From Caenibius tardaugens NBRC 16725 (lineage in GTDB: Bacteria; Pseudomonadota; Alphaproteobacteria; Sphingomonadales; Sphingomonadaceae), in NCBI RefSeq assembly GCF_003860345.1, contig NZ_CP034179.1:1364001-1428000 (forward strand): a stretch of DNA of 64,000 nucleotides, read 5' to 3'. The notes beneath the pieces are model-generated. The model did no database searches. It saw only the letters and a list, made by a program, of their open reading frames with translations, and was not told the origin of the DNA. The stretch's first letter is position 1; each line of letters opens with the position of its first letter. A program made the position numbers and the translations under genes. This document shows positions 1 to 64,000 of this stretch, piece by piece.

Positions 1-111
1 CAAAGGCGTCCTTTCGCATCGTGACTGCCGCCCGTTCACCGTCTCCGGTCCATGCGCCTGCAACTATCGTGATGGCAGCGGAAATCACGGAAACTCCGGG
101 CTCAAAATTCC
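1..111. other. left-edge non-coding stretch
   Basis: No convincing gene is seen before the first oxygenase. A minus-strand ATG at 19 would open a frame running off the window edge, but it has no recognisable Shine-Dalgarno sequence and too little sequence to judge. The stretch probably holds the upstream half of a promoter region shared with a divergent gene outside the window. Confidence 0.3.
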
Positions 112-129
112 AATCACAGTTGACTGTTT
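112..129. promoter_or_regulatory. weaker copy of the regional 18-bp operator
   Basis: AATCACAGT-TGACTGTTT. The right half fits the inverted half-site consensus (WGAYTGTTT) completely, while the left half is degenerate. It lies 62 bp (about six helical turns) upstream of the stronger copy at 174-191, both in front of the oxygenase starting at 245. Such spacing would suit cooperative binding of a TetR dimer pair, but this is inference. Confidence 0.4.
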
Positions 130-173
130 AAGCCTAGGAACGATAAAATCACAAGCATCACTTCGCAAGAATC

Positions 174-191
174 AAACATTCTTGTATGTTT
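174..191. promoter_or_regulatory. candidate TetR-type operator, copy 1
   Basis: AAACATTCT-TGTATGTTT, an imperfect dyad with arms AAACAT/ATGTTT. The same 18-bp pattern recurs at 9032, 10812, 11682 and 16348, each time in a promoter-sized gap in front of a gene of this island. It ends 53 bp before the oxygenase start at 245, where a repressor could occlude the promoter. Confidence 0.65.
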
Positions 192-244
192 TTATCGTGG
201 GCTTCCGGAATGCCTTCCGATCACGCCCGCAGGGAGAGAAGACG

Positions 245-1471
245 ATGCTTGATCCGGTGGCAGATCAACGGCCCGAAAACGATTTTGCGCGCATGGATTA
301 CGAGCGTGATCGCAAGGGGCCGCCCGAAGGCTTCCCCAATCTCCCCGACATCCCCGGCAGCCGCTACGTCGATCCGGAATTCCTGCGCATGGAAAAGGAA
401 CTGATGTGGGACAAGGCCTGGCTCTATGCCGGACATACCGACCAGCTTCCCAATCCCGGATCGTGGTTCGTCACCCGCAATCCCGGGGCGCCGATCATCG
501 TCGCCCGTAATCTCGAAGGGGAAATCAAGGCCTTCTACAACACCTGCCAGCATCGCGGGGCGCCGCTCGTCAAGGAAGAGGCGGGGGAAAGCCGGGGCTT
601 CGTCTGCGGCTATCACGGGTGGAGCTACACCCTGGATGGCAAACTGACATCGGTGCGCGACAAACGCGATTTCGTCGATCTCGATTTTTCGTGCCGTTCG
701 CTGATCTCTGTCCGCTGCGAATTGCTGGGTTCGCTGATTTTCATCAATCAGGACCCGGAAGCCCAGCCGCTGATAGAGCATATCGGGCCGATGGCGGCCC
801 AGCTCGAACAGTTCGAACTGGACACGCTGCGTCTCGTGGACAGCCGCAGTTACGATGTCGAGTGCAACGTGAAAGTGCTGCTCGATGCCTTTCTCGAAGT
901 CTATCACCTCAAATCGATCCATATCGATACGGTCGATCGCTTCCTCGATCATCGCGCGATGATCGTAACCCTCTGGCCACATGGTCACAGCCGTATGGCC
1001 ACGCCCAACCGCAGGCCCGACTGGGTCGATCCCGGCACTGTCGGCATGCCGGAAATCCCTTCGATCACCGACTTCCCGGCCAAGAACAACGTGAGCTACC
1101 AGATCTATCCCAACTTCGTGATGCCCCCTGCCCCGACCGGCATACCGATCCTGCAATTCTGGCCACTGGGTCCCAAACGCGCACGGGTGGTGTCAAGCTG
1201 GCTGGCGCCGCAGCACGATCCCGAAAACCCGCACCCCTTGTGGGAAAAGCGCCTGAGCAACTGGGAACGTATCCTGTACGAGGATCTGCAATTTGCCCCG
1301 CAGATTCAGGAATCGCTCGAAAGCCCCGGGTTCCGGAGCATGCCGCTCAACTATCAGGAACGCCGCATCTATCACTGGCACGAGGAACTGGACCGGCGCA
1401 TCGGGCTGAACCGCGTGCCCGAACACGCCCGCGTGCAACAGGTGCTGGGCGATTGGGTGCAGCAGGATTGA
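245..1471 (+). CDS. Rieske non-heme iron oxygenase, alpha subunit (Rieske 1)
   Basis: Terminal oxygenase component that would hydroxylate an aromatic or alicyclic substrate with O2 and electrons from a ferredoxin. The Rieske [2Fe-2S] ligands are C101-x-H103 and C121-x2-H124 (CQHRG and CGYHGW). The catalytic iron motif is DAFLEVYHLKSIH near residue 220, with the bridging Asp and two His. The length of 408 aa is normal for an alpha subunit. The ATG at 245 is preceded by AGGGAGAG; an in-frame extension to 182 lacks a ribosome site. It heads a four-gene operon with an SDR, a VOC protein and a MaoC hydratase. No beta subunit, ferredoxin or reductase lies nearby. The substrate is unknown. Confidence 0.9.
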   Translation: MLDPVADQRPENDFARMDYERDRKGPPEGFPNLPDIPGSRYVDPEFLRMEKELMWDKAWLYAGHTDQLPNPGSWFVTRNPGAPIIVARNLEGEIKAFYNTCQHRGAPLVKEEAGESRGFVCGYHGWSYTLDGKLTSVRDKRDFVDLDFSCRSLISVRCELLGSLIFINQDPEAQPLIEHIGPMAAQLEQFELDTLRLVDSRSYDVECNVKVLLDAFLEVYHLKSIHIDTVDRFLDHRAMIVTLWPHGHSRMATPNRRPDWVDPGTVGMPEIPSITDFPAKNNVSYQIYPNFVMPPAPTGIPILQFWPLGPKRARVVSSWLAPQHDPENPHPLWEKRLSNWERILYEDLQFAPQIQESLESPGFRSMPLNYQERRIYHWHEELDRRIGLNRVPEHARVQQVLGDWVQQD

Positions 1472-1500
1472 CGGGCCGAACCGGAAGGGAGAGCGACGGA

Positions 1501-2316
1501 ATGGCAGACCTTTCAGGCAAAACCGCAGTCGTTATGGGCGCGGCGAACCGTGGCAATATGGCGCAAGTGATTGCGCGCAGGCTTGCGGAAGATGGCGCAA
1601 AAGTGATCGTGGCAGGCCGCCAACCGGAAGAGCTGGAACGGCTCGCGGCCGCAATCGATGGCGTGGCGGTAACCGGGTGCGACCTTACCGATGAGACTGA
1701 TCTCGCCCGTCTGGGGCAGGTGGCGGTGGATGCTTTTGGCGGGGTGGATATTGCCGTCAACGCAACCGGGTGGGGCCTGCTGAAACCCTTTCTCGACACC
1801 ACCAAGGCGGATATCGAACAGATGGCTGCACTGCAGTTCACCGGCGCGATCCTGTTCTATCAGGCGATGTTGCGGGTCATGCGCGATCACGGATCGCTGA
1901 TCCAGATTTCGTCCGCCACCGCATCGATCATGCTGGAAGACCATGCTGCCTATATGGGTACCAAGGCCGGTGCGGATCACGTGATCCGGTGCATTGCCAA
2001 CGAATTCGGGCATCGTGGCATTCGCGCCAATTCCGTCGCCCCCGGGTTTACGGTCACGCCGATGACGGAAAAGGCGTCACGGACCCCTGCCCTGATCGAC
2101 ACCTTTGCCCGGGAGTATCCTCTTGGCCGCGTGGGCACGAGCGAGGATATCGCCGAAGCGGTATCGTGGGTGGCCAGCGATGCCTGCTTCATGACCGGGC
2201 AGGTCCTGCAGGTGAATGGCGGCGTCACCTTGCGCCGCAACCCGACGAATGCCGAAATCGTGCATGCCGTCAAAGCTGCCCGCGCCGCAGCCCCCGGATC
2301 AGGAGCCACGCCATGA
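1501..2316 (+). CDS. SDR-family oxidoreductase
   Basis: NAD(P)-dependent short-chain dehydrogenase of 271 aa, probably oxidising a hydroxyl or dihydrodiol product of the preceding oxygenase. The catalytic Tyr-Lys pair is in YMGTK and the Ser in ISSATAS. The dinucleotide motif is unusual: the normal TGxxxGIG is replaced by GAANRGNMA, as in the enoyl-reductase-like or divergent SDR branch. The ATG at 1501 has AAGGGAGAG upstream. Its stop overlaps the start of the next gene (ATGA), so the two are translationally coupled. Confidence 0.85.
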   Translation: MADLSGKTAVVMGAANRGNMAQVIARRLAEDGAKVIVAGRQPEELERLAAAIDGVAVTGCDLTDETDLARLGQVAVDAFGGVDIAVNATGWGLLKPFLDTTKADIEQMAALQFTGAILFYQAMLRVMRDHGSLIQISSATASIMLEDHAAYMGTKAGADHVIRCIANEFGHRGIRANSVAPGFTVTPMTEKASRTPALIDTFAREYPLGRVGTSEDIAEAVSWVASDACFMTGQVLQVNGGVTLRRNPTNAEIVHAVKAARAAAPGSGATP

Positions 2317-2798
2317 TTGTGGGTGTTCATCACGTCGCGATCTCGACACCCGATCTCGACCGTTTCATCGCAACCTATCAGCAATGGTTCGGCTTTGAAC
2401 CGGCCGGTGAAGGCGATTGGCAGCCCGGCAACGCGCGCATCGATGCCATGGTCGGCCTGCAAGACAGCGCGGCACGCTATGCCATGTTGCGGCGGGGGAA
2501 CTTGCATCTCGAAGTGTTCGAATATGCCACCCACGATCCGCAGACCGTGCGCCCCCGGATGTGCGATTACGGAATCACCCATCTGTGTTTCTACTGCGAC
2601 GATATCTTTGCCGACTATGAGCGCCTGAAGGGGCTGGGCATGGTATTCAACTGTCCGCCCGGTGGCGTGGGCGCAATGTGGGCGACCTACGGCCGCGATC
2701 ACGATGGCAATGTCATCGAACTGCTTCAGATCGTCGATCGGGAAAGCCCCTTTGCCTTCGCCAACCTGCGCGTCCCCATGGCGAAGCCTGGGTCATGA
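2313..2798 (+). CDS. VOC (glyoxalase/bleomycin-resistance/dioxygenase) superfamily protein
   Basis: 161-aa protein with the paired beta-alpha-beta-beta-beta fold signature: it starts VGVHHVAISTPDLDRF and the second module begins with ITHLCFYCDD. Candidate metal ligands are the early His (HHVAI), the His in THLCF and the Glu in GNVIELLQ. VOC members include extradiol dioxygenases, glyoxalases and methylmalonyl-CoA epimerases. Size and single-domain layout fit an epimerase or lyase better than an extradiol dioxygenase. It overlaps both neighbours by 4 bp in the Rieske 1 operon, so it should act on the same intermediate. Confidence 0.8.
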   Translation: MIVGVHHVAISTPDLDRFIATYQQWFGFEPAGEGDWQPGNARIDAMVGLQDSAARYAMLRRGNLHLEVFEYATHDPQTVRPRMCDYGITHLCFYCDDIFADYERLKGLGMVFNCPPGGVGAMWATYGRDHDGNVIELLQIVDRESPFAFANLRVPMAKPGS

Positions 2799-3295
2799 CC
2801 GACGCCCCCTTTACCCCGCGCGAACCCTTTCGGACCTTCGAGGATCTCGAAGTCGGCGAACAGCGCCGTTCCCGTTCCCGCACGATCACACAGGAAGAAA
2901 TCCTGACCTTTGCCCGGACATACGATCCGCAGTGGTTCCACACCGATCCGGACAGCGCCGCCCAATCGGTGTTCGGGGAAGTGGTGGCCAGCGGCATTCA
3001 TGTTCTGGCCCTGTGGCGGCAGCTCGATCACGAAATCAACTGGGACATCGATTTCGTCTGCGGGGTTGGCTGGGACGATCTGCGCCTGAAACGCGCCATC
3101 CGTGCTGGCGACACCATCCATGTGACGAGCGAGATCATCGATCTCACGCCGTCCCGCTCCCGTTCGGATCGCGGCACGGCCAAGACACGCTATGCCGTTA
3201 TGCTGGAAGACGGGACCGAGGCGGTGACCTTCACCAGTATCAATCTCGTCTATACCCGCGCCGGGCGGCAACGATCGGCCGGCACCGCGCTCTGA
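2795..3295 (+). CDS. MaoC-like acyl dehydratase
   Basis: 166-aa hot-dog-fold protein of the (R)-enoyl-CoA hydratase type. The hydratase signature is the YDPQWFHTDPDSA stretch near residue 43-55, with the catalytic Asp and His, followed by the typical ASGIHVLAL helix. It would hydrate or dehydrate a CoA thioester. It is the last gene of the operon beginning at 245 and overlaps the VOC gene by 4 bp. It is convergent with the E2 gene, 21 bp away. Confidence 0.85.
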   Translation: MTDAPFTPREPFRTFEDLEVGEQRRSRSRTITQEEILTFARTYDPQWFHTDPDSAAQSVFGEVVASGIHVLALWRQLDHEINWDIDFVCGVGWDDLRLKRAIRAGDTIHVTSEIIDLTPSRSRSDRGTAKTRYAVMLEDGTEAVTFTSINLVYTRAGRQRSAGTAL

Positions 3296-3316
3296 CCATC
3301 AGACCACGCACCGTCT

Positions 3317-4738
3317 TCAGAGCAGATGCGGCTGTTCGATCAGTGCGGCCAACGCTGCCATAAAACGCCCGCCATCGGCGCCGTCGATCGCACGATGATC
3401 GCATGACAGCGACAGATGCAGTACCGGCACGATCCGGATTGCCCCGTCATCGTCGACGGGTTCAGGACGCGCGGTTCCCACAGCCAGAATCGCGCCCTGC
3501 GGCGGATTGATAATCGCGTCAAACTGTTCGACCCCGAACCCGCCAAGATTGGAGATCGAGAAGCTCCCGCCAGTGAATTCCTCTGCTGTCAGCTTGCCAC
3601 TGCGGGCGCGCTGGGCAAGGCTGGCCATCGTGGTGCTGATCTGCTCCAGCGAAAGCGTGTCGGCCCCGAACACGATCGGGGTGACCAGCCCTCTTTCCGT
3701 CGCCACGGCCACAGAAATATCGGCGGCGGCAAACTGGTGAATCGCATCGCCGTGGACCTGCACGTTCAAGGCGGGCACTTCCATCAGCGCCAGCGCCGCA
3801 GCACGCACGATATAGTCGTTGACGCTCGGCCGGTTGTTTCCGGCCATTGTCGCGCGCAGGGCCAGCAACCGGTCCGCACGCACGCGGCGGCGAATATAAA
3901 AATGCGGAATCTGCTGCTTGGACTCGGTCAGCCGCCGGGCAATCGTGCGCCGCATGGACGACATGGGCACGATCGCCACACTGCCCGCTACAGGCACGTC
4001 AACCGCCGGGGGCGCTGTTGCAGGGGCGTTCTGCGCCACCACGGCCAGCACGTCATCGCGCCGGACCTTGCCGCGCGCACCGGTGCCGGTAATCGCGGCC
4101 AGATCAAGGTCATGCAACAGGGCAAGGCGGCGCGCGATCGGCGTCGACAGCACAGTGCCCGGCCGGGTTGCGGGGAATACCCCGGTAAGCACCGGCTCCG
4201 CCTCGGGCCGGGCGGCCTGATGCACATCCTGCGCGAAAATCCGGCCCTTGCGGCCTGTGCCCGTTACCGTGGCGAGATCGACACCCAGCCGCTGCGCCTC
4301 TGCCAGCGCCACCGGGCTGACCGAAAGACCTTCGGGCACGGGCGGCGGCGCAGCCGCGACAGGCGTGTCCCCCGGCGCATCAGCAGTAGCAGGGGCATGC
4401 GCTGGTGGCACATTGTCGCCATCCGGTCCGAACCCCGCATCCGATGGACGGAATCCCGCAATCAGCGCGTCGATCTCTGCCGCGCTTGCCTCATCCCCGT
4501 CGCTCAGCACGGCCAGCAGCGCACCCACCGGATACGTCTGGCCCGCCTGTGCGACAATCCGCACGAACCGGCCATCGCGTTCCGCCTCGACCTCGTTGGT
4601 GATCTTGTCGGTTTCGATCAGCGTCAGCACGGTACCACGCGTGAACGGGGCATTTTCCGCCACCATCCACTCGGCAACAGTGCCCTCCGCCATCTCGATG
4701 CCCCACTTGGGCATGGTGAAAGGGGTGAGTCTGGCCAT
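3317..4738 (-). CDS. 2-oxo acid dehydrogenase E2 (dihydrolipoyl acyltransferase) with two peripheral-subunit-binding domains
   Basis: 473 aa. An N-terminal lipoyl domain carries the lipoyl-lysine K45 (IETDKITNE). After an Ala/Pro linker there are two consecutive E1/E3-binding domains, at about 140-175 (SPVALAEAQRLGVDL..TGRKGRI) and 198-235 (STPIARRLALLHDLDL..ARGKV). The catalytic acyltransferase domain follows, with HRAIDG near the C terminus. One lipoyl plus two binding domains is unusual. The start at 4738 is chosen for its GGAG site; the longer frame is unsupported. It is the last gene of the minus-strand operon with E1beta, E1alpha, Rieske 2 and an SDR. The E3 partner is missing from the window. 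The acyl group transferred is unknown; an acetoin, pyruvate or branched-chain type is possible. Confidence 0.88.
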   Translation of the reverse strand: MARLTPFTMPKWGIEMAEGTVAEWMVAENAPFTRGTVLTLIETDKITNEVEAERDGRFVRIVAQAGQTYPVGALLAVLSDGDEASAAEIDALIAGFRPSDAGFGPDGDNVPPAHAPATADAPGDTPVAAAPPPVPEGLSVSPVALAEAQRLGVDLATVTGTGRKGRIFAQDVHQAARPEAEPVLTGVFPATRPGTVLSTPIARRLALLHDLDLAAITGTGARGKVRRDDVLAVVAQNAPATAPPAVDVPVAGSVAIVPMSSMRRTIARRLTESKQQIPHFYIRRRVRADRLLALRATMAGNNRPSVNDYIVRAAALALMEVPALNVQVHGDAIHQFAAADISVAVATERGLVTPIVFGADTLSLEQISTTMASLAQRARSGKLTAEEFTGGSFSISNLGGFGVEQFDAIINPPQGAILAVGTARPEPVDDDGAIRIVPVLHLSLSCDHRAIDGADGGRFMAALAALIEQPHLL

Positions 4739-4752
4739 CGCCCAACGCTCCT

Positions 4753-5763
4753 TCAGCGGAACGCGAGGACGCGGCGCACCGCATCCTCCACATTCTGTGG
4801 TGACGGCACCCACGCCCGTTCAAGATTGCGGGCAAACGGGATCGGACTGTGCGGCGCGGTCACCATCACCGGCGGCGCCTTGAGACTGGTAAATGCCCGT
4901 TCGGCCACCATCGCGGCGATATCGGCGGCAAGGCTGCAACGGGGCGGGCTTTCATCGACGACCACCAGACGCCCCGTCTGTTCGACCGATTCCAGAATGG
5001 CATCCTCATCCAGGGGGCTGGTGGTGCGCAGATCCAGCAGATCCATGCCAATGCCTTCAGCCGCCAGTTTATCGGCCGCTTTTTCCGAAAAGCTGACCAT
5101 GCGCCCGCAGGCCACCACGGTCACATCTCCGCCTTCGCGCACGACCCGCGCTTCGCCGAACCGCTGGCGGTAGTCGCCTTCGGGCACTTCGCCCTTTACC
5201 CCGTAAAGCGTCTTGTGTTCGAAGAACATCACCGGATCATCGCCGCGCAGCGCCTCGGTCAGCAGGCCCTTGGCATCGGCTGGCGTGGTCGGCAGCACGA
5301 CTTTCAGGCCGGGCATCGCCGTCAGCATGGCATAGACCGACTGGCTGTGCTGCGCCGCTGTCTGCATGCCCGCGCCATAGACCAGCCGCACCACGGCGGG
5401 GCATTTCGTCTTGCCGCCGAACATGTAACGGAACTTGGCCATCTGGTTCCATATCTGGTCGAGGCTGACCCCGACGAAATCCGCGAACATCAGTTCCGCG
5501 ACCGGGCGCTTGCCCGAAAGCGCCGCACCCGCCGCCGCGCCGATAATCGCGCTTTCGCTGATTGGCGTATCGATCACGCGTTCCGGGCCGAACTTGGCCC
5601 ACAGGCCGGGGCTGGTGCCCCAGATGCCCCCGATCGCTTCGGGGCCACCCGCAGTGCCATTGCCGCCAACGACATCCTCCCCCAGCAGGATGATATCGGA
5701 ATCACGCTCCATCTCGGCGTGCAGGGTCGAGACGATCGCCTCGCGGATATTCATGATGGCCAT
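4753..5763 (-). CDS. 2-oxo acid dehydrogenase E1 component, beta subunit
   Basis: 336-aa transketolase-like subunit (PDH-E1beta/AcoB type) starting MAIMNIREAI. It pairs with E1alpha to decarboxylate a 2-oxo acid or acetoin on thiamine diphosphate. Recognisable stretches are LLGEDVVGGNG, DTPISESAIIGAAAGAALSG and the transketolase C-domain RTTSPLDEDAI. The upstream in-frame extension to 5844 overlaps E1alpha and has no ribosome site. The ATG at 5763 follows GGGGAAACGCAG. It sits 19 bp after E1alpha and 14 bp before E2. Confidence 0.9.
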   Translation of the reverse strand: MAIMNIREAIVSTLHAEMERDSDIILLGEDVVGGNGTAGGPEAIGGIWGTSPGLWAKFGPERVIDTPISESAIIGAAAGAALSGKRPVAELMFADFVGVSLDQIWNQMAKFRYMFGGKTKCPAVVRLVYGAGMQTAAQHSQSVYAMLTAMPGLKVVLPTTPADAKGLLTEALRGDDPVMFFEHKTLYGVKGEVPEGDYRQRFGEARVVREGGDVTVVACGRMVSFSEKAADKLAAEGIGMDLLDLRTTSPLDEDAILESVEQTGRLVVVDESPPRCSLAADIAAMVAERAFTSLKAPPVMVTAPHSPIPFARNLERAWVPSPQNVEDAVRRVLAFR

Positions 5764-5782
5764 CTGCGTTTCCCCGCTGCTC

Positions 5783-6757
5783 TCAATAGTATTCGACGTA
5801 GACATCGTCGGCGACGGTCGCCGGATCGGGCAGATCATCGGCACGCGCTTCCGCCACGGCTTCGTCGATCAAGGCGAGCACTTCGGCATCGATCCGGTCG
5901 AGATCATCGTCGGCCAGCAGTGCGGCCCCCGTCACCGTGGCGCGAAAGGCTTTGAGGCAATCGCGTTCGTTGCGAATACGGTCGAGTTCGCCCTTCCCGC
6001 GATAACGCTGGGGATCGCCTTCGAAATGGCCGTAATAGCGTTCCGTATCGAGTTCGATGGCGGCCGGCCCATGGCCTGCGCGGACATAATCGAGCAGTTC
6101 TGCAAACGTGGCATAAGTGTCGAAGAAATCGCAGCCATTGGCGCGCCACGCCTTCATCCCGAACCCTTCGGCGCGGCTGGCGATATCCTTGCTGGTGCCA
6201 ACGGCATAGGCATCGCCGGTATGTTCGGAATAGTGATTATTCTCAAATACGAAGATCGCCGGAACCTTGGTCACAACCGCCAGGTTCATCGCTTCGAATG
6301 TCGTGCCCTGATTGCACGCCCCGTCCCCCGAAAACGCCACACCCACGCGGCCCTTGCCCTGAAGCCGGGCGGCGATCGCGGCGCCCACCGCCTGCGGCGC
6401 ACCGCCGCCGACAATGCCGTTCGCGCCCAGCATGCCGACATCGAGATCGGCGATATGCATCGACCCGCCGCGCCCCTTGCACAGGCCCCCGGCGCGGCCG
6501 TAAATCTCCTTCATCATCCCTTTCACATCGCAGCCTTTGGCGATGCAGTGGCCATGCCCGCGATGAGTGGACACGATCTTGTCCTCCACCGTCAGCTGGT
6601 CGCAAATGCCTACGGCCACCGCTTCCTGCCCCGCATAGAGATGCGTGAACCCCGCGATCTCGCCGGTCTTGATCTCTTCGTGCAGGCGTTCCTCGAATTC
6701 GCGGATGATCTTCATCCGGCGATAGGCGCCCAGCAGTTCATCGCGGTTCAGTTGCAT
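5783..6757 (-). CDS. 2-oxo acid dehydrogenase E1 component, alpha subunit
   Basis: 324-aa ThDP-binding subunit (AcoA/PDH-E1alpha type). The ThDP/Mg motif runs from GDG (144-146) to NN (173-174), and the conserved H-R-G-H segment (STHRGHGH) and GRGGSMHI are present. Length matches acetoin-dehydrogenase alpha better than the longer pyruvate-dehydrogenase alpha subunits. It lies between the Rieske 2 gene and E1beta in one operon. That arrangement implies the oxygenase route yields a 2-oxo acid or a diketone/acyloin cleaved to an acyl-CoA. Confidence 0.9.
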   Translation of the reverse strand: MQLNRDELLGAYRRMKIIREFEERLHEEIKTGEIAGFTHLYAGQEAVAVGICDQLTVEDKIVSTHRGHGHCIAKGCDVKGMMKEIYGRAGGLCKGRGGSMHIADLDVGMLGANGIVGGGAPQAVGAAIAARLQGKGRVGVAFSGDGACNQGTTFEAMNLAVVTKVPAIFVFENNHYSEHTGDAYAVGTSKDIASRAEGFGMKAWRANGCDFFDTYATFAELLDYVRAGHGPAAIELDTERYYGHFEGDPQRYRGKGELDRIRNERDCLKAFRATVTGAALLADDDLDRIDAEVLALIDEAVAEARADDLPDPATVADDVYVEYY

Positions 6758-6795
6758 GGCCGCTCTCCCCTTCGCGTTTTTACAGATCGCATCGT

Positions 6796-8163
6796 TTAAA
6801 GATCATCCGGGCCCTTGCCGCCGGGGCCGTAAATGTAATCGTCCAGAACCTTGTGGAAGTGCCGGATGCGCAGTTCCTGATCCCCGATCCACAGGCCGGG
6901 GAAATAGTCGGATTGCATGCCCTTCTGCACTGTCGGCAGGTTGAAGGCATCCTGATCGAGCACCTGCCCGATCGTCTTGTCGCCATGGGAAAAATGCTGG
7001 TGGCGCACCCGTTCGGGCCATTCCTCACCCTCGGCAACCAGTTCGAACAGCCAGATGTCATAATACATCTTGTTGGGATCGGTGGCGTGGGGGCGTTGGC
7101 GGAACAGCATCACGTCATCGGAATGCACATTGACCGAAATGTTCGGGAAGATCGTGTAGTGATAATCGTCCGTCAGCTGTTCGTCATTCAGCTCGGTATA
7201 GTCCTTGCCCTGCGCCGGGCCGTGTTCCCGCTTGAACAGCTGCACCGCGCGGCGGATATCGGCAATGCTCCCTTCGTATTCGGCAGGGTCCATCCCTGCA
7301 TGAACCATGATCTCATGGATGGCAGGCGGTATCTGGCTTGGCATCGCCACGCGCGGGCTGATCGCCGCAAACGGGATCAGATACCGGTTATGCTTGCCAT
7401 AACAGTCGATCTGGACGTTCACGTCATCGAGATACCATTTCAGCTGGGGATGAATGCCCTGCACATGATAGGTCTCGCTGAAGGCATCGACCGAAGCCTT
7501 CCAGTTGCAATCCCATTCGACCGTGATGTCCCGTTTCCAGGCCATCCGTTCCGGATGATAGGGTTCCAGATGGCGGCGCAGCGGATCGATGAAATCGTCG
7601 AACGGTTCCACATCGGGATCGAGAGAAAACCAGACAAAACTGTTCCATTCCACACAAGGCAGTGCCGTCAGCGCCATCCCCGGCGGGCCGCCCTGATGGA
7701 ACGTGCAGAGATCGGGAATATGATCCAGCCGGCCATCGAGCCCGTAGGACCAATGGTGATACATGCACTGGAAGTGTTCGGCGTTGCCGCGGCCTTCCGG
7801 CCTCAGCCGGTTGCCGCGATGCAGGCAGATATTGGGAAAACAGCGCAGCGAACCATCCGCCTGACGGACGATAAGCACGGATTCCTTGCCAATTTCGGTG
7901 CAGATATAATCGCCGGGCGCGGGGATATCGTCAGCCCGGCCGCCCAGCAACCACACTTTGGTCCACACGCGATCCCATTCGAGCTGCATGAATTCCGGCG
8001 AAAAGTAGCGCGCAGCGGGGATCAGCGCAGTGCCCAGTTCAGGATCGGGGGCCTTCTCCACGGGCGTGCCGTTGCCGACGGTGTCCGGATCGACACGGAA
8101 CACATCGACCACCCGCCGCACATCCATGGCGGCCGGGTCCCAGCCCATGATGTGCCGGTTCAT
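6796..8163 (-). CDS. Rieske non-heme iron oxygenase, alpha subunit (Rieske 2)
   Basis: 455 aa. The [2Fe-2S] ligands are C113-x-H115 and C133-x2-H136 (ICLHRG, CMYHHW). The catalytic site is VDAFSETYHVQGIH. The chosen ATG at 8163 overlaps the SDR stop (TGATG), which suggests translational coupling; ATGs at residues 6 and 13 are alternatives. It is distinct in sequence from Rieske 1, 3 and 4 and about 10% longer than Rieske 1. It is co-transcribed with the SDR upstream and E1alpha downstream. No electron-transfer partner is encoded in the window. Confidence 0.9.
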   Translation of the reverse strand: MNRHIMGWDPAAMDVRRVVDVFRVDPDTVGNGTPVEKAPDPELGTALIPAARYFSPEFMQLEWDRVWTKVWLLGGRADDIPAPGDYICTEIGKESVLIVRQADGSLRCFPNICLHRGNRLRPEGRGNAEHFQCMYHHWSYGLDGRLDHIPDLCTFHQGGPPGMALTALPCVEWNSFVWFSLDPDVEPFDDFIDPLRRHLEPYHPERMAWKRDITVEWDCNWKASVDAFSETYHVQGIHPQLKWYLDDVNVQIDCYGKHNRYLIPFAAISPRVAMPSQIPPAIHEIMVHAGMDPAEYEGSIADIRRAVQLFKREHGPAQGKDYTELNDEQLTDDYHYTIFPNISVNVHSDDVMLFRQRPHATDPNKMYYDIWLFELVAEGEEWPERVRHQHFSHGDKTIGQVLDQDAFNLPTVQKGMQSDYFPGLWIGDQELRIRHFHKVLDDYIYGPGGKGPDDL

Positions 8164-8924
8164 CAGAAATGCGTCCGATTGGTGAAGCCCCCGTCCACCA
8201 CCAGATGCGAACCATTGCACCAGCTGGCCGCGTCGCTGGCGAGGAAGACGATGGCCTTGGCCACTTCGTCGGGGCGGCCAAGGCGGCCTGACGGCTGCTG
8301 GCGAAGCTGGGCGTTGTAGAATTTCTCCATCGTGCCCTTGATCATATCCCAGTTGCCGCCTTCGAATTCGATCGGGCCGGGTGAAACGACATTGACGCGG
8401 ATACCGTCCTTGCCGTGGGCCAGCGCCAATTGCTTGCCCCAGGTCACCAGACTGGCTTTCAGCGCGTTGTAAGGCTGCGGCCCGCCCATCGCCTCCAGCA
8501 CGGAGGTCGTGGCGATCAGAACGATCGAACCGCGCTGCTGCTCCGTCATTGCCGGGATCACCGCATCGACCGCGCGCACCGCCCCCATGAGATCGGTTTC
8601 GAACGCGTTGTTCCAGTATTTCTCGCTGCCCAATCCGCCGCCCGCAGACGTGAACGGGACTAGAATATCGACCCCGTCGAGCGCATCGATCGCCCATTCG
8701 ATCCAGGCCTTGTATTCTTCCGGATGGCGGACGTTGACCGGCTTGCCGACAATGCGGGTGCCGTATTTGCCCAGTTCTGCGACGGCATCCTTCACACTGT
8801 CTTCGCTGCGCGCGGTCAGCGCGATATCGCATCCTTCGCGGGCCAGCACTTCCGCAACCGCGAAACCAATGCCGCGTGCCGCGCCCACGAGAATCGCTTT
8901 CTTGCCCGCCAGTCCCAGATCCAT
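8163..8924 (-). CDS. SDR-family oxidoreductase
   Basis: 253-aa NAD(P)-dependent short-chain dehydrogenase. The cofactor motif is GAARGIG near residue 14-20, the active-site Tyr-Lys is in YNALK with the Ser/Thr segment IATTSV before it, and the C-terminal VDGGFT is present. It is the first gene of the minus operon SDR, Rieske 2, E1alpha, E1beta, E2. The promoter gap before it carries the operator copy at 9032-9049 inside an inverted repeat. It probably oxidises or reduces the Rieske 2 product. Confidence 0.87.
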   Translation of the reverse strand: MDLGLAGKKAILVGAARGIGFAVAEVLAREGCDIALTARSEDSVKDAVAELGKYGTRIVGKPVNVRHPEEYKAWIEWAIDALDGVDILVPFTSAGGGLGSEKYWNNAFETDLMGAVRAVDAVIPAMTEQQRGSIVLIATTSVLEAMGGPQPYNALKASLVTWGKQLALAHGKDGIRVNVVSPGPIEFEGGNWDMIKGTMEKFYNAQLRQQPSGRLGRPDEVAKAIVFLASDAASWCNGSHLVVDGGFTNRTHF

Positions 8925-9022
8925 CTTCCTGTCCCCTTTACTGTCGATCCGTCAGCGCAATCGAGAGACTCAACACCCGGCGGCCCTGCGTGATCGACCC
9001 TAGGCACCTTGATCATCCGGCC

Positions 9023-9059
9023 GCAATAAAAAAGCAATCGTGTCTGTCTTTTTTATTGC
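9023..9059. terminator. inverted repeat enclosing an operator; possible terminator of the ligase gene
   Basis: Perfect 11-bp arms GCAATAAAAAA (9023-9033) and TTTTTTATTGC (9049-9059) flank a 15-nt loop. It begins 11 bp past the stop of the minus-strand acyl-CoA synthetase gene, so as RNA it gives an AU-rich stem ending in U residues. The loop and inner arm ends coincide with the 18-bp operator at 9032-9049. One element may therefore combine ligase termination with control of the downstream SDR-Rieske 2 operon. Confidence 0.5.
9032..9049. promoter_or_regulatory. candidate TetR-type operator, copy 2
   Basis: AAGCAATCG-TGTCTGTCT. It shares the strong half-site TGTNTGTYT with the other copies, and the left half keeps CAATC. 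It lies 108 bp upstream of the SDR start at 8924 on the minus strand. Confidence 0.5.
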
Positions 9060-9069
9060 GTCATCCCGC

Positions 9070-10707
9070 TCACGACAGTTGCAGTTCCGCGATCAGATGA
9101 TCACGCAAACGAAACTTCTGGATCTTCGAGGTCGACATCGGCCAGACATCGACAAAACGCACATGACGCGGCACCTTGAATGCCGCAATCTGACCCCGGC
9201 AATGTGCGATCAACTCCTGTTCGGTGGCCGTTTCGCCCTCTGCCAGTTCCACGAAGGCTGCGGGCACTTCGGCATAGCGCGCGTCGGGCAGCCCCACCAC
9301 TTGCGCGAGCTTCACCGCCGGGTGGGTCTGCAGCATCGCTTCGATTTCGGCCGCCGCGACATTTTCCCCCCCGACTTTCAGCATGTCCTTGATCCGGCCA
9401 TGGAACATCACGTTGCCATCGGCATCGATCGAACCGATATCGCCCGTATGGAACCAGCCGTCGCGGATCGCCTCGGCCGTTTTTTCGGGGGCGTTGTAAT
9501 AGCCTTTCAGAATGTTCGGCCCGCCCAGCACCACTTCGCCCTGTTCGCCCGGCCCGCAATCCTTGCCCGTCACCGGATCGACAATGCGCACCGTCCATTC
9601 GTCAAGCGGCACGCCGCAGCGGCCCGTGCGCACCTCATAACTGTCGTCAAGACGACTGGTAGACACCGTGCCAGCCCCTTCGGTCAGCCCATAAGTCCCC
9701 ACCTGGATGGTATGCGGCATGGCTTCGGCCACGGCGAGCTTGATCCATTCGGGCTGCACCGCGAAATTCGAATTCATGACCCGCAACCGTGACAGATCGG
9801 TATTCTTGAATGTCGGATGCGTGATCAGATCCTGCATGATCGTGACAAAACTGGGATAGGCGATGGTCGCGCCTTCCCGTCCCAGCATCGCCAGTCCCAG
9901 ACCCGCATCGAAGCGCGGGATGGTCATATAGCTGCCGCCAAGATCGAGGATCATCGTCATCGGCAGGATACCGGCAATGTGAAAGATCGGCAGCGGAGAC
10001 CAGACCTTGTCGTCCTGCGTGCATTCATAGCGCAGACCAAGATTGCGGCTGTTCGCCACTTGCGCACGATGGCTGATCATCGCGCCCTTGGGGTTGGCAG
10101 TGGTACCCGATGTGTAGAGAATCATCGCGGTATCCTGTGGAGACACGCCATCAATGCGCGCGTCGACGTCTTCCTCCGCCACCGCCTTGCCCGCGTCCAG
10201 CACGGCACCGGCGGGGATCAGGTACGCCTTGTTCTCGCTGTCGAGGCACACGACACCGCGCAGGCGCGGCGCTTCGGGCAAGGCCAGGTTGCGCGGATCG
10301 GATACCTGTTGCAGTGACGGCAGCGCCGATTCCAGACGTTCGCTGAAATCCAGTCCGTCCGCGAGCTTGCCGATCGTGATAACGGCCACAAGATCCGCAT
10401 TGGCCACGACATAACCAAGTTCGCTGGCCTGATAACGGGCATTGATCGGAACAGCCACGCCGCCCGCCATGGTGATGCCATAGAATGCCGTAATGAACTC
10501 CACGCAGGTCGGCAGCAGCAGCCCCACATGGTCTCCGGGTTTGATGCCCATGGCCATCAGCGCCTTGGCCCAGTCGCGAGCCGCCCTGTTCAATTCCGCA
10601 TAAGTCAGCCGACAATCGGGAAACACGATCGCATCACGGTCGCCGAACGATCGCGCCGATGATCGAATCATTTCGCCCATAGTGAGGATCGACTGTCCGT
10701 CGCCCAT
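9070..10707 (-). CDS. AMP-forming acyl-CoA synthetase (class I adenylate-forming)
   Basis: 545 aa. It activates a carboxylic acid with ATP and CoA. The P-loop motif is YTSGTTANPKGA, the adenylate motif is GTYGLTEG, the hinge region is GRIKDMLKVGGENV and the C-terminal catalytic Lys lies in STSKIQKFRL. The first ATG at 10707 is used. It is a single gene, separated from the downstream SDR by the hairpin at 9023. Its promoter gap is shared with the divergent TetR gene and contains operator copy 10812-10829. The acid is unknown; ring or side-chain carboxylates are likely given the neighbouring oxygenases. Confidence 0.9.
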   Translation of the reverse strand: MGDGQSILTMGEMIRSSARSFGDRDAIVFPDCRLTYAELNRAARDWAKALMAMGIKPGDHVGLLLPTCVEFITAFYGITMAGGVAVPINARYQASELGYVVANADLVAVITIGKLADGLDFSERLESALPSLQQVSDPRNLALPEAPRLRGVVCLDSENKAYLIPAGAVLDAGKAVAEEDVDARIDGVSPQDTAMILYTSGTTANPKGAMISHRAQVANSRNLGLRYECTQDDKVWSPLPIFHIAGILPMTMILDLGGSYMTIPRFDAGLGLAMLGREGATIAYPSFVTIMQDLITHPTFKNTDLSRLRVMNSNFAVQPEWIKLAVAEAMPHTIQVGTYGLTEGAGTVSTSRLDDSYEVRTGRCGVPLDEWTVRIVDPVTGKDCGPGEQGEVVLGGPNILKGYYNAPEKTAEAIRDGWFHTGDIGSIDADGNVMFHGRIKDMLKVGGENVAAAEIEAMLQTHPAVKLAQVVGLPDARYAEVPAAFVELAEGETATEQELIAHCRGQIAAFKVPRHVRFVDVWPMSTSKIQKFRLRDHLIAELQLS

Positions 10708-10811
10708 CGCCTGCTCTCCCGCGATTTCACCCTATAGCAAACCATCCGGACTGCGGCATGATCTGCATCAGCTTTGTTTGTGGCGAGTCTAGCGCGACAA
10801 ATACAAAATAC

Positions 10812-10829
10812 AATCAGTCATGTTTGTTT
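10812..10829. promoter_or_regulatory. candidate TetR-type operator, copy 3
   Basis: AATCAGTCA-TGTTTGTTT, in the divergent gap between the acyl-CoA synthetase (10707, minus) and the TetR gene (10986, plus). A poorer match, CATCAGCTT-TGTTTGTGG, occurs at 10766-10783, 46 bp away. The position allows control of both the ligase and the regulator itself. Confidence 0.6.
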
Positions 10830-10890
10830 TATTATAGTCATACAGGCAATGGGTTTTCCCGCGTTGCGCCCCGCCGTCACGGCCAAAGCT

Positions 10891-10929
10891 GATATTTGTG
10901 GGCTGGCGCTTGCGCTAGGCACAAATATC
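10891..10929. promoter_or_regulatory. inverted repeat upstream of the TetR gene
   Basis: Perfect 10-bp arms GATATTTGTG (10891-10900) and CACAAATATC (10920-10929) with a 19-nt spacer. With a one-base bulge the pairing extends outward through AGCT. It lies 57 bp before the TetR start. It could be a second operator, a cruciform or a leader hairpin. It does not match the 18-bp regional operator. Confidence 0.45.
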
Positions 10930-10985
10930 AAGCTAAGCGCTTCCTGTTTTGCATTTCGTAAAACCGGTTCACTTCAGGCAAACGT

Positions 10986-11636
10986 ATGGCCCTCTCCCGC
11001 TCGATTCGCACTGCCAAGCCCAGCCAGAGCAGAGGCACTGGCGGGACACTGCAAGCCGCCAAGGCAGCGCAGACACGCAGCCGGCTGATCGATGCGACAG
11101 TGCGTTGCCTGGTGAAATACGGATACGCCAACACCACCACACCGAAGGTCGCACAGGAAGCCGGGCTTTCGCGCGGCGCCATGATGCATCATTTTGAAAA
11201 CGGCGCGGCCCTGATCAAGGCGACGATCATCGAATTGCACGAGAAGCGCTTGCGCGCGTTTCGCAATGCCGCCGAAAAGCCTGAACACGATGTCGATACG
11301 CTGGTCGAAACCTATTGGCGCCAGGTGCAGAAACCGGCCTTCATCGCTTTCCATGAACTGGCGGTCGCCGCCCGGACGGACAAAGATCTGGCCGCCATAC
11401 TCGTGCCGCTGCAGGAAGAATTCCGCGAACGCTTCAACACACAGGCCGAAGGGCTGTTTCCGGAATGGCGCGCGGCGCCTGCAAAATTCGATCTGGCGAT
11501 GAGCCTGTCACAAACCATACTCGAAGGCATGGCGATTGCGGTGCAGACCGGGGCGATGGATCGGGACAAGGTCCCCGCCATGTTGCAGCATCTCGAAGAC
11601 CAGATCCGCATCCTGATGCCCCGCGATACAAACTGA
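10986..11636 (+). CDS. TetR-family transcriptional regulator (candidate master of the Rieske regulon)
   Basis: 216 aa. A basic N-terminal tail precedes the helix-turn-helix (TTTPKVAQEAGLSRGAMMHHF, residues about 52-72), followed by an all-helical ligand-binding domain. The HTH shows the typical G-[LV]-[ST]-x-G-x-[ML]-x-x-[HY]-F pattern. The ATG at 10986 is used. It is divergent from the acyl-CoA synthetase and upstream of two SDR genes. Its central position among five matching palindromes makes it the likely repressor of region 1. Ligands of such regulators are often CoA thioesters, but this is inference. Confidence 0.85.
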   Translation: MALSRSIRTAKPSQSRGTGGTLQAAKAAQTRSRLIDATVRCLVKYGYANTTTPKVAQEAGLSRGAMMHHFENGAALIKATIIELHEKRLRAFRNAAEKPEHDVDTLVETYWRQVQKPAFIAFHELAVAARTDKDLAAILVPLQEEFRERFNTQAEGLFPEWRAAPAKFDLAMSLSQTILEGMAIAVQTGAMDRDKVPAMLQHLEDQIRILMPRDTN

Positions 11637-11681
11637 CTCCTACCGCGTTTTCGATGGCTGGCCGGACGCTACGTCACTTTA

Positions 11682-11699
11682 AAACAATCTTGTTTGTCT
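11682..11699. promoter_or_regulatory. candidate TetR-type operator, copy 4
   Basis: AAACAATCT-TGTTTGTCT, between the TetR stop and the SDR gene at 11790. It overlaps a small hairpin GTCTTT-TTG-AAAGAC (11696-11710). It is the copy closest to the derived consensus. Confidence 0.65.
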
Positions 11700-11789
11700 T
11701 TTTGAAAGACAGGGGTTACCGTACTTCCGGCACAGGACAAATCCCGATCCCGACCGACCCTTTGCCGCATATTTGCAAGGACCAGTCAG

Positions 11790-12710
11790 TTGACCATGCC
11801 GAAACCCTTCTCACCCAAAATCTTTCGCCCCGATGGCACGGAAACCGACCGGCCAGCCCGTGGGCTGGACGAAGAGGCCCTGCGCGCCCAGTCCACCGTC
11901 TATCGCGATGATGCGCTGGCCGGGCAGACGCTGCTGATCACAGGCGGGGGCAGCGGCATGGGCAAAGCGGCCGCGTTCCTCGCGTCACGGTTGGGGGCAC
12001 AAGTCGCGATCTGCGGTCGCGATGCGGAAAAACTGCAGACCACCGTCGAACTGGTGCGCAGCGAAACCGGGCAGGAAGTGCTGGCCATACCGACGAACAT
12101 TCGCGATCCCGACGCTGTTGAGGCACTGGTCCGACAAGTGCATGGTCATTTCGGCAAGATCGATACCGTGGTCAACAACGCCGGCGGCCAGTTCCCGCAG
12201 GACGCGATCGATTTCAGCCGCAAGGGATGGCTGGCGGTGATCGACACCAATCTCAACGGCACCTGGTGGATGATGCAGGAAGCCGCCAAGATCTGGCGCG
12301 AAACGGGCAAGCCCGGCAATATCATCAATATTGTCGCCAATGTCGAACGGGGCATGCCGCAGGCGGCCCACACCTGTGCCGCTCGCGCCGGGGTTATCTA
12401 TCTGTCAAAAACGCTCGCGACCGAGTGGTCGCAATGGGGCATCCGGGTCAATTGCATCGGCCCCGGTGTCATCGAAACCGAAGGCTTCCGGATGTATCCG
12501 GAAGAAGCGCTCGCCCGATTCCACGAAGCCAACCCCATGAAAATACGGGGTAACGCATGGGATGTCGCGGAAGCAATCGCCTATCTCGCCTCTTCCGCGG
12601 CCCGTTTCATCAACGGCGATCTGATCATCCTGGATGGCGGTCAGGCCCAATGGGGCGTCGTCTGGCCTGCGGGCATGCCGGACTATTTTGATGAAGGCGG
12701 CGCGGCCTGA
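11790..12710 (+). CDS. PECR-like SDR oxidoreductase
   Basis: 306 aa. The Rossmann motif is TGGGSGMG, followed by NNAGGQFP. The usual YxxxK site is replaced by AHTCAARAGV, the arrangement seen in peroxisomal trans-2-enoyl-CoA reductase and dienoyl-CoA reductase relatives. It may therefore reduce an unsaturated acyl-CoA rather than oxidise an alcohol. It is a clear paralogue of the SDR at 39698-40558. The start is TTG at 11790 with AAGGA 8 nt upstream; ATG at 11796 is possible. It is followed by another SDR 37 bp downstream. Confidence 0.83.
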   Translation: MTMPKPFSPKIFRPDGTETDRPARGLDEEALRAQSTVYRDDALAGQTLLITGGGSGMGKAAAFLASRLGAQVAICGRDAEKLQTTVELVRSETGQEVLAIPTNIRDPDAVEALVRQVHGHFGKIDTVVNNAGGQFPQDAIDFSRKGWLAVIDTNLNGTWWMMQEAAKIWRETGKPGNIINIVANVERGMPQAAHTCAARAGVIYLSKTLATEWSQWGIRVNCIGPGVIETEGFRMYPEEALARFHEANPMKIRGNAWDVAEAIAYLASSAARFINGDLIILDGGQAQWGVVWPAGMPDYFDEGGAA

Positions 12711-12747
12711 GGCACGGGCCAAAGAACACCAGACGGGAGAAAGAGGC

Positions 12748-13506
12748 ATGGGCCGGGTCGAAGGCAAGGTTGCACTGGTTACTGGCGGCGGGTCTGGGCT
12801 TGGTGCCGCTGACTGCGAAATGCTGGCGCGCGAAGGGGCCACCGTGGTTGTCACGGATGTGCGGCTCGAACCGGCGCTGGCCGTGGCTGACCGGATCGGC
12901 AACGGCGCCCTTGCGATGACACTGGACGTTGCCGACGAAGCGCAATGGATCGCCGTGATGGAGGAGATCGCGGCCCGTTTCGGGCGGCTCGACGTGCTCG
13001 TCAACAACGCCGGGGTGGTGTTGAATGCCGATGTCGAGGAGACCAGCCTTGAACAGTTTCGCTGGGTCAGTTCGATCATGACCGATGGCGTGTTTCTCGG
13101 CTGCAAACATGCGATCCCGCTGATGAACCGTAATCAGGGGGGCTCCATCATCAATATGAGTTCCACCGGCGCGCTGCTGGGTTATCCGATTTTCTTCGCC
13201 TATTCCGCCGCCAAGGGCGCCGTGCGGGCGATGACCAAATCGGTGGCCGTGATGTGCCAGGAAAAAGGCTACAAGATCCGCTGCAACTCGGTCCACCCGG
13301 GTTCTATCGAAACGCCCATGGTGCAAAGCGCCGAAGGCCGCGTTGGCAACCCCAAACATATTCCAGACGGCGTCCTGCCGCCGGGCACGCCGGGGCACCC
13401 CAAGGATGTGGCGGCGCTTGTCCTGTTCCTTGCGTCGGACGAATCCCGTTTCGTCACCGGCGCGGAACTGGTCGTCGATAACGGGGTAACCATCCGCCCG
13501 TTCTGA
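12748..13506 (+). CDS. SDR-family dehydrogenase (hydroxysteroid/cyclohexanol dehydrogenase-like)
   Basis: 252-aa classical SDR. The cofactor motif is TGGGSGLG near residue 12-19, then NNAG, the catalytic Ser is in NMSSTG, Tyr-Lys in YSAAK, and the C-terminal VDNG is present. The ATG at 12748 follows GGGAGAAAGAGG. It is the second gene of the operon starting at 11790 and convergent with Rieske 3. The overall pattern resembles ring-alcohol dehydrogenases such as 3(20)-hydroxysteroid or cyclohexanol dehydrogenases, but the substrate cannot be fixed from sequence. Confidence 0.86.
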   Translation: MGRVEGKVALVTGGGSGLGAADCEMLAREGATVVVTDVRLEPALAVADRIGNGALAMTLDVADEAQWIAVMEEIAARFGRLDVLVNNAGVVLNADVEETSLEQFRWVSSIMTDGVFLGCKHAIPLMNRNQGGSIINMSSTGALLGYPIFFAYSAAKGAVRAMTKSVAVMCQEKGYKIRCNSVHPGSIETPMVQSAEGRVGNPKHIPDGVLPPGTPGHPKDVAALVLFLASDESRFVTGAELVVDNGVTIRPF

Positions 13507-13533
13507 GGCTCTACCGTTCTGATACGGGGGGCC

Positions 13534-14883
13534 TTACCGCTCCAGCCAGTGATCGAGTTCCGCATGGAAATGGCGCAACCGCGCCTCCTGTTCGCTCCAC
13601 AGCGGCCCCTTGAAGCCGCGTGACCGCGCGCCAGCCTGCACAATTGGCAGAAGGTCCGAATCCTGATCGAGAACTTCGCCCAGACCGGGGGGCACGCCCA
13701 GTCCGGTGTGCATCACTTCGGGCCGCGTCGCGCCGGTCATATCGACATCCGCACCAAGCCCCATCCACCCCGGCGCGCCATAGCCGGGCGCATCCACATG
13801 CCGGTAAAGGATGGTGGTCTCATATGTGAAATTCTCGTGATTGTCGGCATCCGGTTTGAACCGGTGCAGGAACACCGCTTCGGGATGGCAGCCGATCTGC
13901 ACATTGGGAAAGACCCCGAAAATGGTGCTGTCGGTCAATTGCGCATCGGAAAAGTGCGTATAATCCAGCCCTATGCGCGCCGCGCGCTCACGCTTGGCCT
14001 GGGCAATCGCGGCGCGGCTTTCCATCGCCGTGCCGGTGAACTGGTCGGGCGCAATCCCCGCATCGGCCAGCAACATGGCAATGCCGGAATTGATGGCCAC
14101 CTGATCGGGGAAATGCGAATTCGGCTGCGCCATCGGCACGAACTGCCGCGACATGCCGCCCGGGAACAGATCGATATGCGTGCGATCGTCAATCAAACCC
14201 ATCGTTTGCGGATGGATCGCGTGGAGATGATAGCTTTCGTAGAAAGCATCGATCCCGCCCTTCCAGTTGGCCGCCCAGTCCGAACGGCGGTGCTGGACCA
14301 CATGCATCCGGTCGATCCCGTAGGTTTCCAGCATCGGCAGGATCGGCCCGAGATATTCGGCCAGCGAAGGGCCTTCTTCGGCCATGCAGAGGAACACCAG
14401 CCCCGCGGCTTCTTCCGCGCGAACGGAAGTCAGGTCCGTGCCATGGCAAAGGACTTCAGGCCGAAACGTTTCCGCATCGGTCACTTTCAGATTGCGCCCG
14501 TCGAGCCCAAACCGCCACGAATGAAACGGACAGGTGAAACTGTCCTGACTGCCCATGTCGCCCATGACCAGTCGACTGCCGCGATGCGGGCAGACGTTGT
14601 AATGGGCGGCTACGGTGCCATCGTCCTGCCGCACCACGATAAAGCTTTCCGGGCCGATATCGAATTTCACCCAGTCACCCGCCTCGGCAAGATCGCTTGC
14701 CGGCGCGGCGAGCAACCACGCCTGCGTAAACACCTTTTCCCATTCGCGCGCGAACTGGGCGGGTGCGGTATACCGCGACGGATCGGGCCGGGTAGTGCCG
14801 TTGTCGATCATGGGCGCGGCACGGTCAAACGGATGATCCGAACCCTTGTGGACGGCCCAACTGCGCGGATCGTAGTTCATCAT
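13534..14883 (-). CDS. Rieske non-heme iron oxygenase, alpha subunit (Rieske 3)
   Basis: 449 aa. The [2Fe-2S] ligands are C98-x-H100 and C118-x2-H121 (VCPHRG, CPFHSW). The mononuclear iron motif is IDAFYESYHLHAIH. The ATG at 14883 overlaps the upstream TGA (ATGATG), and the next ATG at 14880 is also possible. It is highly similar to Rieske 4 immediately upstream over its whole length, including stretches of near-identical DNA at the 3' end, so the pair is a tandem duplication. Separate retention suggests different regiospecificity or substrate. Confidence 0.9.
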   Translation of the reverse strand: MMNYDPRSWAVHKGSDHPFDRAAPMIDNGTTRPDPSRYTAPAQFAREWEKVFTQAWLLAAPASDLAEAGDWVKFDIGPESFIVVRQDDGTVAAHYNVCPHRGSRLVMGDMGSQDSFTCPFHSWRFGLDGRNLKVTDAETFRPEVLCHGTDLTSVRAEEAAGLVFLCMAEEGPSLAEYLGPILPMLETYGIDRMHVVQHRRSDWAANWKGGIDAFYESYHLHAIHPQTMGLIDDRTHIDLFPGGMSRQFVPMAQPNSHFPDQVAINSGIAMLLADAGIAPDQFTGTAMESRAAIAQAKRERAARIGLDYTHFSDAQLTDSTIFGVFPNVQIGCHPEAVFLHRFKPDADNHENFTYETTILYRHVDAPGYGAPGWMGLGADVDMTGATRPEVMHTGLGVPPGLGEVLDQDSDLLPIVQAGARSRGFKGPLWSEQEARLRHFHAELDHWLER

Positions 14884-16241
14884 TCTGCCCCTGCGGCCAT
14901 CCGGCGATCCAGTTCGGCATGGAAATGGCGCAGGCGCGCCTCCTGTTCGCTCCACAATGGCCCCCGGAAACCCCGCGAACGCGCACCGGCCTGCACGATC
15001 GGCAGAAGGTCCGAATCCTGGTCCAGCACTTCGCCAAGACCCGGCGGTTCACCCAATCCGGTGTGGACGATATCGGGCCGCGTGTTCCCCGAAAGGTCGG
15101 TTCCCGCGCCCAACCCCATCCACGCCGGTGCGCTGTAACCGGGCGCATCAATGTGCCGGTACAGAATACAGGTGTCGTAAGTGAACTGATTGGGATCGCT
15201 GGCGTGCGGGAGGAACCGATGCAGGAAGATCGCTTCGGGATGGCAGCCGATCTGCACATTGGGGAACAGCGAATAGACCACGGAATCGCTCAACTGGCTG
15301 TCGCTGAACCGGGCATAGCCCAGCCCCAGTTCTTCCGATCGGCGCCGCTTGCCCTGTTGCACGGCCGCGCGCGTTTCCGCGGCCGTACCCGTGAAGCTGG
15401 CCGCATCGATACCGGCATCGGCCAACATCGCCTGTATACCCGGATTTACCGATACCTGATCGGGATAGCGCGCCGCAGGCTGCGCAAAGGGCACAAACTG
15501 GCGGGAAAGGCCGCCGGGCCACAGATCGATCTGGGTACGGTCATCCATCAGGCACTGGGTCTGCGGGTGCACGGCATGAAGATGGTAGATTTCGGCAAAG
15601 GCGTCGACACCACCCTTCCAGTTGGCGCCCCAGTCCGACCGGCGATGCTGCACAACATACATCTGATCGATGCCATAGAGCTCCAGTTGCGGCAGGATCG
15701 GCGCGAGCCACTGCTTCAGCGGCACGATATCCGGGTCCATCGCAATGAACGCCAGCCCCACCGCCACCTCGCATCGCACCGAGGTGAGATCATGGTCATG
15801 GCACAGCACTTCCGGACGGAACGTCTCGGCATCGGTAACGGACAGGTTCTGGCCATCAAGCCCGAATTTCCAGCTGTGGAACGGGCAGGTAAACCGGTCG
15901 AGCGAACCCATATCCCCGCTCACCAGCCGGCTGCCACGATGTGGGCAAACGTTGTAATGGGCGTGAATCGCCCCATCGTCGCCACGCACGACAATGAAGC
16001 TTTCCGGCCCGATCTCGAATGTGAAAAAGTCACCGGGCTCGGGAATATCCGACACCGGGCCAGCCAGCAGCCAGCTTTTCGCGAAGACCTTGTCCCATTC
16101 CTCGCGCATGAAATCGCGATCATAGTAGCGATGCGGATCGGGGCGTCCTGTGCCATTATCGATTGCTGGCACCACCCGGTCGTTGAACGGGTGCGCCGCG
16201 CCGACGTGAATGTTCCAGTCGTCGAAATCGATCTTTGTCAT
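14880..16241 (-). CDS. Rieske non-heme iron oxygenase, alpha subunit (Rieske 4)
   Basis: 453 aa. The Rieske ligands are C99-x-H101 and C119-x2-H122 (VCPHRG, CPFHSW). The catalytic motif is VDAFAEIYHLHAVH. The ATG at 16241 is preceded by GAGGAGAGGA; the in-frame ATG at 16247 sits inside that ribosome site, and the longer frame to 16478 would run through the operator. It is the first gene of a two-gene operon with its duplicate Rieske 3. The operator at 16348-16365 lies 107 bp upstream. Confidence 0.9.
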   Translation of the reverse strand: MTKIDFDDWNIHVGAAHPFNDRVVPAIDNGTGRPDPHRYYDRDFMREEWDKVFAKSWLLAGPVSDIPEPGDFFTFEIGPESFIVVRGDDGAIHAHYNVCPHRGSRLVSGDMGSLDRFTCPFHSWKFGLDGQNLSVTDAETFRPEVLCHDHDLTSVRCEVAVGLAFIAMDPDIVPLKQWLAPILPQLELYGIDQMYVVQHRRSDWGANWKGGVDAFAEIYHLHAVHPQTQCLMDDRTQIDLWPGGLSRQFVPFAQPAARYPDQVSVNPGIQAMLADAGIDAASFTGTAAETRAAVQQGKRRRSEELGLGYARFSDSQLSDSVVYSLFPNVQIGCHPEAIFLHRFLPHASDPNQFTYDTCILYRHIDAPGYSAPAWMGLGAGTDLSGNTRPDIVHTGLGEPPGLGEVLDQDSDLLPIVQAGARSRGFRGPLWSEQEARLRHFHAELDRRMAAGAE

Positions 16242-16608
16242 GACCATTCCTCTCCTCAGGGGAAACGGGCCGTCGAACTTTCCATCCGATCGATGCCTGC
16301 AGCCTGCTCTCATTGGACGAATCACGTCAGGGCAGAGCTTTATTAGAAAACAGTCATGATTGTTTTTCAAGTGTTCAAAGCGGGAGTTTTCCGCTGCATC
16401 GGGCGAAATGAAAGGCAAACCCACGAGGAGAGCGGATTGATCCCACGGCGGGGCGATAACCCGCCCCTGCGGCAGCATCGGCAGTCTGCGCCCCAGATGC
16501 GACCGACCGGAATTACCTTATGGATGGCACGGAATAATTTTATGCCATAATAAAATGGCTGAGCGATCTGCCGCGAGAGAATCGGCAGGGCATCACAAGG
16601 AGAGAACA
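16242..16608. promoter_or_regulatory. divergent intergenic region between Rieske 4 and the amidohydrolase
   Basis: 367 bp without a credible gene. It contains operator copy 16348-16365 nearer the oxygenase. Nearer the amidohydrolase is an AT-rich inverted repeat at 16537-16556, with arms ATTTTAT and ATAAAAT separated by GCCATA, and the ribosome site AAGGAGAG before 16609. The two elements suggest separately controlled divergent promoters. Confidence 0.5.
16348..16365. promoter_or_regulatory. candidate TetR-type operator, copy 5 (most symmetric)
   Basis: AAACAGTCA-TGATTGTTT. With one flanking base each side it is a 20-bp palindrome with a single mismatched pair, built around TCATGA. It lies upstream of Rieske 4 (minus strand) and about 243 bp from the amidohydrolase start. 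Confidence 0.7.
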
Positions 16609-18366
16609 ATGGCCGATTATCTGATCAAGGGCGGCACTGTCGTGGACGGGACTCTTGCCCCCGCCTACGCTGCCGATGTGCGTGTCGAAAACGAACGAAT
16701 TGTCGAAATCGGCAAGGATCTCGCCGCGCGGCCCGGTGAAGAGGTGTTTGACGCAACGGGCTGCTATGTCACCCCCGGCTTCATCGAATCGCATACGCAT
16801 TACGATTCCACGATGTGGTGGCAACCCGATCTCGACCCGCTGCCCGGCTATGGCGCGACCACGATTGTGATGGGCAATTGCGGCTTCTCGCCCGCCCCGC
16901 TGTCGGACGACAAGGCCTCGCAGATGGAGATGATCAAGATCTTCTCGTTCTTCGAGGATATCCCGCTCGAACCGTTCGTGCAGCACCTGCCGTTCGATTG
17001 GCGCAAGTGGTCGGAATACAAGAAATCGATGGTCGAAAAGGTCAAACTGCCGCTCAACTACACGACTTACGCCGGCCATATCGCCATCCGCATTGCCGTG
17101 ATGGGCCCCGAGGCGTGGGATCGCGTCTCCACCGCCGAAGAACGCGCCAAAATGGCCGAACTGCTGGACGATGCCATGCGCGCGGGTGCACTGGGCCTGT
17201 CCACCAACCTGCTCGATCATGACGGCGAAAATCGCCCGATCCCCACACTGGTGGCCGATGACGCGGAATTCGAGGCGCTGTTCGAGGTTCTGCAGCGTTA
17301 TCCATCGGCAACTTTCCAATGCATCATCGATGTGGCGCTGATGCGCGACAACGGGGACCAGCAGGTCGAACGAATTTCCAAGCTGCTCAAAGGGCGTGGC
17401 ATTCGCGTACAGTTTACCGGCGCCGCGCCGACATCGGAATACCAGACCTATCGCGTCGATCAGATGAAAGAACTGGTCGCGCGGCTGCGCAGCGAAGGGC
17501 TGGACGTTTGGCCGGGCTATGCCCACGTTCCACTGACCGCACAGGTCAGCATCTATCGTTCGCTGCTGTTTGCCCAGTCGAACGACTATGTCTGGCACGA
17601 AGCGGTTCTGGCCGAAGGCGATGCCGCCAAGGAAGCGGTGCTGCGCGATCCTGACTGGCGCGCACGCGCCCGCGAAAGCTGGGATACCAAGATCTACCCG
17701 CAATCGCCCATGGCCCAGCCGCATGCGCTGCTGCTGACCAAGGTCGGTTCGGAAAACGGCATGGGCGGCCCATTCGGGATCACGCTTAAGGACTATGCCG
17801 ACGAACTGGGCGTTCATGCGTCCGACGCGGCGGCAGAATGGCTTTTGCGCAATGGGGTCAATTCGGCCATCCGTATGGCGCCGATGGCAATGAACGACAG
17901 CGCGGTGGTGGATCAGGTGATCGACCCCCAGTCGCTCGGCAATCTCAACGATTGCGGGGCCCATCTGCAGATGCTCTGCGGCAGCGGCGAGAACGTGATC
18001 TTCCTGACCAAATATGTGCGCGATCAGAAACTGATCTCGCTGGAACAGGCGATCCACACGATGACCGGCAAGATCGCCGAGCATTTCTATCTCGATGACA
18101 TCGGTGCCATCAAACCGGGCAAGCGGGCCGATATCGTGGTGTTCGATATCAACGAGATCGAACAGCGCGACATGGAAAAGGTCTATGACGTGGAAGACGG
18201 CAAGGGCGGCATGATGTGGCGCTATACCCGGCCTGCTGCGCCGATGCGCCTGACCATGGTCAATGGCGTGCCTATTTTCCGCGATGGCGCCTATACCGGC
18301 GCAAAACCGGGCGAATATCTCGAAGCGCGCAACGAAGACGCACCGACCGCTTTGGCAGCGGAATAG
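16609..18366 (+). CDS. amidohydrolase-family protein, N-acyl-D-amino-acid deacylase-like
   Basis: 585-aa metal-dependent hydrolase of the D-aminoacylase group. The HxH metal motif is H62-T-H64 (PGFIESHTHYD), followed by the family-typical MGNCGFSPAP near residue 90-99. The C-terminal beta-sandwich resumes with IKPGKRADIVVFD. The ATG at 16609 follows AAGGAG. It would cleave an amide, lactam or cyclic amide or ester bond. It is divergent from the Rieske 4/3 operon, which suggests it opens or deconjugates a compound made or attacked by those oxygenases. The natural substrate is unknown. Confidence 0.85.
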   Translation: MADYLIKGGTVVDGTLAPAYAADVRVENERIVEIGKDLAARPGEEVFDATGCYVTPGFIESHTHYDSTMWWQPDLDPLPGYGATTIVMGNCGFSPAPLSDDKASQMEMIKIFSFFEDIPLEPFVQHLPFDWRKWSEYKKSMVEKVKLPLNYTTYAGHIAIRIAVMGPEAWDRVSTAEERAKMAELLDDAMRAGALGLSTNLLDHDGENRPIPTLVADDAEFEALFEVLQRYPSATFQCIIDVALMRDNGDQQVERISKLLKGRGIRVQFTGAAPTSEYQTYRVDQMKELVARLRSEGLDVWPGYAHVPLTAQVSIYRSLLFAQSNDYVWHEAVLAEGDAAKEAVLRDPDWRARARESWDTKIYPQSPMAQPHALLLTKVGSENGMGGPFGITLKDYADELGVHASDAAAEWLLRNGVNSAIRMAPMAMNDSAVVDQVIDPQSLGNLNDCGAHLQMLCGSGENVIFLTKYVRDQKLISLEQAIHTMTGKIAEHFYLDDIGAIKPGKRADIVVFDINEIEQRDMEKVYDVEDGKGGMMWRYTRPAAPMRLTMVNGVPIFRDGAYTGAKPGEYLEARNEDAPTALAAE

Positions 18367-18419
18367 AGCCAGCATAGCAGGAAAGCGGTACATCCCTGTC
18401 CGCTGATCGCTGCACAGGT

Positions 18420-18450
18420 CACGGGGGCCGGACACGAACCGGCCCCCGTG
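18420..18450 (+). terminator. GC-rich hairpin after the amidohydrolase gene
   Basis: Perfect 12-bp arms CACGGGGGCCGG and CCGGCCCCCGTG with a 7-nt loop ACACGAA, 54 bp after the stop. There is no U tract, so it may be a Rho-assisted or processing-protective hairpin. Confidence 0.6.
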
Positions 18451-18587
18451 AACCTCAACAGACCCCCAAACATGGCACGCTTGCCTGACCGAACATTGGT
18501 CATAACTGACTGACACATCTGGGAAACAAAAATACATTCCGTATGTTACAGCGGGCGACTTGAGAGGCCCCGCTGTTCGAGGTGAGC

Positions 18588-20030
18588 ATGGACATTGTGT
18601 CTGCTGTTTTTGTTGTTCTGCTCACCCTGATTCATCTCGCGGTGATCGCCCGGGCCATTCTGCTGGAAGAACGTGAACCTTATGCCCGCGCAGCATGGGT
18701 GCTCCTGCTGGCGCTGCTGCCCGTTGGTGGGGTGCTGCTCTATCTCCTGTTTGGCGAACCATGGATGTCGTCGAAAATCCACCGCCGGGCCAACCGGGTG
18801 TTCCGCATGCTCGAACGCACACTGCCGGTTCCAGACTATTCCGAGGAGCTTGAGGCGATCCCGGATCGCTTCCGCAATGCCTTCCGCACCTGCGAACACG
18901 TGGCCCAATGGCCGACGGCTTATGGCAATACCGCCCGCATCGCCCCGGATTCAAACGCGGCCATCGCCATGATGATCGCCGATATCGATCGTGCGGAGAA
19001 GACCGTCCATCTCTCGTTCTACATCTGGCTGAGCGATCACAACGGGCTGAAAATGGTCGATGCCATCTGCCGCGCCGCACAACGCGGGGTGACTTGCCGG
19101 ATCGTGGCCGACGCAATTGGATCGCGGCAACTGATCCGCTCGCCATGGTGGCGGAAAATGGCGGCTTCCGGCGCCAAGCTCTGTGCCTCGCTCAAGGCGC
19201 CGCTGGGGCTGAGCCTGCTCTACGGGCACCGTATCGATCTGAGGAACCACCGCAAGATCGTGGTCATCGATGGCCGCGTGACTTATTGCGGGAGCCAGAA
19301 TTGCGCCGATCCCGAATTTCTCGTCAAAAAGAAGTTCGCTCCGTGGGTGGATATCATGATCCGTTACGAAGGGCCGATCGCGCATCAGAACGAACTGATC
19401 TTCGTCTCCGTCTGGACGCTGGAAACGGGGGAGGACACCGCCAACTTCGTGGCCGAGCAAGCGCCACAGCCTGTCCCCGGCGGCCTCGAAGCCATCGCGG
19501 TCGGCACGGGGCCCTTGTCGTTCAAAGGGGCGATGACCAGCATTTTTACCGCTGTGCTGGCTGGCGCCGAACACTCGGCGGTGATCTCCACCCCCTATTT
19601 CGTGCCGGACCCACCGCTCGTTTCGGCCATCGCCGATTGCGCCCGGCGCGGGGTGGCCGTGCGCATCATCTTCCCCCATCGCAACGACAGCGGGCCGGTG
19701 GGCGCGATCAGCCGCGCCTACTATTCCACGCTGGCCAAGGCGGGGGTACGGATTTTCGAATACCGGGGCGGCCTGCTACACGCCAAGACGCTGGTGGTCG
19801 ATGAAGCCATGGGGCTGGTCGGCTCCGCCAATATGGACCGGCGCAGCCTCGATCTCAATTTCGAGAACAACGTGCTGTTCCACTCACCCGATCTGGCGGC
19901 CGAAGTGGGCCGGCATCAGGATGCATGGCTGGCGGATTCCATCGAAATCAGCCGGTGGGATCTCCGGCACCGTTCGCTCGCCCGGCGGTTCATCGAAAAC
20001 ACGCTGACCATGGGCGGCGCGGTGTTTTGA
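18588..20030 (+). CDS. cls: cardiolipin synthase (phospholipase D family)
   Basis: 480 aa. Two N-terminal membrane segments (about 3-25 and 35-56) precede two PLD domains with HxKxxxxD motifs: HRKIVVID near residue 220 and HAKTLVVD near residue 397. It condenses two phosphatidylglycerols, or related lipids, to cardiolipin at the inner membrane. The ATG at 18588 is preceded by GAGGTGA; an in-frame GTG at 18582 is less likely. It stands alone and is convergent with the luciferase-like gene 10 bp downstream. It is probably chromosomal housekeeping rather than part of the catabolic island. Confidence 0.92.
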   Translation: MDIVSAVFVVLLTLIHLAVIARAILLEEREPYARAAWVLLLALLPVGGVLLYLLFGEPWMSSKIHRRANRVFRMLERTLPVPDYSEELEAIPDRFRNAFRTCEHVAQWPTAYGNTARIAPDSNAAIAMMIADIDRAEKTVHLSFYIWLSDHNGLKMVDAICRAAQRGVTCRIVADAIGSRQLIRSPWWRKMAASGAKLCASLKAPLGLSLLYGHRIDLRNHRKIVVIDGRVTYCGSQNCADPEFLVKKKFAPWVDIMIRYEGPIAHQNELIFVSVWTLETGEDTANFVAEQAPQPVPGGLEAIAVGTGPLSFKGAMTSIFTAVLAGAEHSAVISTPYFVPDPPLVSAIADCARRGVAVRIIFPHRNDSGPVGAISRAYYSTLAKAGVRIFEYRGGLLHAKTLVVDEAMGLVGSANMDRRSLDLNFENNVLFHSPDLAAEVGRHQDAWLADSIEISRWDLRHRSLARRFIENTLTMGGAVF

Positions 20031-20040
20031 GTAACCGCGA

Positions 20041-20922
20041 TCAGCCGATAATATCCGCCACGCGGTGAATCTGGTCGGGGTCCGAACTGGTCGAGATCAG
20101 CATGACCTCGTCCGCCCCAGTATCGGCAATCTGGTGCAACAGTGCCTTGAAATCCTTGTCCGACCCGGCAAATCCGGCGTGTTCGGCAATGGCGTCCACT
20201 TCCGCAGGCGGCAGCCAGGTGAAATAGCGTTTCAGGTGGGTGCGCATCTGATCGCGCGCATTGTCGCCCAGCGCGAACCAGAACGACGTGCCGAGATGGG
20301 GTTTGGGCCGCCCCGCATCGGCCCATGCCTGCCGCACCATGGTAAAGCTCTGGTCGATTTCGCCCACGTCGGGTGCGAAGCTCATCCCGCAGACCCCATC
20401 GGCCCAGTGCGACGCCCCGGCAATCGCCTTGGGCCCCATCGCGCCCGCCAGCACGGGCGGGCCGCCCGGTTGCACAGGGGCAGGCCCCACGGCCCGGGCC
20501 ACACCGGGAACGACATGTTCCCCCGCCCAGGCGCGCCGCATCACATCCACGCGCGCGGCCAATTCCTTCTGCTTGCGCAAAGACAGGTCCGCGCCCACCG
20601 CGGCATAGTCTTCCTCGCGCCCGCCAATGCCCACACCGATCGTCACCCGGCCATTGCTGAGCATGTCCGCCGTGGCGATATGCTTGGCCAGCAGTACCGG
20701 TGAATGCAGCGTGGCGATAAAGATCGTGGTCACCAGCCGCACCCGTTCCGTCCAGGCGGCGCAGGCGCCCATAAGCGCCATGGTTTCGGGATTTGAGAAC
20801 AACATGCGTTCGCCAAATGCGAGCGAGGAATAAGGACCGCGATCGACGGCCTCCACCCATGTGCGCAGCAGCCCGCGATCGAGGTCCGGCTCCATGATCG
20901 GCAGCGTCATACCAATATCCAT
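20041..20922 (-). CDS. LLM-class (luciferase-like) flavin-dependent oxidoreductase
   Basis: 293-aa TIM-barrel protein of the bacterial luciferase/F420-type superfamily. It shows the typical early beta strands (MDIGMTLPIM), TTIFIATLHSPVLLAKHIATAD and GVGIGGREEDYAAVG. It probably uses FMN/FMNH2 for a monooxygenase or dehydrogenase reaction. The substrate is unknown. It is a single gene; its upstream gap leads to the end of the hydrolase gene, which may be co-transcribed from 21985. Confidence 0.85.
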   Translation of the reverse strand: MDIGMTLPIMEPDLDRGLLRTWVEAVDRGPYSSLAFGERMLFSNPETMALMGACAAWTERVRLVTTIFIATLHSPVLLAKHIATADMLSNGRVTIGVGIGGREEDYAAVGADLSLRKQKELAARVDVMRRAWAGEHVVPGVARAVGPAPVQPGGPPVLAGAMGPKAIAGASHWADGVCGMSFAPDVGEIDQSFTMVRQAWADAGRPKPHLGTSFWFALGDNARDQMRTHLKRYFTWLPPAEVDAIAEHAGFAGSDKDFKALLHQIADTGADEVMLISTSSDPDQIHRVADIIG

Positions 20923-21067
20923 GCCGCCGACTATTCGTTTGCCCTGTCAGGCTGTCAAGTTCGCCTGCAGGCCGCAGGTGCGGCCCGGACAATCCATGGC
21001 CAGAAAAACCAACGCGCGGGCCGGGCACAGGCATCCTGCCCGCCAAGCCCGCGCGCAGCCGAACCGT

Positions 21068-21985
21068 TCAGGGCAGGTTTTCCGCCCAGCGCGCGATCCG
21101 GTCGTAGAGATAAGTGCGGCTGGGATAGACGAAATGGTTGTGCCGTGTTTCGGGTATCACGATCAGGGTCACTTCAGGGCTGCCGCTGTAGGATTGCGGC
21201 GTGCGATAGGGATCGCCATGCAGATCGGCATCCCCCAACCCGATCAGCACCGGCACATCCACAGCCGCTGCATCGGGCGATACCATATCAGGCAACATCG
21301 CCATCAGCGATGGCGTCACCATAACCCGTTCGATCGCATTGGCGGCCGAGACGCGCCGGGTGCTCGTCGATGGCGGCATCTCGTGCCAGGGTCCAGCGGG
21401 AAACCGCTGCCGTGCCAGTGCGATCAGGTTATCCCGCGCATAGGTCTTGTCGATCGCACGATCGGCATCGGTCAGATATGCCGGTACGCCCGCCGTATGG
21501 TAACCCAGCAGGGCCAGCCCCTGATGCTGATGGAATTGCGCCTGCTGGACCACGGTCATCAAGGCCCCCAGCGAATGCGCCACACCGACTGACCGGATTC
21601 CCGGTGCCGCAGGGCAGCGCGGATCGAAGCTGCCTGCACGCAGGCCTTCAAGGATGTGATTGACGGTCGCCCCTGCGGCGGCGGACGTGCGATCGGGATG
21701 CAGCAGATAGGCATCGGCGGGGCACGTGCTCTCCCCCGCGCCGAGCGGATCGAGCAGGGCAACCGCATGGCCCCTTTCACACATCACGCGGGCGAAGCTG
21801 ACTTCGGCTTCCCCTTCGGGTGTGGGCAGGTCGAAATAGTGGCGGTTCATCCCGCCCCCGGGAATGCACACGAACAGCAATTCAGGCACGCGGTCCTCAG
21901 GCAGCAGCAGCTCTGCCGCCAGATGCGCCGGCTCGCCAAATTGGGCGACTTCAGTAACGTCGAGCGTGAAACGATGACGGATCAT
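21068..21985 (-). CDS. alpha/beta-hydrolase-fold protein
   Basis: 305 aa. The nucleophile elbow is GVAHSLGAL with Ser138, where the usual Gly before the x-Ser is Ala. The oxyanion region is CIPGGGMNRHYF near residue 40-51. A C-terminal catalytic His is likely in ETRHNHF and an acid in GLGDADL. It would hydrolyse an ester, thioester or C-C bond. It lies upstream of and in the same direction as the luciferase-like gene (145-bp gap) and divergent from the TetR gene at 22225, which may control it. Confidence 0.8.
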   Translation of the reverse strand: MIRHRFTLDVTEVAQFGEPAHLAAELLLPEDRVPELLFVCIPGGGMNRHYFDLPTPEGEAEVSFARVMCERGHAVALLDPLGAGESTCPADAYLLHPDRTSAAAGATVNHILEGLRAGSFDPRCPAAPGIRSVGVAHSLGALMTVVQQAQFHQHQGLALLGYHTAGVPAYLTDADRAIDKTYARDNLIALARQRFPAGPWHEMPPSTSTRRVSAANAIERVMVTPSLMAMLPDMVSPDAAAVDVPVLIGLGDADLHGDPYRTPQSYSGSPEVTLIVIPETRHNHFVYPSRTYLYDRIARWAENLP

Positions 21986-22014
21986 TGACCGGACACCATC
22001 CGCAGCCGAACATC

Positions 22015-22026
22015 ACAACGGGTTGT
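22015..22026. promoter_or_regulatory. short palindrome in the hydrolase/TetR divergent gap
   Basis: ACAAC-GG-GTTGT, 5-bp arms, 30 bp upstream of the hydrolase start. A half-match (ACAACGACCTGT) occurs near 22090. It is a candidate operator for the TetR protein at 22225, with weak evidence. Confidence 0.3.
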
Positions 22027-22224
22027 TACCATACGAAAATCCCACCCTCTCCAACTGGTCATGAAAACCTTGGCCGCCACTTGCTACAGATTACAACGAC
22101 CTGTCAAAGGGGGCATGCCCATGGGAACCGTTTCGCCCCGTGCTGCGCCCGTGCGATGCGGCTTTCGCCATGGACCGCCGCATCGGGATGACACCGCCAG
22201 TGGGTCTGGCTAGAACACGCTAGG

Positions 22225-22896
22225 ATGCAAGGCGGGATAGCAGTGACAACCGAAGATACGACCCGGCAAAACAGCGGCAGGATAGGCAGGCCCGGTGGCC
22301 GCACCGAACGCGTCCGCAAGGCCGTGGCCGATGCGGTGATCGAATTGATCCGCACAGAGGGTATCGCGTTCGAACTGCAGGCGGTCGCCCGACTGGCCGG
22401 GGTCGGCCGGGCGACCGTTTTTCGCCACTGGCCCGATCGCGCCAGCCTGATCGGCGAAGCATTGGCCGAGCATACGGCGCAGCTCGATTTCCCCCTGACA
22501 GGCGACTGGAAAGCCGATCTGCACCGGATCGCCGCCGAACTGCGGGTCTTTCTGGCCAGCCCGGCAGAGCAGGCCTTCAACCGCACCATGTTTGCCGCCC
22601 GCAATTCCGGCTTCAACGCGCAGTTGATCGCGTACTGGACGCCGGTGATCCAGAGGATCAAGGCCCCGCTGGAAGAGGCCCGGATGAAGGGTGAAATCGA
22701 CCGGAACACCGATGTCGAAATGGTGATCCAGACCTTGATATCCACGCTGCTGGTGGAATCGCTGGTCGACAATCTGCAGACGGAAACGGACCTCGGCGCG
22801 CGGCTGGTCGATCAGCTTTGCCGGGGCATCACCAAACCGCAGCCGGGCACCCCGGACAGCCCTGGGCGCGGCCCGCGCATCTCCGTGCCGCTCTGA
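22225..22896 (+). CDS. TetR-family transcriptional regulator
   Basis: 223 aa. The helix-turn-helix is at about residues 53-73 (LQAVARLAGVGRATVFRHWPD), preceded by the RTERVRKAVADAV helix, with a helical effector domain after it. The start is uncertain: ATG at 22225 or a GTG a few codons later. It is divergent from the alpha/beta hydrolase and convergent with the PhyH-like gene (12-bp gap). It probably controls the hydrolase/luciferase-like pair. Confidence 0.82.
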   Translation: MQGGIAVTTEDTTRQNSGRIGRPGGRTERVRKAVADAVIELIRTEGIAFELQAVARLAGVGRATVFRHWPDRASLIGEALAEHTAQLDFPLTGDWKADLHRIAAELRVFLASPAEQAFNRTMFAARNSGFNAQLIAYWTPVIQRIKAPLEEARMKGEIDRNTDVEMVIQTLISTLLVESLVDNLQTETDLGARLVDQLCRGITKPQPGTPDSPGRGPRISVPL

Positions 22897-22908
22897 ACGG
22901 CAGGCGCA

Positions 22909-23760
22909 TCAAAGCGCGCCAGATGCCAGCAATTCAAGCGGGTTTTGATTGTCCACCGCGCCGAGGAACCCTTCCCCCCGGCCCACGCCGTCATGCAGCC
23001 CGAAGCCGAGCAGTTCCTGCGCACGGCGGGGCATCGTACGTACGCGATCCAGCGGTATCGACAGGCAGTTGTTTTCTTCGGTGCGCAACCACCCGAGGCA
23101 AAAGCTCATGTGCATGCCGCGCCTTTGGCGGTCGGTCGTATTCGCACCCGCGCCATGCAGCGTGGACCCGAGATAGAGCACCGCCGATCCCGCCGCCATG
23201 TCGGCCTGCGCGATCTCCTCGGGCCGGGGCTGCCGTTCTTCCGGCCAAAGATGGCTGCCCGGCACGACCCGCGTTGCCCCCATCTCCGCCGTGAAATCGC
23301 CGAGGGCGATAACAGACGCAAATTGCCGGTGTGCGATCACCGGCGCGAGATACCGGGGCCAGACATCCTGATCGCGATGCAGCAACTGATCCTCTGCCCC
23401 CGGCCCCCGTTGCAGCACATGTCCGATGTTGAGCTGATAATCCGCGCAGGCGGGAAGCAGGAAATGATCCCCCATCACTTGGTACAACGGGTGCAGCAGG
23501 ACATCGGCCACGAACGTATCCGAATGGGCGGCCACCCCCGTGACATGGCGTGTCTGCGCACCATGGAAGAATTCCACCGCCGCATTGGGCGATCCATGGT
23601 TCGGCGCGCGGCCCGCCAGCAGGGGATCGAGCTCCGCATTGATACGGGCGCAGGTGCGTGCGTCCAGGAATCCTTCCACGATCACCGCGCCATCGCGTTC
23701 CAGCGTATCCACAATCATACCGGGGGCCGTATCGCGTGAAAAACGCCGCACATCTGCCAT
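22909..23760 (-). CDS. phytanoyl-CoA dioxygenase (PhyH)-family Fe(II)/2-oxoglutarate oxygenase
   Basis: 283 aa. The iron triad is readable as H128-x-D130 (LLHRDQD) and H202 (STLHGAG), with the 2-oxoglutarate Arg at about 213-214. PhyH enzymes hydroxylate alpha carbons of branched acyl-CoAs or small molecules. The ATG at 23760 follows AAGGGAGAG. It is divergent from the atypical BKACE gene, so the two may act on one substrate. Hydroxylation next to a carboxyl followed by chain shortening would be a plausible pairing with the racemase module further along. Confidence 0.86.
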   Translation of the reverse strand: MADVRRFSRDTAPGMIVDTLERDGAVIVEGFLDARTCARINAELDPLLAGRAPNHGSPNAAVEFFHGAQTRHVTGVAAHSDTFVADVLLHPLYQVMGDHFLLPACADYQLNIGHVLQRGPGAEDQLLHRDQDVWPRYLAPVIAHRQFASVIALGDFTAEMGATRVVPGSHLWPEERQPRPEEIAQADMAAGSAVLYLGSTLHGAGANTTDRQRRGMHMSFCLGWLRTEENNCLSIPLDRVRTMPRRAQELLGFGLHDGVGRGEGFLGAVDNQNPLELLASGAL

Positions 23761-23926
23761 TACCACTCTCCCTTATCTATTTAACGATACATATGTCTCA
23801 TAAAATAGAGGAAGTTCCAAGAATCAATTATCGGCGGGACGTCCCCGCGCGAGCGCCATGGTTGTCGTCCTGCGCTTTTGCGCTAAGGTCCTTCACCAAA
23901 GAGAAAAAGTGAGGGAGAGTACCCAA

Positions 23927-24829
23927 TTGACCGCGACCACAAATGCGCAAGGCAAACCGCTGGTGGTGGCCGTTTCGATGAACGGCGAACGTTCCCAGGA
24001 TGCCAGCCCCCACATTCCCATCGGGCATGATGAAATCGTCGCTACCGCTCTGTCCTGCTACGACGCCGGGGCTTCGATCATTCATTGCCACAATGCCTCG
24101 ACCGCTTTGTCCGGGCAGGCGGCGGCGGACGACTATCTCGCATCGTGGCGCCGGATACGCAGCGAACGGCCGGATGCCTTGTGGTATCCCACGCTCACTC
24201 GCGACGGGTGCCACGATCTCGATCATGTCGCGCTGATCGACGATGCCATCGGGCTGGAATATGCCTGTTGCGATCCGGGTTCGGTCGGTTTTTCCGCAGT
24301 CGGTACCGATGGCATCCCGATGGGCGCCTATTACACCAACAGTTACGAACAGATCCGGTCGAACTTCGCACAGCTTGCCGCCCGGAAACTGGGGCCGCAA
24401 ATCGCCATTTACGAACCGGGATACCTGCGCACCGTGCTCGCCTATCATCATGCGGGTACCCTACCCCCGGGCGCGGTGATCAACTTCTATTTCGGCGGCG
24501 CTTACGGTCTCTCCACGCAAGCCAGCCCCAGCTTTGGCCTGCCCCCCACACGCAACGCGCTGCTGGCCTATCTCGACATGCTGGACGGCGTCGATCTGCC
24601 ATGGACGGTGTCGGTTTGGGGCGGCGATCTCTTCAAAACGGAACTGGCGGGTATGGCGGTCGCGCTGGGTGGCCACCTGAACATCGGCCTCGAAAGCCAT
24701 TTCGATCCTGTCGACAAACCCACCAATCAGGATCAGATCCGGGCGGCGGTGCAATTGGCCGAACAGGCCGGGCGGCCGGTGGCTGATCGGCAGACGACAC
24801 TGGCGGTATTGCGTTCGCCCAAGGCATGA
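23927..24829 (+). CDS. atypical BKACE (3-keto-5-aminohexanoate cleavage enzyme-like) protein
   Basis: 300 aa from a TTG at 23927 with GGGAG 9 nt upstream; the longer frame to 23858 has no ribosome site. BKACE enzymes exchange acetyl-CoA with a beta-keto acid to give a CoA ester and acetoacetate. The two zinc His are present as H53-C-H55 and a late Glu in GLES. However, the usual HxHxRxPxxGxP motif is not kept (HCHNASTALSG), and the TGG loop is absent. It is probably a divergent subfamily with altered substrate or chemistry. It is divergent from the PhyH gene. Confidence 0.78.
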   Translation: MTATTNAQGKPLVVAVSMNGERSQDASPHIPIGHDEIVATALSCYDAGASIIHCHNASTALSGQAAADDYLASWRRIRSERPDALWYPTLTRDGCHDLDHVALIDDAIGLEYACCDPGSVGFSAVGTDGIPMGAYYTNSYEQIRSNFAQLAARKLGPQIAIYEPGYLRTVLAYHHAGTLPPGAVINFYFGGAYGLSTQASPSFGLPPTRNALLAYLDMLDGVDLPWTVSVWGGDLFKTELAGMAVALGGHLNIGLESHFDPVDKPTNQDQIRAAVQLAEQAGRPVADRQTTLAVLRSPKA

Positions 24830-24862
24830 GCAGCTCAGGTCGGGAGAGATAGACCGGGGCCG

Positions 24863-26485
24863 TCAGGCGGACACGATGCTCCGCGCCACGGCCTCAGCCA
24901 CCTTGATGCCATCGATCGCCGCGGAAAGGATGCCTCCGGCATAACCCGCGCCTTCGCCTGCGGGGAACAGCCGTTCGGTCGTCAGGCTCTGGAAATCCTT
25001 GCCCCGCGTGATCCGTACGGGGGATGACGTGCGCGTTTCCACCCCGGTCATCACCACATCGGGATGATCGTAACCCCGGATTTGCCTACCGAAGACGGGC
25101 AAGGCCTCGCGCATGGCCTCGATCGCGAAAGCCGGCAGGCACTGCGACAGATCGGTCAGGGTCACGCCCGGTTTGTAGGAGGGCTGAACCTCGCCCAGTT
25201 CGGTGGAAGCCCGCCCGGCGAGGAAATCGCCCACTTTCTGCCCCGGTGCCGCATAGGACGATCCGCCCGCGACATAGGCCAGCGATTCCCAGTGACGTTG
25301 CAGCTCGATCCCGGCCAGCGGGCCATCGGGGTAATCGCGTGCCGGATCGATGCCTACGACCAGCCCCGAATTGGCGTTGAATTCCGCGCGGGAATACTGG
25401 CTCATCCCGTTGGTGACCACGCGTCCTTCTTCCGATGTCGCGGCAACCACGCGGCCCCCGGGGCACATGCAAAAACTGTAGACTGAACGGCCATTGCCGG
25501 CATGATGCACCAGACTGTATGCAGCCGCCCCGAGATAGGGATGCCCGGCACAGTTCCCGTAACGCGCGCGATCAATCCAGCTTTGCGGATGTTCGATGCG
25601 CACGCCGATCGAAAACGGCTTGGCTTCCATATAGACGCCGCGCCGATGCAGCATTTCAAAGGTCGACCGTGCGCTATGGCCCACAGCGAAGACCACGTGA
25701 TCGGCCTCGAGAAAGCTGCCGTCATGCAGATGCAGGCCACGCAGGCGCTGCCGCCCGTCAGGCAGGGTATCGAGCGCGATATCGTCCACCCGCGTTTGCC
25801 AGCGATATTCGCCGCCCAGTTCCTCGATCGTGCGGCGAATGCTTTCCACCATGGTGACCAGACGGAACGTGCCGATATGCGGGTGCGCTTCCCACAGGAT
25901 ATCGTCCGGCGCCCCGGCGCGGACGAATTCCTCCAGCACCTTGCGGCCGAGGAAACGCGGGTCCTTGACCCGGCAGTAGAGCTTGCCATCGGAAAAGGTG
26001 CCCGCCCCGCCTTCGCCGAACTGCACGTTGGATTCCGGATTGAGTTCGGACCGGCGCCACAGGCCCCAGGTGTCTTTGGTCCGCTCCCGCACCACTTTGC
26101 CGCGATCGAGAATGATCGGGCGGAACCCCATCTGCGCCAGTATCAGCCCGGCGAACAGCCCGCACGGGCCTGCCCCGATAACCACCGGACGTAAACCGGC
26201 CCAGCCCTGGGGCGCGGTAACCGGCGGGCGATACTGCATGTCCGGCGTGGGCCGGACATCCTTGTCATCGGCAAACCGGGCCAGCACAGCGGCTTCATCA
26301 GCCAGATCGACATCCACCGTATAGACCAGCAGAATGGCGGTGCGCCGCCGCGCATCGTTGCCCCGCCGGAAAATGGTGAAGGCGCGCAATTCCTCGCGCG
26401 TAACGCCCAGCCGCGCGCAAATCGCGTCTGGCAGCGCGTCCGGCTCGTGATCGAGCGGCAGTGACAATCCCGAAAGGCGCAGCAT
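24863..26485 (-). CDS. NAD(P)/FAD-dependent oxidoreductase, COG2509 type
   Basis: 540 aa. An N-terminal about 85-residue domain is followed by an FAD-binding Rossmann motif (VIGAGPCGLFAG at 102-113), then the family-specific VQFGEGGAGTFSDGKL and late TGVETRTSSPVRI. This uncharacterised dehydrogenase group is widespread in bacteria and usually not tied to catabolic islands. The start overlaps the upstream small-gene stop by one base (TGATG). Confidence 0.85.
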   Translation of the reverse strand: MLRLSGLSLPLDHEPDALPDAICARLGVTREELRAFTIFRRGNDARRRTAILLVYTVDVDLADEAAVLARFADDKDVRPTPDMQYRPPVTAPQGWAGLRPVVIGAGPCGLFAGLILAQMGFRPIILDRGKVVRERTKDTWGLWRRSELNPESNVQFGEGGAGTFSDGKLYCRVKDPRFLGRKVLEEFVRAGAPDDILWEAHPHIGTFRLVTMVESIRRTIEELGGEYRWQTRVDDIALDTLPDGRQRLRGLHLHDGSFLEADHVVFAVGHSARSTFEMLHRRGVYMEAKPFSIGVRIEHPQSWIDRARYGNCAGHPYLGAAAYSLVHHAGNGRSVYSFCMCPGGRVVAATSEEGRVVTNGMSQYSRAEFNANSGLVVGIDPARDYPDGPLAGIELQRHWESLAYVAGGSSYAAPGQKVGDFLAGRASTELGEVQPSYKPGVTLTDLSQCLPAFAIEAMREALPVFGRQIRGYDHPDVVMTGVETRTSSPVRITRGKDFQSLTTERLFPAGEGAGYAGGILSAAIDGIKVAEAVARSIVSA

Positions 26486-26715
26486 CAGTACTTCTTTGCG
26501 ATCTTGAGCCCATCGGCCTTGGCGCGCACTTTCACCGATTCCTCGCTGCGGGTCAGCGCCTTGGCAATCGCCTTCAAAGCCATACCCTTGCGGGCAAGCG
26601 TGTGCAGCTTCTGGACTTCGTCAGTGGTCCAGGGCTGTTTGTGCCGTTCAAATCGTTCCGCCATGCCGGGCCCATAGCGCATCGACCATCCCCGGGCGAG
26701 CGCTTCGTGAACCAT
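26485..26715 (-). CDS. small helix-turn-helix (SANT/homeodomain-like) protein
   Basis: 76 aa. The domain from about residue 28 on (PWTTDEVQKLHTLARKGM, then LKAIAKALTRSEESVKVRAK) has the W-T-x-x-E-x-x-x-L pattern and a sigma/GcrA-like helix-turn-helix ending in a Lys-rich tail. It is likely a DNA-binding accessory protein. The start is uncertain; ATGs at 26682 and 26664 would trim the N terminus. It is coupled to the COG2509 gene through a TGATG overlap. Confidence 0.65.
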   Translation of the reverse strand: MVHEALARGWSMRYGPGMAERFERHKQPWTTDEVQKLHTLARKGMALKAIAKALTRSEESVKVRAKADGLKIAKKY

Positions 26716-26766
26716 CGCGAAGAAAGGGCACAGGCGCGTGCAGGCAGCACCACCCGCAGCCGCGCG

Positions 26767-27102
26767 TCAAACGGCGCTGGCCACCGCCACGATCACACAG
26801 GCCAGCCCCAGCAGGGCCAGCCGCATCCACGACGCCGCTTCACCGAAGACGAAAACCGAAATCAGGATCGCGCCGATCGGTACGGTGGCCGCCATCAAGG
26901 GCATCAGCAGGCTCAGCGCCGCCCCTTCTTTCAGCAGCACCGCCAGGCAATAGAACGAGATGACATAGATCAGCGCGCAGAGCAGCGACCAGCCAAGGTG
27001 CGTGAACCCCGCCGTGCGCCCCAGCAGCACACTGCCACCGATCTGTCCAAGCACGACCACAATGAACAGCACGATCGCACGCAACGAAAGACCAGCTACC
27101 AT
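26767..27102 (-). CDS. SMR-like small four-helix membrane protein
   Basis: 111 aa with four predicted hydrophobic segments, the size and layout of EmrE-type small multidrug transporters. It aligns with EmrE through GFT-x-L and the GxxxxxxLxxxFFGE-like FVFGEAAS segment. At the position of the essential EmrE Glu14 it has Gln (LGQIGGS), so proton-coupled drug exchange is unlikely by the known mechanism. The ATG at 27102 has AAGGA upstream. It lies 42 bp before the end of an SDR gene that may be co-transcribed. Its role could be lipid-linked sugar flipping or another SMR-fold transport function. Confidence 0.7.
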   Translation of the reverse strand: MVAGLSLRAIVLFIVVVLGQIGGSVLLGRTAGFTHLGWSLLCALIYVISFYCLAVLLKEGAALSLLMPLMAATVPIGAILISVFVFGEAASWMRLALLGLACVIVAVASAV

Positions 27103-27144
27103 CACGGGTTCCTTTCCGGCAGAGTTACGGAACGCAAAGGCGCA

Positions 27145-27906
27145 TTATTGCGCGGTCAATCCGCCATCGACGACGAATTCGCCCCCGGTGATGTATGTGG
27201 CGCGGTCGGACAGCAGGAACGCGATCATGTTGCCGATATCGTCCGGTTCGCCCATCCGCTGCATCGGGATACTGGCATTGATCGCATCGTACTGATCGGG
27301 ATTATCCGCGATCGCGACTTTCTGCATATCGGTCCAGATCACACCGGGATGGACGGAATTGACGCGAATGCCCTTGCCCGCCACTTCCAGTGCGATCGAT
27401 TTGGAATAGAGCCGCACTCCGCCCTTGCTGGCGGCATAGGCCGAAGCGCCGGGGATGCCCACAAGGCCGGCAACGGACGACAGATTGACAATCGCCCCCG
27501 ATGCTTGCGCTTCCATCACCGGCAGCACGGCCCGGCACCCGAGATAGACGCTCTTGAGATTGACATCGATCTGCCGATCCCAGCTTTCGGGATCGAGATC
27601 GGGCGTCCAGCGCAGCACCGCGATCCCGGCATTGTTGACCAGACCGTCAATCTGCCCGGTATCGCCTTTGACCCGGTCTACCAGCGCCTGCCAGCCCGCC
27701 GGATCGGTAACATCCTGCGCGAGGCCCGTCACGGTCAACCCTTCGCCGTTCAGTTCTGCGGCGCGCGCTTGCGCAGCTTCCCCATCAAGATCGGTCAGAT
27801 AGACGGCGTGCCCTTCGCGCGCCAGCAGACGTGCGGTGGCAAAGCCCAGTCCGCCCGCCGATGCGGCACCTGTCACGATATGGGTCTTGCGATGAGTCTC
27901 GATCAT
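27145..27906 (-). CDS. SDR-family oxidoreductase
   Basis: 253 aa. The cofactor motif is TGAASAGGLG, then NNAG, the catalytic Ser is in NLSSVAG, Tyr-Lys in YAASK, and VDGG is near the C terminus. It is a standard NAD(P)-dependent dehydrogenase. It follows a SnoaL-like gene by 15 bp in what looks like one operon (SnoaL-like, SDR, SMR-like). The substrate is unknown. Confidence 0.86.
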   Translation of the reverse strand: MIETHRKTHIVTGAASAGGLGFATARLLAREGHAVYLTDLDGEAAQARAAELNGEGLTVTGLAQDVTDPAGWQALVDRVKGDTGQIDGLVNNAGIAVLRWTPDLDPESWDRQIDVNLKSVYLGCRAVLPVMEAQASGAIVNLSSVAGLVGIPGASAYAASKGGVRLYSKSIALEVAGKGIRVNSVHPGVIWTDMQKVAIADNPDQYDAINASIPMQRMGEPDDIGNMIAFLLSDRATYITGGEFVVDGGLTAQ

Positions 27907-27921
27907 GTCTGGGTTTCCCGG

Positions 27922-28446
27922 TCAGGCAGTGGCAAGCCAGGCCCGATCATAGGACCGGTCCTGCATGTCGTGGCGGCCCAGCAAACAGGCCGCCAGTTCG
28001 GTGGTGAGGAAGGCGTCAGCCGCCGGTTCCTTGCGCGCCCAATCGACCAGTTCGGTGCGATGGCCAAAACGCCACTCGTCACCGCGCTTCTCATACCGGT
28101 CGAGGTACCGCCCGCAGATGGTCATATCGGTGGGCACGCCTTCATCAAGGATGCGGTGGAAGGCATAGTAATAGACTTCACCGAACGCCCGATCGGGCGA
28201 TGCAGGGTCAAATTCGATCAGGTGCTGCCCGATGAGATGCTGGTTTGCCAGATGGCTGGTCAGCAGATCCTGTGCGAAATCCACAAATGCCGGACCGCTG
28301 CCTTTGAAAATGCCGTAATCGGTTGTCGCATCGGGCCAGAATGTGGCCAGTTGCAAGGCATGGTCCAGCCGATCCTGCCCCCGCATATAGCGCGCGCAGA
28401 GATCGCGGATCGCATCCTTGGCAATCAGGGTCCCGAGATCGGTCAT
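27922..28446 (-). CDS. SnoaL-like / NTF2-fold protein
   Basis: 174 aa. The helix-rich start (IAKDAIRDLCARYMRGQDRLDH), FWPDATTDYG and late GRYLDRYEKRGDEWRFGHRTELVDW are typical of the SnoaL-like polyketide-cyclase/dehydratase fold. In sphingomonad catabolic clusters such proteins are dehydratases, isomerases or lyases. It lies 54 bp after the TonB receptor stop and directly before the SDR, suggesting joint expression. Confidence 0.78.
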   Translation of the reverse strand: MTDLGTLIAKDAIRDLCARYMRGQDRLDHALQLATFWPDATTDYGIFKGSGPAFVDFAQDLLTSHLANQHLIGQHLIEFDPASPDRAFGEVYYYAFHRILDEGVPTDMTICGRYLDRYEKRGDEWRFGHRTELVDWARKEPAADAFLTTELAACLLGRHDMQDRSYDRAWLATA

Positions 28447-28500
28447 GCTTGTCCTCCTGTTAAAAAACCACGGCCGACACAGATGCGCCGGCCGCAGGTT

Positions 28501-30951
28501 TCAGAAACGCACGGTTGCCTGAAGCTGGACCGTACGCGGGAGAGAGACGAAGCCGACCTGATCCGCCATGACCGCGCTCGCCGTGCCAGTGCCCGAACCC
28601 GTGTTCGGTGCATCGACCGCGCCGCCGACAATGAAGCGGTTGGTCAGGTTCTTGCCGATCAGCGCCAGTTCGTAGCGTGAATCGTGGAACTTGACCCGGA
28701 TGGAGCCATCCAGTGTGAGGTAGGAACCCTGCTTCGACAACGGATTGCCGAAACCCGATGCGAGGTAGGAACTGGAATACCGGCTGTCGAGCGACAGGGC
28801 CAAGGCGGTGCCATCGCTCACCTCCGTTTCGTAGGATGCGCCCAGCGACCCGGTCCATTTGGGGGCAACCGCGGTGGGCGCCCCGCTGAGATCCTGCCCG
28901 GGCGCGCCCTGGAACAGCGTGTCACACCCCTGCGCGATCGACTGCCCGCCGTAACAGGGCGCGATATACTGCAGATAACGCGCACGGTTATAATTGGCGG
29001 TGCCGTGCAGGTTGAAACCGGGAAGACCGCGCGGGGCGAATTCGAATTCCAGTTCCACACCCTTGGTGCGGGCCGAACCGGCATTGGTGGTGATAAAGGC
29101 AAAAGTCTGCGAGTTGAAGAAGTCGACTTGCAGGTTGACGTACTTGTAGCTGTAAACCCCCAGATTCAGGCGCAATTGCCGATCCGCCAGCAGGGTCTTG
29201 ATCCCCGCTTCGAAACCGCGCGCCTTTTCCGGTGCGAAAGCCACATCGCTGGGGATCGTGCCGATACTGACGAAACCGGAATTGGAGAACCCACCCGACT
29301 TGTAGGCGGTCTTGTAAGCGCCATAGACGGTGATGTTTTCGTTCGGCTTCCAGGTCAGTGTGAATTCAGGCGACCAGTCGTTGAAGGTCTGATCCCCGTT
29401 GATCGTCTTGTTCTGCACGAACAGGGCCTGCAGTGCGCCATTCACGTAAGGCTGCACAAGATAGCTGTCCTTGGTTTCGTGGATGTAACGCACGCCCCCG
29501 GTCGCCTCCAGCTTGGGCAGGATGGTCCAGGTCACCTGTCCATAGGCGGAGAGCGTTTTGCCATCGGTTTCCGAACGCTTGAAATATCCGAGATAACGAT
29601 AGGCTGCCGGTGCGGTGGAATCCTCGATATTACCGAACGATCCCGACTGCGTGTAATCGCGCTTGGTCTTCTGGTAATAGCCGCCAACCAGCAGATTGAA
29701 CGGGCCGTCGAACGTCGTCTGCGCGCGCAGTTCGGTGGAGAAGGCGTAATAGCTCGTCTTTTCCGTCGAAGGGGCCGCCCCCAGATCGGTCGACACGAAC
29801 GTACAGTCACAGGCCCAGCGATTGGTATTGCGATTGTAGTTGGTCACCCAGGTCAGGCTGACATCGTCCAGGTTGTATTCGGCGGTGCCGGTGATCCCCC
29901 AGCTGCGATACCGGTTGTACAGCGCCCCGTCTTTCTTGGAGAAGGGATTGGTTCCGGCCAGATCGGCAGGGAAATAGTTCTGGTAAATGTTGAACTTGCG
30001 TTTGCATGGCACATTGGGGTTGAGCGCATAGGCATCGCCCGCACAACGGAACAGGCCATAGTTCCAGCTGTTGTTGTTCGCATCCGAAAGCGAGGCATTG
30101 GCCTTGAGCGTGAACTTGAAACGGTCGCCCGGATCGTAAGCCAGCGTGACCCGGCCGAGGAATTCGCGCGTGCCCGGATTATCGCCGTCAAAAGCGGGCG
30201 CGAAATGGGTATTCACGTCACCCGTGGCGATATCGGTGGTGTTGTAATATTTGTCGATCCCGCGGTTTTTGAAATAACCGCCGAACATGTTGGAGCCGCG
30301 CACCGCCACGCGCAGGCCCAGCGTGTCGGTCAGCGGGCCGGAGCCCACAAATTCACCCACCAGTTCCTTGCTGCGGAATTCGTAACCCACTTGCGCCTTG
30401 AATTCCGGCGTGGCGGTCGGATTGGCGGTGCGCAGCGAGATCACCCCGGCCGTCGCGTTCTTGCCGAAGAACAGCGATTGCGGGCCTTTGAGCATTTCGA
30501 CCCCTTCGAGATCGAAGAAGCCTTCATTGATCACGCGGCCCTGCCCGTAATAGACCCCGTCCACCACCACGGCGACGGACTGTTCGATCCCGATAGAGGT
30601 CGAGGATGACCCGATCCCGCGCAGGGTTAGCTGGGCACCCGATCCATTCGAAGCCCGGCCCACGGTAAACTGCGGCGTTTGCGTCGCAATTTTTTCCAGA
30701 CTGGTCATGTCGTAACGCTGAATCTGTTCAGCGGTCAGCGCGGTCACCGAAACCGGGACCGACTGCATGCTTTCCTCGCGCCGCCGCGCGGTCACGACGA
30801 TATCGCCGATTCCGCCTTGCTGGGCCTGAGGTTCGGGGGCCTGGGGTTCGCCGGCGGTGTCCTGCGCGAAAGCCGACGTAACCGTCGCACCACAAGTAAA
30901 AACCGAGACCAAGAGTGCTGCGCGCACAGCGCGTCCTGCCGATAAAGCCAT
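28501..30951 (-). CDS. TonB-dependent outer-membrane receptor
   Basis: 816 aa. A signal peptide of about 29 residues ends in TSAFA before QDTAGE. A plug domain (SVPVSVTALTAEQIQ, LRGIGSSS, VVVDGVYYGQG, EMLKGPQSLFFGKNATAGVISL) is followed by a 22-strand barrel ending in the C-terminal Phe of TVRF. The start at 30951 is supported by AAGGAAG and the signal peptide; the longer frame to 31164 reads into the neighbouring gene. It would import a bulky or hydrophobic substrate, in keeping with the surrounding catabolic genes. The TetR gene lies just upstream with a palindrome between them. Confidence 0.92.
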   Translation of the reverse strand: MALSAGRAVRAALLVSVFTCGATVTSAFAQDTAGEPQAPEPQAQQGGIGDIVVTARRREESMQSVPVSVTALTAEQIQRYDMTSLEKIATQTPQFTVGRASNGSGAQLTLRGIGSSSTSIGIEQSVAVVVDGVYYGQGRVINEGFFDLEGVEMLKGPQSLFFGKNATAGVISLRTANPTATPEFKAQVGYEFRSKELVGEFVGSGPLTDTLGLRVAVRGSNMFGGYFKNRGIDKYYNTTDIATGDVNTHFAPAFDGDNPGTREFLGRVTLAYDPGDRFKFTLKANASLSDANNNSWNYGLFRCAGDAYALNPNVPCKRKFNIYQNYFPADLAGTNPFSKKDGALYNRYRSWGITGTAEYNLDDVSLTWVTNYNRNTNRWACDCTFVSTDLGAAPSTEKTSYYAFSTELRAQTTFDGPFNLLVGGYYQKTKRDYTQSGSFGNIEDSTAPAAYRYLGYFKRSETDGKTLSAYGQVTWTILPKLEATGGVRYIHETKDSYLVQPYVNGALQALFVQNKTINGDQTFNDWSPEFTLTWKPNENITVYGAYKTAYKSGGFSNSGFVSIGTIPSDVAFAPEKARGFEAGIKTLLADRQLRLNLGVYSYKYVNLQVDFFNSQTFAFITTNAGSARTKGVELEFEFAPRGLPGFNLHGTANYNRARYLQYIAPCYGGQSIAQGCDTLFQGAPGQDLSGAPTAVAPKWTGSLGASYETEVSDGTALALSLDSRYSSSYLASGFGNPLSKQGSYLTLDGSIRVKFHDSRYELALIGKNLTNRFIVGGAVDAPNTGSGTGTASAVMADQVGFVSLPRTVQLQATVRF

Positions 30952-31043
30952 ACAAGCTTCCTTTCCCCATGACCGGAAGATCTTGTTATCAAACGTCTTC
31001 CGGGCCCGAATCCGGGTCGAGGAAAAAGTACCTCGGGGAAAAA

Positions 31044-31057
31044 TGCAGTGTACTGCA
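31044..31057. promoter_or_regulatory. palindrome upstream of the TonB receptor
   Basis: TGCAGT-GT-ACTGCA, 6-bp arms, between the TetR stop (31065) and the receptor start (30951). Its position suits an operator controlling the receptor promoter by the neighbouring TetR protein. Confidence 0.45.
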
Positions 31058-31064
31058 ATTTGTA

Positions 31065-31745
31065 CTAGGCAGGCTCCGCTGCCAGTGTGGCCACGCAGCG
31101 CCGGGCCTCCACTTGCGACCATGCATGCAAATCGCTTCGGGCATGGGGCAGCAGCACTTCGCAAATCGCCAGCCGCATGTGCGTTTCCAGCGCATCATCG
31201 CCAATGCCGCGTCCAGCCCACAAGGCGACGGCGCTGACCATGCGCATGCCGATCAGCCGGGTCAGCATGGCAATATCGGCCTGTTCGAGCCAACCTTTCC
31301 GGGCCAGTTCATCGAGGGCGCGCCCGACATAGCGATGATAGACATCCTGCAAGCCGACGGTATCGGCGTGCTGCACCAGCACTGGCGCCAGCGCCCTTGC
31401 CACGTCCGGCTGTTCCAGCGTGCGCCATGACAGTGTTTCGCAGAGCGACAGGACAAACCCGATGCCCGGGTCGGCCGCCTTTTCCCAGGCTTCCTGGATG
31501 ATGCCTTCCGTCCGTTCGCGAGCGCAGGTCGCGACAAGCGCATCCTTGCTGCTGTAAATATTGAACAGCGTGCGTTCGGCGACACCGGCGGCCTGGGCAA
31601 TGGCCCGCATGGAAACGGCATCGTAGCCATGCCTGACCAACAAGGCATTGGTCGCTTTCAGGATACCGGCCCGGCGTTCACGTTGACGATCGGTCAAAGG
31701 CCGCGTCTGCGCGCGCGCGGCAGTATCTGGTTGCACCCCTTCCAT
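31065..31745 (-). CDS. TetR-family transcriptional regulator
   Basis: 226 aa. The HTH is at about residues 46-66 (MRAIAQAAGVAERTLFNIYSS), preceded by RRAGILKATNALLVRHGYDA and followed by a helical effector domain. It is divergent from the RutE-like reductase and upstream of the TonB receptor in the same orientation. It likely regulates both. Confidence 0.85.
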   Translation of the reverse strand: MEGVQPDTAARAQTRPLTDRQRERRAGILKATNALLVRHGYDAVSMRAIAQAAGVAERTLFNIYSSKDALVATCARERTEGIIQEAWEKAADPGIGFVLSLCETLSWRTLEQPDVARALAPVLVQHADTVGLQDVYHRYVGRALDELARKGWLEQADIAMLTRLIGMRMVSAVALWAGRGIGDDALETHMRLAICEVLLPHARSDLHAWSQVEARRCVATLAAEPA

Positions 31746-31918
31746 AGGTTGGAAGGTAGAGCGGATCGCACGCCGAGATCAACTGTCCGTGCGCGACGAA
31801 ACCACATCCTGTTCAGGTGTTGCAGAGAGTACTCCCCAAATCGAAACAAATCGGTGTAGGCAGGGCCCCTGATATCGCACCGACTCGTTTCTCACCCCAT
31901 TTTCCGGATCAAGACCTC

Positions 31919-32512
31919 ATGACAGCGCCTTTACCTGACAGTGCCCTCGATCAGCTTTTTCGTTCCGCGCGCAGCTACAACGGCTATCTCGACAAGCCGG
32001 TGAGCGAAGCCCAGATTCACGCGATCTGGGAAGTCATGAAATATGGCCCAACCAGCGCCAACATGATGCCGGCAAGACTGGTATGGTGCACCAGCCCCGA
32101 AGCGAAGGAAAAGCTCGCGGCCACTGCCAGCAGCACCAATGGCGACAAGATTCGTAACGCCCCGGTCAGCGTGATCATCGGCATGGACATGGCCTTCCAT
32201 GAACAACTGCCCTGGCTGTTCCCGCACACCGATGCGCGGTCGTGGTTCACCAGCAACGAGGCGCTGAGAGAAATCTCGGCCATGCGCAATTCCACCCTGC
32301 AGGGTGCCTATTTCATCATCGCGGCCCGCGCGCTGGGGCTGGACACCGGCCCGATGTCCGGTTTCGACAATGCGGCCGTGGATGCGGCGTTCTTCGGCGA
32401 CACGCCCAATGTGAAATCGAACTTCATCAGCACGCTGGGCTATGGCGATCCGGCCACCATCTTCGATCGCCTGCCGCGCCCCGATTTCGATACGTTCAAC
32501 ACTTTCGCATAA
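31919..32512 (+). CDS. nitroreductase-family malonic semialdehyde reductase-like protein (RutE-like)
   Basis: 197-aa flavin reductase closely resembling E. coli RutE over its full length. Shared stretches include GPTSAN, LFPHTDARSWFTS, RNSTLQGAYFIIAARALGLDTGPMSGFD and GYGDPA. RutE reduces malonic semialdehyde to 3-hydroxypropionate, so this enzyme may remove a toxic aldehyde made during catabolism. The ATG at 31919 is used; the upstream in-frame extension to 31817 has no support and the ribosome site is weak. It is divergent from the TetR gene. Confidence 0.82.
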   Translation: MTAPLPDSALDQLFRSARSYNGYLDKPVSEAQIHAIWEVMKYGPTSANMMPARLVWCTSPEAKEKLAATASSTNGDKIRNAPVSVIIGMDMAFHEQLPWLFPHTDARSWFTSNEALREISAMRNSTLQGAYFIIAARALGLDTGPMSGFDNAAVDAAFFGDTPNVKSNFISTLGYGDPATIFDRLPRPDFDTFNTFA

Positions 32513-32621
32513 ACGGGCGGCGAAACAGCAGCGGATCGGGATCGGGCGCCCGGCATAGAGACCGGCGGCGTCCTTCCCGATCTTCTGCCTGGCAAATTCG
32601 CGATTCTATATCATGGTGTGG

Positions 32622-33386
32622 TCAGTCGAAATTGGCCATGCTGCCATCCACGGGTAACGTCACCCCGCTGACATAGGCTGCGGCATCGCTGACGAGAAAC
32701 AGCACGACCTGCCCGATATCGTTGCGCGGATCACCGAAGCGCCCCAAAGGTATCTGGCGGATCAGGTCGGCAGCATGGTCGGGCTGTTCGATTGCCCATT
32801 CCTCGAAGGCCGGGCTGGTGGCGATCGGCGCGATCGTGTTGACCCGGATATTGTCCGCGCCCCATTCGTCGGCCGCCGCCTTGGACAGCGCGCGGATCGC
32901 CTGCTTGGCTGCGGCATAGGGGCCGTATCCCGTCATATCCCAGCGTTTGGCCGCTGCCGTCGCGAAATTGACAATGGCCCCACCACCCCGCGCCTTGAGG
33001 TGGGGATAGGCGGCACGCATGTAACGCAACGAAGCCAGCGGCCCGGTATCGAGCATTTCCACGAACTGTTCGTCCGCCACGTCCAGCAACGTGACATTGG
33101 AATGCACGGTCTGGGCATTGTTGATCAGGATATCGAGGCCACCGAATGTCTGCACCGCCTGCGCCACATTCGCTTCGATATCGGCCTTCACCCCGACATC
33201 GGCGCGCATGGTCGCCACCGTGGCACCTTTGCCCCGCAGTTCCGCAGCAACGGCATCGACTTTGGCCAGCGTGCGCCCTGACAGCATCAGAACCGCCCCT
33301 TCCGCCGCGAACACTTCCGCGATTCCCCGGCCGACGCCCTGTCCGGCCCCGGTAATCAGCGCGACCTTGCCATCCAGCATACCCAT
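32622..33386 (-). CDS. SDR-family oxidoreductase with altered catalytic Ser
   Basis: 254 aa. The cofactor motif is TGAGQGVG and Tyr-Lys are in YAAAK. Thirteen residues before the Tyr, where SDRs carry the catalytic Ser, there is Ala (NFATAAAK), with Thr one position earlier. Activity may be reduced or the Thr may substitute. The ATG at 33386 follows GGGAGAAG; ATG at 33380 is an alternative. It is divergent from the Coq4-like gene at 33544. Confidence 0.84.
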   Translation of the reverse strand: MGMLDGKVALITGAGQGVGRGIAEVFAAEGAVLMLSGRTLAKVDAVAAELRGKGATVATMRADVGVKADIEANVAQAVQTFGGLDILINNAQTVHSNVTLLDVADEQFVEMLDTGPLASLRYMRAAYPHLKARGGGAIVNFATAAAKRWDMTGYGPYAAAKQAIRALSKAAADEWGADNIRVNTIAPIATSPAFEEWAIEQPDHAADLIRQIPLGRFGDPRNDIGQVVLFLVSDAAAYVSGVTLPVDGSMANFD

Positions 33387-33543
33387 CCCGTCTTCTCCCT
33401 CGTTCTGGTCGCCCCATGGTACAGCAACCGGTCCGACCTGCAATTTTCATGCTTTGTGGCAGTCCGAGTCTTGCCTTTCATCGAACGGTAGAATACCGCC
33501 TGACGCGAAATATAACGGCACAAGATTCCCCGGAGAGAGCAGG

Positions 33544-34359
33544 ATGAACGACATCCCCTATTTGTTGCGCGGCATTACACCGGTTACCACCGACAGCAGC
33601 ATTCTGGTCAGTTCATCGAAGTATCTGAACGATCCGCGCATGCGCGACTGGATTTCCAACATCACGCTGAAGCGCAATGGCCTTGATCGCCCCGCGCAAA
33701 CGGAAATGTACGAAATCGTCGGCATTCTCGACAGCTTGCAGGACATGGACTGGATCGAGGATCAGTTCACCAAGGCGCGCAAGGGTGATCCCGCGCTGGA
33801 TCGCTGGTTCGCGGAAGGGTTCCTGTCCACATACAAGGCCGAGGACTTCGCAGACTACCCCGAAGGTACGCTGGGCCATGTGTTCTACCGGGATGTGATC
33901 CAGCAGAATTTCGATCTGGTGATCTACGATCAGGCTCAGCCGAAAACGCAGTACGAATACTTCCGCTTTCGCAGTGGCCAGACGCATGATCTCGAACACA
34001 TCATGACGGGTGGCGATTTCAACTACATGGGCGAACTGGTCCCCGCATGGGCCCGCATCACCACCCATTTTAAGCATTTCGCCCCCGATCTTGCAGGCGA
34101 ACTGTCCGTGCTCTCGATGTTTGTGAACCTGCGCTACACCGTGCGCACCATGCTGCATTACCCCAATGTCTGGCCAGTGTGCCAGAACGCGGTAGAACGC
34201 GGCATGCGTGTCGGCCGGCAATCTGGCCCGTTCTTCATGGCTCGCTATGAAGATGCGTTCCATCTGCCGCTCGACGAAGCGCGGGCCGCGCTCGGCTATG
34301 TCGGGGCGGAATGGGTCGACACCACGGGCCCTTCTGCATTCTGGGCCGAACGCGCCTGA
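33544..34359 (+). CDS. Coq4-family protein (Coq4-like A)
   Basis: 271 aa. It carries the Coq4 metal motif HDxxH-x11-E: H148, D149, H152 and E164 (THDLEHIMTGG). In ubiquinone synthesis COQ4 is linked to C1 decarboxylation/hydroxylation of the ring. Here the gene sits among catabolic genes, not ubi genes. It shares an N-terminal SSKYLNDPRMRD-type segment with the second copy at 57001. The ATG at 33544 follows GGAGAGAGCAGG. A role in oxidative decarboxylation of a catabolic intermediate is plausible but unproven. Confidence 0.82.
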   Translation: MNDIPYLLRGITPVTTDSSILVSSSKYLNDPRMRDWISNITLKRNGLDRPAQTEMYEIVGILDSLQDMDWIEDQFTKARKGDPALDRWFAEGFLSTYKAEDFADYPEGTLGHVFYRDVIQQNFDLVIYDQAQPKTQYEYFRFRSGQTHDLEHIMTGGDFNYMGELVPAWARITTHFKHFAPDLAGELSVLSMFVNLRYTVRTMLHYPNVWPVCQNAVERGMRVGRQSGPFFMARYEDAFHLPLDEARAALGYVGAEWVDTTGPSAFWAERA

Positions 34360-34407
34360 TACAGGCAGAGGAAGCGGCGCAAGACCGCTTGTGAAAGCGC
34401 GAAGCGT

Positions 34408-34433
34408 CGGTAAAGGGCGTATTCCCTTTACCG
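34408..34433 (+). terminator. hairpin between the Coq4-like and transporter genes
   Basis: 10-bp arms CGGTAAAGGG and CCCTTTACCG with a 6-nt loop CGTATT, 49 bp after the Coq4-like stop. No U tract follows. It may reduce read-through into the transporter gene. Confidence 0.5.
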
Positions 34434-34484
34434 GCAAGCGGTGCCGGTTTGCATCGGCGGCGACTTGCGCATGGAATTACGGGC

Positions 34485-35366
34485 ATGACCGCGACGCACC
34501 CCTACAAGGGCGCATTTCTGCTGGTTTGCGGTCTGCTGCTGTTCGCCTGCCTCGATACGACGCTCAAATACCTTTCGGCACTGCAGAATATCCCGGCGCT
34601 TGCCGCCATCCGCTATATCGGCAACCTTGTGCTGATGGTGGCGATAGTCGCGCCATCACAAGGCAAGGCGATGGTCAGTACGCAGCGCACCGGCCTGGTC
34701 CTGCTGCGGGCGGGGAGCCTGGCGGTCGTGACGCTGTTTATGGGGCTGGCTTTTCAGCGGATGCCGGTTGCCGAAACAACTGCGATCGGGTTTCTCGCGC
34801 CGATGTTGGTGATCCTCGCCGCCGGGCCGGTTCTGGGGGAGAAAGTGGGCCTGGCGGGCTGGCTCACAGCCCTGCTGGGATTTGCCGGTGTCATGCTGAT
34901 CGTGCGCCCCGGCAGCGGGCTGGACCCGATCGGCGTGATCTTCGCGCTCTGCGCGGTTGCCGCGAACCTTTGCTATCAGTTGCTATCGCGCATTCTCGCC
35001 GCGAGCGAACAGACGATTGCGCTGCTGTTCTACACCGCGCTGGCCGGGTCGCTGATCTTCGGCGTGGCCCTGCCATGGACATGGAATGGCTGGCACCCGG
35101 ATGCGCTGGAAATCGTGCTGCTGGCCAGCATGGGGGCATTCGGCGGGCTCGGGCACTGGCTGTTTACGCAGGCCTATCGCTATGCCCCGGCATCGCTGCT
35201 CGCGCCGATGAACTATCTCCAGCTGCTCTGGGCGGGGCTGCTGGGCTATGGGGTGTTCGGGCACGTGCCGGATACGCTGGCGATGATCGGTATGGTGATT
35301 GTCGGCCTGTCGGGCGTGATAACCGCCATCCGCACCCGCCGTCCGCCCGCCAAACGATCCGTCTGA
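34485..35366 (+). CDS. EamA/DMT-superfamily transporter
   Basis: 293 aa with about ten hydrophobic segments in two EamA repeats. The first repeat includes LDTTLKYLS and ends near GVMLIVRPGSG; the second ends near VIVGLSGVITAIRTR. It is an inner-membrane permease of the drug/metabolite family, probably an exporter. The ATG at 34485 is used. It lies between the Coq4-like and aldolase genes, all on the plus strand. Confidence 0.85.
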   Translation: MTATHPYKGAFLLVCGLLLFACLDTTLKYLSALQNIPALAAIRYIGNLVLMVAIVAPSQGKAMVSTQRTGLVLLRAGSLAVVTLFMGLAFQRMPVAETTAIGFLAPMLVILAAGPVLGEKVGLAGWLTALLGFAGVMLIVRPGSGLDPIGVIFALCAVAANLCYQLLSRILAASEQTIALLFYTALAGSLIFGVALPWTWNGWHPDALEIVLLASMGAFGGLGHWLFTQAYRYAPASLLAPMNYLQLLWAGLLGYGVFGHVPDTLAMIGMVIVGLSGVITAIRTRRPPAKRSV

Positions 35367-35449
35367 ATGTGCCAGCCGGTCTCTCTGGCAGAAGCCAAAC
35401 CGTCCCGCTATCGTCGGGCCTGTCCTTTTTTCGTAACAGATCGCCAACG

Positions 35450-36235
35450 ATGAAAAATTCCTTCAAGCAAAAAGTCGCGCAAGCACCGCAGTTCGGCCTG
35501 TGGCTCGCCCTGGCCGACCACTACAGCGCCGAAATCAGCGCGGGGGCAGGCTTCGATTTTCTGCTGCTGGATGGGGAACATTCCCCGATCGATCTGCGCA
35601 CCATCCTGGGGCAATTGCAGGCGATTGCGGCCTACGATGTGGCACCCGTTGTGCGTCCGCCGACGGACGATCCGGTACTGATCAAGCAACTGCTCGATAT
35701 CGGCGCCAACAACCTGCTCATCCCCATGGTCGAAACGGCTGAGCAGGCGCGCACGATCGTCGCCTCCACACGGTACCCGCCATTGGGCTTTCGCGGGGTC
35801 GGGTCCGGCATTGCGCGCGCGGCGCGCTGGGGCAACGATCCGGAATACATGCAGACCGCCAACGACAATATCTGCCTTATCCTGCAAATCGAAAGCGTAG
35901 CCGGGCTGGCCAATCTGGAAGCCATTGCCGCGACCGATGGGGTAGACGGCATCTTCTTCGGCGCGGTCGACCTCTCGGCGTCGATGGGTTTGCTGGGGCA
36001 GCCCAATCACCCCGATGTCATCGAAGCGATCGATACGGCCATGGGCAAAGTGCAGGCCTGTGGCAAATTCGCCGGGTTCCTTTCGGCGGACGACGCAATC
36101 AGCCGCCATTTCCTCGCAAACGGGGCGAACTTTGCCGCGGTGGGCGTGGATGCCCTGCTGCTGTCCAACGCCGCGCGCGCACTGGCCCATGGTTTCAAGC
36201 AACCCGATACCGTGATCGAAACCCGCGGATACTAG
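35450..36235 (+). CDS. HpcH/HpaI-family 2-oxo acid aldolase
   Basis: 261-aa TIM-barrel metal-dependent aldolase. Family motifs are FGLWLALADHYSAEI, DFLLLDGEHSPID, RPPTDDPVLIKQLLDIGANNLLIPMVE, RGVG and the metal ligand Glu in LQIESVAGLANL with Asp in FFGAVDLSASMG. It would cleave a 4-hydroxy-2-oxo acid to pyruvate and an aldehyde. The ATG at 35450 is used. It may follow the transporter in one unit (83-bp gap). The RutE-like reductase nearby could handle aldehyde products. Confidence 0.87.
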   Translation: MKNSFKQKVAQAPQFGLWLALADHYSAEISAGAGFDFLLLDGEHSPIDLRTILGQLQAIAAYDVAPVVRPPTDDPVLIKQLLDIGANNLLIPMVETAEQARTIVASTRYPPLGFRGVGSGIARAARWGNDPEYMQTANDNICLILQIESVAGLANLEAIAATDGVDGIFFGAVDLSASMGLLGQPNHPDVIEAIDTAMGKVQACGKFAGFLSADDAISRHFLANGANFAAVGVDALLLSNAARALAHGFKQPDTVIETRGY

Positions 36236-36305
36236 CCACCGCGCGGCTCCCCGGCTGACCGCCATCCATGCTACTTCTGCTCCACACCTGCCCGCGGTTC
36301 CCGCG

Positions 36306-36327
36306 GCGCAGGCGCCATTGCCTGCGC
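36306..36327 (+). terminator. hairpin after the aldolase gene
   Basis: 8-bp arms GCGCAGGC and GCCTGCGC with a 6-nt loop, about 70 bp past the aldolase stop and just before the operator at 36341. It is terminator-like without a U tract. Confidence 0.4.
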
Positions 36328-36340
36328 ACGCCTGCCCGAT

Positions 36341-36360
36341 TATAGTGAATGAGATTCATC
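36341..36360. promoter_or_regulatory. operator resembling the 43.1-kb palindrome
   Basis: TATAGTGAATGAGATTCATC. It has the core TGAA-TGAGA-TTCA, and its layout TA-x-TGAATGA-xx-TTCAT matches one strand of the palindrome centred at 43107 with identical spacing. It lies about 50 bp before the acyl-CoA dehydrogenase start, so the TetR protein at 43163 probably also controls that gene. Confidence 0.55.
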
Positions 36361-36406
36361 TAATAATCGCACGATAAACGGGCATGACAAGGAGAGGATG
36401 CGTCCG

Positions 36407-37576
36407 ATGAACGCCTTTGGCCTGACGGAAGAGCAGCAAAGCATTCTCGACACTGCAGACGGGTTCGCGCGGGATGAGTTCGCGCCCCTGCAACAGCGTA
36501 TGGACGACGAGGAATGGTGGCCCGACAGTGCCATGCCCGCGCTGGCGCGGATGGGCTTTCTCGGGGTAACAGCCGATCCTGCCTACGGCGGGGCTGGCAG
36601 CGATCTGATGACTTGCGGCCTGATCACACAGGGCCTTGCGCGGTGGAACCATGCGCTCGCGCTCAGCTACGTCGCGCATGAGAACCTGTGCCTTAACAAT
36701 ATCGCCCGCAACGCCTCGGCTGATCTGTGCCAGCGCTATCTGCCCGGCCTGTGCGATGGTTCCCTGATCGGTGCGCTGGGGCTGACCGAACCGGGCGCAG
36801 GCTCCGATGCGCTGGGATCGATGGCCACCACCGCGCGGCGCGAAGGCGATCATTACATCCTCAACGGGACAAAGCTGTACATCACCAACGGGCCGGTCGC
36901 CGATGTCGTCCTGCTCTATGCCAAAACCGACAAGGCGGCAGGCAGCCGCGGCATTTCCGCCTTTGTCGTCGAAACCGATGCGCCCGGTTTTCAGGTCGCG
37001 CAGAAGCTCGACAAGATGGGTTTTCGCGGCTCCACCACCGCCGAACTGGTGCTGGATAACTGCGTGGTTCCCGCTGAAAATCTGGTGGGGGAAGAAAACC
37101 GGGGCGTCGGCATCGTGATGAGCGGGCTGGACCTTGAACGGGCCATTGTCGCCATGATCAATCTGGGCATGGCGGAGCGCGCGTTCGATCTGGCGCTCGA
37201 CTATGCGAAAACGCGCAAACAGTTCAACCGCGCCATCGGGGAATTCCAGTTGGTGCAAGGCAAGCTGGCCGAAATGTACACTGCGGTCGAAACGATGCGG
37301 ACCTTCTGCTATCGCACGCTGGCTGCGGCCAATGCGATCAGCGAAGCCGATGGCGGGCGCGGCGAAATTCACAAGCTCACCGCCGCTGCGATCCTCTATG
37401 CCGCTGAACAGTGCACCCGGGTGGTATCCGATGCGGTGCAGATCCATGGCGGCACCGGATATATGCGCGAAACCGAAATCAACCGGCTCTATCGCGCCTC
37501 CAAACTGCTCGAAATCGGGGCCGGAACCACAGAGGTGCGCAAGGTAATCATCGCCGGGGAACTGCTGCGTTCCTGA
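36407..37576 (+). CDS. acyl-CoA dehydrogenase (isovaleryl/citronellyl-CoA dehydrogenase-like)
   Basis: 389 aa. FAD-dependent alpha,beta-dehydrogenation of an acyl-CoA. Family signatures are GALGLTEPGAGSD, KLYITNGPVADV, DKMGFRGSTTAEL and the C-terminal IHGGTGYMRETEI, which holds the catalytic Glu at the SCAD-type position. The start at 36407 gives the better ribosome-site spacing; ATG at 36398 is an alternative. The operator at 36341 ties it to the carboxylase/BKACE genes downstream. Its likely partners are the crotonase and biotin carboxylase of region 3. Confidence 0.88.
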   Translation: MNAFGLTEEQQSILDTADGFARDEFAPLQQRMDDEEWWPDSAMPALARMGFLGVTADPAYGGAGSDLMTCGLITQGLARWNHALALSYVAHENLCLNNIARNASADLCQRYLPGLCDGSLIGALGLTEPGAGSDALGSMATTARREGDHYILNGTKLYITNGPVADVVLLYAKTDKAAGSRGISAFVVETDAPGFQVAQKLDKMGFRGSTTAELVLDNCVVPAENLVGEENRGVGIVMSGLDLERAIVAMINLGMAERAFDLALDYAKTRKQFNRAIGEFQLVQGKLAEMYTAVETMRTFCYRTLAAANAISEADGGRGEIHKLTAAAILYAAEQCTRVVSDAVQIHGGTGYMRETEINRLYRASKLLEIGAGTTEVRKVIIAGELLRS

Positions 37577-37608
37577 CCGCCAGACTTAAAGCCGCATGAC
37601 CTGATCCG

Positions 37609-37638
37609 GTTCCCCGGCGGCAACCGTCCTCCGGGAAC
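37609..37638. terminator. imperfect hairpin between convergent genes
   Basis: GTTCCCCGG (37609-37617) pairs with CCGGGAAC (37631-37638) with one bulged C, in the 93-bp gap between the acyl-CoA dehydrogenase and crotonase 3' ends. It may serve both directions. Confidence 0.3.
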
Positions 37639-37669
37639 GCATGGCATTTCCCCCCGGACGTCGCGCCGC

Positions 37670-38437
37670 CTATTCGCCGCGCCACACCGGATCGCGTTTT
37701 TCGGCGAAGGCTTTCGGCCCTTCCTGCGCATCACGGCTGCGATAGGCGCGTTCCCAGGCATGACGGGCCGCACGCAAGGCCGCCGTCTTGCCCATTTCCG
37801 TCGCCAGATGCACCGTTTCCTTGCCTGCCAGCACCGAAAGCGGGGCATTCCCCGCAATCCTGCGCGCCAGTGCCAGTGATTCCTCCAGCAGGTTTTCAGG
37901 CGCTGCGACGCGGTTCACCAGCCCCACTTCATAGGCGCGCTGTGCGGTTATCGGATCGCCGGTCAGCACGATTTCCATAAAGATGCGCTGCGGGAGCATA
38001 TGGATCAGGGGTGCAGCCCAGGGCGAACCGCGCCCCACCTTGACCTCCGTAATCGCGAACCGCGCGGTTTGCGACGCCACACACAGATCGCATGCCTGCG
38101 CAATCAGCCAACCGCCCGCATAGGCCACCCCGTTGACGGCGGCGATCGTCGGCTTGGTCACCGCCACTGTATCGCCCGGAACCGGGAACATGTTCGGCGG
38201 TGGCACCTCCAGCCCAAGCTGCGCCATTTCCTTGAGATCGCCGCCCGCGCAAAACGCCTTGTCCCCCGCCGCCGTCAGAATGGCGACACGCAGATCGGGA
38301 TTATTCTCGAACCGTTCCCACGCAGCGAACAACCCTTCGCGCACGTCGCGGCTCAACGCGTTACGGCTGTCCGGCCGATTGATGGTGAGCACGGCAATAC
38401 CCGGTTCGGGCACGGTAAAAAGGACGGCATCAGACAT
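37670..38437 (-). CDS. crotonase-family enzyme (enoyl-CoA hydratase/isomerase)
   Basis: 255 aa. Oxyanion-hole segments are FCAGGDLKEM and AYAGGWLIAQACD. Of the two crotonase catalytic Glu residues, the second is present (E131 in ITEVKVG), but the position of the first (rat E144) is Leu111. This is the pattern of enoyl-CoA isomerases and other non-hydratase crotonases. It is the last gene of the five-gene operon starting at 43060 and overlaps the CoA-transferase stop by one base. Confidence 0.85.
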   Translation of the reverse strand: MSDAVLFTVPEPGIAVLTINRPDSRNALSRDVREGLFAAWERFENNPDLRVAILTAAGDKAFCAGGDLKEMAQLGLEVPPPNMFPVPGDTVAVTKPTIAAVNGVAYAGGWLIAQACDLCVASQTARFAITEVKVGRGSPWAAPLIHMLPQRIFMEIVLTGDPITAQRAYEVGLVNRVAAPENLLEESLALARRIAGNAPLSVLAGKETVHLATEMGKTAALRAARHAWERAYRSRDAQEGPKAFAEKRDPVWRGE

Positions 38438-39705
38438 CAGTAACCCCTTGTCAGAAGCCCGGCGGCTTCTTCTTCCAGATTGGCGCGCACATCGGGGTGC
38501 GCGATGGCAATCAAGGCGCGCGCACGGGCGCGCAGATCGCGGCCTTTCAATTCGGCAGCACCATATTCGGTGACCACCACATCGACTTCGCTACGGGCCG
38601 TCGTCACCGGCCCCGCCAGCCTTGAAACAATCCGCGACAGCCCCTTGGCCATGGATGGCAAGGCAATGATCGAACGCCCATCGGGCGACCGCGAAGCGCC
38701 GCGAACATAATCAACCTGCCCGCCCGTTCCGCCAAGATAGGCAGAGCCGGCGGATTCCGCGTTGACCTGCCCGGTCAGATCGACCTCGATCGCTGAATTG
38801 ATCGAAACCAGCCGATTGAGGCCCGACAGCACGGCTTCATCATGCGTGGTGGCCGAACCGCACAGCAGCAGCGCCGGATTCTCATGCGCAAACCGGTAAA
38901 GCCGTTCGGTGCCCAGCAGGGCCCCTGCCACGCTGACGCCCCGCCACCGGCCATGCGTGGCATTGGTTACCACACCGTTTTCGATCAGGTCCACGGCGCT
39001 GTCGCCAATCATCCCGCTGTGAATGCCCAGATCCTTGCGATCCCCGATCAGTTGCATGATCGCATCGGGCACCGCGCCGATGCCCACCTGCAGGATTGCC
39101 CCATCCTCCACAAAGTTGGCCACGAACCCGGCAATGGCCTTGTCCGTTGCGCTGGCCTGAATGGTCGGGAGCACGACCGGGGTACGATCGACTTCGACCG
39201 CCACGTCGATTTCCGTCGCGGGAATGGTGCGTTCCCCGAAGACACGCGGAACCCGGTGGTTCACTTCGGCAATGACCACGCGGGCACAATCAACCAGCGC
39301 GCCAATATGATCGCCGATCAGGCCCATACTGTGATTGCCATCCGCATCGGCCGGGCTGACCTGAATCAGCGCCACATCGCAGGCGATTTCGCCGCGCTTC
39401 ACCATATTGCCGATCTGGCCGACATGGCAGGGCACGATACCCAGCACGCCCTTTGCCGCCAGCGCGCGCAGGCTGCCGAGCGCACCCATGCTGGACACGC
39501 GGATCGCATCGGTATGTTCCGGCTTCAGCACGCCTGAAAAGCTCGATGCGGTGAACAACGAAACGCCGCCCAGATCGTGGCGCTGCGCAATCAGCGCTTC
39601 CAGCAAAGCCACGGGTTCGCCGCACGCCTGCCCGGAAACCACAGCATCGCCCGGCCGCACATAGGCCCGCAGATCCAGCGTTTCGGGGGTCACCCATTCA
39701 GTCAT
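38437..39705 (-). CDS. acetyl-CoA hydrolase/4-hydroxybutyrate CoA-transferase-family protein
   Basis: 422 aa. The two-domain class I CoA-transferase fold shows GxGxxP-like SGQACGEP near residue 25, VGIGAVPDAI (207-216) and the C-terminal VVTEYGAAELKGRDLRAR. The catalytic Glu expected in H-[ST]-E-M is replaced by Gly231 (HSGMIGD), so transfer through the usual glutamyl-CoA intermediate looks impossible. The start at 39705 overlaps the SDR end by 8 bp. It would move CoA between acids, or hydrolyse it, in the pathway fed by the operon. Confidence 0.84.
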   Translation of the reverse strand: MTEWVTPETLDLRAYVRPGDAVVSGQACGEPVALLEALIAQRHDLGGVSLFTASSFSGVLKPEHTDAIRVSSMGALGSLRALAAKGVLGIVPCHVGQIGNMVKRGEIACDVALIQVSPADADGNHSMGLIGDHIGALVDCARVVIAEVNHRVPRVFGERTIPATEIDVAVEVDRTPVVLPTIQASATDKAIAGFVANFVEDGAILQVGIGAVPDAIMQLIGDRKDLGIHSGMIGDSAVDLIENGVVTNATHGRWRGVSVAGALLGTERLYRFAHENPALLLCGSATTHDEAVLSGLNRLVSINSAIEVDLTGQVNAESAGSAYLGGTGGQVDYVRGASRSPDGRSIIALPSMAKGLSRIVSRLAGPVTTARSEVDVVVTEYGAAELKGRDLRARARALIAIAHPDVRANLEEEAAGLLTRGY

Positions 39706-40558
39706 CGATACTGTCCACCTTGAAGTAATCCGGTTTGTCGATCGTCCACTGATCCCCCCAGATCTGGTTCCCGCCATCCACGTGGACGACTTCGCCGGTC
39801 ATGAATTGGGACGCATTGCCCCCCACGAAACACACCGTATCGGCGATTTCCTCGATCTGGCCAAAACGCTGCATGACATTGGTGCGGGTCATCGCCCGCA
39901 CCGCGCGCGGATCGTAGACATTCATGCCCGTGGTCGAAATCAGGCCCGGGGCCACGCAATTGATCCGTATCCCCAGGGGCGCCCATTCGATTGCCACCGT
40001 CTTCGACAAGGCGATCACCCCGGCGCGGGCGGCGGCCGTGTGGGCAACGCCGGGCATGCCCCGGCCGGTCACCGCCACGACATTGACAATCGACCCGCCC
40101 CGCCCCGCATCCCGCCAGCGCCGCGCGGCTTCCTGCATCATGTGCCATGTCCCGCCAAGATTGGTGTCGATCACCGCATGCCACCCTTTGGGCGGAATAT
40201 CGATGGCCGCCGATGGGAACTGCCCCCCGGCATTGTTGATCACGATATCGGCACAACCGAAACGCGCTGCCACCGCGCTGAACAAGTCCTGCACTGCCTC
40301 GGGATCGCGGATGGTGAGCGGGTGGACCAGCACTTGCGCGTTATAGCGGCCAATCGCAGCGGCCGTGTCTTCCAGACGGTCCACCTTTCGCCCGCACAGC
40401 ACCACGTTCGCCCCCAGCCGCGCGGCCCAATGCGCCAGTCCCCGGCCCAGCCCCGAACCCGCGCCGGTGATCAATACCGTCTGCCCGGCAAAATATCCTT
40501 CGCGCAGCGCCGGAGTCAGTGCGGCCAGCGCATCGTCATCCCTTCCGTACCCGGTCAT
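39698..40558 (-). CDS. PECR-like SDR oxidoreductase
   Basis: 286 aa, paralogous to the SDR at 11790. The Rossmann motif is TGAGSGLG, then NNAGGQFP, and AHTAAARAGV stands where classical SDRs have YxxxK, followed by IALSKTVAIEW. It is closest in pattern to trans-2-enoyl-CoA reductase (PECR) and AtuG/citronellol-dehydrogenase-like SDRs. It likely reduces an enoyl-CoA or oxidises a branched alcohol. It overlaps the synthetase stop by 4 bp. Confidence 0.85.
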   Translation of the reverse strand: MTGYGRDDDALAALTPALREGYFAGQTVLITGAGSGLGRGLAHWAARLGANVVLCGRKVDRLEDTAAAIGRYNAQVLVHPLTIRDPEAVQDLFSAVAARFGCADIVINNAGGQFPSAAIDIPPKGWHAVIDTNLGGTWHMMQEAARRWRDAGRGGSIVNVVAVTGRGMPGVAHTAAARAGVIALSKTVAIEWAPLGIRINCVAPGLISTTGMNVYDPRAVRAMTRTNVMQRFGQIEEIADTVCFVGGNASQFMTGEVVHVDGGNQIWGDQWTIDKPDYFKVDSIDD

Positions 40559-42141
40559 ATGATCGCCCGTTCGCGGCCTTCCCAGTAAACGCGGCGCAGT
40601 TCGCGCTTCAGCACCTTGTTTGCCGGGCTGACCGGGAACTCCTCCTCCCAGAACACCACCGAGCGTGGCACCTTGTAGGCCGCGATAGCAAGGCGTGCAT
40701 GGGCGATGATGTCTTCTTCCGTTGCCATATGACCATCATGCAGCCGGATGATGGCATGGACCGCTTCGCCCCATTTGGCATCGGGGATGCCCACCACGGC
40801 CACCTGCCGCACGGCGGGGTGCGAGGCGACCGCGTTTTCCACTTCGGTCGAAAAAACATTCTCCCCACCGGAAATGATCACGTCCTTGATCCGGTCGACG
40901 ATATAGACCAGCCCCTGTTCGTCCATGAACCCGGCATCGCCCGTATGCATCCACCCGCCGCGCAGGGCCTCGGCCGTTTCTTCGGGCCGGTGCCAGTAAC
41001 CCAGCATCATGGTTTCGCCGCGCACCACCACTTCGCCCACTTCGCCGCGCGGCAGTTCCTTGTCCTGCGGATCGACGATCCGGATCTGTACAGCGGCAAG
41101 GGCACGCCCGGCGGCACGATTGCGCCCTTTCATCCGGTGTTCCCCTTCAAGATAGGCATGGGGCAACATCGTGCAGACCGGCGAAAGCTCCGTCATGCCA
41201 TAACACTGCGTGAACCGCGCATGGGGCAAGGCTGCGATTGCCCGGTCGAGCAGGGCATCGGTGATCGGCGCCGCGCCATAAAGCACGGAAACCAGCGACG
41301 ACATATCAAAGCGCGTGAAATCGGGATGTTCGATCATCATCTGGATCGCCGTGGGCACAAGCAGGCTTTCCGTCACCCCATGCGCCGCGATCAGACGCAG
41401 CGCCTCGCCCGGTTCGAACTGCGGCATCAGAACCGCCGTTCCCCCACTGCCGATGATCGACAGGCACGGCCAGGTGCCCGCCGCATGGAACATCGGCCCG
41501 TTGACCAGATAGATGCAGTCGCTGCGCAAAATGCCTTCCGCCCAGCAGCACATGGCCTCTGACAAGACATTGCGGTGCGACAGCATCGCCGCTTTCGACG
41601 TGCCGGTGGTGCCGCCGGTATAGCCCAGCTGATAGACATCATCCCCGCCGCGCCCCGCATCCTCCCCCGCAGAATGCGCGTCGACCATATCCCCGTAGAA
41701 CGGCAATCCGGAAAGCCCGGGGGTGAGCGCAACCACTTTCATATCCGGGTGCGCCTGCGCCAGCGCCGCGCCTGTGGCCGCCATGCGTTCATCGAACAGC
41801 AGAACAGCCGGTTCGCAATCGGCCACGGCGTGGAGCAGTTCGTTCACGGTCCAGCGCCAGTTGAGCGGCACCATGATCCCGCCTGCCCGGGGGACGGCCG
41901 CGAGCAGTTCAAAAAATTCCATGCTGGTCAGCGCAAGAATGGCCACCCTGTCGCCATGGCCGACGCCCAGCGCGCGCAAGGCTTCCGCCCCGCGCGCCAC
42001 CCGGTCGGCATAGGCCGCCCAGGTCTGCTGCCTGTCGCCATCAATCACGGCCAGTGATGCCCCATGCACCTGCACTGTGCGCGCCAGCATCGCGCTCACC
42101 CCGATGGCGGGGCGGGGCGACAGGCCCTCAGAAGCCGACAT
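40555..42141 (-). CDS. AMP-forming acyl-CoA synthetase
   Basis: 528 aa. The P-loop is YTGGTTGTSKAAM, the adenylate motif is QCYGMTE, the hinge is VDRIKDVIISGGENVFS and the C-terminal Lys is in SPANKVLKREL. It activates a carboxylic acid to its CoA ester at the head of the pathway. The ATG at 42141 overlaps the BKACE gene end by 14 bp. The longer frame to 42306 lies inside the BKACE gene. It is a counterpart of AtuH/LiuH-type ligases if the pathway is terpenoid-like. Confidence 0.88.
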   Translation of the reverse strand: MSASEGLSPRPAIGVSAMLARTVQVHGASLAVIDGDRQQTWAAYADRVARGAEALRALGVGHGDRVAILALTSMEFFELLAAVPRAGGIMVPLNWRWTVNELLHAVADCEPAVLLFDERMAATGAALAQAHPDMKVVALTPGLSGLPFYGDMVDAHSAGEDAGRGGDDVYQLGYTGGTTGTSKAAMLSHRNVLSEAMCCWAEGILRSDCIYLVNGPMFHAAGTWPCLSIIGSGGTAVLMPQFEPGEALRLIAAHGVTESLLVPTAIQMMIEHPDFTRFDMSSLVSVLYGAAPITDALLDRAIAALPHARFTQCYGMTELSPVCTMLPHAYLEGEHRMKGRNRAAGRALAAVQIRIVDPQDKELPRGEVGEVVVRGETMMLGYWHRPEETAEALRGGWMHTGDAGFMDEQGLVYIVDRIKDVIISGGENVFSTEVENAVASHPAVRQVAVVGIPDAKWGEAVHAIIRLHDGHMATEEDIIAHARLAIAAYKVPRSVVFWEEEFPVSPANKVLKRELRRVYWEGRERAII

Positions 42142-43060
42142 GATCGCCCCCTTTGAGCGACAGAATTTCGCGGGCATCATCAGGCGTGGCGATTTCCAGC
42201 CCCAGCCCTTCCAGGATTTGCCGCACCCGGGTGACTTGCGCCGCATTGCTTTGCGCCAATTGCCCCTTCCCGAGCCAGAGCGAATCCTCCAGCCCGACAC
42301 GGACATGGCCGCCCATCGACGCGGCCATCGCCGCCACTTTCATCTGCGCCTGCCCGGCGGCCAGCACCGACCAGCGATAGTTGTCACCGAACAGCCGATC
42401 GGCCGTCCGCTTCATATGCATCACATCGTCGGGATGGCTGCCGATCCCGCCCAGCAGACCGAAACAGGTCTGGATGAACAGCGGCGCCCGCACCAAACCT
42501 TCGCTCCAGAAATAGTGCAGGTTGTAAAGGTGGCTGGTGTCGTAGCATTCGAATTCATAGCGCGCGCCAGTCTGGTTCAGCGTGTCCAGCGCATAACGGA
42601 TGTCCTTGAAGCTGTTGCGGAACACCAGATCATGGCTGCCTTCCAGCATCGGGCGTTCCCAGTCATGCTGGAATGCCTTGTAGCGGTTGAGCATGGGGAA
42701 CAGCCCGAAATTCATCGACCCCATATTCAGGCTGGCAATTTCAGGACGCCAGACTTCGGCGGGGCGCACCCGTTCTTCCACCGCCATATAGGGGGAACCG
42801 CCCGTGGTCAGATTCACGACCACGTCCGAACGCTGCTTGATCACGCGCAGGAACGGTTCGAACGCTTCCGGGCTCTGGTCAGGCCTGCCATCGGCGGGAT
42901 TGCGCGCATGAAGATGGACAATCGCGGCGCCCGCTTCTGCCGCACCCAGTGCGCTTTCGGCGATTTCCTGCGGCGTAACGGGCAAATGGGGCGACATCGA
43001 CGGCGTGTGAATCGAGCCCGTGATCGCGCAGCTGATGATGACCTTTGGGGCTGACGGCAC
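42128..43060 (-). CDS. BKACE (beta-keto acid cleavage enzyme)
   Basis: 310 aa from a GTG at 43060 preceded by a strong GGAGAGGAGG; upstream ATGs lie inside the promoter palindrome. The zinc motif is H49-L-H51-A-R53 (VHLHARNPADGRP), followed by the NLTTGGS loop and the late Glu in RVGLED, all as in canonical BKACE. It exchanges acetyl-CoA with a beta-keto acid to give acetoacetate and a new acyl-CoA. It is the first gene of the operon running to 37670. In this setting it may replace HMG-CoA lyase or a thiolase for the final cleavage. Confidence 0.9.
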   Translation of the reverse strand: MPSAPKVIISCAITGSIHTPSMSPHLPVTPQEIAESALGAAEAGAAIVHLHARNPADGRPDQSPEAFEPFLRVIKQRSDVVVNLTTGGSPYMAVEERVRPAEVWRPEIASLNMGSMNFGLFPMLNRYKAFQHDWERPMLEGSHDLVFRNSFKDIRYALDTLNQTGARYEFECYDTSHLYNLHYFWSEGLVRAPLFIQTCFGLLGGIGSHPDDVMHMKRTADRLFGDNYRWSVLAAGQAQMKVAAMAASMGGHVRVGLEDSLWLGKGQLAQSNAAQVTRVRQILEGLGLEIATPDDAREILSLKGGDHVGF

Positions 43061-43085
43061 GTTCCCGCACCTCCTCTCCGTTCTC

Positions 43086-43128
43086 TCGTTGACACTATAA
43101 TGAACGTCATTCATTATAGTGTCAACGA
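43086..43128. promoter_or_regulatory. perfect 19-bp-arm palindrome forming two overlapping divergent promoters
   Basis: Arm TCGTTGACACTATAATGAA (43086-43104) is repeated in reverse complement at 43110-43128 around the spacer CGTCA. Each arm starts with a consensus -35 TTGACA. Reading across the centre, 17 bp later, gives a -10-like CATTAT (43112-43117 on plus, 43097-43102 on minus). One repressor dimer at the centre would shut both the BKACE operon (minus) and the TetR-carboxylase operon (plus). Confidence 0.8.
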
Positions 43129-43162
43129 CCATCGGGGTCGAACGAAGGGCCCGAACCGCACG

Positions 43163-43762
43163 ATGCCAAGGGTATCCGCAGAACGATTACAGGACCGGCG
43201 CAACTCGATTATCGCGGCAGCGCGCGATGTCTTTGCCACGAAAGGTTTCAACGGCACCGCCATCGCCGATATCGCCAAGATTGCCGGCACCAGCGATGGG
43301 CTCATTTACCGCTACTTCAATGGCAAGCGCGAACTGCTCGAAGCGGTTCTCGATGACTTCTACGGCAGCATTCTCGAAGAAGTGGCGCAAGCCATCGCCG
43401 CCGCACCCGATTTCCGCACACGGTTGCAACGGCTGATCGAACATCATGTCGCCGTCTTCGCGCGGGACACCGGGCTGTGCCGCCTGTTCATTACCGAGGT
43501 GCGGAATCTCGAAGGCTATGTTGGTTCGGATTCGCAGGCGCTCAACCGCCGCTACACCGCATTGCTTGCCCCCGTGCTGGAGACCGGCATTGCCGAAGGC
43601 GCGCTGCCTGCGAACATCGACCGGCGCTTTGTCCGCGACATGCTGTTCGGCGGGATCGAACATATCGCCTGGCGGCACATCAGCACCGAAACCCCGCTCG
43701 ATGTCCCCGACATTTCGCGCAAGGTCACGGCCCTGCTGCTTGGCGGGATGGCTGCGGGATGA
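43163..43762 (+). CDS. TetR-family transcriptional regulator
   Basis: 199 aa. The HTH is at about residues 34-54 (AIADIAKIAGTSDGLIYRYFN), typical of acyl-CoA-responsive TetR repressors, with a helical effector domain. The ATG at 43163 lies 35 bp after the palindrome; the frame from 43100 would start inside it. Its stop overlaps the biotin carboxylase start (ATGA), so regulator and carboxylase are co-translated and autoregulated. The site at 36341 is a second likely target. Confidence 0.88.
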   Translation: MPRVSAERLQDRRNSIIAAARDVFATKGFNGTAIADIAKIAGTSDGLIYRYFNGKRELLEAVLDDFYGSILEEVAQAIAAAPDFRTRLQRLIEHHVAVFARDTGLCRLFITEVRNLEGYVGSDSQALNRRYTALLAPVLETGIAEGALPANIDRRFVRDMLFGGIEHIAWRHISTETPLDVPDISRKVTALLLGGMAAG

Positions 43763-45234
43763 CGGCGCCGTTCCGTTCCGTACTGATCGCCAACCGCGGC
43801 GAAATCGCGGCGCGTATCCTGCGCACGGTGCAGGCCATGGGCATGCGCGGGATCGTGGTGTTCCATGCGATTGACCGCAACACCCCGGCTGTGCTGCTGG
43901 CAGACGCGGCGGTGGAGATCGACGGCCCCACTCCGGTCGCCGCCTATCTCGATGGGCCGCAGATCATCGCCAGGGCAAAGGCCGCGGGGGCGGAGGCAAT
44001 CCACCCTGGTTACGGATTCCTGTCGGAAAACGCCGGGTTCGCGCGTGCGGTGGCGGCGGCGGGCATGGCGTTCGTCGGTCCCACGCCCGAAGCCATCGAA
44101 TTGATGGGCGACAAGGCGCGCGCGCGCGATTTCGTGGCGGAACGCGGCTTTCCGGTCGCCCCCTCCGCCATCGAGGATGACGATCCGGCCACTTTCGTTG
44201 CCCGCGCCCGCGCGGTCGGCGCGCCGCTGCTGATCAAGCCATCAGCGGGCGGCGGCGGCAAGGGCATGCGGATCGTGCGCGATCTTGCCTTGCTGGAGGA
44301 CGAGATCGCCCGTGCCCGCAGCGAAGGGGAACGCTATTTCGGTGACGGACGGCTCTATGCCGAACGCTATGTCGAACAGCCGCGCCATATCGAAGTGCAG
44401 GTGCTGGGCGATGCGCAGGGCAATGTCGTCCACCTGTTCGAACGCGAATGTTCGATCCAGCGGCGTTTCCAGAAAGTGATAGAGGAAAGCCCGTCGCCCG
44501 CCCTCACCCCCGAAGAACGGGACGCGATCTGCGAAATCGCGGCCGGCATCGCCCGCTCTGTCGCCTATCGCAACGCAGGCACGGTGGAATTCATCTATGG
44601 TCAGGGTGCTGTCTATTTCCTCGAAATGAATACCCGGCTGCAAGTCGAACATCCGGTGACGGAAGCAGTCACCGGGCGCGATCTGGTGGCGGACCAGTTG
44701 CGGATCGCCGCCGGGCAGCCGCTGGGTTTCGCGCAGGATGATCTGGCAATCACCGGCCACGCCATCGAACTGCGGCTCTATGCCGAAGACCCCGCGCGCG
44801 ATTTCGCCCCCACCACAGGCCCGGTGCTGGCGTTCCGCCCCGCGCCCGGCGTGCGGACCGATGCCGGGATCGTCGCAGGTGGCCAAATAAGCGCCGCGTT
44901 CGATCCAATGCTGGCCAAGATCGTGGTGCATGGCGCCGATCGCGCCGACACCATCGCCCGGGCCGATGCCGCACTGGCGCAAACGGTGCTGCTGGGCTGT
45001 GTCACGAACAATGCCTTCCTGCGCCGGTTGCTGGCCGATCCCGATTTTCGCGCGGGCCAGTTCCACACCGGAACCATTGCCGAAAAGCCCGAACTGCTGC
45101 CCGATCCGCCGCTCACCGATGCAGCGCGGGCCCGCATCCTTGGTGCGTCGGCCCTGTCGCTGCGCGCGGTGCGCGATGCCGCCGATGCGGTGCCGCCGCT
45201 CCACGCGGCAATCGGAACATGGCGCAACCTGTGA
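43759..45234 (+). CDS. acyl-CoA carboxylase, biotin carboxylase subunit
   Basis: 491 aa. Domains: N-terminal pre-ATP-grasp (VLIANRGEIAARI), ATP-grasp with the glycine-rich loop SAGGGGKGM (about 160), catalytic RLQVEHPVTE near 290-300, and the C-terminal biotin-carboxylase domain. No biotinyl domain is attached; that is supplied by the next gene, unlike the fused MCC/GCC alpha subunits. The ATG at 43759 overlaps the TetR stop. It carboxylates biotin with ATP and bicarbonate. Confidence 0.92.
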   Translation: MTAPFRSVLIANRGEIAARILRTVQAMGMRGIVVFHAIDRNTPAVLLADAAVEIDGPTPVAAYLDGPQIIARAKAAGAEAIHPGYGFLSENAGFARAVAAAGMAFVGPTPEAIELMGDKARARDFVAERGFPVAPSAIEDDDPATFVARARAVGAPLLIKPSAGGGGKGMRIVRDLALLEDEIARARSEGERYFGDGRLYAERYVEQPRHIEVQVLGDAQGNVVHLFERECSIQRRFQKVIEESPSPALTPEERDAICEIAAGIARSVAYRNAGTVEFIYGQGAVYFLEMNTRLQVEHPVTEAVTGRDLVADQLRIAAGQPLGFAQDDLAITGHAIELRLYAEDPARDFAPTTGPVLAFRPAPGVRTDAGIVAGGQISAAFDPMLAKIVVHGADRADTIARADAALAQTVLLGCVTNNAFLRRLLADPDFRAGQFHTGTIAEKPELLPDPPLTDAARARILGASALSLRAVRDAADAVPPLHAAIGTWRNL

Positions 45235-45734
45235 AACACATTTTCACCATCGATGGCGAACGCGCCGATGCCTGGCTTTCGGGGCACAAGGGCAGCTATC
45301 GCCTGCTCTATGATGGCGGCGCTTGCGCCGTCGCGCTCACTCCGGCGGCAACGGGCGATGGTGCGGCCCTGCTCCATATCGAGGGGCAGAGCGTGTCGGT
45401 CGTCCTTGCCGTGGCGGGCGATCAGGTGTGGGTCCATATCGACGGCGCGGCGCACGCGGTGATCCTGCACGATCCGGTCCGCTTCCTCGGCGCGGGCGAC
45501 GACGCGGCCGCATCGGGCACCATCCGCGCACCCATGCCCGGCACGGTGATCGCCGTCGCCACCGAACCGGGCGCACAAGTGCAAGCGGGCGATACCCTGA
45601 TGGTGATCGAAAGCATGAAGCTGGAAACCGCAATCAAGGCCCCACGCGATGGCGTGGTGGCCACGGTCACTTTCGCCGCGGGGCAAAGCTTTGATCGCGA
45701 TGCCGTGCTGGTCACGCTGGAAGGGGAGGACTGA
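45219..45734 (+). CDS. biotin carboxyl carrier subunit
   Basis: 171 aa. The C-terminal biotinyl domain (about 101-170) has the biotin-lysine K134 in ESMKLE, a variant of the usual A/S-M-K-M, with the Pro-Met-Pro-Gly hairpin RAPMPGTV before it. The N-terminal half may be the BT-like linker that binds the carboxylase subunits. It overlaps the preceding gene by 16 bp and ends 4 bp before the carboxyltransferase start. Confidence 0.88.
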   Translation: MAQPVKHIFTIDGERADAWLSGHKGSYRLLYDGGACAVALTPAATGDGAALLHIEGQSVSVVLAVAGDQVWVHIDGAAHAVILHDPVRFLGAGDDAAASGTIRAPMPGTVIAVATEPGAQVQAGDTLMVIESMKLETAIKAPRDGVVATVTFAAGQSFDRDAVLVTLEGED

Positions 45735-45738
45735 CACC

Positions 45739-47346
45739 ATGTCCCGCATCGTCTCCCAACTTGATCCGCGCTCCGAAAGCTTCCTCGCCAATGCCGCGCA
45801 TAATCGCGCGCTGGCCGAAGAGCTGCACCGCAGGCAGGACACCGCACGGCACGACCGGCCCGAGCGTGACCGCGAACGGCTGGCCCGGCAAAACAAGCTG
45901 ATGCCGCGCGAACGGCTGAAGCTGCTGCTTGACCCCGGCACCCCGTTTCTCGAATTGTCCACGCTGGCCGCCAACATGGCCTATGGCGGCGATGCCCCGG
46001 GCGCCAGCCAGATCACCGGGATCGGTGTGGTGGCCGGGCGCGAGGTCGTGATCCATGCCGATGACGCCTCGGTCAAAGGCGGCGCATGGTACCCACTTTC
46101 GGTCAAGAAGATCGTCCGCGCACTCGACATCGCGATCGAAAACCACCTGTCGATGATCCACCTGTGCGATTCCGCCGGGGGATTTCTGCCGCTGCAACGC
46201 GAACTCTTCGCCGACAGGTATTACGCCGGGCGGATATTCCGCAATCAGGCGATCCTTTCGAAAATGGGCCTGCCCCAGCTTTCCATCGTGCTGGGCCATT
46301 GCACCGCAGGCGGCGCCTATATCCCGGCGCTGAGCGATTACAGCGTGATCGTGCGCGGCACGGGCGCCATCTTCCTCGGCGGGCCGCCACTGGTGAAAGC
46401 GGCCACGGGCGAAGTGGTCACGGTGGAGGAACTGGGCGGCGCGGATATGCATACCAGCGTTTCGGGCACGGCCGATTACCCCGCCGCGAACGAACCCCAT
46501 GCCTTCGCCATCGCGCGCGAGATCGTCGGCACCTGGACGCGCGGGGAAAAGGCGCGGGTGGACATGCGCGAACCCGAAGCCCCGGCCTACGATCCGCAGG
46601 ACATCTACGGCATTCTACCGCGCGACAGCCGCACCGTGTTCGACATGCGCGAACTGATCGCGCGCATGGTGGATGGCAGCCGTTTCCACGAATACCAGCC
46701 CGCCTATGGCCCCACACTGGTCTGCGGTTTCGCCCATATCTGGGGCTATCCGGTGGGCATTCTCGCCAACAATGGCGTGCTGTTCAACGACAGTTCGCTG
46801 AAAGCGGCGCATTTCATCCAGCTGTGTGACAAGAACCGCACCCCACTGCTGTTTCTCCAGAATATCACCGGCTTCATGGTCGGGCGCGAATACGAACGGC
46901 GCGGCATTTCCAAGGACGGCGCGAAGCTGATCATGGCGGTTTCGGGGGCTTCGGTTCCCAAGTTCACGATCAATTGCAACGGGGCGTTCGGCGCCGGGGT
47001 CTATGGCATGTCGGGCCGGGCGTTCGACCCGCGCTTCCTGTTTTCGTGGCCGGGTGGATCGACGTCGGTCATGGGCGCGGAACAGGCCGCCAACGTGCTG
47101 AGCGATATCAAGATCCGCCAGCTCGAACGCGAAGGCCGCACGCTGTCGGCAGAAGAGATCGCGGCGATCCGCGACCCCGTGCTGGAAGATTACCGCCGCG
47201 AACAGAGCGCCTATTACGCCACATCGGAACTGTGGGATGACGGGATTCTCGATCCGGTCGATACCCGCAACGCGCTGGGCATCTGTCTGTCGGCCGCCCT
47301 GCACGCCCCGATCGACGATCCGCATTACGGGGTCTTCCGGCTCTGA
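45739..47346 (+). CDS. acyl-CoA carboxylase, carboxyltransferase (beta) subunit
   Basis: 535 aa, the size of methylcrotonoyl-/geranoyl-CoA carboxylase beta subunits. Crotonase-fold N and C halves are readable: RERLKLLLDPGTPFLEL, GHCTAGGAYIPALSDYSVIV, LFLQNITGFMVG and NGAFGAGVYGMSGRAFDPRF. It transfers the carboxyl group from biotin to the gamma or alpha carbon of an acyl-CoA. Together with the dehydrogenase, crotonase and ligase it outlines a methyl-branched acyl-CoA route. The precise substrate cannot be read from sequence. Confidence 0.92.
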   Translation: MSRIVSQLDPRSESFLANAAHNRALAEELHRRQDTARHDRPERDRERLARQNKLMPRERLKLLLDPGTPFLELSTLAANMAYGGDAPGASQITGIGVVAGREVVIHADDASVKGGAWYPLSVKKIVRALDIAIENHLSMIHLCDSAGGFLPLQRELFADRYYAGRIFRNQAILSKMGLPQLSIVLGHCTAGGAYIPALSDYSVIVRGTGAIFLGGPPLVKAATGEVVTVEELGGADMHTSVSGTADYPAANEPHAFAIAREIVGTWTRGEKARVDMREPEAPAYDPQDIYGILPRDSRTVFDMRELIARMVDGSRFHEYQPAYGPTLVCGFAHIWGYPVGILANNGVLFNDSSLKAAHFIQLCDKNRTPLLFLQNITGFMVGREYERRGISKDGAKLIMAVSGASVPKFTINCNGAFGAGVYGMSGRAFDPRFLFSWPGGSTSVMGAEQAANVLSDIKIRQLEREGRTLSAEEIAAIRDPVLEDYRREQSAYYATSELWDDGILDPVDTRNALGICLSAALHAPIDDPHYGVFRL

Positions 47347-47742
47347 CCGGTTGACACAGAACGGCCATGAAACGTGAAGCTTGTGCCGCCCTGCCGCCAC
47401 CGGCAGGCATCCCGCGTCCATATATAATATTGTGAAAACGATGAATTTTATTACAAATCCTGCGTGCTGACGCGGCCGGGAAAGCGCATAACAACCACGT
47501 GACCAGTGTGACCTTTCGCGCCGGTATCATGGTACCGCGCCGCCGCACGACGGCGGCAATCGGCACGAACGGCGCGCCCGCCATAACAGGCAGAGCCTGC
47601 GGAAGGGGGTGCGATACGAGATGGGGCATCGCACAGCATAAAGCGCAGATCGCGCAAGTAGGAAAGACGTGCCGAAACCGCTGGCGCAGCGCTTGCGCCC
47701 CGCTCCGCCCGACCCCTTCTGCCCTGCCCCGGTTTTCCGCGC
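47347..47742. other. 396-bp convergent gap without a supported gene
   Basis: The gap lies between the 3' ends of the carboxyltransferase and the citE-like gene. Its first part holds an AT-rich stretch (47420-47460) that looks promoter-like but has no gene to serve in either direction. A GC hairpin GCCGCCG-CACGA-CGGCGGC lies at 47539-47557 and could terminate either transcript. Open frames here are shadows without family features. Confidence 0.4.
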
Positions 47743-48641
47743 CTATTTCGCGGCGAGCCGGTCCGCCAGTGCCACGGTATCCTGCGCGCGCCGGAGATGC
47801 GGAACGTCGAGCATTTCGCCATCCAGCCCCAGTGCGCCCACACCCGGATTGGCGGCGAAGAGATCGACGATGCGGCGCGCCCGCGCCACTTCTTCCGCCG
47901 TGGGGGTAAAGGCCGCGTTGATCACATCCACCTGATCGGGATGGATCGACAGCATCCCGCGAAAACCGGCCCGCCGCGCCAGCGTGGCCGTGCGCTTCAG
48001 CCCTTCGGGATCGCGGAAATTGCCGTGAATCGTTTCGATCGGCACCACTTGGGCCGCCGCCGCCCCGGCCAGACACAGGCTGCGCGCCATCTGGTAGAAG
48101 TGTTCGTATTCGCCCGCATCATCCCGGTTGTCCAACGCACCGACAGCCGTGGCGATATCTTCCGCGCCCCAGGTCATCGCATCGAGCCTGGGGGCATCGC
48201 GATAAGTACCGATCGCAAACAGCCCTTCGGGGGTTTCGGTCGACACGATAATCACGCGCACGCTGCCAAGAGGGATATCCGACGCCGCTTCCAGCGCGGT
48301 CAGGTAATTGTCCAGCCGTTCGATATCGCCGCGCGAACGCACTTTGGGCAACATCACCCCACCCGGCCTGCCGCCGACAATCGCCGCCAGATCGGGCAGG
48401 GCATGTTCGGTATCCAGCGCGTTGATCCGCACCCACGGGCGGTTCCCCCCGCCCACCTATCGAGAAACGCCCGTACCAGCCCGCGCGCGGCGGGTTTGGT
48501 CGGTTCGGCAACGGCATCTTCCAGATCGAGCAGCAGCATATCCGCCGCGCTGGCCGCGGCCTTTTCCATCTTGCGTTCGCTGTCGCCCGGCACGAACAGC
48601 AGCGAGCGTGCCGAAAATAGCTCTGATCCCATGGCAACCAT
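47743..48641 (-). pseudogene. CitE/HpcH-like CoA-ester lyase, frameshifted
   Basis: The N-terminal part (ATG 48641 or 48632; ARSLLFVPGDSERKMEKA, LLLDLEDAV) and the rest (PWVRINALDT, GVMLPKV, AMTWGAEDI, GFRGMLSIHPDQV) are in different frames. They join at a C6 run on the plus strand (48445-48450). One extra base there restores a continuous 299- or 296-aa citrate lyase beta-like protein (malyl-/methylmalyl-CoA lyase family) with all motifs. It may be a true recent pseudogene, phase variation or a homopolymer sequencing error. It lies next to the IclR gene in the same direction. Confidence 0.8.
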
Positions 48642-48650
48642 CCCCTTTTC

Positions 48651-49379
48651 CTATGGATTGAGCCCGGCAATCGCCGCTTTGACGATCCCGGCAAATGCAT
48701 CGGCCCTGTCCAGACAGCGGAACTGCGGCCCCGCCACTGAAATGGCCAGTTGCCGCCCGTCGATCTGCAGCGGCACGGATACCCCCACCAGATGCGGGCT
48801 GTGTTCCCCGTCACTCAGGCAATAGCCACGGGCCACCCCGCGATCCAGCAGGGCCTCCACCGCATCGGCATCGCGCGGCGATTGCGCGGTATAGGCTTCG
48901 AACACGATCCGCCGATACAGCGCCTTGCGCTGCGCCCGGGGCATTTGCGACAGCAGCGCCCAGCCGGTGGCGCAGGAATGGATCGGCAGGCGTTTGCCTT
49001 CCGCCGCGAAATAGCGGATCGGTGCGGCGCATTCGACCACATGCATGACCATCGCATCGAGCCCGGCCGCAGTGGCAACCAGCGTGGTTTCCCCGGTTTC
49101 CGCGGCGATCTGCGCCACGATCCGCAGCACCGCTTGGGGCAGCAGTTCGACTTCCGAAATCGTCTGCGCCATCGCCAGCCAGCGCGACGTGGGATAGAGC
49201 CCGCCGCGCGCGCGCGGTTCGTAGAGATAGCCCAGTTCCGCCAGCGTCGTCACCAGATTGAACGTGCTCGACCGGGGCCAGCCCAGTGCATCGGCGATTT
49301 CCGCCGCCGTAGCGGGGCGCAGCCGTTCGGCAAAGAATTCCAGCAATTCGATGACATTGGCAGCCTGCCGGACTTTCAT
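48651..49379 (-). CDS. IclR-family transcriptional regulator
   Basis: 242 aa. The N-terminal winged helix (VIELLEFFAERLRPATAAEIADALGWPRSSTFNLVTTL) is followed by the IclR effector domain (ISEVELLPQAVLRIVAQIAAETGETTLVAT, IHSCATGWALLSQMP, GYCLSDGEHSPHLVGVSVPL). The ATG at 49379 overlaps the racemase stop (ATGA). The regulator is thus at the end of the racemase/dehydrogenase operon, which it probably controls, with the citE-like gene following. Confidence 0.88.
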   Translation of the reverse strand: MKVRQAANVIELLEFFAERLRPATAAEIADALGWPRSSTFNLVTTLAELGYLYEPRARGGLYPTSRWLAMAQTISEVELLPQAVLRIVAQIAAETGETTLVATAAGLDAMVMHVVECAAPIRYFAAEGKRLPIHSCATGWALLSQMPRAQRKALYRRIVFEAYTAQSPRDADAVEALLDRGVARGYCLSDGEHSPHLVGVSVPLQIDGRQLAISVAGPQFRCLDRADAFAGIVKAAIAGLNP

Positions 49380-50581
49380 GCCCCGCCTCCGCCCGCCGCC
49401 GTGACAGCGGGCGCGCAATGCACCGCGCCCTCCGCCAGCCATGCCGCGATCATGTCGTCCGACAGCCCCCATGCGCGCAGCGCGGCATGGCCGCCGCCGC
49501 CCGCAGGCTGCACCACGCCCGGCGTATCCGGCACGGTGCGGCTGAACCGGGGTTGCGGTGCGGGCTGGGTTACCCCTTCAATGTCCACGAAAGTGCCGCG
49601 CGCGACGGCATGAGGGTGCCCGGGCGCTTCCGAAAGGCGCAGGACAGGGGCAAAACAGGCATCGGTCCCTTCGAGCAGGGTGCACCATTCGGCGCGCGAA
49701 CGTTCGGCAAAACGCGCCACCAGCAGGGCCTTGCCCTCCACCCAGGTGCGCGGATCGTTCACATTGGGGAACATCGCCGGATCGAACCCGATTGCCTGCA
49801 ACAGGATCGCGCGGAATTTCGGTTCGATCGGGGCGACGGTGATCCATTCCCCGTCGGCACACTGATAGGTCTCGTAATGCGGGGCGCCGGAATCGAGCAG
49901 GTTGGTCCCCCGCCCTTCGCGATGCAGCCCCGCCGCCGCCATGCCGAACAGGGCGGCCATCAGCGTCGTGGTCCCGTCTGCCATAGCGGCATCGACAACC
50001 TGCCCCTGCCCGGATTGCCGCGCTTCCAGCAGGGCGCAGACCACACCGAAGGCCAGCATCATCGCCCCCGCGCCATAATCGCCGATCAGGTTGAGCGGGA
50101 TCGCGGGCGGTTCCCCCGCGCGGCCAATGGCCGACAGCGCGCCCGACAGCGCGATGTAATTGAGATCGTGCCCGGCCGCTTGCGCCAGCGGGCCGTCCTG
50201 CCCCCACCCGGTCACCCGCCCGTAAACCAGCGCGGGATTGCGGGCGAGGCACGCCTCCGGTCCCAGCCCCAGCCGTTCCATCACCCCGGGGCGAAACCCT
50301 TCGATCACGGCATCGGCGCGGGCCACCAGATCCAGCGCGCAAGCGCGCCCGGCAACCTGCTTGAGATCGACCGCCACCGATGGCCGCCCGCGCCGCGAGA
50401 CATCGAACTGGCGCAGGCGTTCGATCCCCAGCCCGGTCGGTTCCATCCGGTCCACGATAATCACGTCGGCGCCCAGATCAGCCAGCAACATGCCCGCCAT
50501 CGGGCACGGGCCGATGCCCGCGAATTCCACGATCCGCAGCCCCGCCAGCGGCCCCTTTCGCGCTGTTCCCGGCGCTTCCAT
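49376..50581 (-). CDS. alpha-methylacyl-CoA racemase (CaiB/BaiF fold)
   Basis: 401 aa. The catalytic pair of mycobacterial MCR is conserved with the same spacing: H138 (AGHDLNYIALSG) and D168 (IGDYGAG), 30 residues apart. The N-terminal FAGIGPCPMAGMLLADLGADV is typical of the racemase rather than the transferase branch. It epimerises 2-methyl acyl-CoAs so that (2S)-specific dehydrogenases can act. It lies 3 bp from the acyl-CoA dehydrogenase gene. This implies a 2-methyl-branched side-chain substrate, such as a terpenoid or steroid side chain. Confidence 0.9.
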   Translation of the reverse strand: MEAPGTARKGPLAGLRIVEFAGIGPCPMAGMLLADLGADVIIVDRMEPTGLGIERLRQFDVSRRGRPSVAVDLKQVAGRACALDLVARADAVIEGFRPGVMERLGLGPEACLARNPALVYGRVTGWGQDGPLAQAAGHDLNYIALSGALSAIGRAGEPPAIPLNLIGDYGAGAMMLAFGVVCALLEARQSGQGQVVDAAMADGTTTLMAALFGMAAAGLHREGRGTNLLDSGAPHYETYQCADGEWITVAPIEPKFRAILLQAIGFDPAMFPNVNDPRTWVEGKALLVARFAERSRAEWCTLLEGTDACFAPVLRLSEAPGHPHAVARGTFVDIEGVTQPAPQPRFSRTVPDTPGVVQPAGGGGHAALRAWGLSDDMIAAWLAEGAVHCAPAVTAAGGGGA

Positions 50582-50584
50582 GGT

Positions 50585-51751
50585 TCAGTACGACTTCGGC
50601 AGGCCGAGCACACGCTCGGCAATGAAGCACAGCACCAGTTGCGGACTGATCGGGGCGATCCGGGGGATCAGCGATTCCCGCAAATAGCGTTCGACATGGA
50701 ATTCCTTGGCAAAGCCGAAGCCCCCATGCGTCATCACCGCCTGCTGGCAGGCATCGAAACCGGCCTCCCCGGCAAGGTATTTCGCGGAATTGGCGCTGGC
50801 CCCGCAGGGCAGGCCGTTGTCGTATTCGAACGCGGCCTTCATCGTCATCAGCCAGGCTGCTTCCAGATTCATCCAGTTGCGCGCCAAAGGATGCTGGATG
50901 CCCTGGTTCATCCCGATCGGGCGGTTGAACACCTGCCGTTCCGTGGCATAGCCGGTGGCGCGCTGCAGGGCGACATAGCCCAGCCCGATCGCTTCGGATG
51001 CGATCAGCACGCGTTCGGGGTTCATCCCTTCGAGAATATAGCGGAAGCCTTCGCCTTCTTCCCCGATCCGGTCTTCCACCGGGATTTCGAACCCTTCGAT
51101 GAACAGTTCGTTCGAATCCACCGCCTTGCGGCCCATCTTCTCGATTTCGTGGACCGTGATCTTCATCCGGTCGAAATCGGTGTAGAACAGGCTCAACCCC
51201 TGCGTCGGCCGGGCCACCTCCTCCAGCGGGGTGGTGCGGGCCAGCAGCAGAATCTTGTCGGCCACTTGCGCGGTGGAAATCCACACTTTCTGCCCATCCA
51301 CGACATAGCGATCGCCGTGCCGCACGGCGCGGGTCTTCAACTGCGTGGTATTGAGCCCGGTATTGGGCTCCGTCACCGCGAAGCACGCCTTTTCCCGGCC
51401 TTGCGCCATGGGCGGCAACATCCGCTGGCGCTGTTCCTCGGTGCCGAACACGACCACCGGGTTCAGCCCGAAGATATTGATATGCAGCGCCGATGCCCCC
51501 GACATGCCCGCGCCCGATTCCGCGATCGCGCGCATCATGATCGCGGCCTCGGTAATACCAAGGCCGGACCCGCCGTAGGCTTCGGGCACGCAGATTCCCA
51601 GCCACCCCGCCTCAGCGAAGGCGGCGTAGAAATCCTCGGGAAAGCCGCCTTCCCGATCGCGTTTCAGCCAGTAATCATCCCCGAAATTGCGGCAGATACC
51701 GGCCACCGCCTCGCGGATGGCTTCCTGCTGTTCGGTCAGTGTGAAATCCAT
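50585..51751 (-). CDS. acyl-CoA dehydrogenase
   Basis: 388-aa FAD enzyme. Signatures are ACFAVTEPNTG, QKVWISTAQVADKI, EKMGRKAVDSNELFIEGFEIP and the C-terminal THGGFGFAKEFHVER with the catalytic Glu. The usual GTxEI near the C terminus reads APISPQLVL. It probably desaturates the 2-methylacyl-CoA supplied by the adjacent racemase. The MaoC hydratase in the same run of genes would follow. Confidence 0.9.
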   Translation of the reverse strand: MDFTLTEQQEAIREAVAGICRNFGDDYWLKRDREGGFPEDFYAAFAEAGWLGICVPEAYGGSGLGITEAAIMMRAIAESGAGMSGASALHINIFGLNPVVVFGTEEQRQRMLPPMAQGREKACFAVTEPNTGLNTTQLKTRAVRHGDRYVVDGQKVWISTAQVADKILLLARTTPLEEVARPTQGLSLFYTDFDRMKITVHEIEKMGRKAVDSNELFIEGFEIPVEDRIGEEGEGFRYILEGMNPERVLIASEAIGLGYVALQRATGYATERQVFNRPIGMNQGIQHPLARNWMNLEAAWLMTMKAAFEYDNGLPCGASANSAKYLAGEAGFDACQQAVMTHGGFGFAKEFHVERYLRESLIPRIAPISPQLVLCFIAERVLGLPKSY

Positions 51752-51772
51752 CGGCCTGCTGCCTCTACCCGA

Positions 51773-52828
51773 TCAGGAACAGAGCACGGCGCGCCCGCGC
51801 ACCTTGCCGTCGCGGATTTCCAGCAAGGTCTGGTTCGCGCAGTCGAGCGGATGGCGTTCGAGCGGGATCGGCGCGACTTTGCCCGCACGCACCAGCCCGA
51901 TCAGCTCGTGCAGTTCGTCCAGCGTGCCCAGCAGGCTGCCGATGATCGTCAGCCCCTTGAGCACAATCATGGCCAGCGGGAAGTTGGCCAGATTGCCGTA
52001 CATCCCGATCATCACCAGCTTGCCGCCCTTGGTCAGCATGTCCACGCCCATCGCCGTGGTCTGCGGGCTGCCGACCAGATCGATCACCGCCATGCAGGTG
52101 CCGCCGCAGGCTGCGTGCACTTTGGCGACGATATCCGCATCGTTGGGATCGAAGGCCGCAATCGCGCCCGCTTCCAGCGCCAGTTCGCGCTTGGCCGGAT
52201 CGATATCCAGCGAGATCGCCCCTTTCGCGCCAATCGCGCGCAGGTTGCGCAGCGCCATCAGCCCGAGCGCCCCCGCGCCGATAATCACGATCGGCTTGCT
52301 CTGCACCACATCGCCCAGCTTGCGGATCGCGCTGAAGGTCGTCAGCCCGGAACAGGCATAGGGCGCCATCGCGGCCGGATCGAGATCACCGATAGGGATC
52401 AGGTACTTGGGATCGGGCACCCACAGATATTCGGCATAACCGCCCTGTTCGTGGATACCGATATGGCGCGGTTGCAGGCACATGTTCTCGAACCCGCTGG
52501 CGCAAGTTTCGCACTGGCGGCAACCGATCCACGGATAGACGACATAGTTCTGCCCGACTGTAACCTCGCCCTGCGCATCGGGGCCCACCGCGACCACCTC
52601 GCCCGCATTTTCATGGCCCATGGTGAACGGCAGCGGGGTGCCCCGGTCGACAATGGAAATCTTCTTGCCATGCCCCAGATCATAGCCGCCTTCCCAGATG
52701 TGCAGGTCCGAATGGCACATGCCGGCCGCCTTCATCTTCACCAGAACTTCGCGGCCTTCCACCGCGGGCACCGGGACTTCGCGTTCCGCCAGTGGCGCGC
52801 CGAATTCGACAATGCTGTAAGTCTTCAT
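51773..52828 (-). CDS. zinc-dependent alcohol dehydrogenase (MDR family)
   Basis: 351 aa. Catalytic zinc ligands are C38 and H72-E73 (MGHENAGEV). The structural zinc motif is C103-x2-C106-x2-C109-x7-C117. The NAD site is GAGALGLMALRNLRAIGA. The ATG at 52828 follows GGAGG; the GTG at 52831 is too close to it. It oxidises an alcohol to an aldehyde that the ALDH encoded 11 bp upstream can take over. Confidence 0.92.
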   Translation of the reverse strand: MKTYSIVEFGAPLAEREVPVPAVEGREVLVKMKAAGMCHSDLHIWEGGYDLGHGKKISIVDRGTPLPFTMGHENAGEVVAVGPDAQGEVTVGQNYVVYPWIGCRQCETCASGFENMCLQPRHIGIHEQGGYAEYLWVPDPKYLIPIGDLDPAAMAPYACSGLTTFSAIRKLGDVVQSKPIVIIGAGALGLMALRNLRAIGAKGAISLDIDPAKRELALEAGAIAAFDPNDADIVAKVHAACGGTCMAVIDLVGSPQTTAMGVDMLTKGGKLVMIGMYGNLANFPLAMIVLKGLTIIGSLLGTLDELHELIGLVRAGKVAPIPLERHPLDCANQTLLEIRDGKVRGRAVLCS

Positions 52829-52839
52829 CACATCCTCCG

Positions 52840-54315
52840 TCAGATTGCGTAGGGATCGGCAAAAGCGCCGGTCGTGCTGATCACGGTTGTCTTGGTTTCG
52901 AGATAGGCGTCCATCGCCTCCACCCCGTTTTCACGGCCCACACCGCTGCCCTTGAACCCGCCATAAGGGGTCGACCAGCGGATAAAGCGATAGGTGTTGA
53001 CCCACACGATCCCGGCATCGATCCGCGCCGCCACCCGGTGCGCCCGGGCGGAATCGCGGGTCCACAGCCCGGCGGCCAGCCCGTAACGGGTGTTGTTGGC
53101 CAGTGCGATGACTTCCTCTTCCGTATCGAACGGGATCAGCGAAACGACCGGGCCGAAGATTTCCTCGCGCGCGATGCGCATGTCGCTGGTCACATCGGCA
53201 AACACCGTGGGGCGCACGTAGTAGCCCTTGCCCAGTTCCTCGATCCGCGATCCGCCCGCCAGCAGCGTGGCCCCTTCCTGCTTGCCGATATCGATGTAGG
53301 AGAGTGTCTTCTCCAACTGCGCGATGCTCGATTGCGGCCCCATCTGGGTATTTGCATCCATGGCATTGCCGACCCGGATCGTGCCTGCTCGGCGGGCGAT
53401 TTCTTCCGCCACCCGGCCATAGATCGAACGGTGGACATAAAGCCGCGATCCCAGCGCGCAGCTTTGCCCGCAAACCACGAAGGCCGAGCCGGTAGCCGCG
53501 TTGAGCGCCTGTTCGAGATCGCAATCCTCGAACAGGATATGCGGCGACTTGCCCCCCAGTTCGAAGGAATAGCGTTTGAGCGATCCGGCGCCGGCGCGCT
53601 GGATTTCCGCTGCGGTGCGGCCTTCCCCGGTGAAGCTGATCTTGTCGACATCCCGATGCCCGACCAGATGCGCCCCCGTGGTTGGGCCATAGCCGGGCAC
53701 GGTGTTGAGCACGCCCGGCGGCAACCCGGCCTCTTCACCCATGCGGGCCAGTTCGAACGCGGTGAACGGCGTCTGTTCGGCCGGTTTGTGCACGAAAGTG
53801 CATCCGGCGGCCAGCGCGGGGGCCAGCTTCCACACGGTGGAGAGCAGCGGCACGTTCCATGGCGTGATCCCGCCGACCACACCCACCGGCTGGCGGGTGG
53901 TGAAGATATGCACGCTCTCGTCAAACGGGATCGTGCGCCCGCCCATCTTGTCCGCCAGTGAAGCGAACCAGTAGAACCAGTTGGCATGATTGCCGACGTC
54001 GCCGCGCACCTCGCGGATCGCCCGGCCGCTGTCGCGCGCCTCCAGCTGGATCAGTTCTTCGGTGCGGCGGGTGTAGATTTCGGCGAAACGGCGCAGCAGG
54101 GCGGCGCGTTCGGTCACCGGCATGCGCCGCCACGGCCCTTCGAACGCCTCCTTCGCCGCGGCCACCGCACGATCGATATCCTTCGGCCCGCCAAAGGCCA
54201 CTTCGGCCCAGGGTTCGCCCGTCGAAGGATCGATCGTCGGCACCACATCGCCATCGATCGGATCGACCCATTCGCCGCCGATGTAGAGTTTATCCTGACG
54301 TACGATCCCGCTCAT
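52840..54315 (-). CDS. NAD(P)-dependent aldehyde dehydrogenase
   Basis: 491 aa. The catalytic Cys286 (GQSCALGSR), general-base Glu252 (FELGGKSP), the cofactor segment ITPWNVPLLSTVWKLAPAL and the C-terminal EEIFGPVVSLIPF are present. The ATG at 54315 follows GAGGAGTGAGAGG. It lies between the MaoC and ADH genes on the same strand. With the ADH it turns a side-chain alcohol into an acid for CoA activation. Confidence 0.92.
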   Translation of the reverse strand: MSGIVRQDKLYIGGEWVDPIDGDVVPTIDPSTGEPWAEVAFGGPKDIDRAVAAAKEAFEGPWRRMPVTERAALLRRFAEIYTRRTEELIQLEARDSGRAIREVRGDVGNHANWFYWFASLADKMGGRTIPFDESVHIFTTRQPVGVVGGITPWNVPLLSTVWKLAPALAAGCTFVHKPAEQTPFTAFELARMGEEAGLPPGVLNTVPGYGPTTGAHLVGHRDVDKISFTGEGRTAAEIQRAGAGSLKRYSFELGGKSPHILFEDCDLEQALNAATGSAFVVCGQSCALGSRLYVHRSIYGRVAEEIARRAGTIRVGNAMDANTQMGPQSSIAQLEKTLSYIDIGKQEGATLLAGGSRIEELGKGYYVRPTVFADVTSDMRIAREEIFGPVVSLIPFDTEEEVIALANNTRYGLAAGLWTRDSARAHRVAARIDAGIVWVNTYRFIRWSTPYGGFKGSGVGRENGVEAMDAYLETKTTVISTTGAFADPYAI

Positions 54316-54319
54316 CCTC

Positions 54320-54787
54320 TCACTCCTCACCTTGTTTTTCCGGCCGCCCCATCATCAGCGCGGTACGGCGGCAGATCGCCACGATTTCGCCCTTCTGATT
54401 GCTTGCCGTGTGCTCGAATTCGACAATCCCCTGCCCCGGGCGCGATTTGCTCGGCCGGGTCGACAGCACTTTGGTATGGGCCCGCAGCGTATCGCCTGCA
54501 AAAACCGGGCGCGGGAATGTGATATCATTCATCGCCAGATTGCCCAGCGTGGTGCCCAGCGTGGTGTCGTACACCGACATGCCGACAAGGATCGCCAGCG
54601 TGTACATGCTGTTGAACAGCGGCTGCCCGAACTCTGTCTGCGCCGCGAAATGCGCGTCGATATGCAGCGGCTGCGGATTGTGCGTCATCAGGCTGAACGA
54701 AATATTGTCGTGTTCCGTCACCGTGCGCGACAGGGGGTGGTGAAACGCCTGCCCGGTGTGGAATTCATCAAAATACAAACCTGCCAT
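54320..54787 (-). CDS. MaoC-family (R)-enoyl-CoA hydratase-like protein
   Basis: 155-aa hot-dog protein. The hydratase motif appears as THNPQPLHIDAHFAAQTEFG, the T-x-N-x-Q-P-L-H-x-D variant common in acyl-CoA dehydratases of the MaoC type, followed by ILVGMSV. It hydrates an enoyl-CoA after the acyl-CoA dehydrogenase step. It lies 4 bp before the ALDH gene and 75 bp after the CaiB CoA-transferase stop. Confidence 0.87.
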   Translation of the reverse strand: MAGLYFDEFHTGQAFHHPLSRTVTEHDNISFSLMTHNPQPLHIDAHFAAQTEFGQPLFNSMYTLAILVGMSVYDTTLGTTLGNLAMNDITFPRPVFAGDTLRAHTKVLSTRPSKSRPGQGIVEFEHTASNQKGEIVAICRRTALMMGRPEKQGEE

Positions 54788-54862
54788 GGGCTATCCCCGT
54801 ATTGGTGTTTACGCTCTTGCCCGGGTCATGCCCGGTGACCGGGCATCGGGCCAGTCTTCCGA

Positions 54863-56089
54863 TCAGGCCGCGTTGCTGGCATCGTTTGCAGGGGGCGGCA
54901 GGATCAATGCGTGATCGCGCTCCAGCGCGGCGATCTCCGCGCCGCTGAACCCGAATTCGCCCAGAATTTCGCGCCCCTGTTCGCCCTGACGCGGGGGCAG
55001 GTGCGTGAATTCCACGGGCGTACGCGACCACCGGGTGGGCATGTCCATCAGGCGCAGGCGCCCTTCGGTTTCGTGTTCGACCTCGCGGAAAAAGCCGACC
55101 GCCTTCAGATGCGGGTCTTCCTGTATGGATTCGAAATCGTGCATCGGCATCGCCGGGACATCCGCCCGCGCCAGCAAGTCCATCCATTGCGCGGTGGTGC
55201 GATCCAGAAACATCTTTTCCAGTTCCGCATAGACGAAATCGATATGCGCCGCACGGCTGGCATAGTTGGCAAAGCGGGGATCGCGTTCGGGCAGATCGCT
55301 TTGCCCGATGGCTGCAAGGAAACTGGTCCACTGCTTGTCGTTGTAAACCAGCGCGCAGACATAGCCGTCCTGCGTGCGATAGGGCCGGCGATAGGGCGAA
55401 AGCTGCCGGGGATAGCCCCCTTCCCCATGCTGCGGATCGAACGTGTAACCGCCCAGATGATCGCCCAGCACCACGCTGGTCATCGTCTCGAACATCGGAA
55501 TGTCGACCCGCTGTCCTTCTCCCGTGCGTTCGCGATGGACCAGCGCGGCGCAGACGTGCCCCATCGCGGTGATCCCGACCACGCGATCGGCAATCGCCGA
55601 AGGGACATAGCGCGGCGTGCCATCCCCGGCGCGGGCAAACAGGTGCGACATTACCGATGCACCCTGAATCAGATCGTCATAGGCGGGCCGTGCGGCGTAA
55701 GGCCCATCCTGCCCGAACCCGAACACCCCGGCATAGATGATCGCCGGATTGATCGCGGCAATCGTTTCGTACCCCAGCCCCAGCCGTTCCATCGCGGCGG
55801 GCCGCATATTGTAGAACAACACATCGGCATCCGCGACCATCCTTTTCAGCGCGGCAAGCCCCGAGGCCTGCTTGAGATCGAGGCAAATGCTCCGCTTGTT
55901 GCGATTGGCGTTAAGGTAGATGGCCCCCATGCCAGGGTTTTTCGCGGGCAGAATCTGCCGCACGATATCCCCTTCGGGCGCCTCCACCTTGATAATCGTG
56001 GCGCCCATGTCGCCCATCGCCTGGGACGCGGATGGCCCCATCAGTACCGCAGTCAGATCGATTACCCTGATGCCTTGCAACGGGCCCAT
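54863..56089 (-). CDS. CaiB/BaiF (class III) CoA-transferase
   Basis: 408 aa. The catalytic Asp is D168 (SAIADRVVG), at the position of formyl-CoA transferase Asp169. Other family segments are VIDLTAVLMGPSASQAMGDMGA, NMRPAAMERLGLG and FGFGQDGPYAARPAYDDLIQG. It moves CoA from an acyl-CoA to a free acid, replacing an ATP-dependent ligase. The ATG at 56089 follows AGGAGAGGGAC. It is the first gene of the region 4 operon, and its promoter gap is shared with the divergent TetR gene at 56324. Confidence 0.9.
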   Translation of the reverse strand: MGPLQGIRVIDLTAVLMGPSASQAMGDMGATIIKVEAPEGDIVRQILPAKNPGMGAIYLNANRNKRSICLDLKQASGLAALKRMVADADVLFYNMRPAAMERLGLGYETIAAINPAIIYAGVFGFGQDGPYAARPAYDDLIQGASVMSHLFARAGDGTPRYVPSAIADRVVGITAMGHVCAALVHRERTGEGQRVDIPMFETMTSVVLGDHLGGYTFDPQHGEGGYPRQLSPYRRPYRTQDGYVCALVYNDKQWTSFLAAIGQSDLPERDPRFANYASRAAHIDFVYAELEKMFLDRTTAQWMDLLARADVPAMPMHDFESIQEDPHLKAVGFFREVEHETEGRLRLMDMPTRWSRTPVEFTHLPPRQGEQGREILGEFGFSGAEIAALERDHALILPPPANDASNAA

Positions 56090-56161
56090 GTCCCTCTCCT
56101 TGTACCCATGCCCTCTGTGCGGGACTTGTGCCCGCATCCTTGGCGACTGCATAACAAGAAA

Positions 56162-56190
56162 TTCACAATCGTGAACAATGAATCTTCATT
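56162..56190. promoter_or_regulatory. two adjacent palindromes in the CoA-transferase/TetR gap
   Basis: TTCAC-AATC-GTGAA (56162-56175) and AATGAA-TC-TTCATT (56177-56190) lie side by side, separated by one base, in the divergent promoter region. They are candidate operators for the TetR protein encoded at 56324, controlling region 4. Confidence 0.5.
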
Positions 56191-56323
56191 TATGGATTTT
56201 ATCGGTGAATTGCGAACCGTGCCGTGCTGCATCTATTGACGGCGCACGACCCGACGGGCAGCACTGCTATCGCATGCGCCTGCCCCTTGCCGGGCGGGGC
56301 CAACGCGCGAGAAAGGACGCCTT

Positions 56324-56932
56324 TTGCAGGAACAGACATCTCTGAGACGCAGCCGCGGGCGGCCGCGCAATCCAGAGACGTTTACGAGGGTGCTCGACGC
56401 CGCGCGAACCTTGCTCGCGCAGGGCGGCTACGATGCACTGACATTCGAGGCGTTGGCGCAGGCCACCGGCGTCAGCCGCGGCACGATCTATCGCCGCTGG
56501 CCCACCAAGGCCCATATCGCGGCGGATGTGCTGCGCGGCACGGAGGGCGGCTTTACCCGGACGCGGCCGGAAGACGGGTTTCGCGCACAGGTCCGCGCGC
56601 TGATCAACCAGCTCTATTCCAGCTACAAAGACCCGGCGATGGGGGCGGCATCCATCGGCCTGTTCAACGCCTTTTTCGCGGACAGCACGCTGCGCCCCAC
56701 GCTGCACGATCCGCTGGAAGACGAATCCCGCGCCCAGTTCCGGGCGATTGTCGACATGGCCAAAGCCAACGGCACCGCGCGCCAGACCGCCGATGCCGAT
56801 ACCCTGTTCGACATCATGACCGGCACGATCATCTACCGCATGCTGTTCAGCAATCTCGGGGTCGATGATCGGATGGTCGATGACATCTGCCATATCGTGA
56901 CAGACGGCGTGCTGGCCGACCCCGTGGCCTGA
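56324..56932 (+). CDS. TetR-family transcriptional regulator
   Basis: 202 aa from a TTG start with AAGGA upstream. An Arg-rich tail (RRSRGRPRNPE) is followed by an HTH at about residues 42-62 (FEALAQATGVSRGTIYRRWPT). The C-terminal domain is helical. It is divergent from the CaiB CoA-transferase operon, with the two palindromes at 56162-56190 between them. It probably represses the alcohol/aldehyde oxidation and beta-oxidation genes of region 4. Confidence 0.85.
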   Translation: MQEQTSLRRSRGRPRNPETFTRVLDAARTLLAQGGYDALTFEALAQATGVSRGTIYRRWPTKAHIAADVLRGTEGGFTRTRPEDGFRAQVRALINQLYSSYKDPAMGAASIGLFNAFFADSTLRPTLHDPLEDESRAQFRAIVDMAKANGTARQTADADTLFDIMTGTIIYRMLFSNLGVDDRMVDDICHIVTDGVLADPVA

Positions 56933-57000
56933 AAACGCACACAGCCGCCGCAGGATGCGACGGCTGCCTGAAAACCCCACGGGTTCCGCCCGGCGTGGGC

Positions 57001-57852
57001 TCAGCCCGTGCTGGCTTCGAACGTCCAGGTCCAGTGCCCCTCTTCCGGGCCATCCTCGAAATGGAATTCCTCGCGAATATCGGCGATGGTCCAGTCGAGA
57101 TAATCTTCCCACCTGACCATGAACAGCGGCCGCTTCTGTTTTTCGCCCAGCGCCCGCCCGCGCGCGATCCCTTCCAGATAGGCGGGGACGACATGGCCGT
57201 AATGGCAGGCCAGCCGCATGAGCCCGGTGGATGTCAGGAACATCCCGAACCGGTTCACTTCGCTGGCGAAAGGTTCGGAGAAATAGTTCGACGCCATCAC
57301 CGTATGCGCGACGATCAGCGCCACTTCGCCCACCGGGCTGGGGTCCAGCCCCGTCACCATATGTTCGATATCGTGGTTCTGGATGCGGCGCTTGTTGAGA
57401 TAGTCGTAATCGTTCTCCGCTTCGCCCAGGAACATGAAGTCGATATCCATGCCACTCGACGCGACGAAATCGTGCATCCGCGCGCCCAGTGTCCCAGGGG
57501 CATAACCGCTGAGGTTTTCGGCGGTGAACCGGCTGGTATACCGCGCGTCCAGCCATTCCGCGAATTCGGGAATGCGCGCCTTTTCGTCATGCAACAGCGC
57601 GAACAGGCGCGCGCCGTCGGTCACTTCGGCAAAGGCGCGGCTGACATCGGGGATGAGATAGGCCGCGGGCAGATCGTGCCCATCCTTCTTCAGCCCCATC
57701 TGGGCATAGACATCACGAAAGCGCGGATTGTTGAGATAATCGGAATTGCTGGTCAGAACGCTGCTGCGCAACGGCTCCTTGCCGCCACGAAGATAATCGG
57801 CCTCGCTATCGCTGATCTTCGTGACCGCTTCAGGTTCGATGACATCCTGCAT
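57001..57852 (-). CDS. Coq4-family protein (Coq4-like B)
   Basis: 283 aa. The motif HDxxH-x11-E is intact: H160, D161, H164 and E176 (NHDIEHMVTGL). The N-terminal SNSDYLNNPRFRD parallels SSSKYLNDPRMRD of the copy at 33544, so the two are divergent paralogues. Neither lies near ubiquinone genes. It stands alone, convergent with the TetR gene. Catalysis of a ring decarboxylation/hydroxylation in catabolism is a hypothesis from recent assignments of COQ4 function. Confidence 0.8.
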   Translation of the reverse strand: MQDVIEPEAVTKISDSEADYLRGGKEPLRSSVLTSNSDYLNNPRFRDVYAQMGLKKDGHDLPAAYLIPDVSRAFAEVTDGARLFALLHDEKARIPEFAEWLDARYTSRFTAENLSGYAPGTLGARMHDFVASSGMDIDFMFLGEAENDYDYLNKRRIQNHDIEHMVTGLDPSPVGEVALIVAHTVMASNYFSEPFASEVNRFGMFLTSTGLMRLACHYGHVVPAYLEGIARGRALGEKQKRPLFMVRWEDYLDWTIADIREEFHFEDGPEEGHWTWTFEASTG

Positions 57853-58404
57853 TGTTGGTCTTCCTGACAGTTGATCTTGCCCCTACGCCCGCCGTGATGC
57901 GGACCGCAATTTACAGGACATTGCGTGCCGTAAATAAAATCCGCTGTCAACGGCAAACGGATGGCGGGCGATTCGCCCCGCCACGGGCAATGCATTCTGG
58001 GGCGATGCGGAAACGTTCGGGGGGCGCCGCCCAAACACGCGAGAGTTAGTGCGGAACCCCTAACCGCCGCACTGCCGGGAAAGCACGCCCCGGCCTCGCC
58101 AGCCAGCGCACCCTGGATAAAATAGTATGTCTTCAATTGGATAAAACATGGGTCCCGATCTGAAAGGAATCCACATAAAAAGCTTTTGTTACACGAAGTT
58201 ATTTTACGAGATTATGAATAAATCATTCAAATTGAACCATTATTGCAATATTTTATCACCAAATTGAAATTTTAAACTTGCACCACCAGGAATACGCGAT
58301 AATGAAATTCTGTTTCATTACAGAAATGAAGAATGAAATGGTCGAAATAAGAAATAACTGATTAAATTTTCAAGTTTTTATTTCACAATTCCTTGGGGGA
58401 ATTC
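57853..58404. promoter_or_regulatory. AT-rich leader upstream of the autotransporter
   Basis: 552 bp without a gene. From about 58110 to 58390 the base composition falls far below that of the rest of the window. It holds a direct repeat TGGATAAAA (58114-58122 and 58138-58146, 24 bp apart) and an inverted repeat TAATGAAA-TTCTG-TTTCATTA (58300-58320). Such AT-rich leaders are typical of xenogeneically silenced surface genes. The ribosome site GGGGGA precedes the ATG at 58405. Confidence 0.6.
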
Positions 58405-61400
58405 ATGCAATTCGCGTATAAAACCGTGGCCCGGATTCTGGGCTCCACAGCTATGTCCACTGCCCTGCTCTGCCCAATCTCCGCATTTGCCGACCCTTAC
58501 ACCGCCACGGATGGCGCGGCGCACCGCGATGCGAGCGGAACGGAATCGACATTCAGCGGCAACACCGTGACCGCCGCGACAAGCGGCCCCAACAAACGGG
58601 CCTGGGGCATCCTCGTCTACGAAAACGTCTCGGGCGAAGACACCACAGTCACCGTTTCAGACACGACCGTCACCACGACGGGCGATCGCGCGCACGGCAT
58701 CCAGTCCGGCGCCAACGGTTCCAGCCCGACGGGCGAGGACCTCTCGCGCATTGTCCTCGGCGCGAATGTATCGGTCGAAACGACCGGCAACAAATCCTTC
58801 GGCCTGCACGCCGTCGATGGCACTTCGATCGAAGGCGCCGTCATGATTGAAACCAGCGGCTCCGAGGGCCTCGGCGCTCTCGCTGAAACCTATTCCACAA
58901 TCACGCTGACCGGTGGTTCCATCACCACCACAGGGGCCGCCGCCCATGGTCTGCGCGCCAGCAACGATGTTCTCGGCGAGGTAGGCGGCACCATCATCGC
59001 CACGGACGTGGACATTTCCACCGCCGCCGCCTGGACCTTCGGCGCCTATGCCACCGATGGCAGCACGATCACCGTGAATGGCGGCACGATCACCACTGCA
59101 GGCGAACGCGCCTACGGCCTGCTGGCGGATGACGATTCCACCATCAATTCCTCCGCAGTAATCACCACCTCAGGCCTCAACGCCCATGGCGCGCAGACCA
59201 GCGCCCAACAGGATGCTGGCCTGACAGGCGGCGCGATCCACTTCACCGGCGGTTCGATCACCACATCGGGCACCGCCGCCTATGGCCTGCACGCCATCGG
59301 CCGGGGCGCGATCGACGGCACCGTGAACGTGACCACCAGCGGCGCGTACAGTTTCGGCGCACAGGCCGAAACCAATTCCACGATCACGCTCACCGGGTCG
59401 CAGATCAAGACCTCGGGTGCCAACGCCGCCGGTCTTGTCGCCAACAATGACTTTGCGGGCACGGGCGGGATTATCACGGTGACCGACACTGTCATCGAAA
59501 CCACCGGTGCGACGGCCCCTGGCGCATTTGTGTCGGCAGGCGGCAAGATTGCCATCACCGGCGGCAGCATCAGCGCCAGTGGTGACGATTCCCCCGCTCT
59601 GGCCATTTTCGGCACGGGCACGATCACGCTTCAGGACGTGACGCTGACCAGCGTCGATGCCCCCACGGCCTACGTGCAACTGACGGGTGCAACCGATCTG
59701 GCCAGCCTGACGTTTGGCGCGGGCACTGTTGCCACCGCCAACAACGGCACCCTGGTACAGGTCGCCCGCACCGGCAACGGCGCAGACGGCACGCTCCAGC
59801 TCACGCTTGCCGACGGTTCGAACACCAAGGGTAACATCATCGACACCGACCCCAAGGGGACTGGCAAGACGCTGTTGACCATCGGAGCAGCTGCGCAGTT
59901 CGAAGGCCGGGTCGACGGTGTTGCAGGTGTGACCGCACAGCCTGGATCGACGGTGGACTTCGCCCCTGGCACGAATATCGCCGGCGATCTCACCGGTGAT
60001 GACACCACGTTCGGCTTCAGCCCGGCTGGCGGCACCATCGGGGGGGATCTGAACCTCAACAACGGCTCGTCGCTCTCCGGTGGCAGCCTGGGCGGCGTGC
60101 CCGATGCCCCCAACCGCCCCTGCCCCCCTCGATCACGCCCGCGCTTGAAGACCTTATTCCCCCGGCAGCCAACCTGATCGTGGTGCAGGGCAATGCCACT
60201 GTCGATGAAGAGTCGAAGCTTGGCGGCAATGTCGTCATCGGCGGCGACCTGAACCTTCAGGGCATTGGCAGCCCGGGCAACTCGATCGGCCTCGTCGTGG
60301 TTGGCGGCAATGCGACCTTCGGTGCGGATTCGGTCTACGAAGTGGAAATCGATGGGGCCGGCCACGCCGATCGTATCGCCGCAGGCGGTATCGCAACGCT
60401 GGAGGGCGGTGCGGTTACGGTTACCGCGCTCGACCTGAGCAAGAGCTACAAGCAGGCTCAGACCTACACGATCCTGAGCGCGGAAGGCGGCGTTGATGGC
60501 ACCTTCGGTTCGCTGTCGACCAGCTCGGTCTTCCTGAAAACCTCGCTCGCCTACACGGCCAACACGGTGGACCTGACCGTTTCCATCCCCGCCAATGCAT
60601 TCCAGTCGGCCGCCACCAGCGGCAACCAGTTTGCAGCAGCGGCGGCACTGGACAGCCTGACCCAGTCGGGTTCGTCGCTGGCGCTGTACAATACGATCGC
60701 GTTCCAAACCTCGCTGGCCCAGGCACGCAGCGCATTCGAACAGCTCGCGGGCGACAGTTACGCCTCGGTCAAGACCGGTCTGATCGAAAGTGCGCATCTC
60801 ACCACCGACGCGATCAACGCCCGCCTGCGGGATGATGTGAACGCCGATGGCGAAGCCAACACGGCTGCGTGGATTTCCGGGTTCGGTTCGTGGATCGATC
60901 ATGGCGCCGACAGCAATGCCGGAAGCCTGAAGACCTCGACCGGCGGTGTTATTGCGGGTGTGGACGTGGACCTGTCGGGCTGGCGTCTCGGCCTCGCGGC
61001 CGGTTACAGCCAGAGCGACCTGAAGATGAAGCGCCGCAGCGCTTCGGCTGACAGCGACAACGTGCACCTCGGCATCTACACTGGCAAGAAGTGGGGCCCG
61101 CTGGGTCTGCGCGCCGGGCTGAGCCACACATGGCACAGCGTGGATCTTGACCGTTCGGTGGCGTTCGCCGGGTTCAACGGCAGCTTCGAAAGCGATTACA
61201 AGGCGCGCACGCTGCAGGCCTTCGGTGAACTGAGCTACGATATCGCGCTCGGTTCGGCTTCGCTTACGCCGTTCGGTGGCCTGACGCATGTCAGCCTGCA
61301 TTCCAAGTCGTTCAGCGAGGACGGCGGGCTCGGCGCTCTCAACGTAAAGAGCGGCACCACCAGCACGACCTTCACCTCGCTGGGTCTGCGCGCTTCCGCA

Positions 61401-61676
61401 CCGCTGAAAGTCGGCGGCAATGGGGCCTCCCTGCGCGGTGCGCTGGGCTGGCGCCACGCCTTCGGTGATATCGTGCCGGAATCGGTGCAGGCCTTCACCG
61501 GCAGCAGCGCCTTCTCCGTCGATGGCGTCGCCATCGCCAAGGATGCGGTTCTGGTTGAAGCCGGGTTCGATATCGCACTGTCGAAGGGTTCGACCTTCGG
61601 GCTTGGCTACTTCGGCCAGTTCGGGGACGGCACCTCGCAGAACGGCGTGAACGCACGGATCAAGTTCAGCTTCTGA
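58405..61676 (+). pseudogene. type V autotransporter with pertactin-like beta-helix passenger, frameshifted
   Basis: Signal peptide (residues 1 to about 29, ending ISAFA) and a Thr/Gly/Ser-rich passenger of repeated strands (STITLTGGSITTTGAAAHGL-type units) run to about 60128. The second part begins in another frame and includes the linker and the C-terminal barrel (AWISGFGSWIDHG to RIKFSF, terminal Phe). Adding one C to the C5 run at 60107-60111, or to the C6 run at 60123-60128, gives a continuous 1090-aa protein with a Pro-rich joint. It is likely a surface adhesin or self-associating protein. It may be a true frameshift, phase variation or an assembly error. Confidence 0.85.
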
Positions 61677-61689
61677 TCCTTGTCTTTTG

Positions 61690-61730
61690 CGGGACCGGTG
61701 CGTCAGCCTTTGGCTGGTGTCCCGGTCCCG
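61690..61730 (+). terminator. hairpin terminator after the autotransporter
   Basis: Outer arms CGGGACCGG (61690-61698) and CCGGTCCCG (61722-61730) enclose an inner CAGCC/GGCTG stem. It lies 14 bp after the stop and is followed by TTTGCATTT. This is the best factor-independent terminator candidate in the window. Confidence 0.65.
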
Positions 61731-61935
61731 TTTGCATTTCCGGTACCGCGGCCGCATCGGCCCACGCGCATTCGGCCCGGCCTATCCTGTTCAGGCCCTG
61801 CCCACATCACCGACGCACGTAGACCGGGCCTATCCACACCCCCATCACCACGCAGATGCTCCCACCATCCGGCGCATCCATGAAACGTTAAGCTTTCGCC
61901 CCCTTAAATGCGCATTGCAATCAGGGGAATAACGC

Positions 61936-63429
61936 ATGAGATCGGCACTGCTCGCACTGGGCTCCTTGGCTCTCACCTTGCCGTCCGGGGCATTCGCACA
62001 ATCCGCGCAGGGCCAATCCGCGCAAGGTGACGTGGCGATCACGATCTACAACAACGATCAGGCGCTGATACAGGATACCCGCCAGATGAATCTGGCCATC
62101 GGCCGGTCACGGCAGGAATTCCCCGATGTTTCCGCAGCGATCCGCCCGGAAACGGTCACGCTGTCCGCGCAGGGCACCGGCATAATCGAGCAGAATTTCG
62201 ATTACGACCTGCTGACACCCGCCAAGTTGATGGACAAGGCCGTGGGCCAGAAGGTGCTGATCATTCGCACCAATCCCGCGACCGGCGCCGAAACCACCGA
62301 GGAAGCGACGGTTCTGGCGAACAATGCGGGCACGGTGCTACGCATCGGCAACCGCATCGAGATCCTCCAGAATTACGGCGCGCGGATCGTCTTCTCCAGC
62401 CTGCCGCCCAATCTGCGGGCCAGTCCCACGCTGTCGGTTTCGCTCGATACCACGCGCGCGGGCACACGCCCGGTGACGCTCAACTATCTGTCGCGCAGTT
62501 TCGGCTGGAAGGCAGACTATGTCGCCCTGTTCGATGAGGCTGCGGGCAAGCTCGACATGCAAGGCTGGATCACGCTGACCAATTCCAGCGGCACCACCTT
62601 CCCCAATGCGCGCGTACTGCTGGTGGCGGGTAATCCCGGCGGGGCAAACGATTACAACAGCTATAACCCGCGAAATTCGCGCGGCGGCCGCCCATCCGGC
62701 AACAGCGCAGGCACGCAATCCGCCGATCGCGAGCGGCTGGGCGATTATTACGTCTATCCCATCGACGGGCGGACCACTGTCGCCAATGCCCAGCAGAAAC
62801 AGGTCAGTTTCCTCAACGTATCCGATGTCCCGGCCAGCAAGGGATACTATTACCGCAATGGCTGGATGGGGAGCAGCGATGACCCGCAGAGCGTGGACAC
62901 AGTGCTGCGCTTCTCCTCCTCGCGGGAGGGTGGCCTGGGCGATGCCCTGCCCGCCGGAATCATCCGCGTGTATATGCGCGACAAACAGGGCCAACCGCAG
63001 TTCATCGGCGAAAACAGCATCGACCACACGCCGATGGGATCGGGCATGGCGATCAAGACGGGTGAGGCATTCGACGTCAAAGTGAAGCCCATTGTGACCA
63101 AGCGGGAAGAAATCCCATCGGACGAATGGGTCCGCGCGGGCCGTTATCGCGTGACCGTTGACGGCAAGGAAACGCACGAGGTCGAATACAGCCGCGCGCG
63201 CACCTATTACCGCACATCGATGAGCTATCTGATCTCCAACGCCCGCCCCGAACCGGTCAAGGTCGAAGTGGTGCAGGCCGGGCTGGACAACTATTGGTAC
63301 TGGGATGTCCGCGTCCCTTCGGAAAGCCACAAGGGCACGCAGCGATCGCGCGACGAACGCGTGTGGCTGGTCGATGTGCCCGCCAATGGCGAAGTCACGC
63401 TGACCGCACAGTTCGATACCGTTTACTGA
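61936..63429 (+). CDS. DUF4139-domain exported protein
   Basis: 497 aa. The signal peptide ends near SGAFA (residue 21). The body is beta-rich: VAITIYNNDQALIQDTRQ at the N terminus, LNYLSRSFGWKADYVALFDE in the middle, and VEVVQAGLDNYWYWDVRVPSES near the C terminus, matching the DUF4139 family. The function is unknown; the protein is predicted periplasmic or surface-exposed. The ATG at 61936 follows CAGGGGAAT. It is followed by a second family member 10 bp downstream. Confidence 0.85.
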   Translation: MRSALLALGSLALTLPSGAFAQSAQGQSAQGDVAITIYNNDQALIQDTRQMNLAIGRSRQEFPDVSAAIRPETVTLSAQGTGIIEQNFDYDLLTPAKLMDKAVGQKVLIIRTNPATGAETTEEATVLANNAGTVLRIGNRIEILQNYGARIVFSSLPPNLRASPTLSVSLDTTRAGTRPVTLNYLSRSFGWKADYVALFDEAAGKLDMQGWITLTNSSGTTFPNARVLLVAGNPGGANDYNSYNPRNSRGGRPSGNSAGTQSADRERLGDYYVYPIDGRTTVANAQQKQVSFLNVSDVPASKGYYYRNGWMGSSDDPQSVDTVLRFSSSREGGLGDALPAGIIRVYMRDKQGQPQFIGENSIDHTPMGSGMAIKTGEAFDVKVKPIVTKREEIPSDEWVRAGRYRVTVDGKETHEVEYSRARTYYRTSMSYLISNARPEPVKVEVVQAGLDNYWYWDVRVPSESHKGTQRSRDERVWLVDVPANGEVTLTAQFDTVY

Positions 63430-63439
63430 GGCGCTCCGG

Positions 63440-64000
63440 GTGATCCCGCCCCGATCCATCGCCAGAACGCCCCATGCCGGAATGCCGGTGCGGCGCAGAG
63501 TGCGGCTGTTCATCGCACTGCTGCTGGCCGCAGGCATGCCGTGGCTGGGTGGCCCGGCACAGGCGCAGGATGCCGTGACATCGCCCGCGCCGGATGCGGT
63601 CCACGTGACGATCTACCGCGCTCCCGATCGCAGCCCGGATGAGAACATGGACCTGCAATGGCTGGGCGGCTACGCGCTGGTCACCGAAACCCGCACGGTC
63701 ACGATCCCGCAAGGCAAGGCGATCCTGCGTTTCGAAGGGGTGGCGGCGGGCATGTTGCCGGAAAGCGCGATTGTCACCGGCCTGCCCAAGGGGGTGCGGG
63801 AAAAGAACCTCGATGCCGATCTGCTTTCGCCCGGCAATCTTTTCGCGCGCAGTTTCGGCCGCCCTGTCACCTTGCGCCGCACCGATCCCGCCAGCGGCAC
63901 AGTGCGCGAAGAACCGGCGATCATCCGGTCGGGGCTTGCCGGCTCCGCCATTCTCCAGACGCGCAGCGGATTTGAAGCGGCCAATTGCGGCCTGCAGGAC
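63440..64000 (+). CDS. DUF4139-like exported protein, truncated by window end
   Basis: Open frame to the window edge. The start is probably GTG at 63440 with GAGG upstream, or ATG at 63482 (MPVRRRVRLFIALLLAAG). A hydrophobic signal segment ends near GGPAQAQ. The mature part (VHVTIYRAPDRSPDENMD, LVTETRTVTIPQGKAILRF, LLSPGNLFARSFGRPVTLRRTD) parallels the N-terminal half of the preceding DUF4139 protein, so the two are tandem paralogues. The C-terminal portion lies outside the window. Confidence 0.75.
   Translation, partial: MIPPRSIARTPHAGMPVRRRVRLFIALLLAAGMPWLGGPAQAQDAVTSPAPDAVHVTIYRAPDRSPDENMDLQWLGGYALVTETRTVTIPQGKAILRFEGVAAGMLPESAIVTGLPKGVREKNLDADLLSPGNLFARSFGRPVTLRRTDPASGTVREEPAIIRSGLAGSAILQTRSGFEAANCGLQD

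Follow-up and report, generated by a model that had tools for sequence, protein, structure and literature searches.

A perfect palindrome with a putative TetR operator and two overlapping predicted promoters between divergent BKACE and TetR-carboxylase operons

INTRODUCTION

In the bioA/bioBFCD region of Escherichia coli, an operator palindrome overlaps two face-to-face promoters; that palindrome is imperfect, and its repressor, BirA, is unrelated to TetR. The E. coli acrR/acrAB region, as described in the cited part of PMC12825309, has a TetR-family autorepressor gene divergent from its target, with the repressor site in the promoter region and overlapping promoters that engage RNA polymerase in either direction. 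The tetR/tetA system also pairs a TetR gene with a divergent target, and palindromic 15-bp operators repress both promoters (PMC3511530, part cited), while in Synechococcus smtA/smtB divergent overlapping promoters lie in a short operator region with the repressor gene on one side (PMC4353254, part cited). In a published test, 5/5 divergent TetR-family regulators located <200 bp from their neighbour repressed that neighbour (PMC3511530, same part).

Here we describe a palindrome between two divergent operons in a 64-kb stretch of DNA, referred to as the window. The design is already known in kind from acrR/acrAB, tetR/tetA, and smtB/smtA; what is unusual is the exact symmetry and a hint of arm copying. 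The two directions of acrR/acrAB share part of one -10 hexamer, whereas 9 bp separate the hexamers predicted here (43097-43102 and 43112-43117), within a perfect palindrome centred on the putative operator. A bidirectional promoter as Warman and colleagues define it, with opposite starts beside or within a shared -10 (PMC12825309, part cited), is therefore a different arrangement, as the -10 hexamers predicted here do not overlap. The tetR/tetA region has two operators and serves an efflux pump, compared with one candidate core and catabolic CoA genes in our locus, and the repressor of smtA/smtB is of the metal-responsive SmtB type (PMC3511530 and PMC4353254, parts cited).

MATERIALS AND METHODS

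The whole 64-kb window was scanned for perfect inverted repeats (arm length 10 or more, loop length 12 or less). In each relative search the genome of the window is included in the count where it was searched. Relatives of the TetR protein (E <= 1e-20) were found in 15/298 family genomes; the eight weakest matches (<=37% identity: G257, G178, G088, G119, G206, G118, G276, and G055) were checked for palindromes only and left out of the comparison, as were 7 distant relatives from a search of genome contigs with the TetR protein and the plasmid matches (25 records, all <60% identity). Close relatives of the carboxylase were present in 5/397 family genomes and 2/396 order genomes, and genus-level searches around genomes already found gave 2/14, 1/2, 1/5, 1/81, and 1/1. 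The half-site pattern TTGACN6ATGAAYNNCRTTCA matched in 6/397 family genomes, own included, with 0 for the reversed control; its matches fell at carboxylase, BKACE, CoA-ligase, ACD (acyl-CoA dehydrogenase), or tetR relatives, and a further one, in G139, adjoins a different acyl-CoA dehydrogenase gene.

The comparison covered eight carboxylase loci (the window, G133, G288, G623, G011, G071, G107, and G615). Because the half-site pattern was what first revealed the G107 locus, a single TTGAC was guaranteed there. The site comparison leaves out a pair of exact cores in G107 (L050:13037 and 13084) as well as six cores with one mismatch, found singly in the fetched stretches of G133, G615, G623, G071, G139, and G107. 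On plasmids of Sphingopyxis, Novosphingobium, and Sphingobium, BKACE relatives stood in other gene contexts and had no exact core in the 3 stretches taken from 152 matching records. A literature search combining TetR, BKACE, and sphingo- returned nothing on the subject, and a search on divergent TetR promoters that overlap returned no paper.

RESULTS

Positions 43086-43128 form a perfect inverted repeat, TCGTTGACACTATAATGAA-CGTCA-TTCATTATAGTGTCAACGA, whose 19-bp arms (43086-43104 and 43110-43128) are 100% complementary around the 5-nt centre CGTCA, exactly as the sequence-only reading had described it. It is the longest of 5 perfect inverted repeats in the window, the runner-up having an arm of 13, and about 1e-5 perfect repeats with arms of at least 19 would be expected in the window at its base composition. 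The second longest repeat, at 18419-18451, is GC-rich, with 13-bp arms and a 7-nt loop. The palindrome sits in the 102 bp that separate the divergent start codons of the BKACE gene and tetR.

Perfect self-complementarity would also suit a structural element, that is, a hairpin, a terminator, or the end of a mobile element, in place of a promoter-operator. We consider this highly improbable, given that the palindrome is AT-rich (35% GC), is flanked by divergent start codons, and is conserved along with the gene cluster. We rejected a terminator or transcribed hairpin because the region has no terminator-like site and because transcription, from starts predicted towards the outer end of each arm, would yield leaders lacking the complete hairpin. 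A dispersed repeat and a mobile-element end were discarded as well, because a scan of the whole genome placed the palindrome at a single position within 3 mismatches.

The genes on either side were identified by Pfam, which bore out the earlier description of a BKACE operon facing a TetR-carboxylase operon:

43163..43762, plus strand: TetR-family repressor gene with TetR_N and TetR_C_4 (Pfam, PDB sequence search, NCBIfam; ATG at 43163)
43759..45234, plus strand: biotin carboxylase subunit (Pfam)
45219..45734, plus strand: biotin carrier protein (Pfam Biotin_lipoyl; BT_MCC_alpha match below cut-off)
45739..47346, plus strand: carboxyltransferase subunit, predicted start (Pfam)
42128..43060, minus strand: BKACE (beta-keto acid cleavage enzyme), predicted GTG start (Pfam, NCBIfam)
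40555..42141, minus strand: acyl-CoA ligase (AMP-binding), predicted ATG start (Pfam, run on 40558-42159)
39698..40558, minus strand: short-chain dehydrogenase (SDR; Pfam)
38437..39705, minus strand: CoA-transferase (AcetylCoA_hydro/AcetylCoA_hyd_C), predicted ATG start (Pfam, run on 38440-39717)
37670..38437, minus strand: enoyl-CoA hydratase (Pfam)
36398..37576, plus strand: acyl-CoA dehydrogenase gene (ACD), putative third unit of the regulon (Pfam)

The BKACE start was taken as the GTG at 43060-43058, with GGAGAGGAGG ahead of it. The NCBIfam model for 3,5-dioxohexanoate:acetyl-CoA acetone transferase gives BKACE 545 bits, above its cut-off of 430, a hint that the pathway may act on a particular beta-diketo acid. 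The biotin carrier has a reading frame of its own, overlapping the end of the biotin carboxylase gene, which makes this a split carboxylase; the carrier's below-cut-off match is to the BT domain of the methylcrotonyl-CoA carboxylase alpha subunit.

Each arm of the palindrome begins a predicted sigma70-type promoter that ends in the opposite arm:

43089..43117, plus strand: predicted promoter of the tetR-carboxylase operon, TTGACA-17-CATTAT (TTGACA 43089-43094, CATTAT 43112-43117; predicted start near 43124)
43097..43125, minus strand: predicted promoter of the BKACE operon, TTGACA-17-CATTAT (TTGACA 43125-43120, CATTAT 43102-43097; predicted start near 43090)

The 17-bp spacing between the TTGACA of one arm and the CATTAT of the other, which had been claimed from the letters, holds on both strands. 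Each promoter matches the consensus at 10/12 positions, and the -10 positions predict leaders of about 30 and 39 nt. Between 42700 and 43500 there are 3 promoter-like matches, compared with 0.2 expected in shuffles; all 3 overlap the palindrome, and no such match lies wholly outside it within that interval. The CATTAT hexamers match TATAAT at only 4/6 positions. In Novosphingobium aromaticivorans, >80% of mapped sigma70 promoters have no T at -7 (PMC8407463, part cited), so a 4/6 match is not disqualifying in such bacteria, and CATTAT does retain that T. Taken alone, the looser pattern TTGACN18CANNNT is no rarity: the window has 2 versus 1.15 expected, and 27/100 shuffles reach 2. Symmetry, position, and conservation therefore carry the promoter reading, and not the consensus match alone.

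The BKACE-side promoter is the main doubt. The third promoter-like match, TCGACC-17-TATAAT on the minus strand (43141-43113), scores 10/12, equal to the proposed one. The palindrome could thus hold the operator and a single promoter of the proposed form, on the tetR side, with the BKACE operon transcribed from another minus-strand promoter such as this one, starting inside the operator near 43106. The -10 of the alternative is kept at 4-6/6 positions in seven relatives, but it overlaps the conserved arm and may have been retained for some other reason. The -35 of the alternative agrees with TTGACA at 0-1/6 positions in all seven, unlike the TTGACA facing the BKACE-side operon, which is kept at 7/8 divergent loci. 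A single promoter of the proposed form is, in our judgement, a poor bet next to two face-to-face promoters.

The gene at 43163 encodes a TetR-type DNA-binding domain (TetR_N, 61 bits versus a cut-off of 24) and a YsiA-like C-terminal domain (TetR_C_4, 46.5 bits versus a gathering score of 21), and SDGL[ILV]YRYF in the DNA-binding domain is common to 9/9 TetR proteins aligned. The protein distantly resembles Bacillus FadR, in that its four best PDB sequence matches include 3whb, named a fatty acid metabolism regulator; 1vi0 and 5gpa, also among the best matches, we take to be FadR. Its best NCBIfam match is Bacillus FadR (NF053878) at 105.1 bits, short of the curated cut-off of 200. Bacillus FadR shares a TGAATG-type half-site with the site here but has a wider half-site spacing, and AtuR, an acyclic terpene repressor, has 13-bp inverted repeats. 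A literature search for the Bacillus FadR consensus returned no match. The divergent neighbour lies <200 bp away, with the 102-bp gap between start codons, and the conserved palindrome, with its putative operator role, overlaps the predicted promoters, as expected for a divergent autorepressor.

Two candidate operator sites lie in the cluster:

43100..43114: putative TetR operator core, RTGAAYNNNRTTCAY (ATGAACGTCATTCAT), at the palindrome centre (exact core at 3 genome places; same or one-mismatch core beside orthologous genes in relatives)
36345..36359: second candidate operator core, GTGAATGAGATTCAT, overlapping the end of the predicted -10 of TTGCCT-17-TATAGT (36318-36346)

Exact RTGAAYNNNRTTCAY occurs at 3 places in the 4.36-Mb genome, with 0 for the reversed control. 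Two of them are in the cluster, at the palindrome and upstream of the acyl-CoA dehydrogenase gene, compared with 0.03 expected in shuffles of the window. The centre of the palindrome is very probably the operator of the TetR protein, judging from this clustering and from the relatives. The core at 36345, which the sequence-only reading of the palindrome did not include, probably brings the acyl-CoA dehydrogenase gene under the same repressor; an exact core also precedes the ACD orthologue in G133 (L035:7705). The third genomic core (L054, G000:C1:2296999) lies between peroxiredoxin and LysR-type genes (Pfam), has no TTGAC, and is probably due to chance or to another regulator. G107 carries two exact cores 47 bp apart (the pair at L050:13037 and 13084), possibly marking a further member of the regulon or a related regulator.

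At all eight carboxylase loci, a BKACE, CoA-ligase, or ACD gene points away from the carboxylase side, and the core lies between the two (one mismatch in G615). A TTGAC firing right, towards tetR or the carboxylase, stands at the exact distance from the core in 7/8 divergent loci. The left-firing TTGAC, towards the second operon, does so in 7/8 divergent loci versus 0/5 other core sites (Fisher p 0.005, only a guide because G288 and G623 have the same site and all loci are related). The exception is G615, which has divergent pathway genes and the one-mismatch core, with one TTGAC a base nearer and the other absent. The five other core sites are at tetR in G139 and G071 (one-mismatch cores), at the acyl-CoA dehydrogenase gene in G139, and at ACD in the window and in G133. 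A single TTGAC, pointing at the target, is present at three of these sites, of which L051 was found with a pattern that requires TTGAC; both ACD sites have none. A phosphoglucomutase gene (Pfam) is divergent from the G139 and G071 tetR sites, where 162 and 169 bp separate the TTGAC from the likely start of that gene, and we took it to be outside their service because of this distance and its unrelated function; at the remaining three sites the adjoining genes all run in the same direction.

These counts also bear on whether the whole 37-43 bp palindrome is an extended operator for two TetR dimers, with TTGAC/GTCAA as repressor half-sites instead of -35 elements and the real promoters perhaps partly elsewhere. 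TetR proteins bind as one dimer or two, FadRSa doing both according to the operator (PMC6449355, part cited), and the symmetry does extend past the 15-bp core. The core upstream of the ACD gene, however, has no TTGAC at that distance in the window or in G133, the second TTGAC is absent from every site outside the divergent pathway loci, and the 42700-43500 interval offers no promoter-like match clear of the palindrome. As judged from its distribution, TTGAC fits -35 elements better than repressor half-sites, and we regard the extended operator as unlikely.

The left -10 is CATTTT or CATCTT (3/6) in the six relatives other than G133; since CATTTT also occurs at 3/5 of the other core sites, it is not independent evidence for the left promoter. 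In G133, which belongs to the same genus, a tetR relative (46% identity, L035:7994-8590) lies beyond the acyl-CoA dehydrogenase gene and not between the biotin carboxylase (BC) and BKACE genes, and the palindrome still stands between those two. Neither the G107 nor the G133 tetR gene has a core directly upstream, which counts against universal autoregulation.

Among the eight loci, only the window (19 bp) and G133 (21 bp) have perfect arms, with different centres. The six other divergent loci have unequal arms, so perfect symmetry is not required. At all of these but G615, the carboxylase-side arm resembles that of the window (CATTATAGTGTCAAC, with CATTATGG-, CACTGTAG-, and CACTATAC- variants), while the other arm opens with TTGACG or TTGACT before diverging. 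Consensus TTGACA would accordingly belong to the opposite promoter in these five, leaving the tetR/carboxylase promoter with the weaker -35. As for the -10, the tetR/carboxylase side has the better one in G288, G623, and G011 (4 versus 3 of 6) and the worse one in G071, and the two sides are equal in G107. In G133, the symmetry continues four bases beyond the G adjoining the -35 box, where a promoter role is unexpected.

DISCUSSION

The palindrome is a real, conserved element of unusually neat symmetry and very probably a promoter-operator: its geometry, the identities of the flanking genes, the rarity and clustering of its core, and the conservation of that core are direct observations. We think it likely that it acts as a shared control element, with a central operator for the TetR protein and two complete, overlapping, divergent sigma70-type promoters in the arms. 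One arm promoter would serve the operon of tetR, biotin carboxylase, carrier, and carboxyltransferase, and the other the operon of BKACE, CoA ligase, SDR, CoA transferase, and hydratase. Repressor at the central site, as one dimer or two, would mask the two -10 elements together with the spacers and would silence both operons, its own gene included, until released by an acyl-CoA intermediate of the pathway. The second core would place the acyl-CoA dehydrogenase gene under the same control. In this model the start sites, binding by the TetR protein, the inducer, and simultaneous control of the operons are predictions; that the inducer is an acyl-CoA is probable by analogy with FadR-type repressors (PMC6449355, part cited).

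The sequence-only reading had seen two divergent promoters and an operator in one palindrome, and the core and the second -35 box in relatives now speak for a shared operator within overlapping predicted promoters. Its further description of an economical symmetric switch stands in part. A shared operator is supported; "switch" overstates what the sequence says, "shared gate" is safer, and perfect symmetry is unneeded, as the unequal arms of 6/8 loci attest. The shared 37 bp presumably has no room for two polymerases. In E. coli, according to the cited part of PMC12825309, none of the five bidirectional promoters tested had enough basal activity for polymerases to compete, although strong activation of one direction could repress the other; competition may thus not matter here, which is a further reason to find "symmetric switch" overstated.

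How the arms became identical is a separate matter, and two routes would fit: selection favouring stronger promoters, or one arm having been copied over the other. Tentatively, and with the odds in our view against it, we suggest that the exact symmetry arose by copying, through template switching at an imperfect palindrome, and not by base-by-base selection. Such an event would have turned an unequal pair into two identical promoters in this genus and locked the operons in matched output. The idea rests on two genomes; if shown, arm copying and matched output would raise the interest of the element.

The locus provides a regulon open to testing, that of a TetR repressor with a distant likeness to FadR, together with its beta-keto acid/carboxylase pathway. 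Its relatives form a natural series from unequal to perfectly symmetric arms, in which to ask what output ratio two operons reach when they share divergent promoters, and how that ratio is set; the origin of perfect palindromes may be approached with the same series. Because both directions start equal, the perfectly symmetric version would lend itself to a simple dual-reporter model of competing polymerases.
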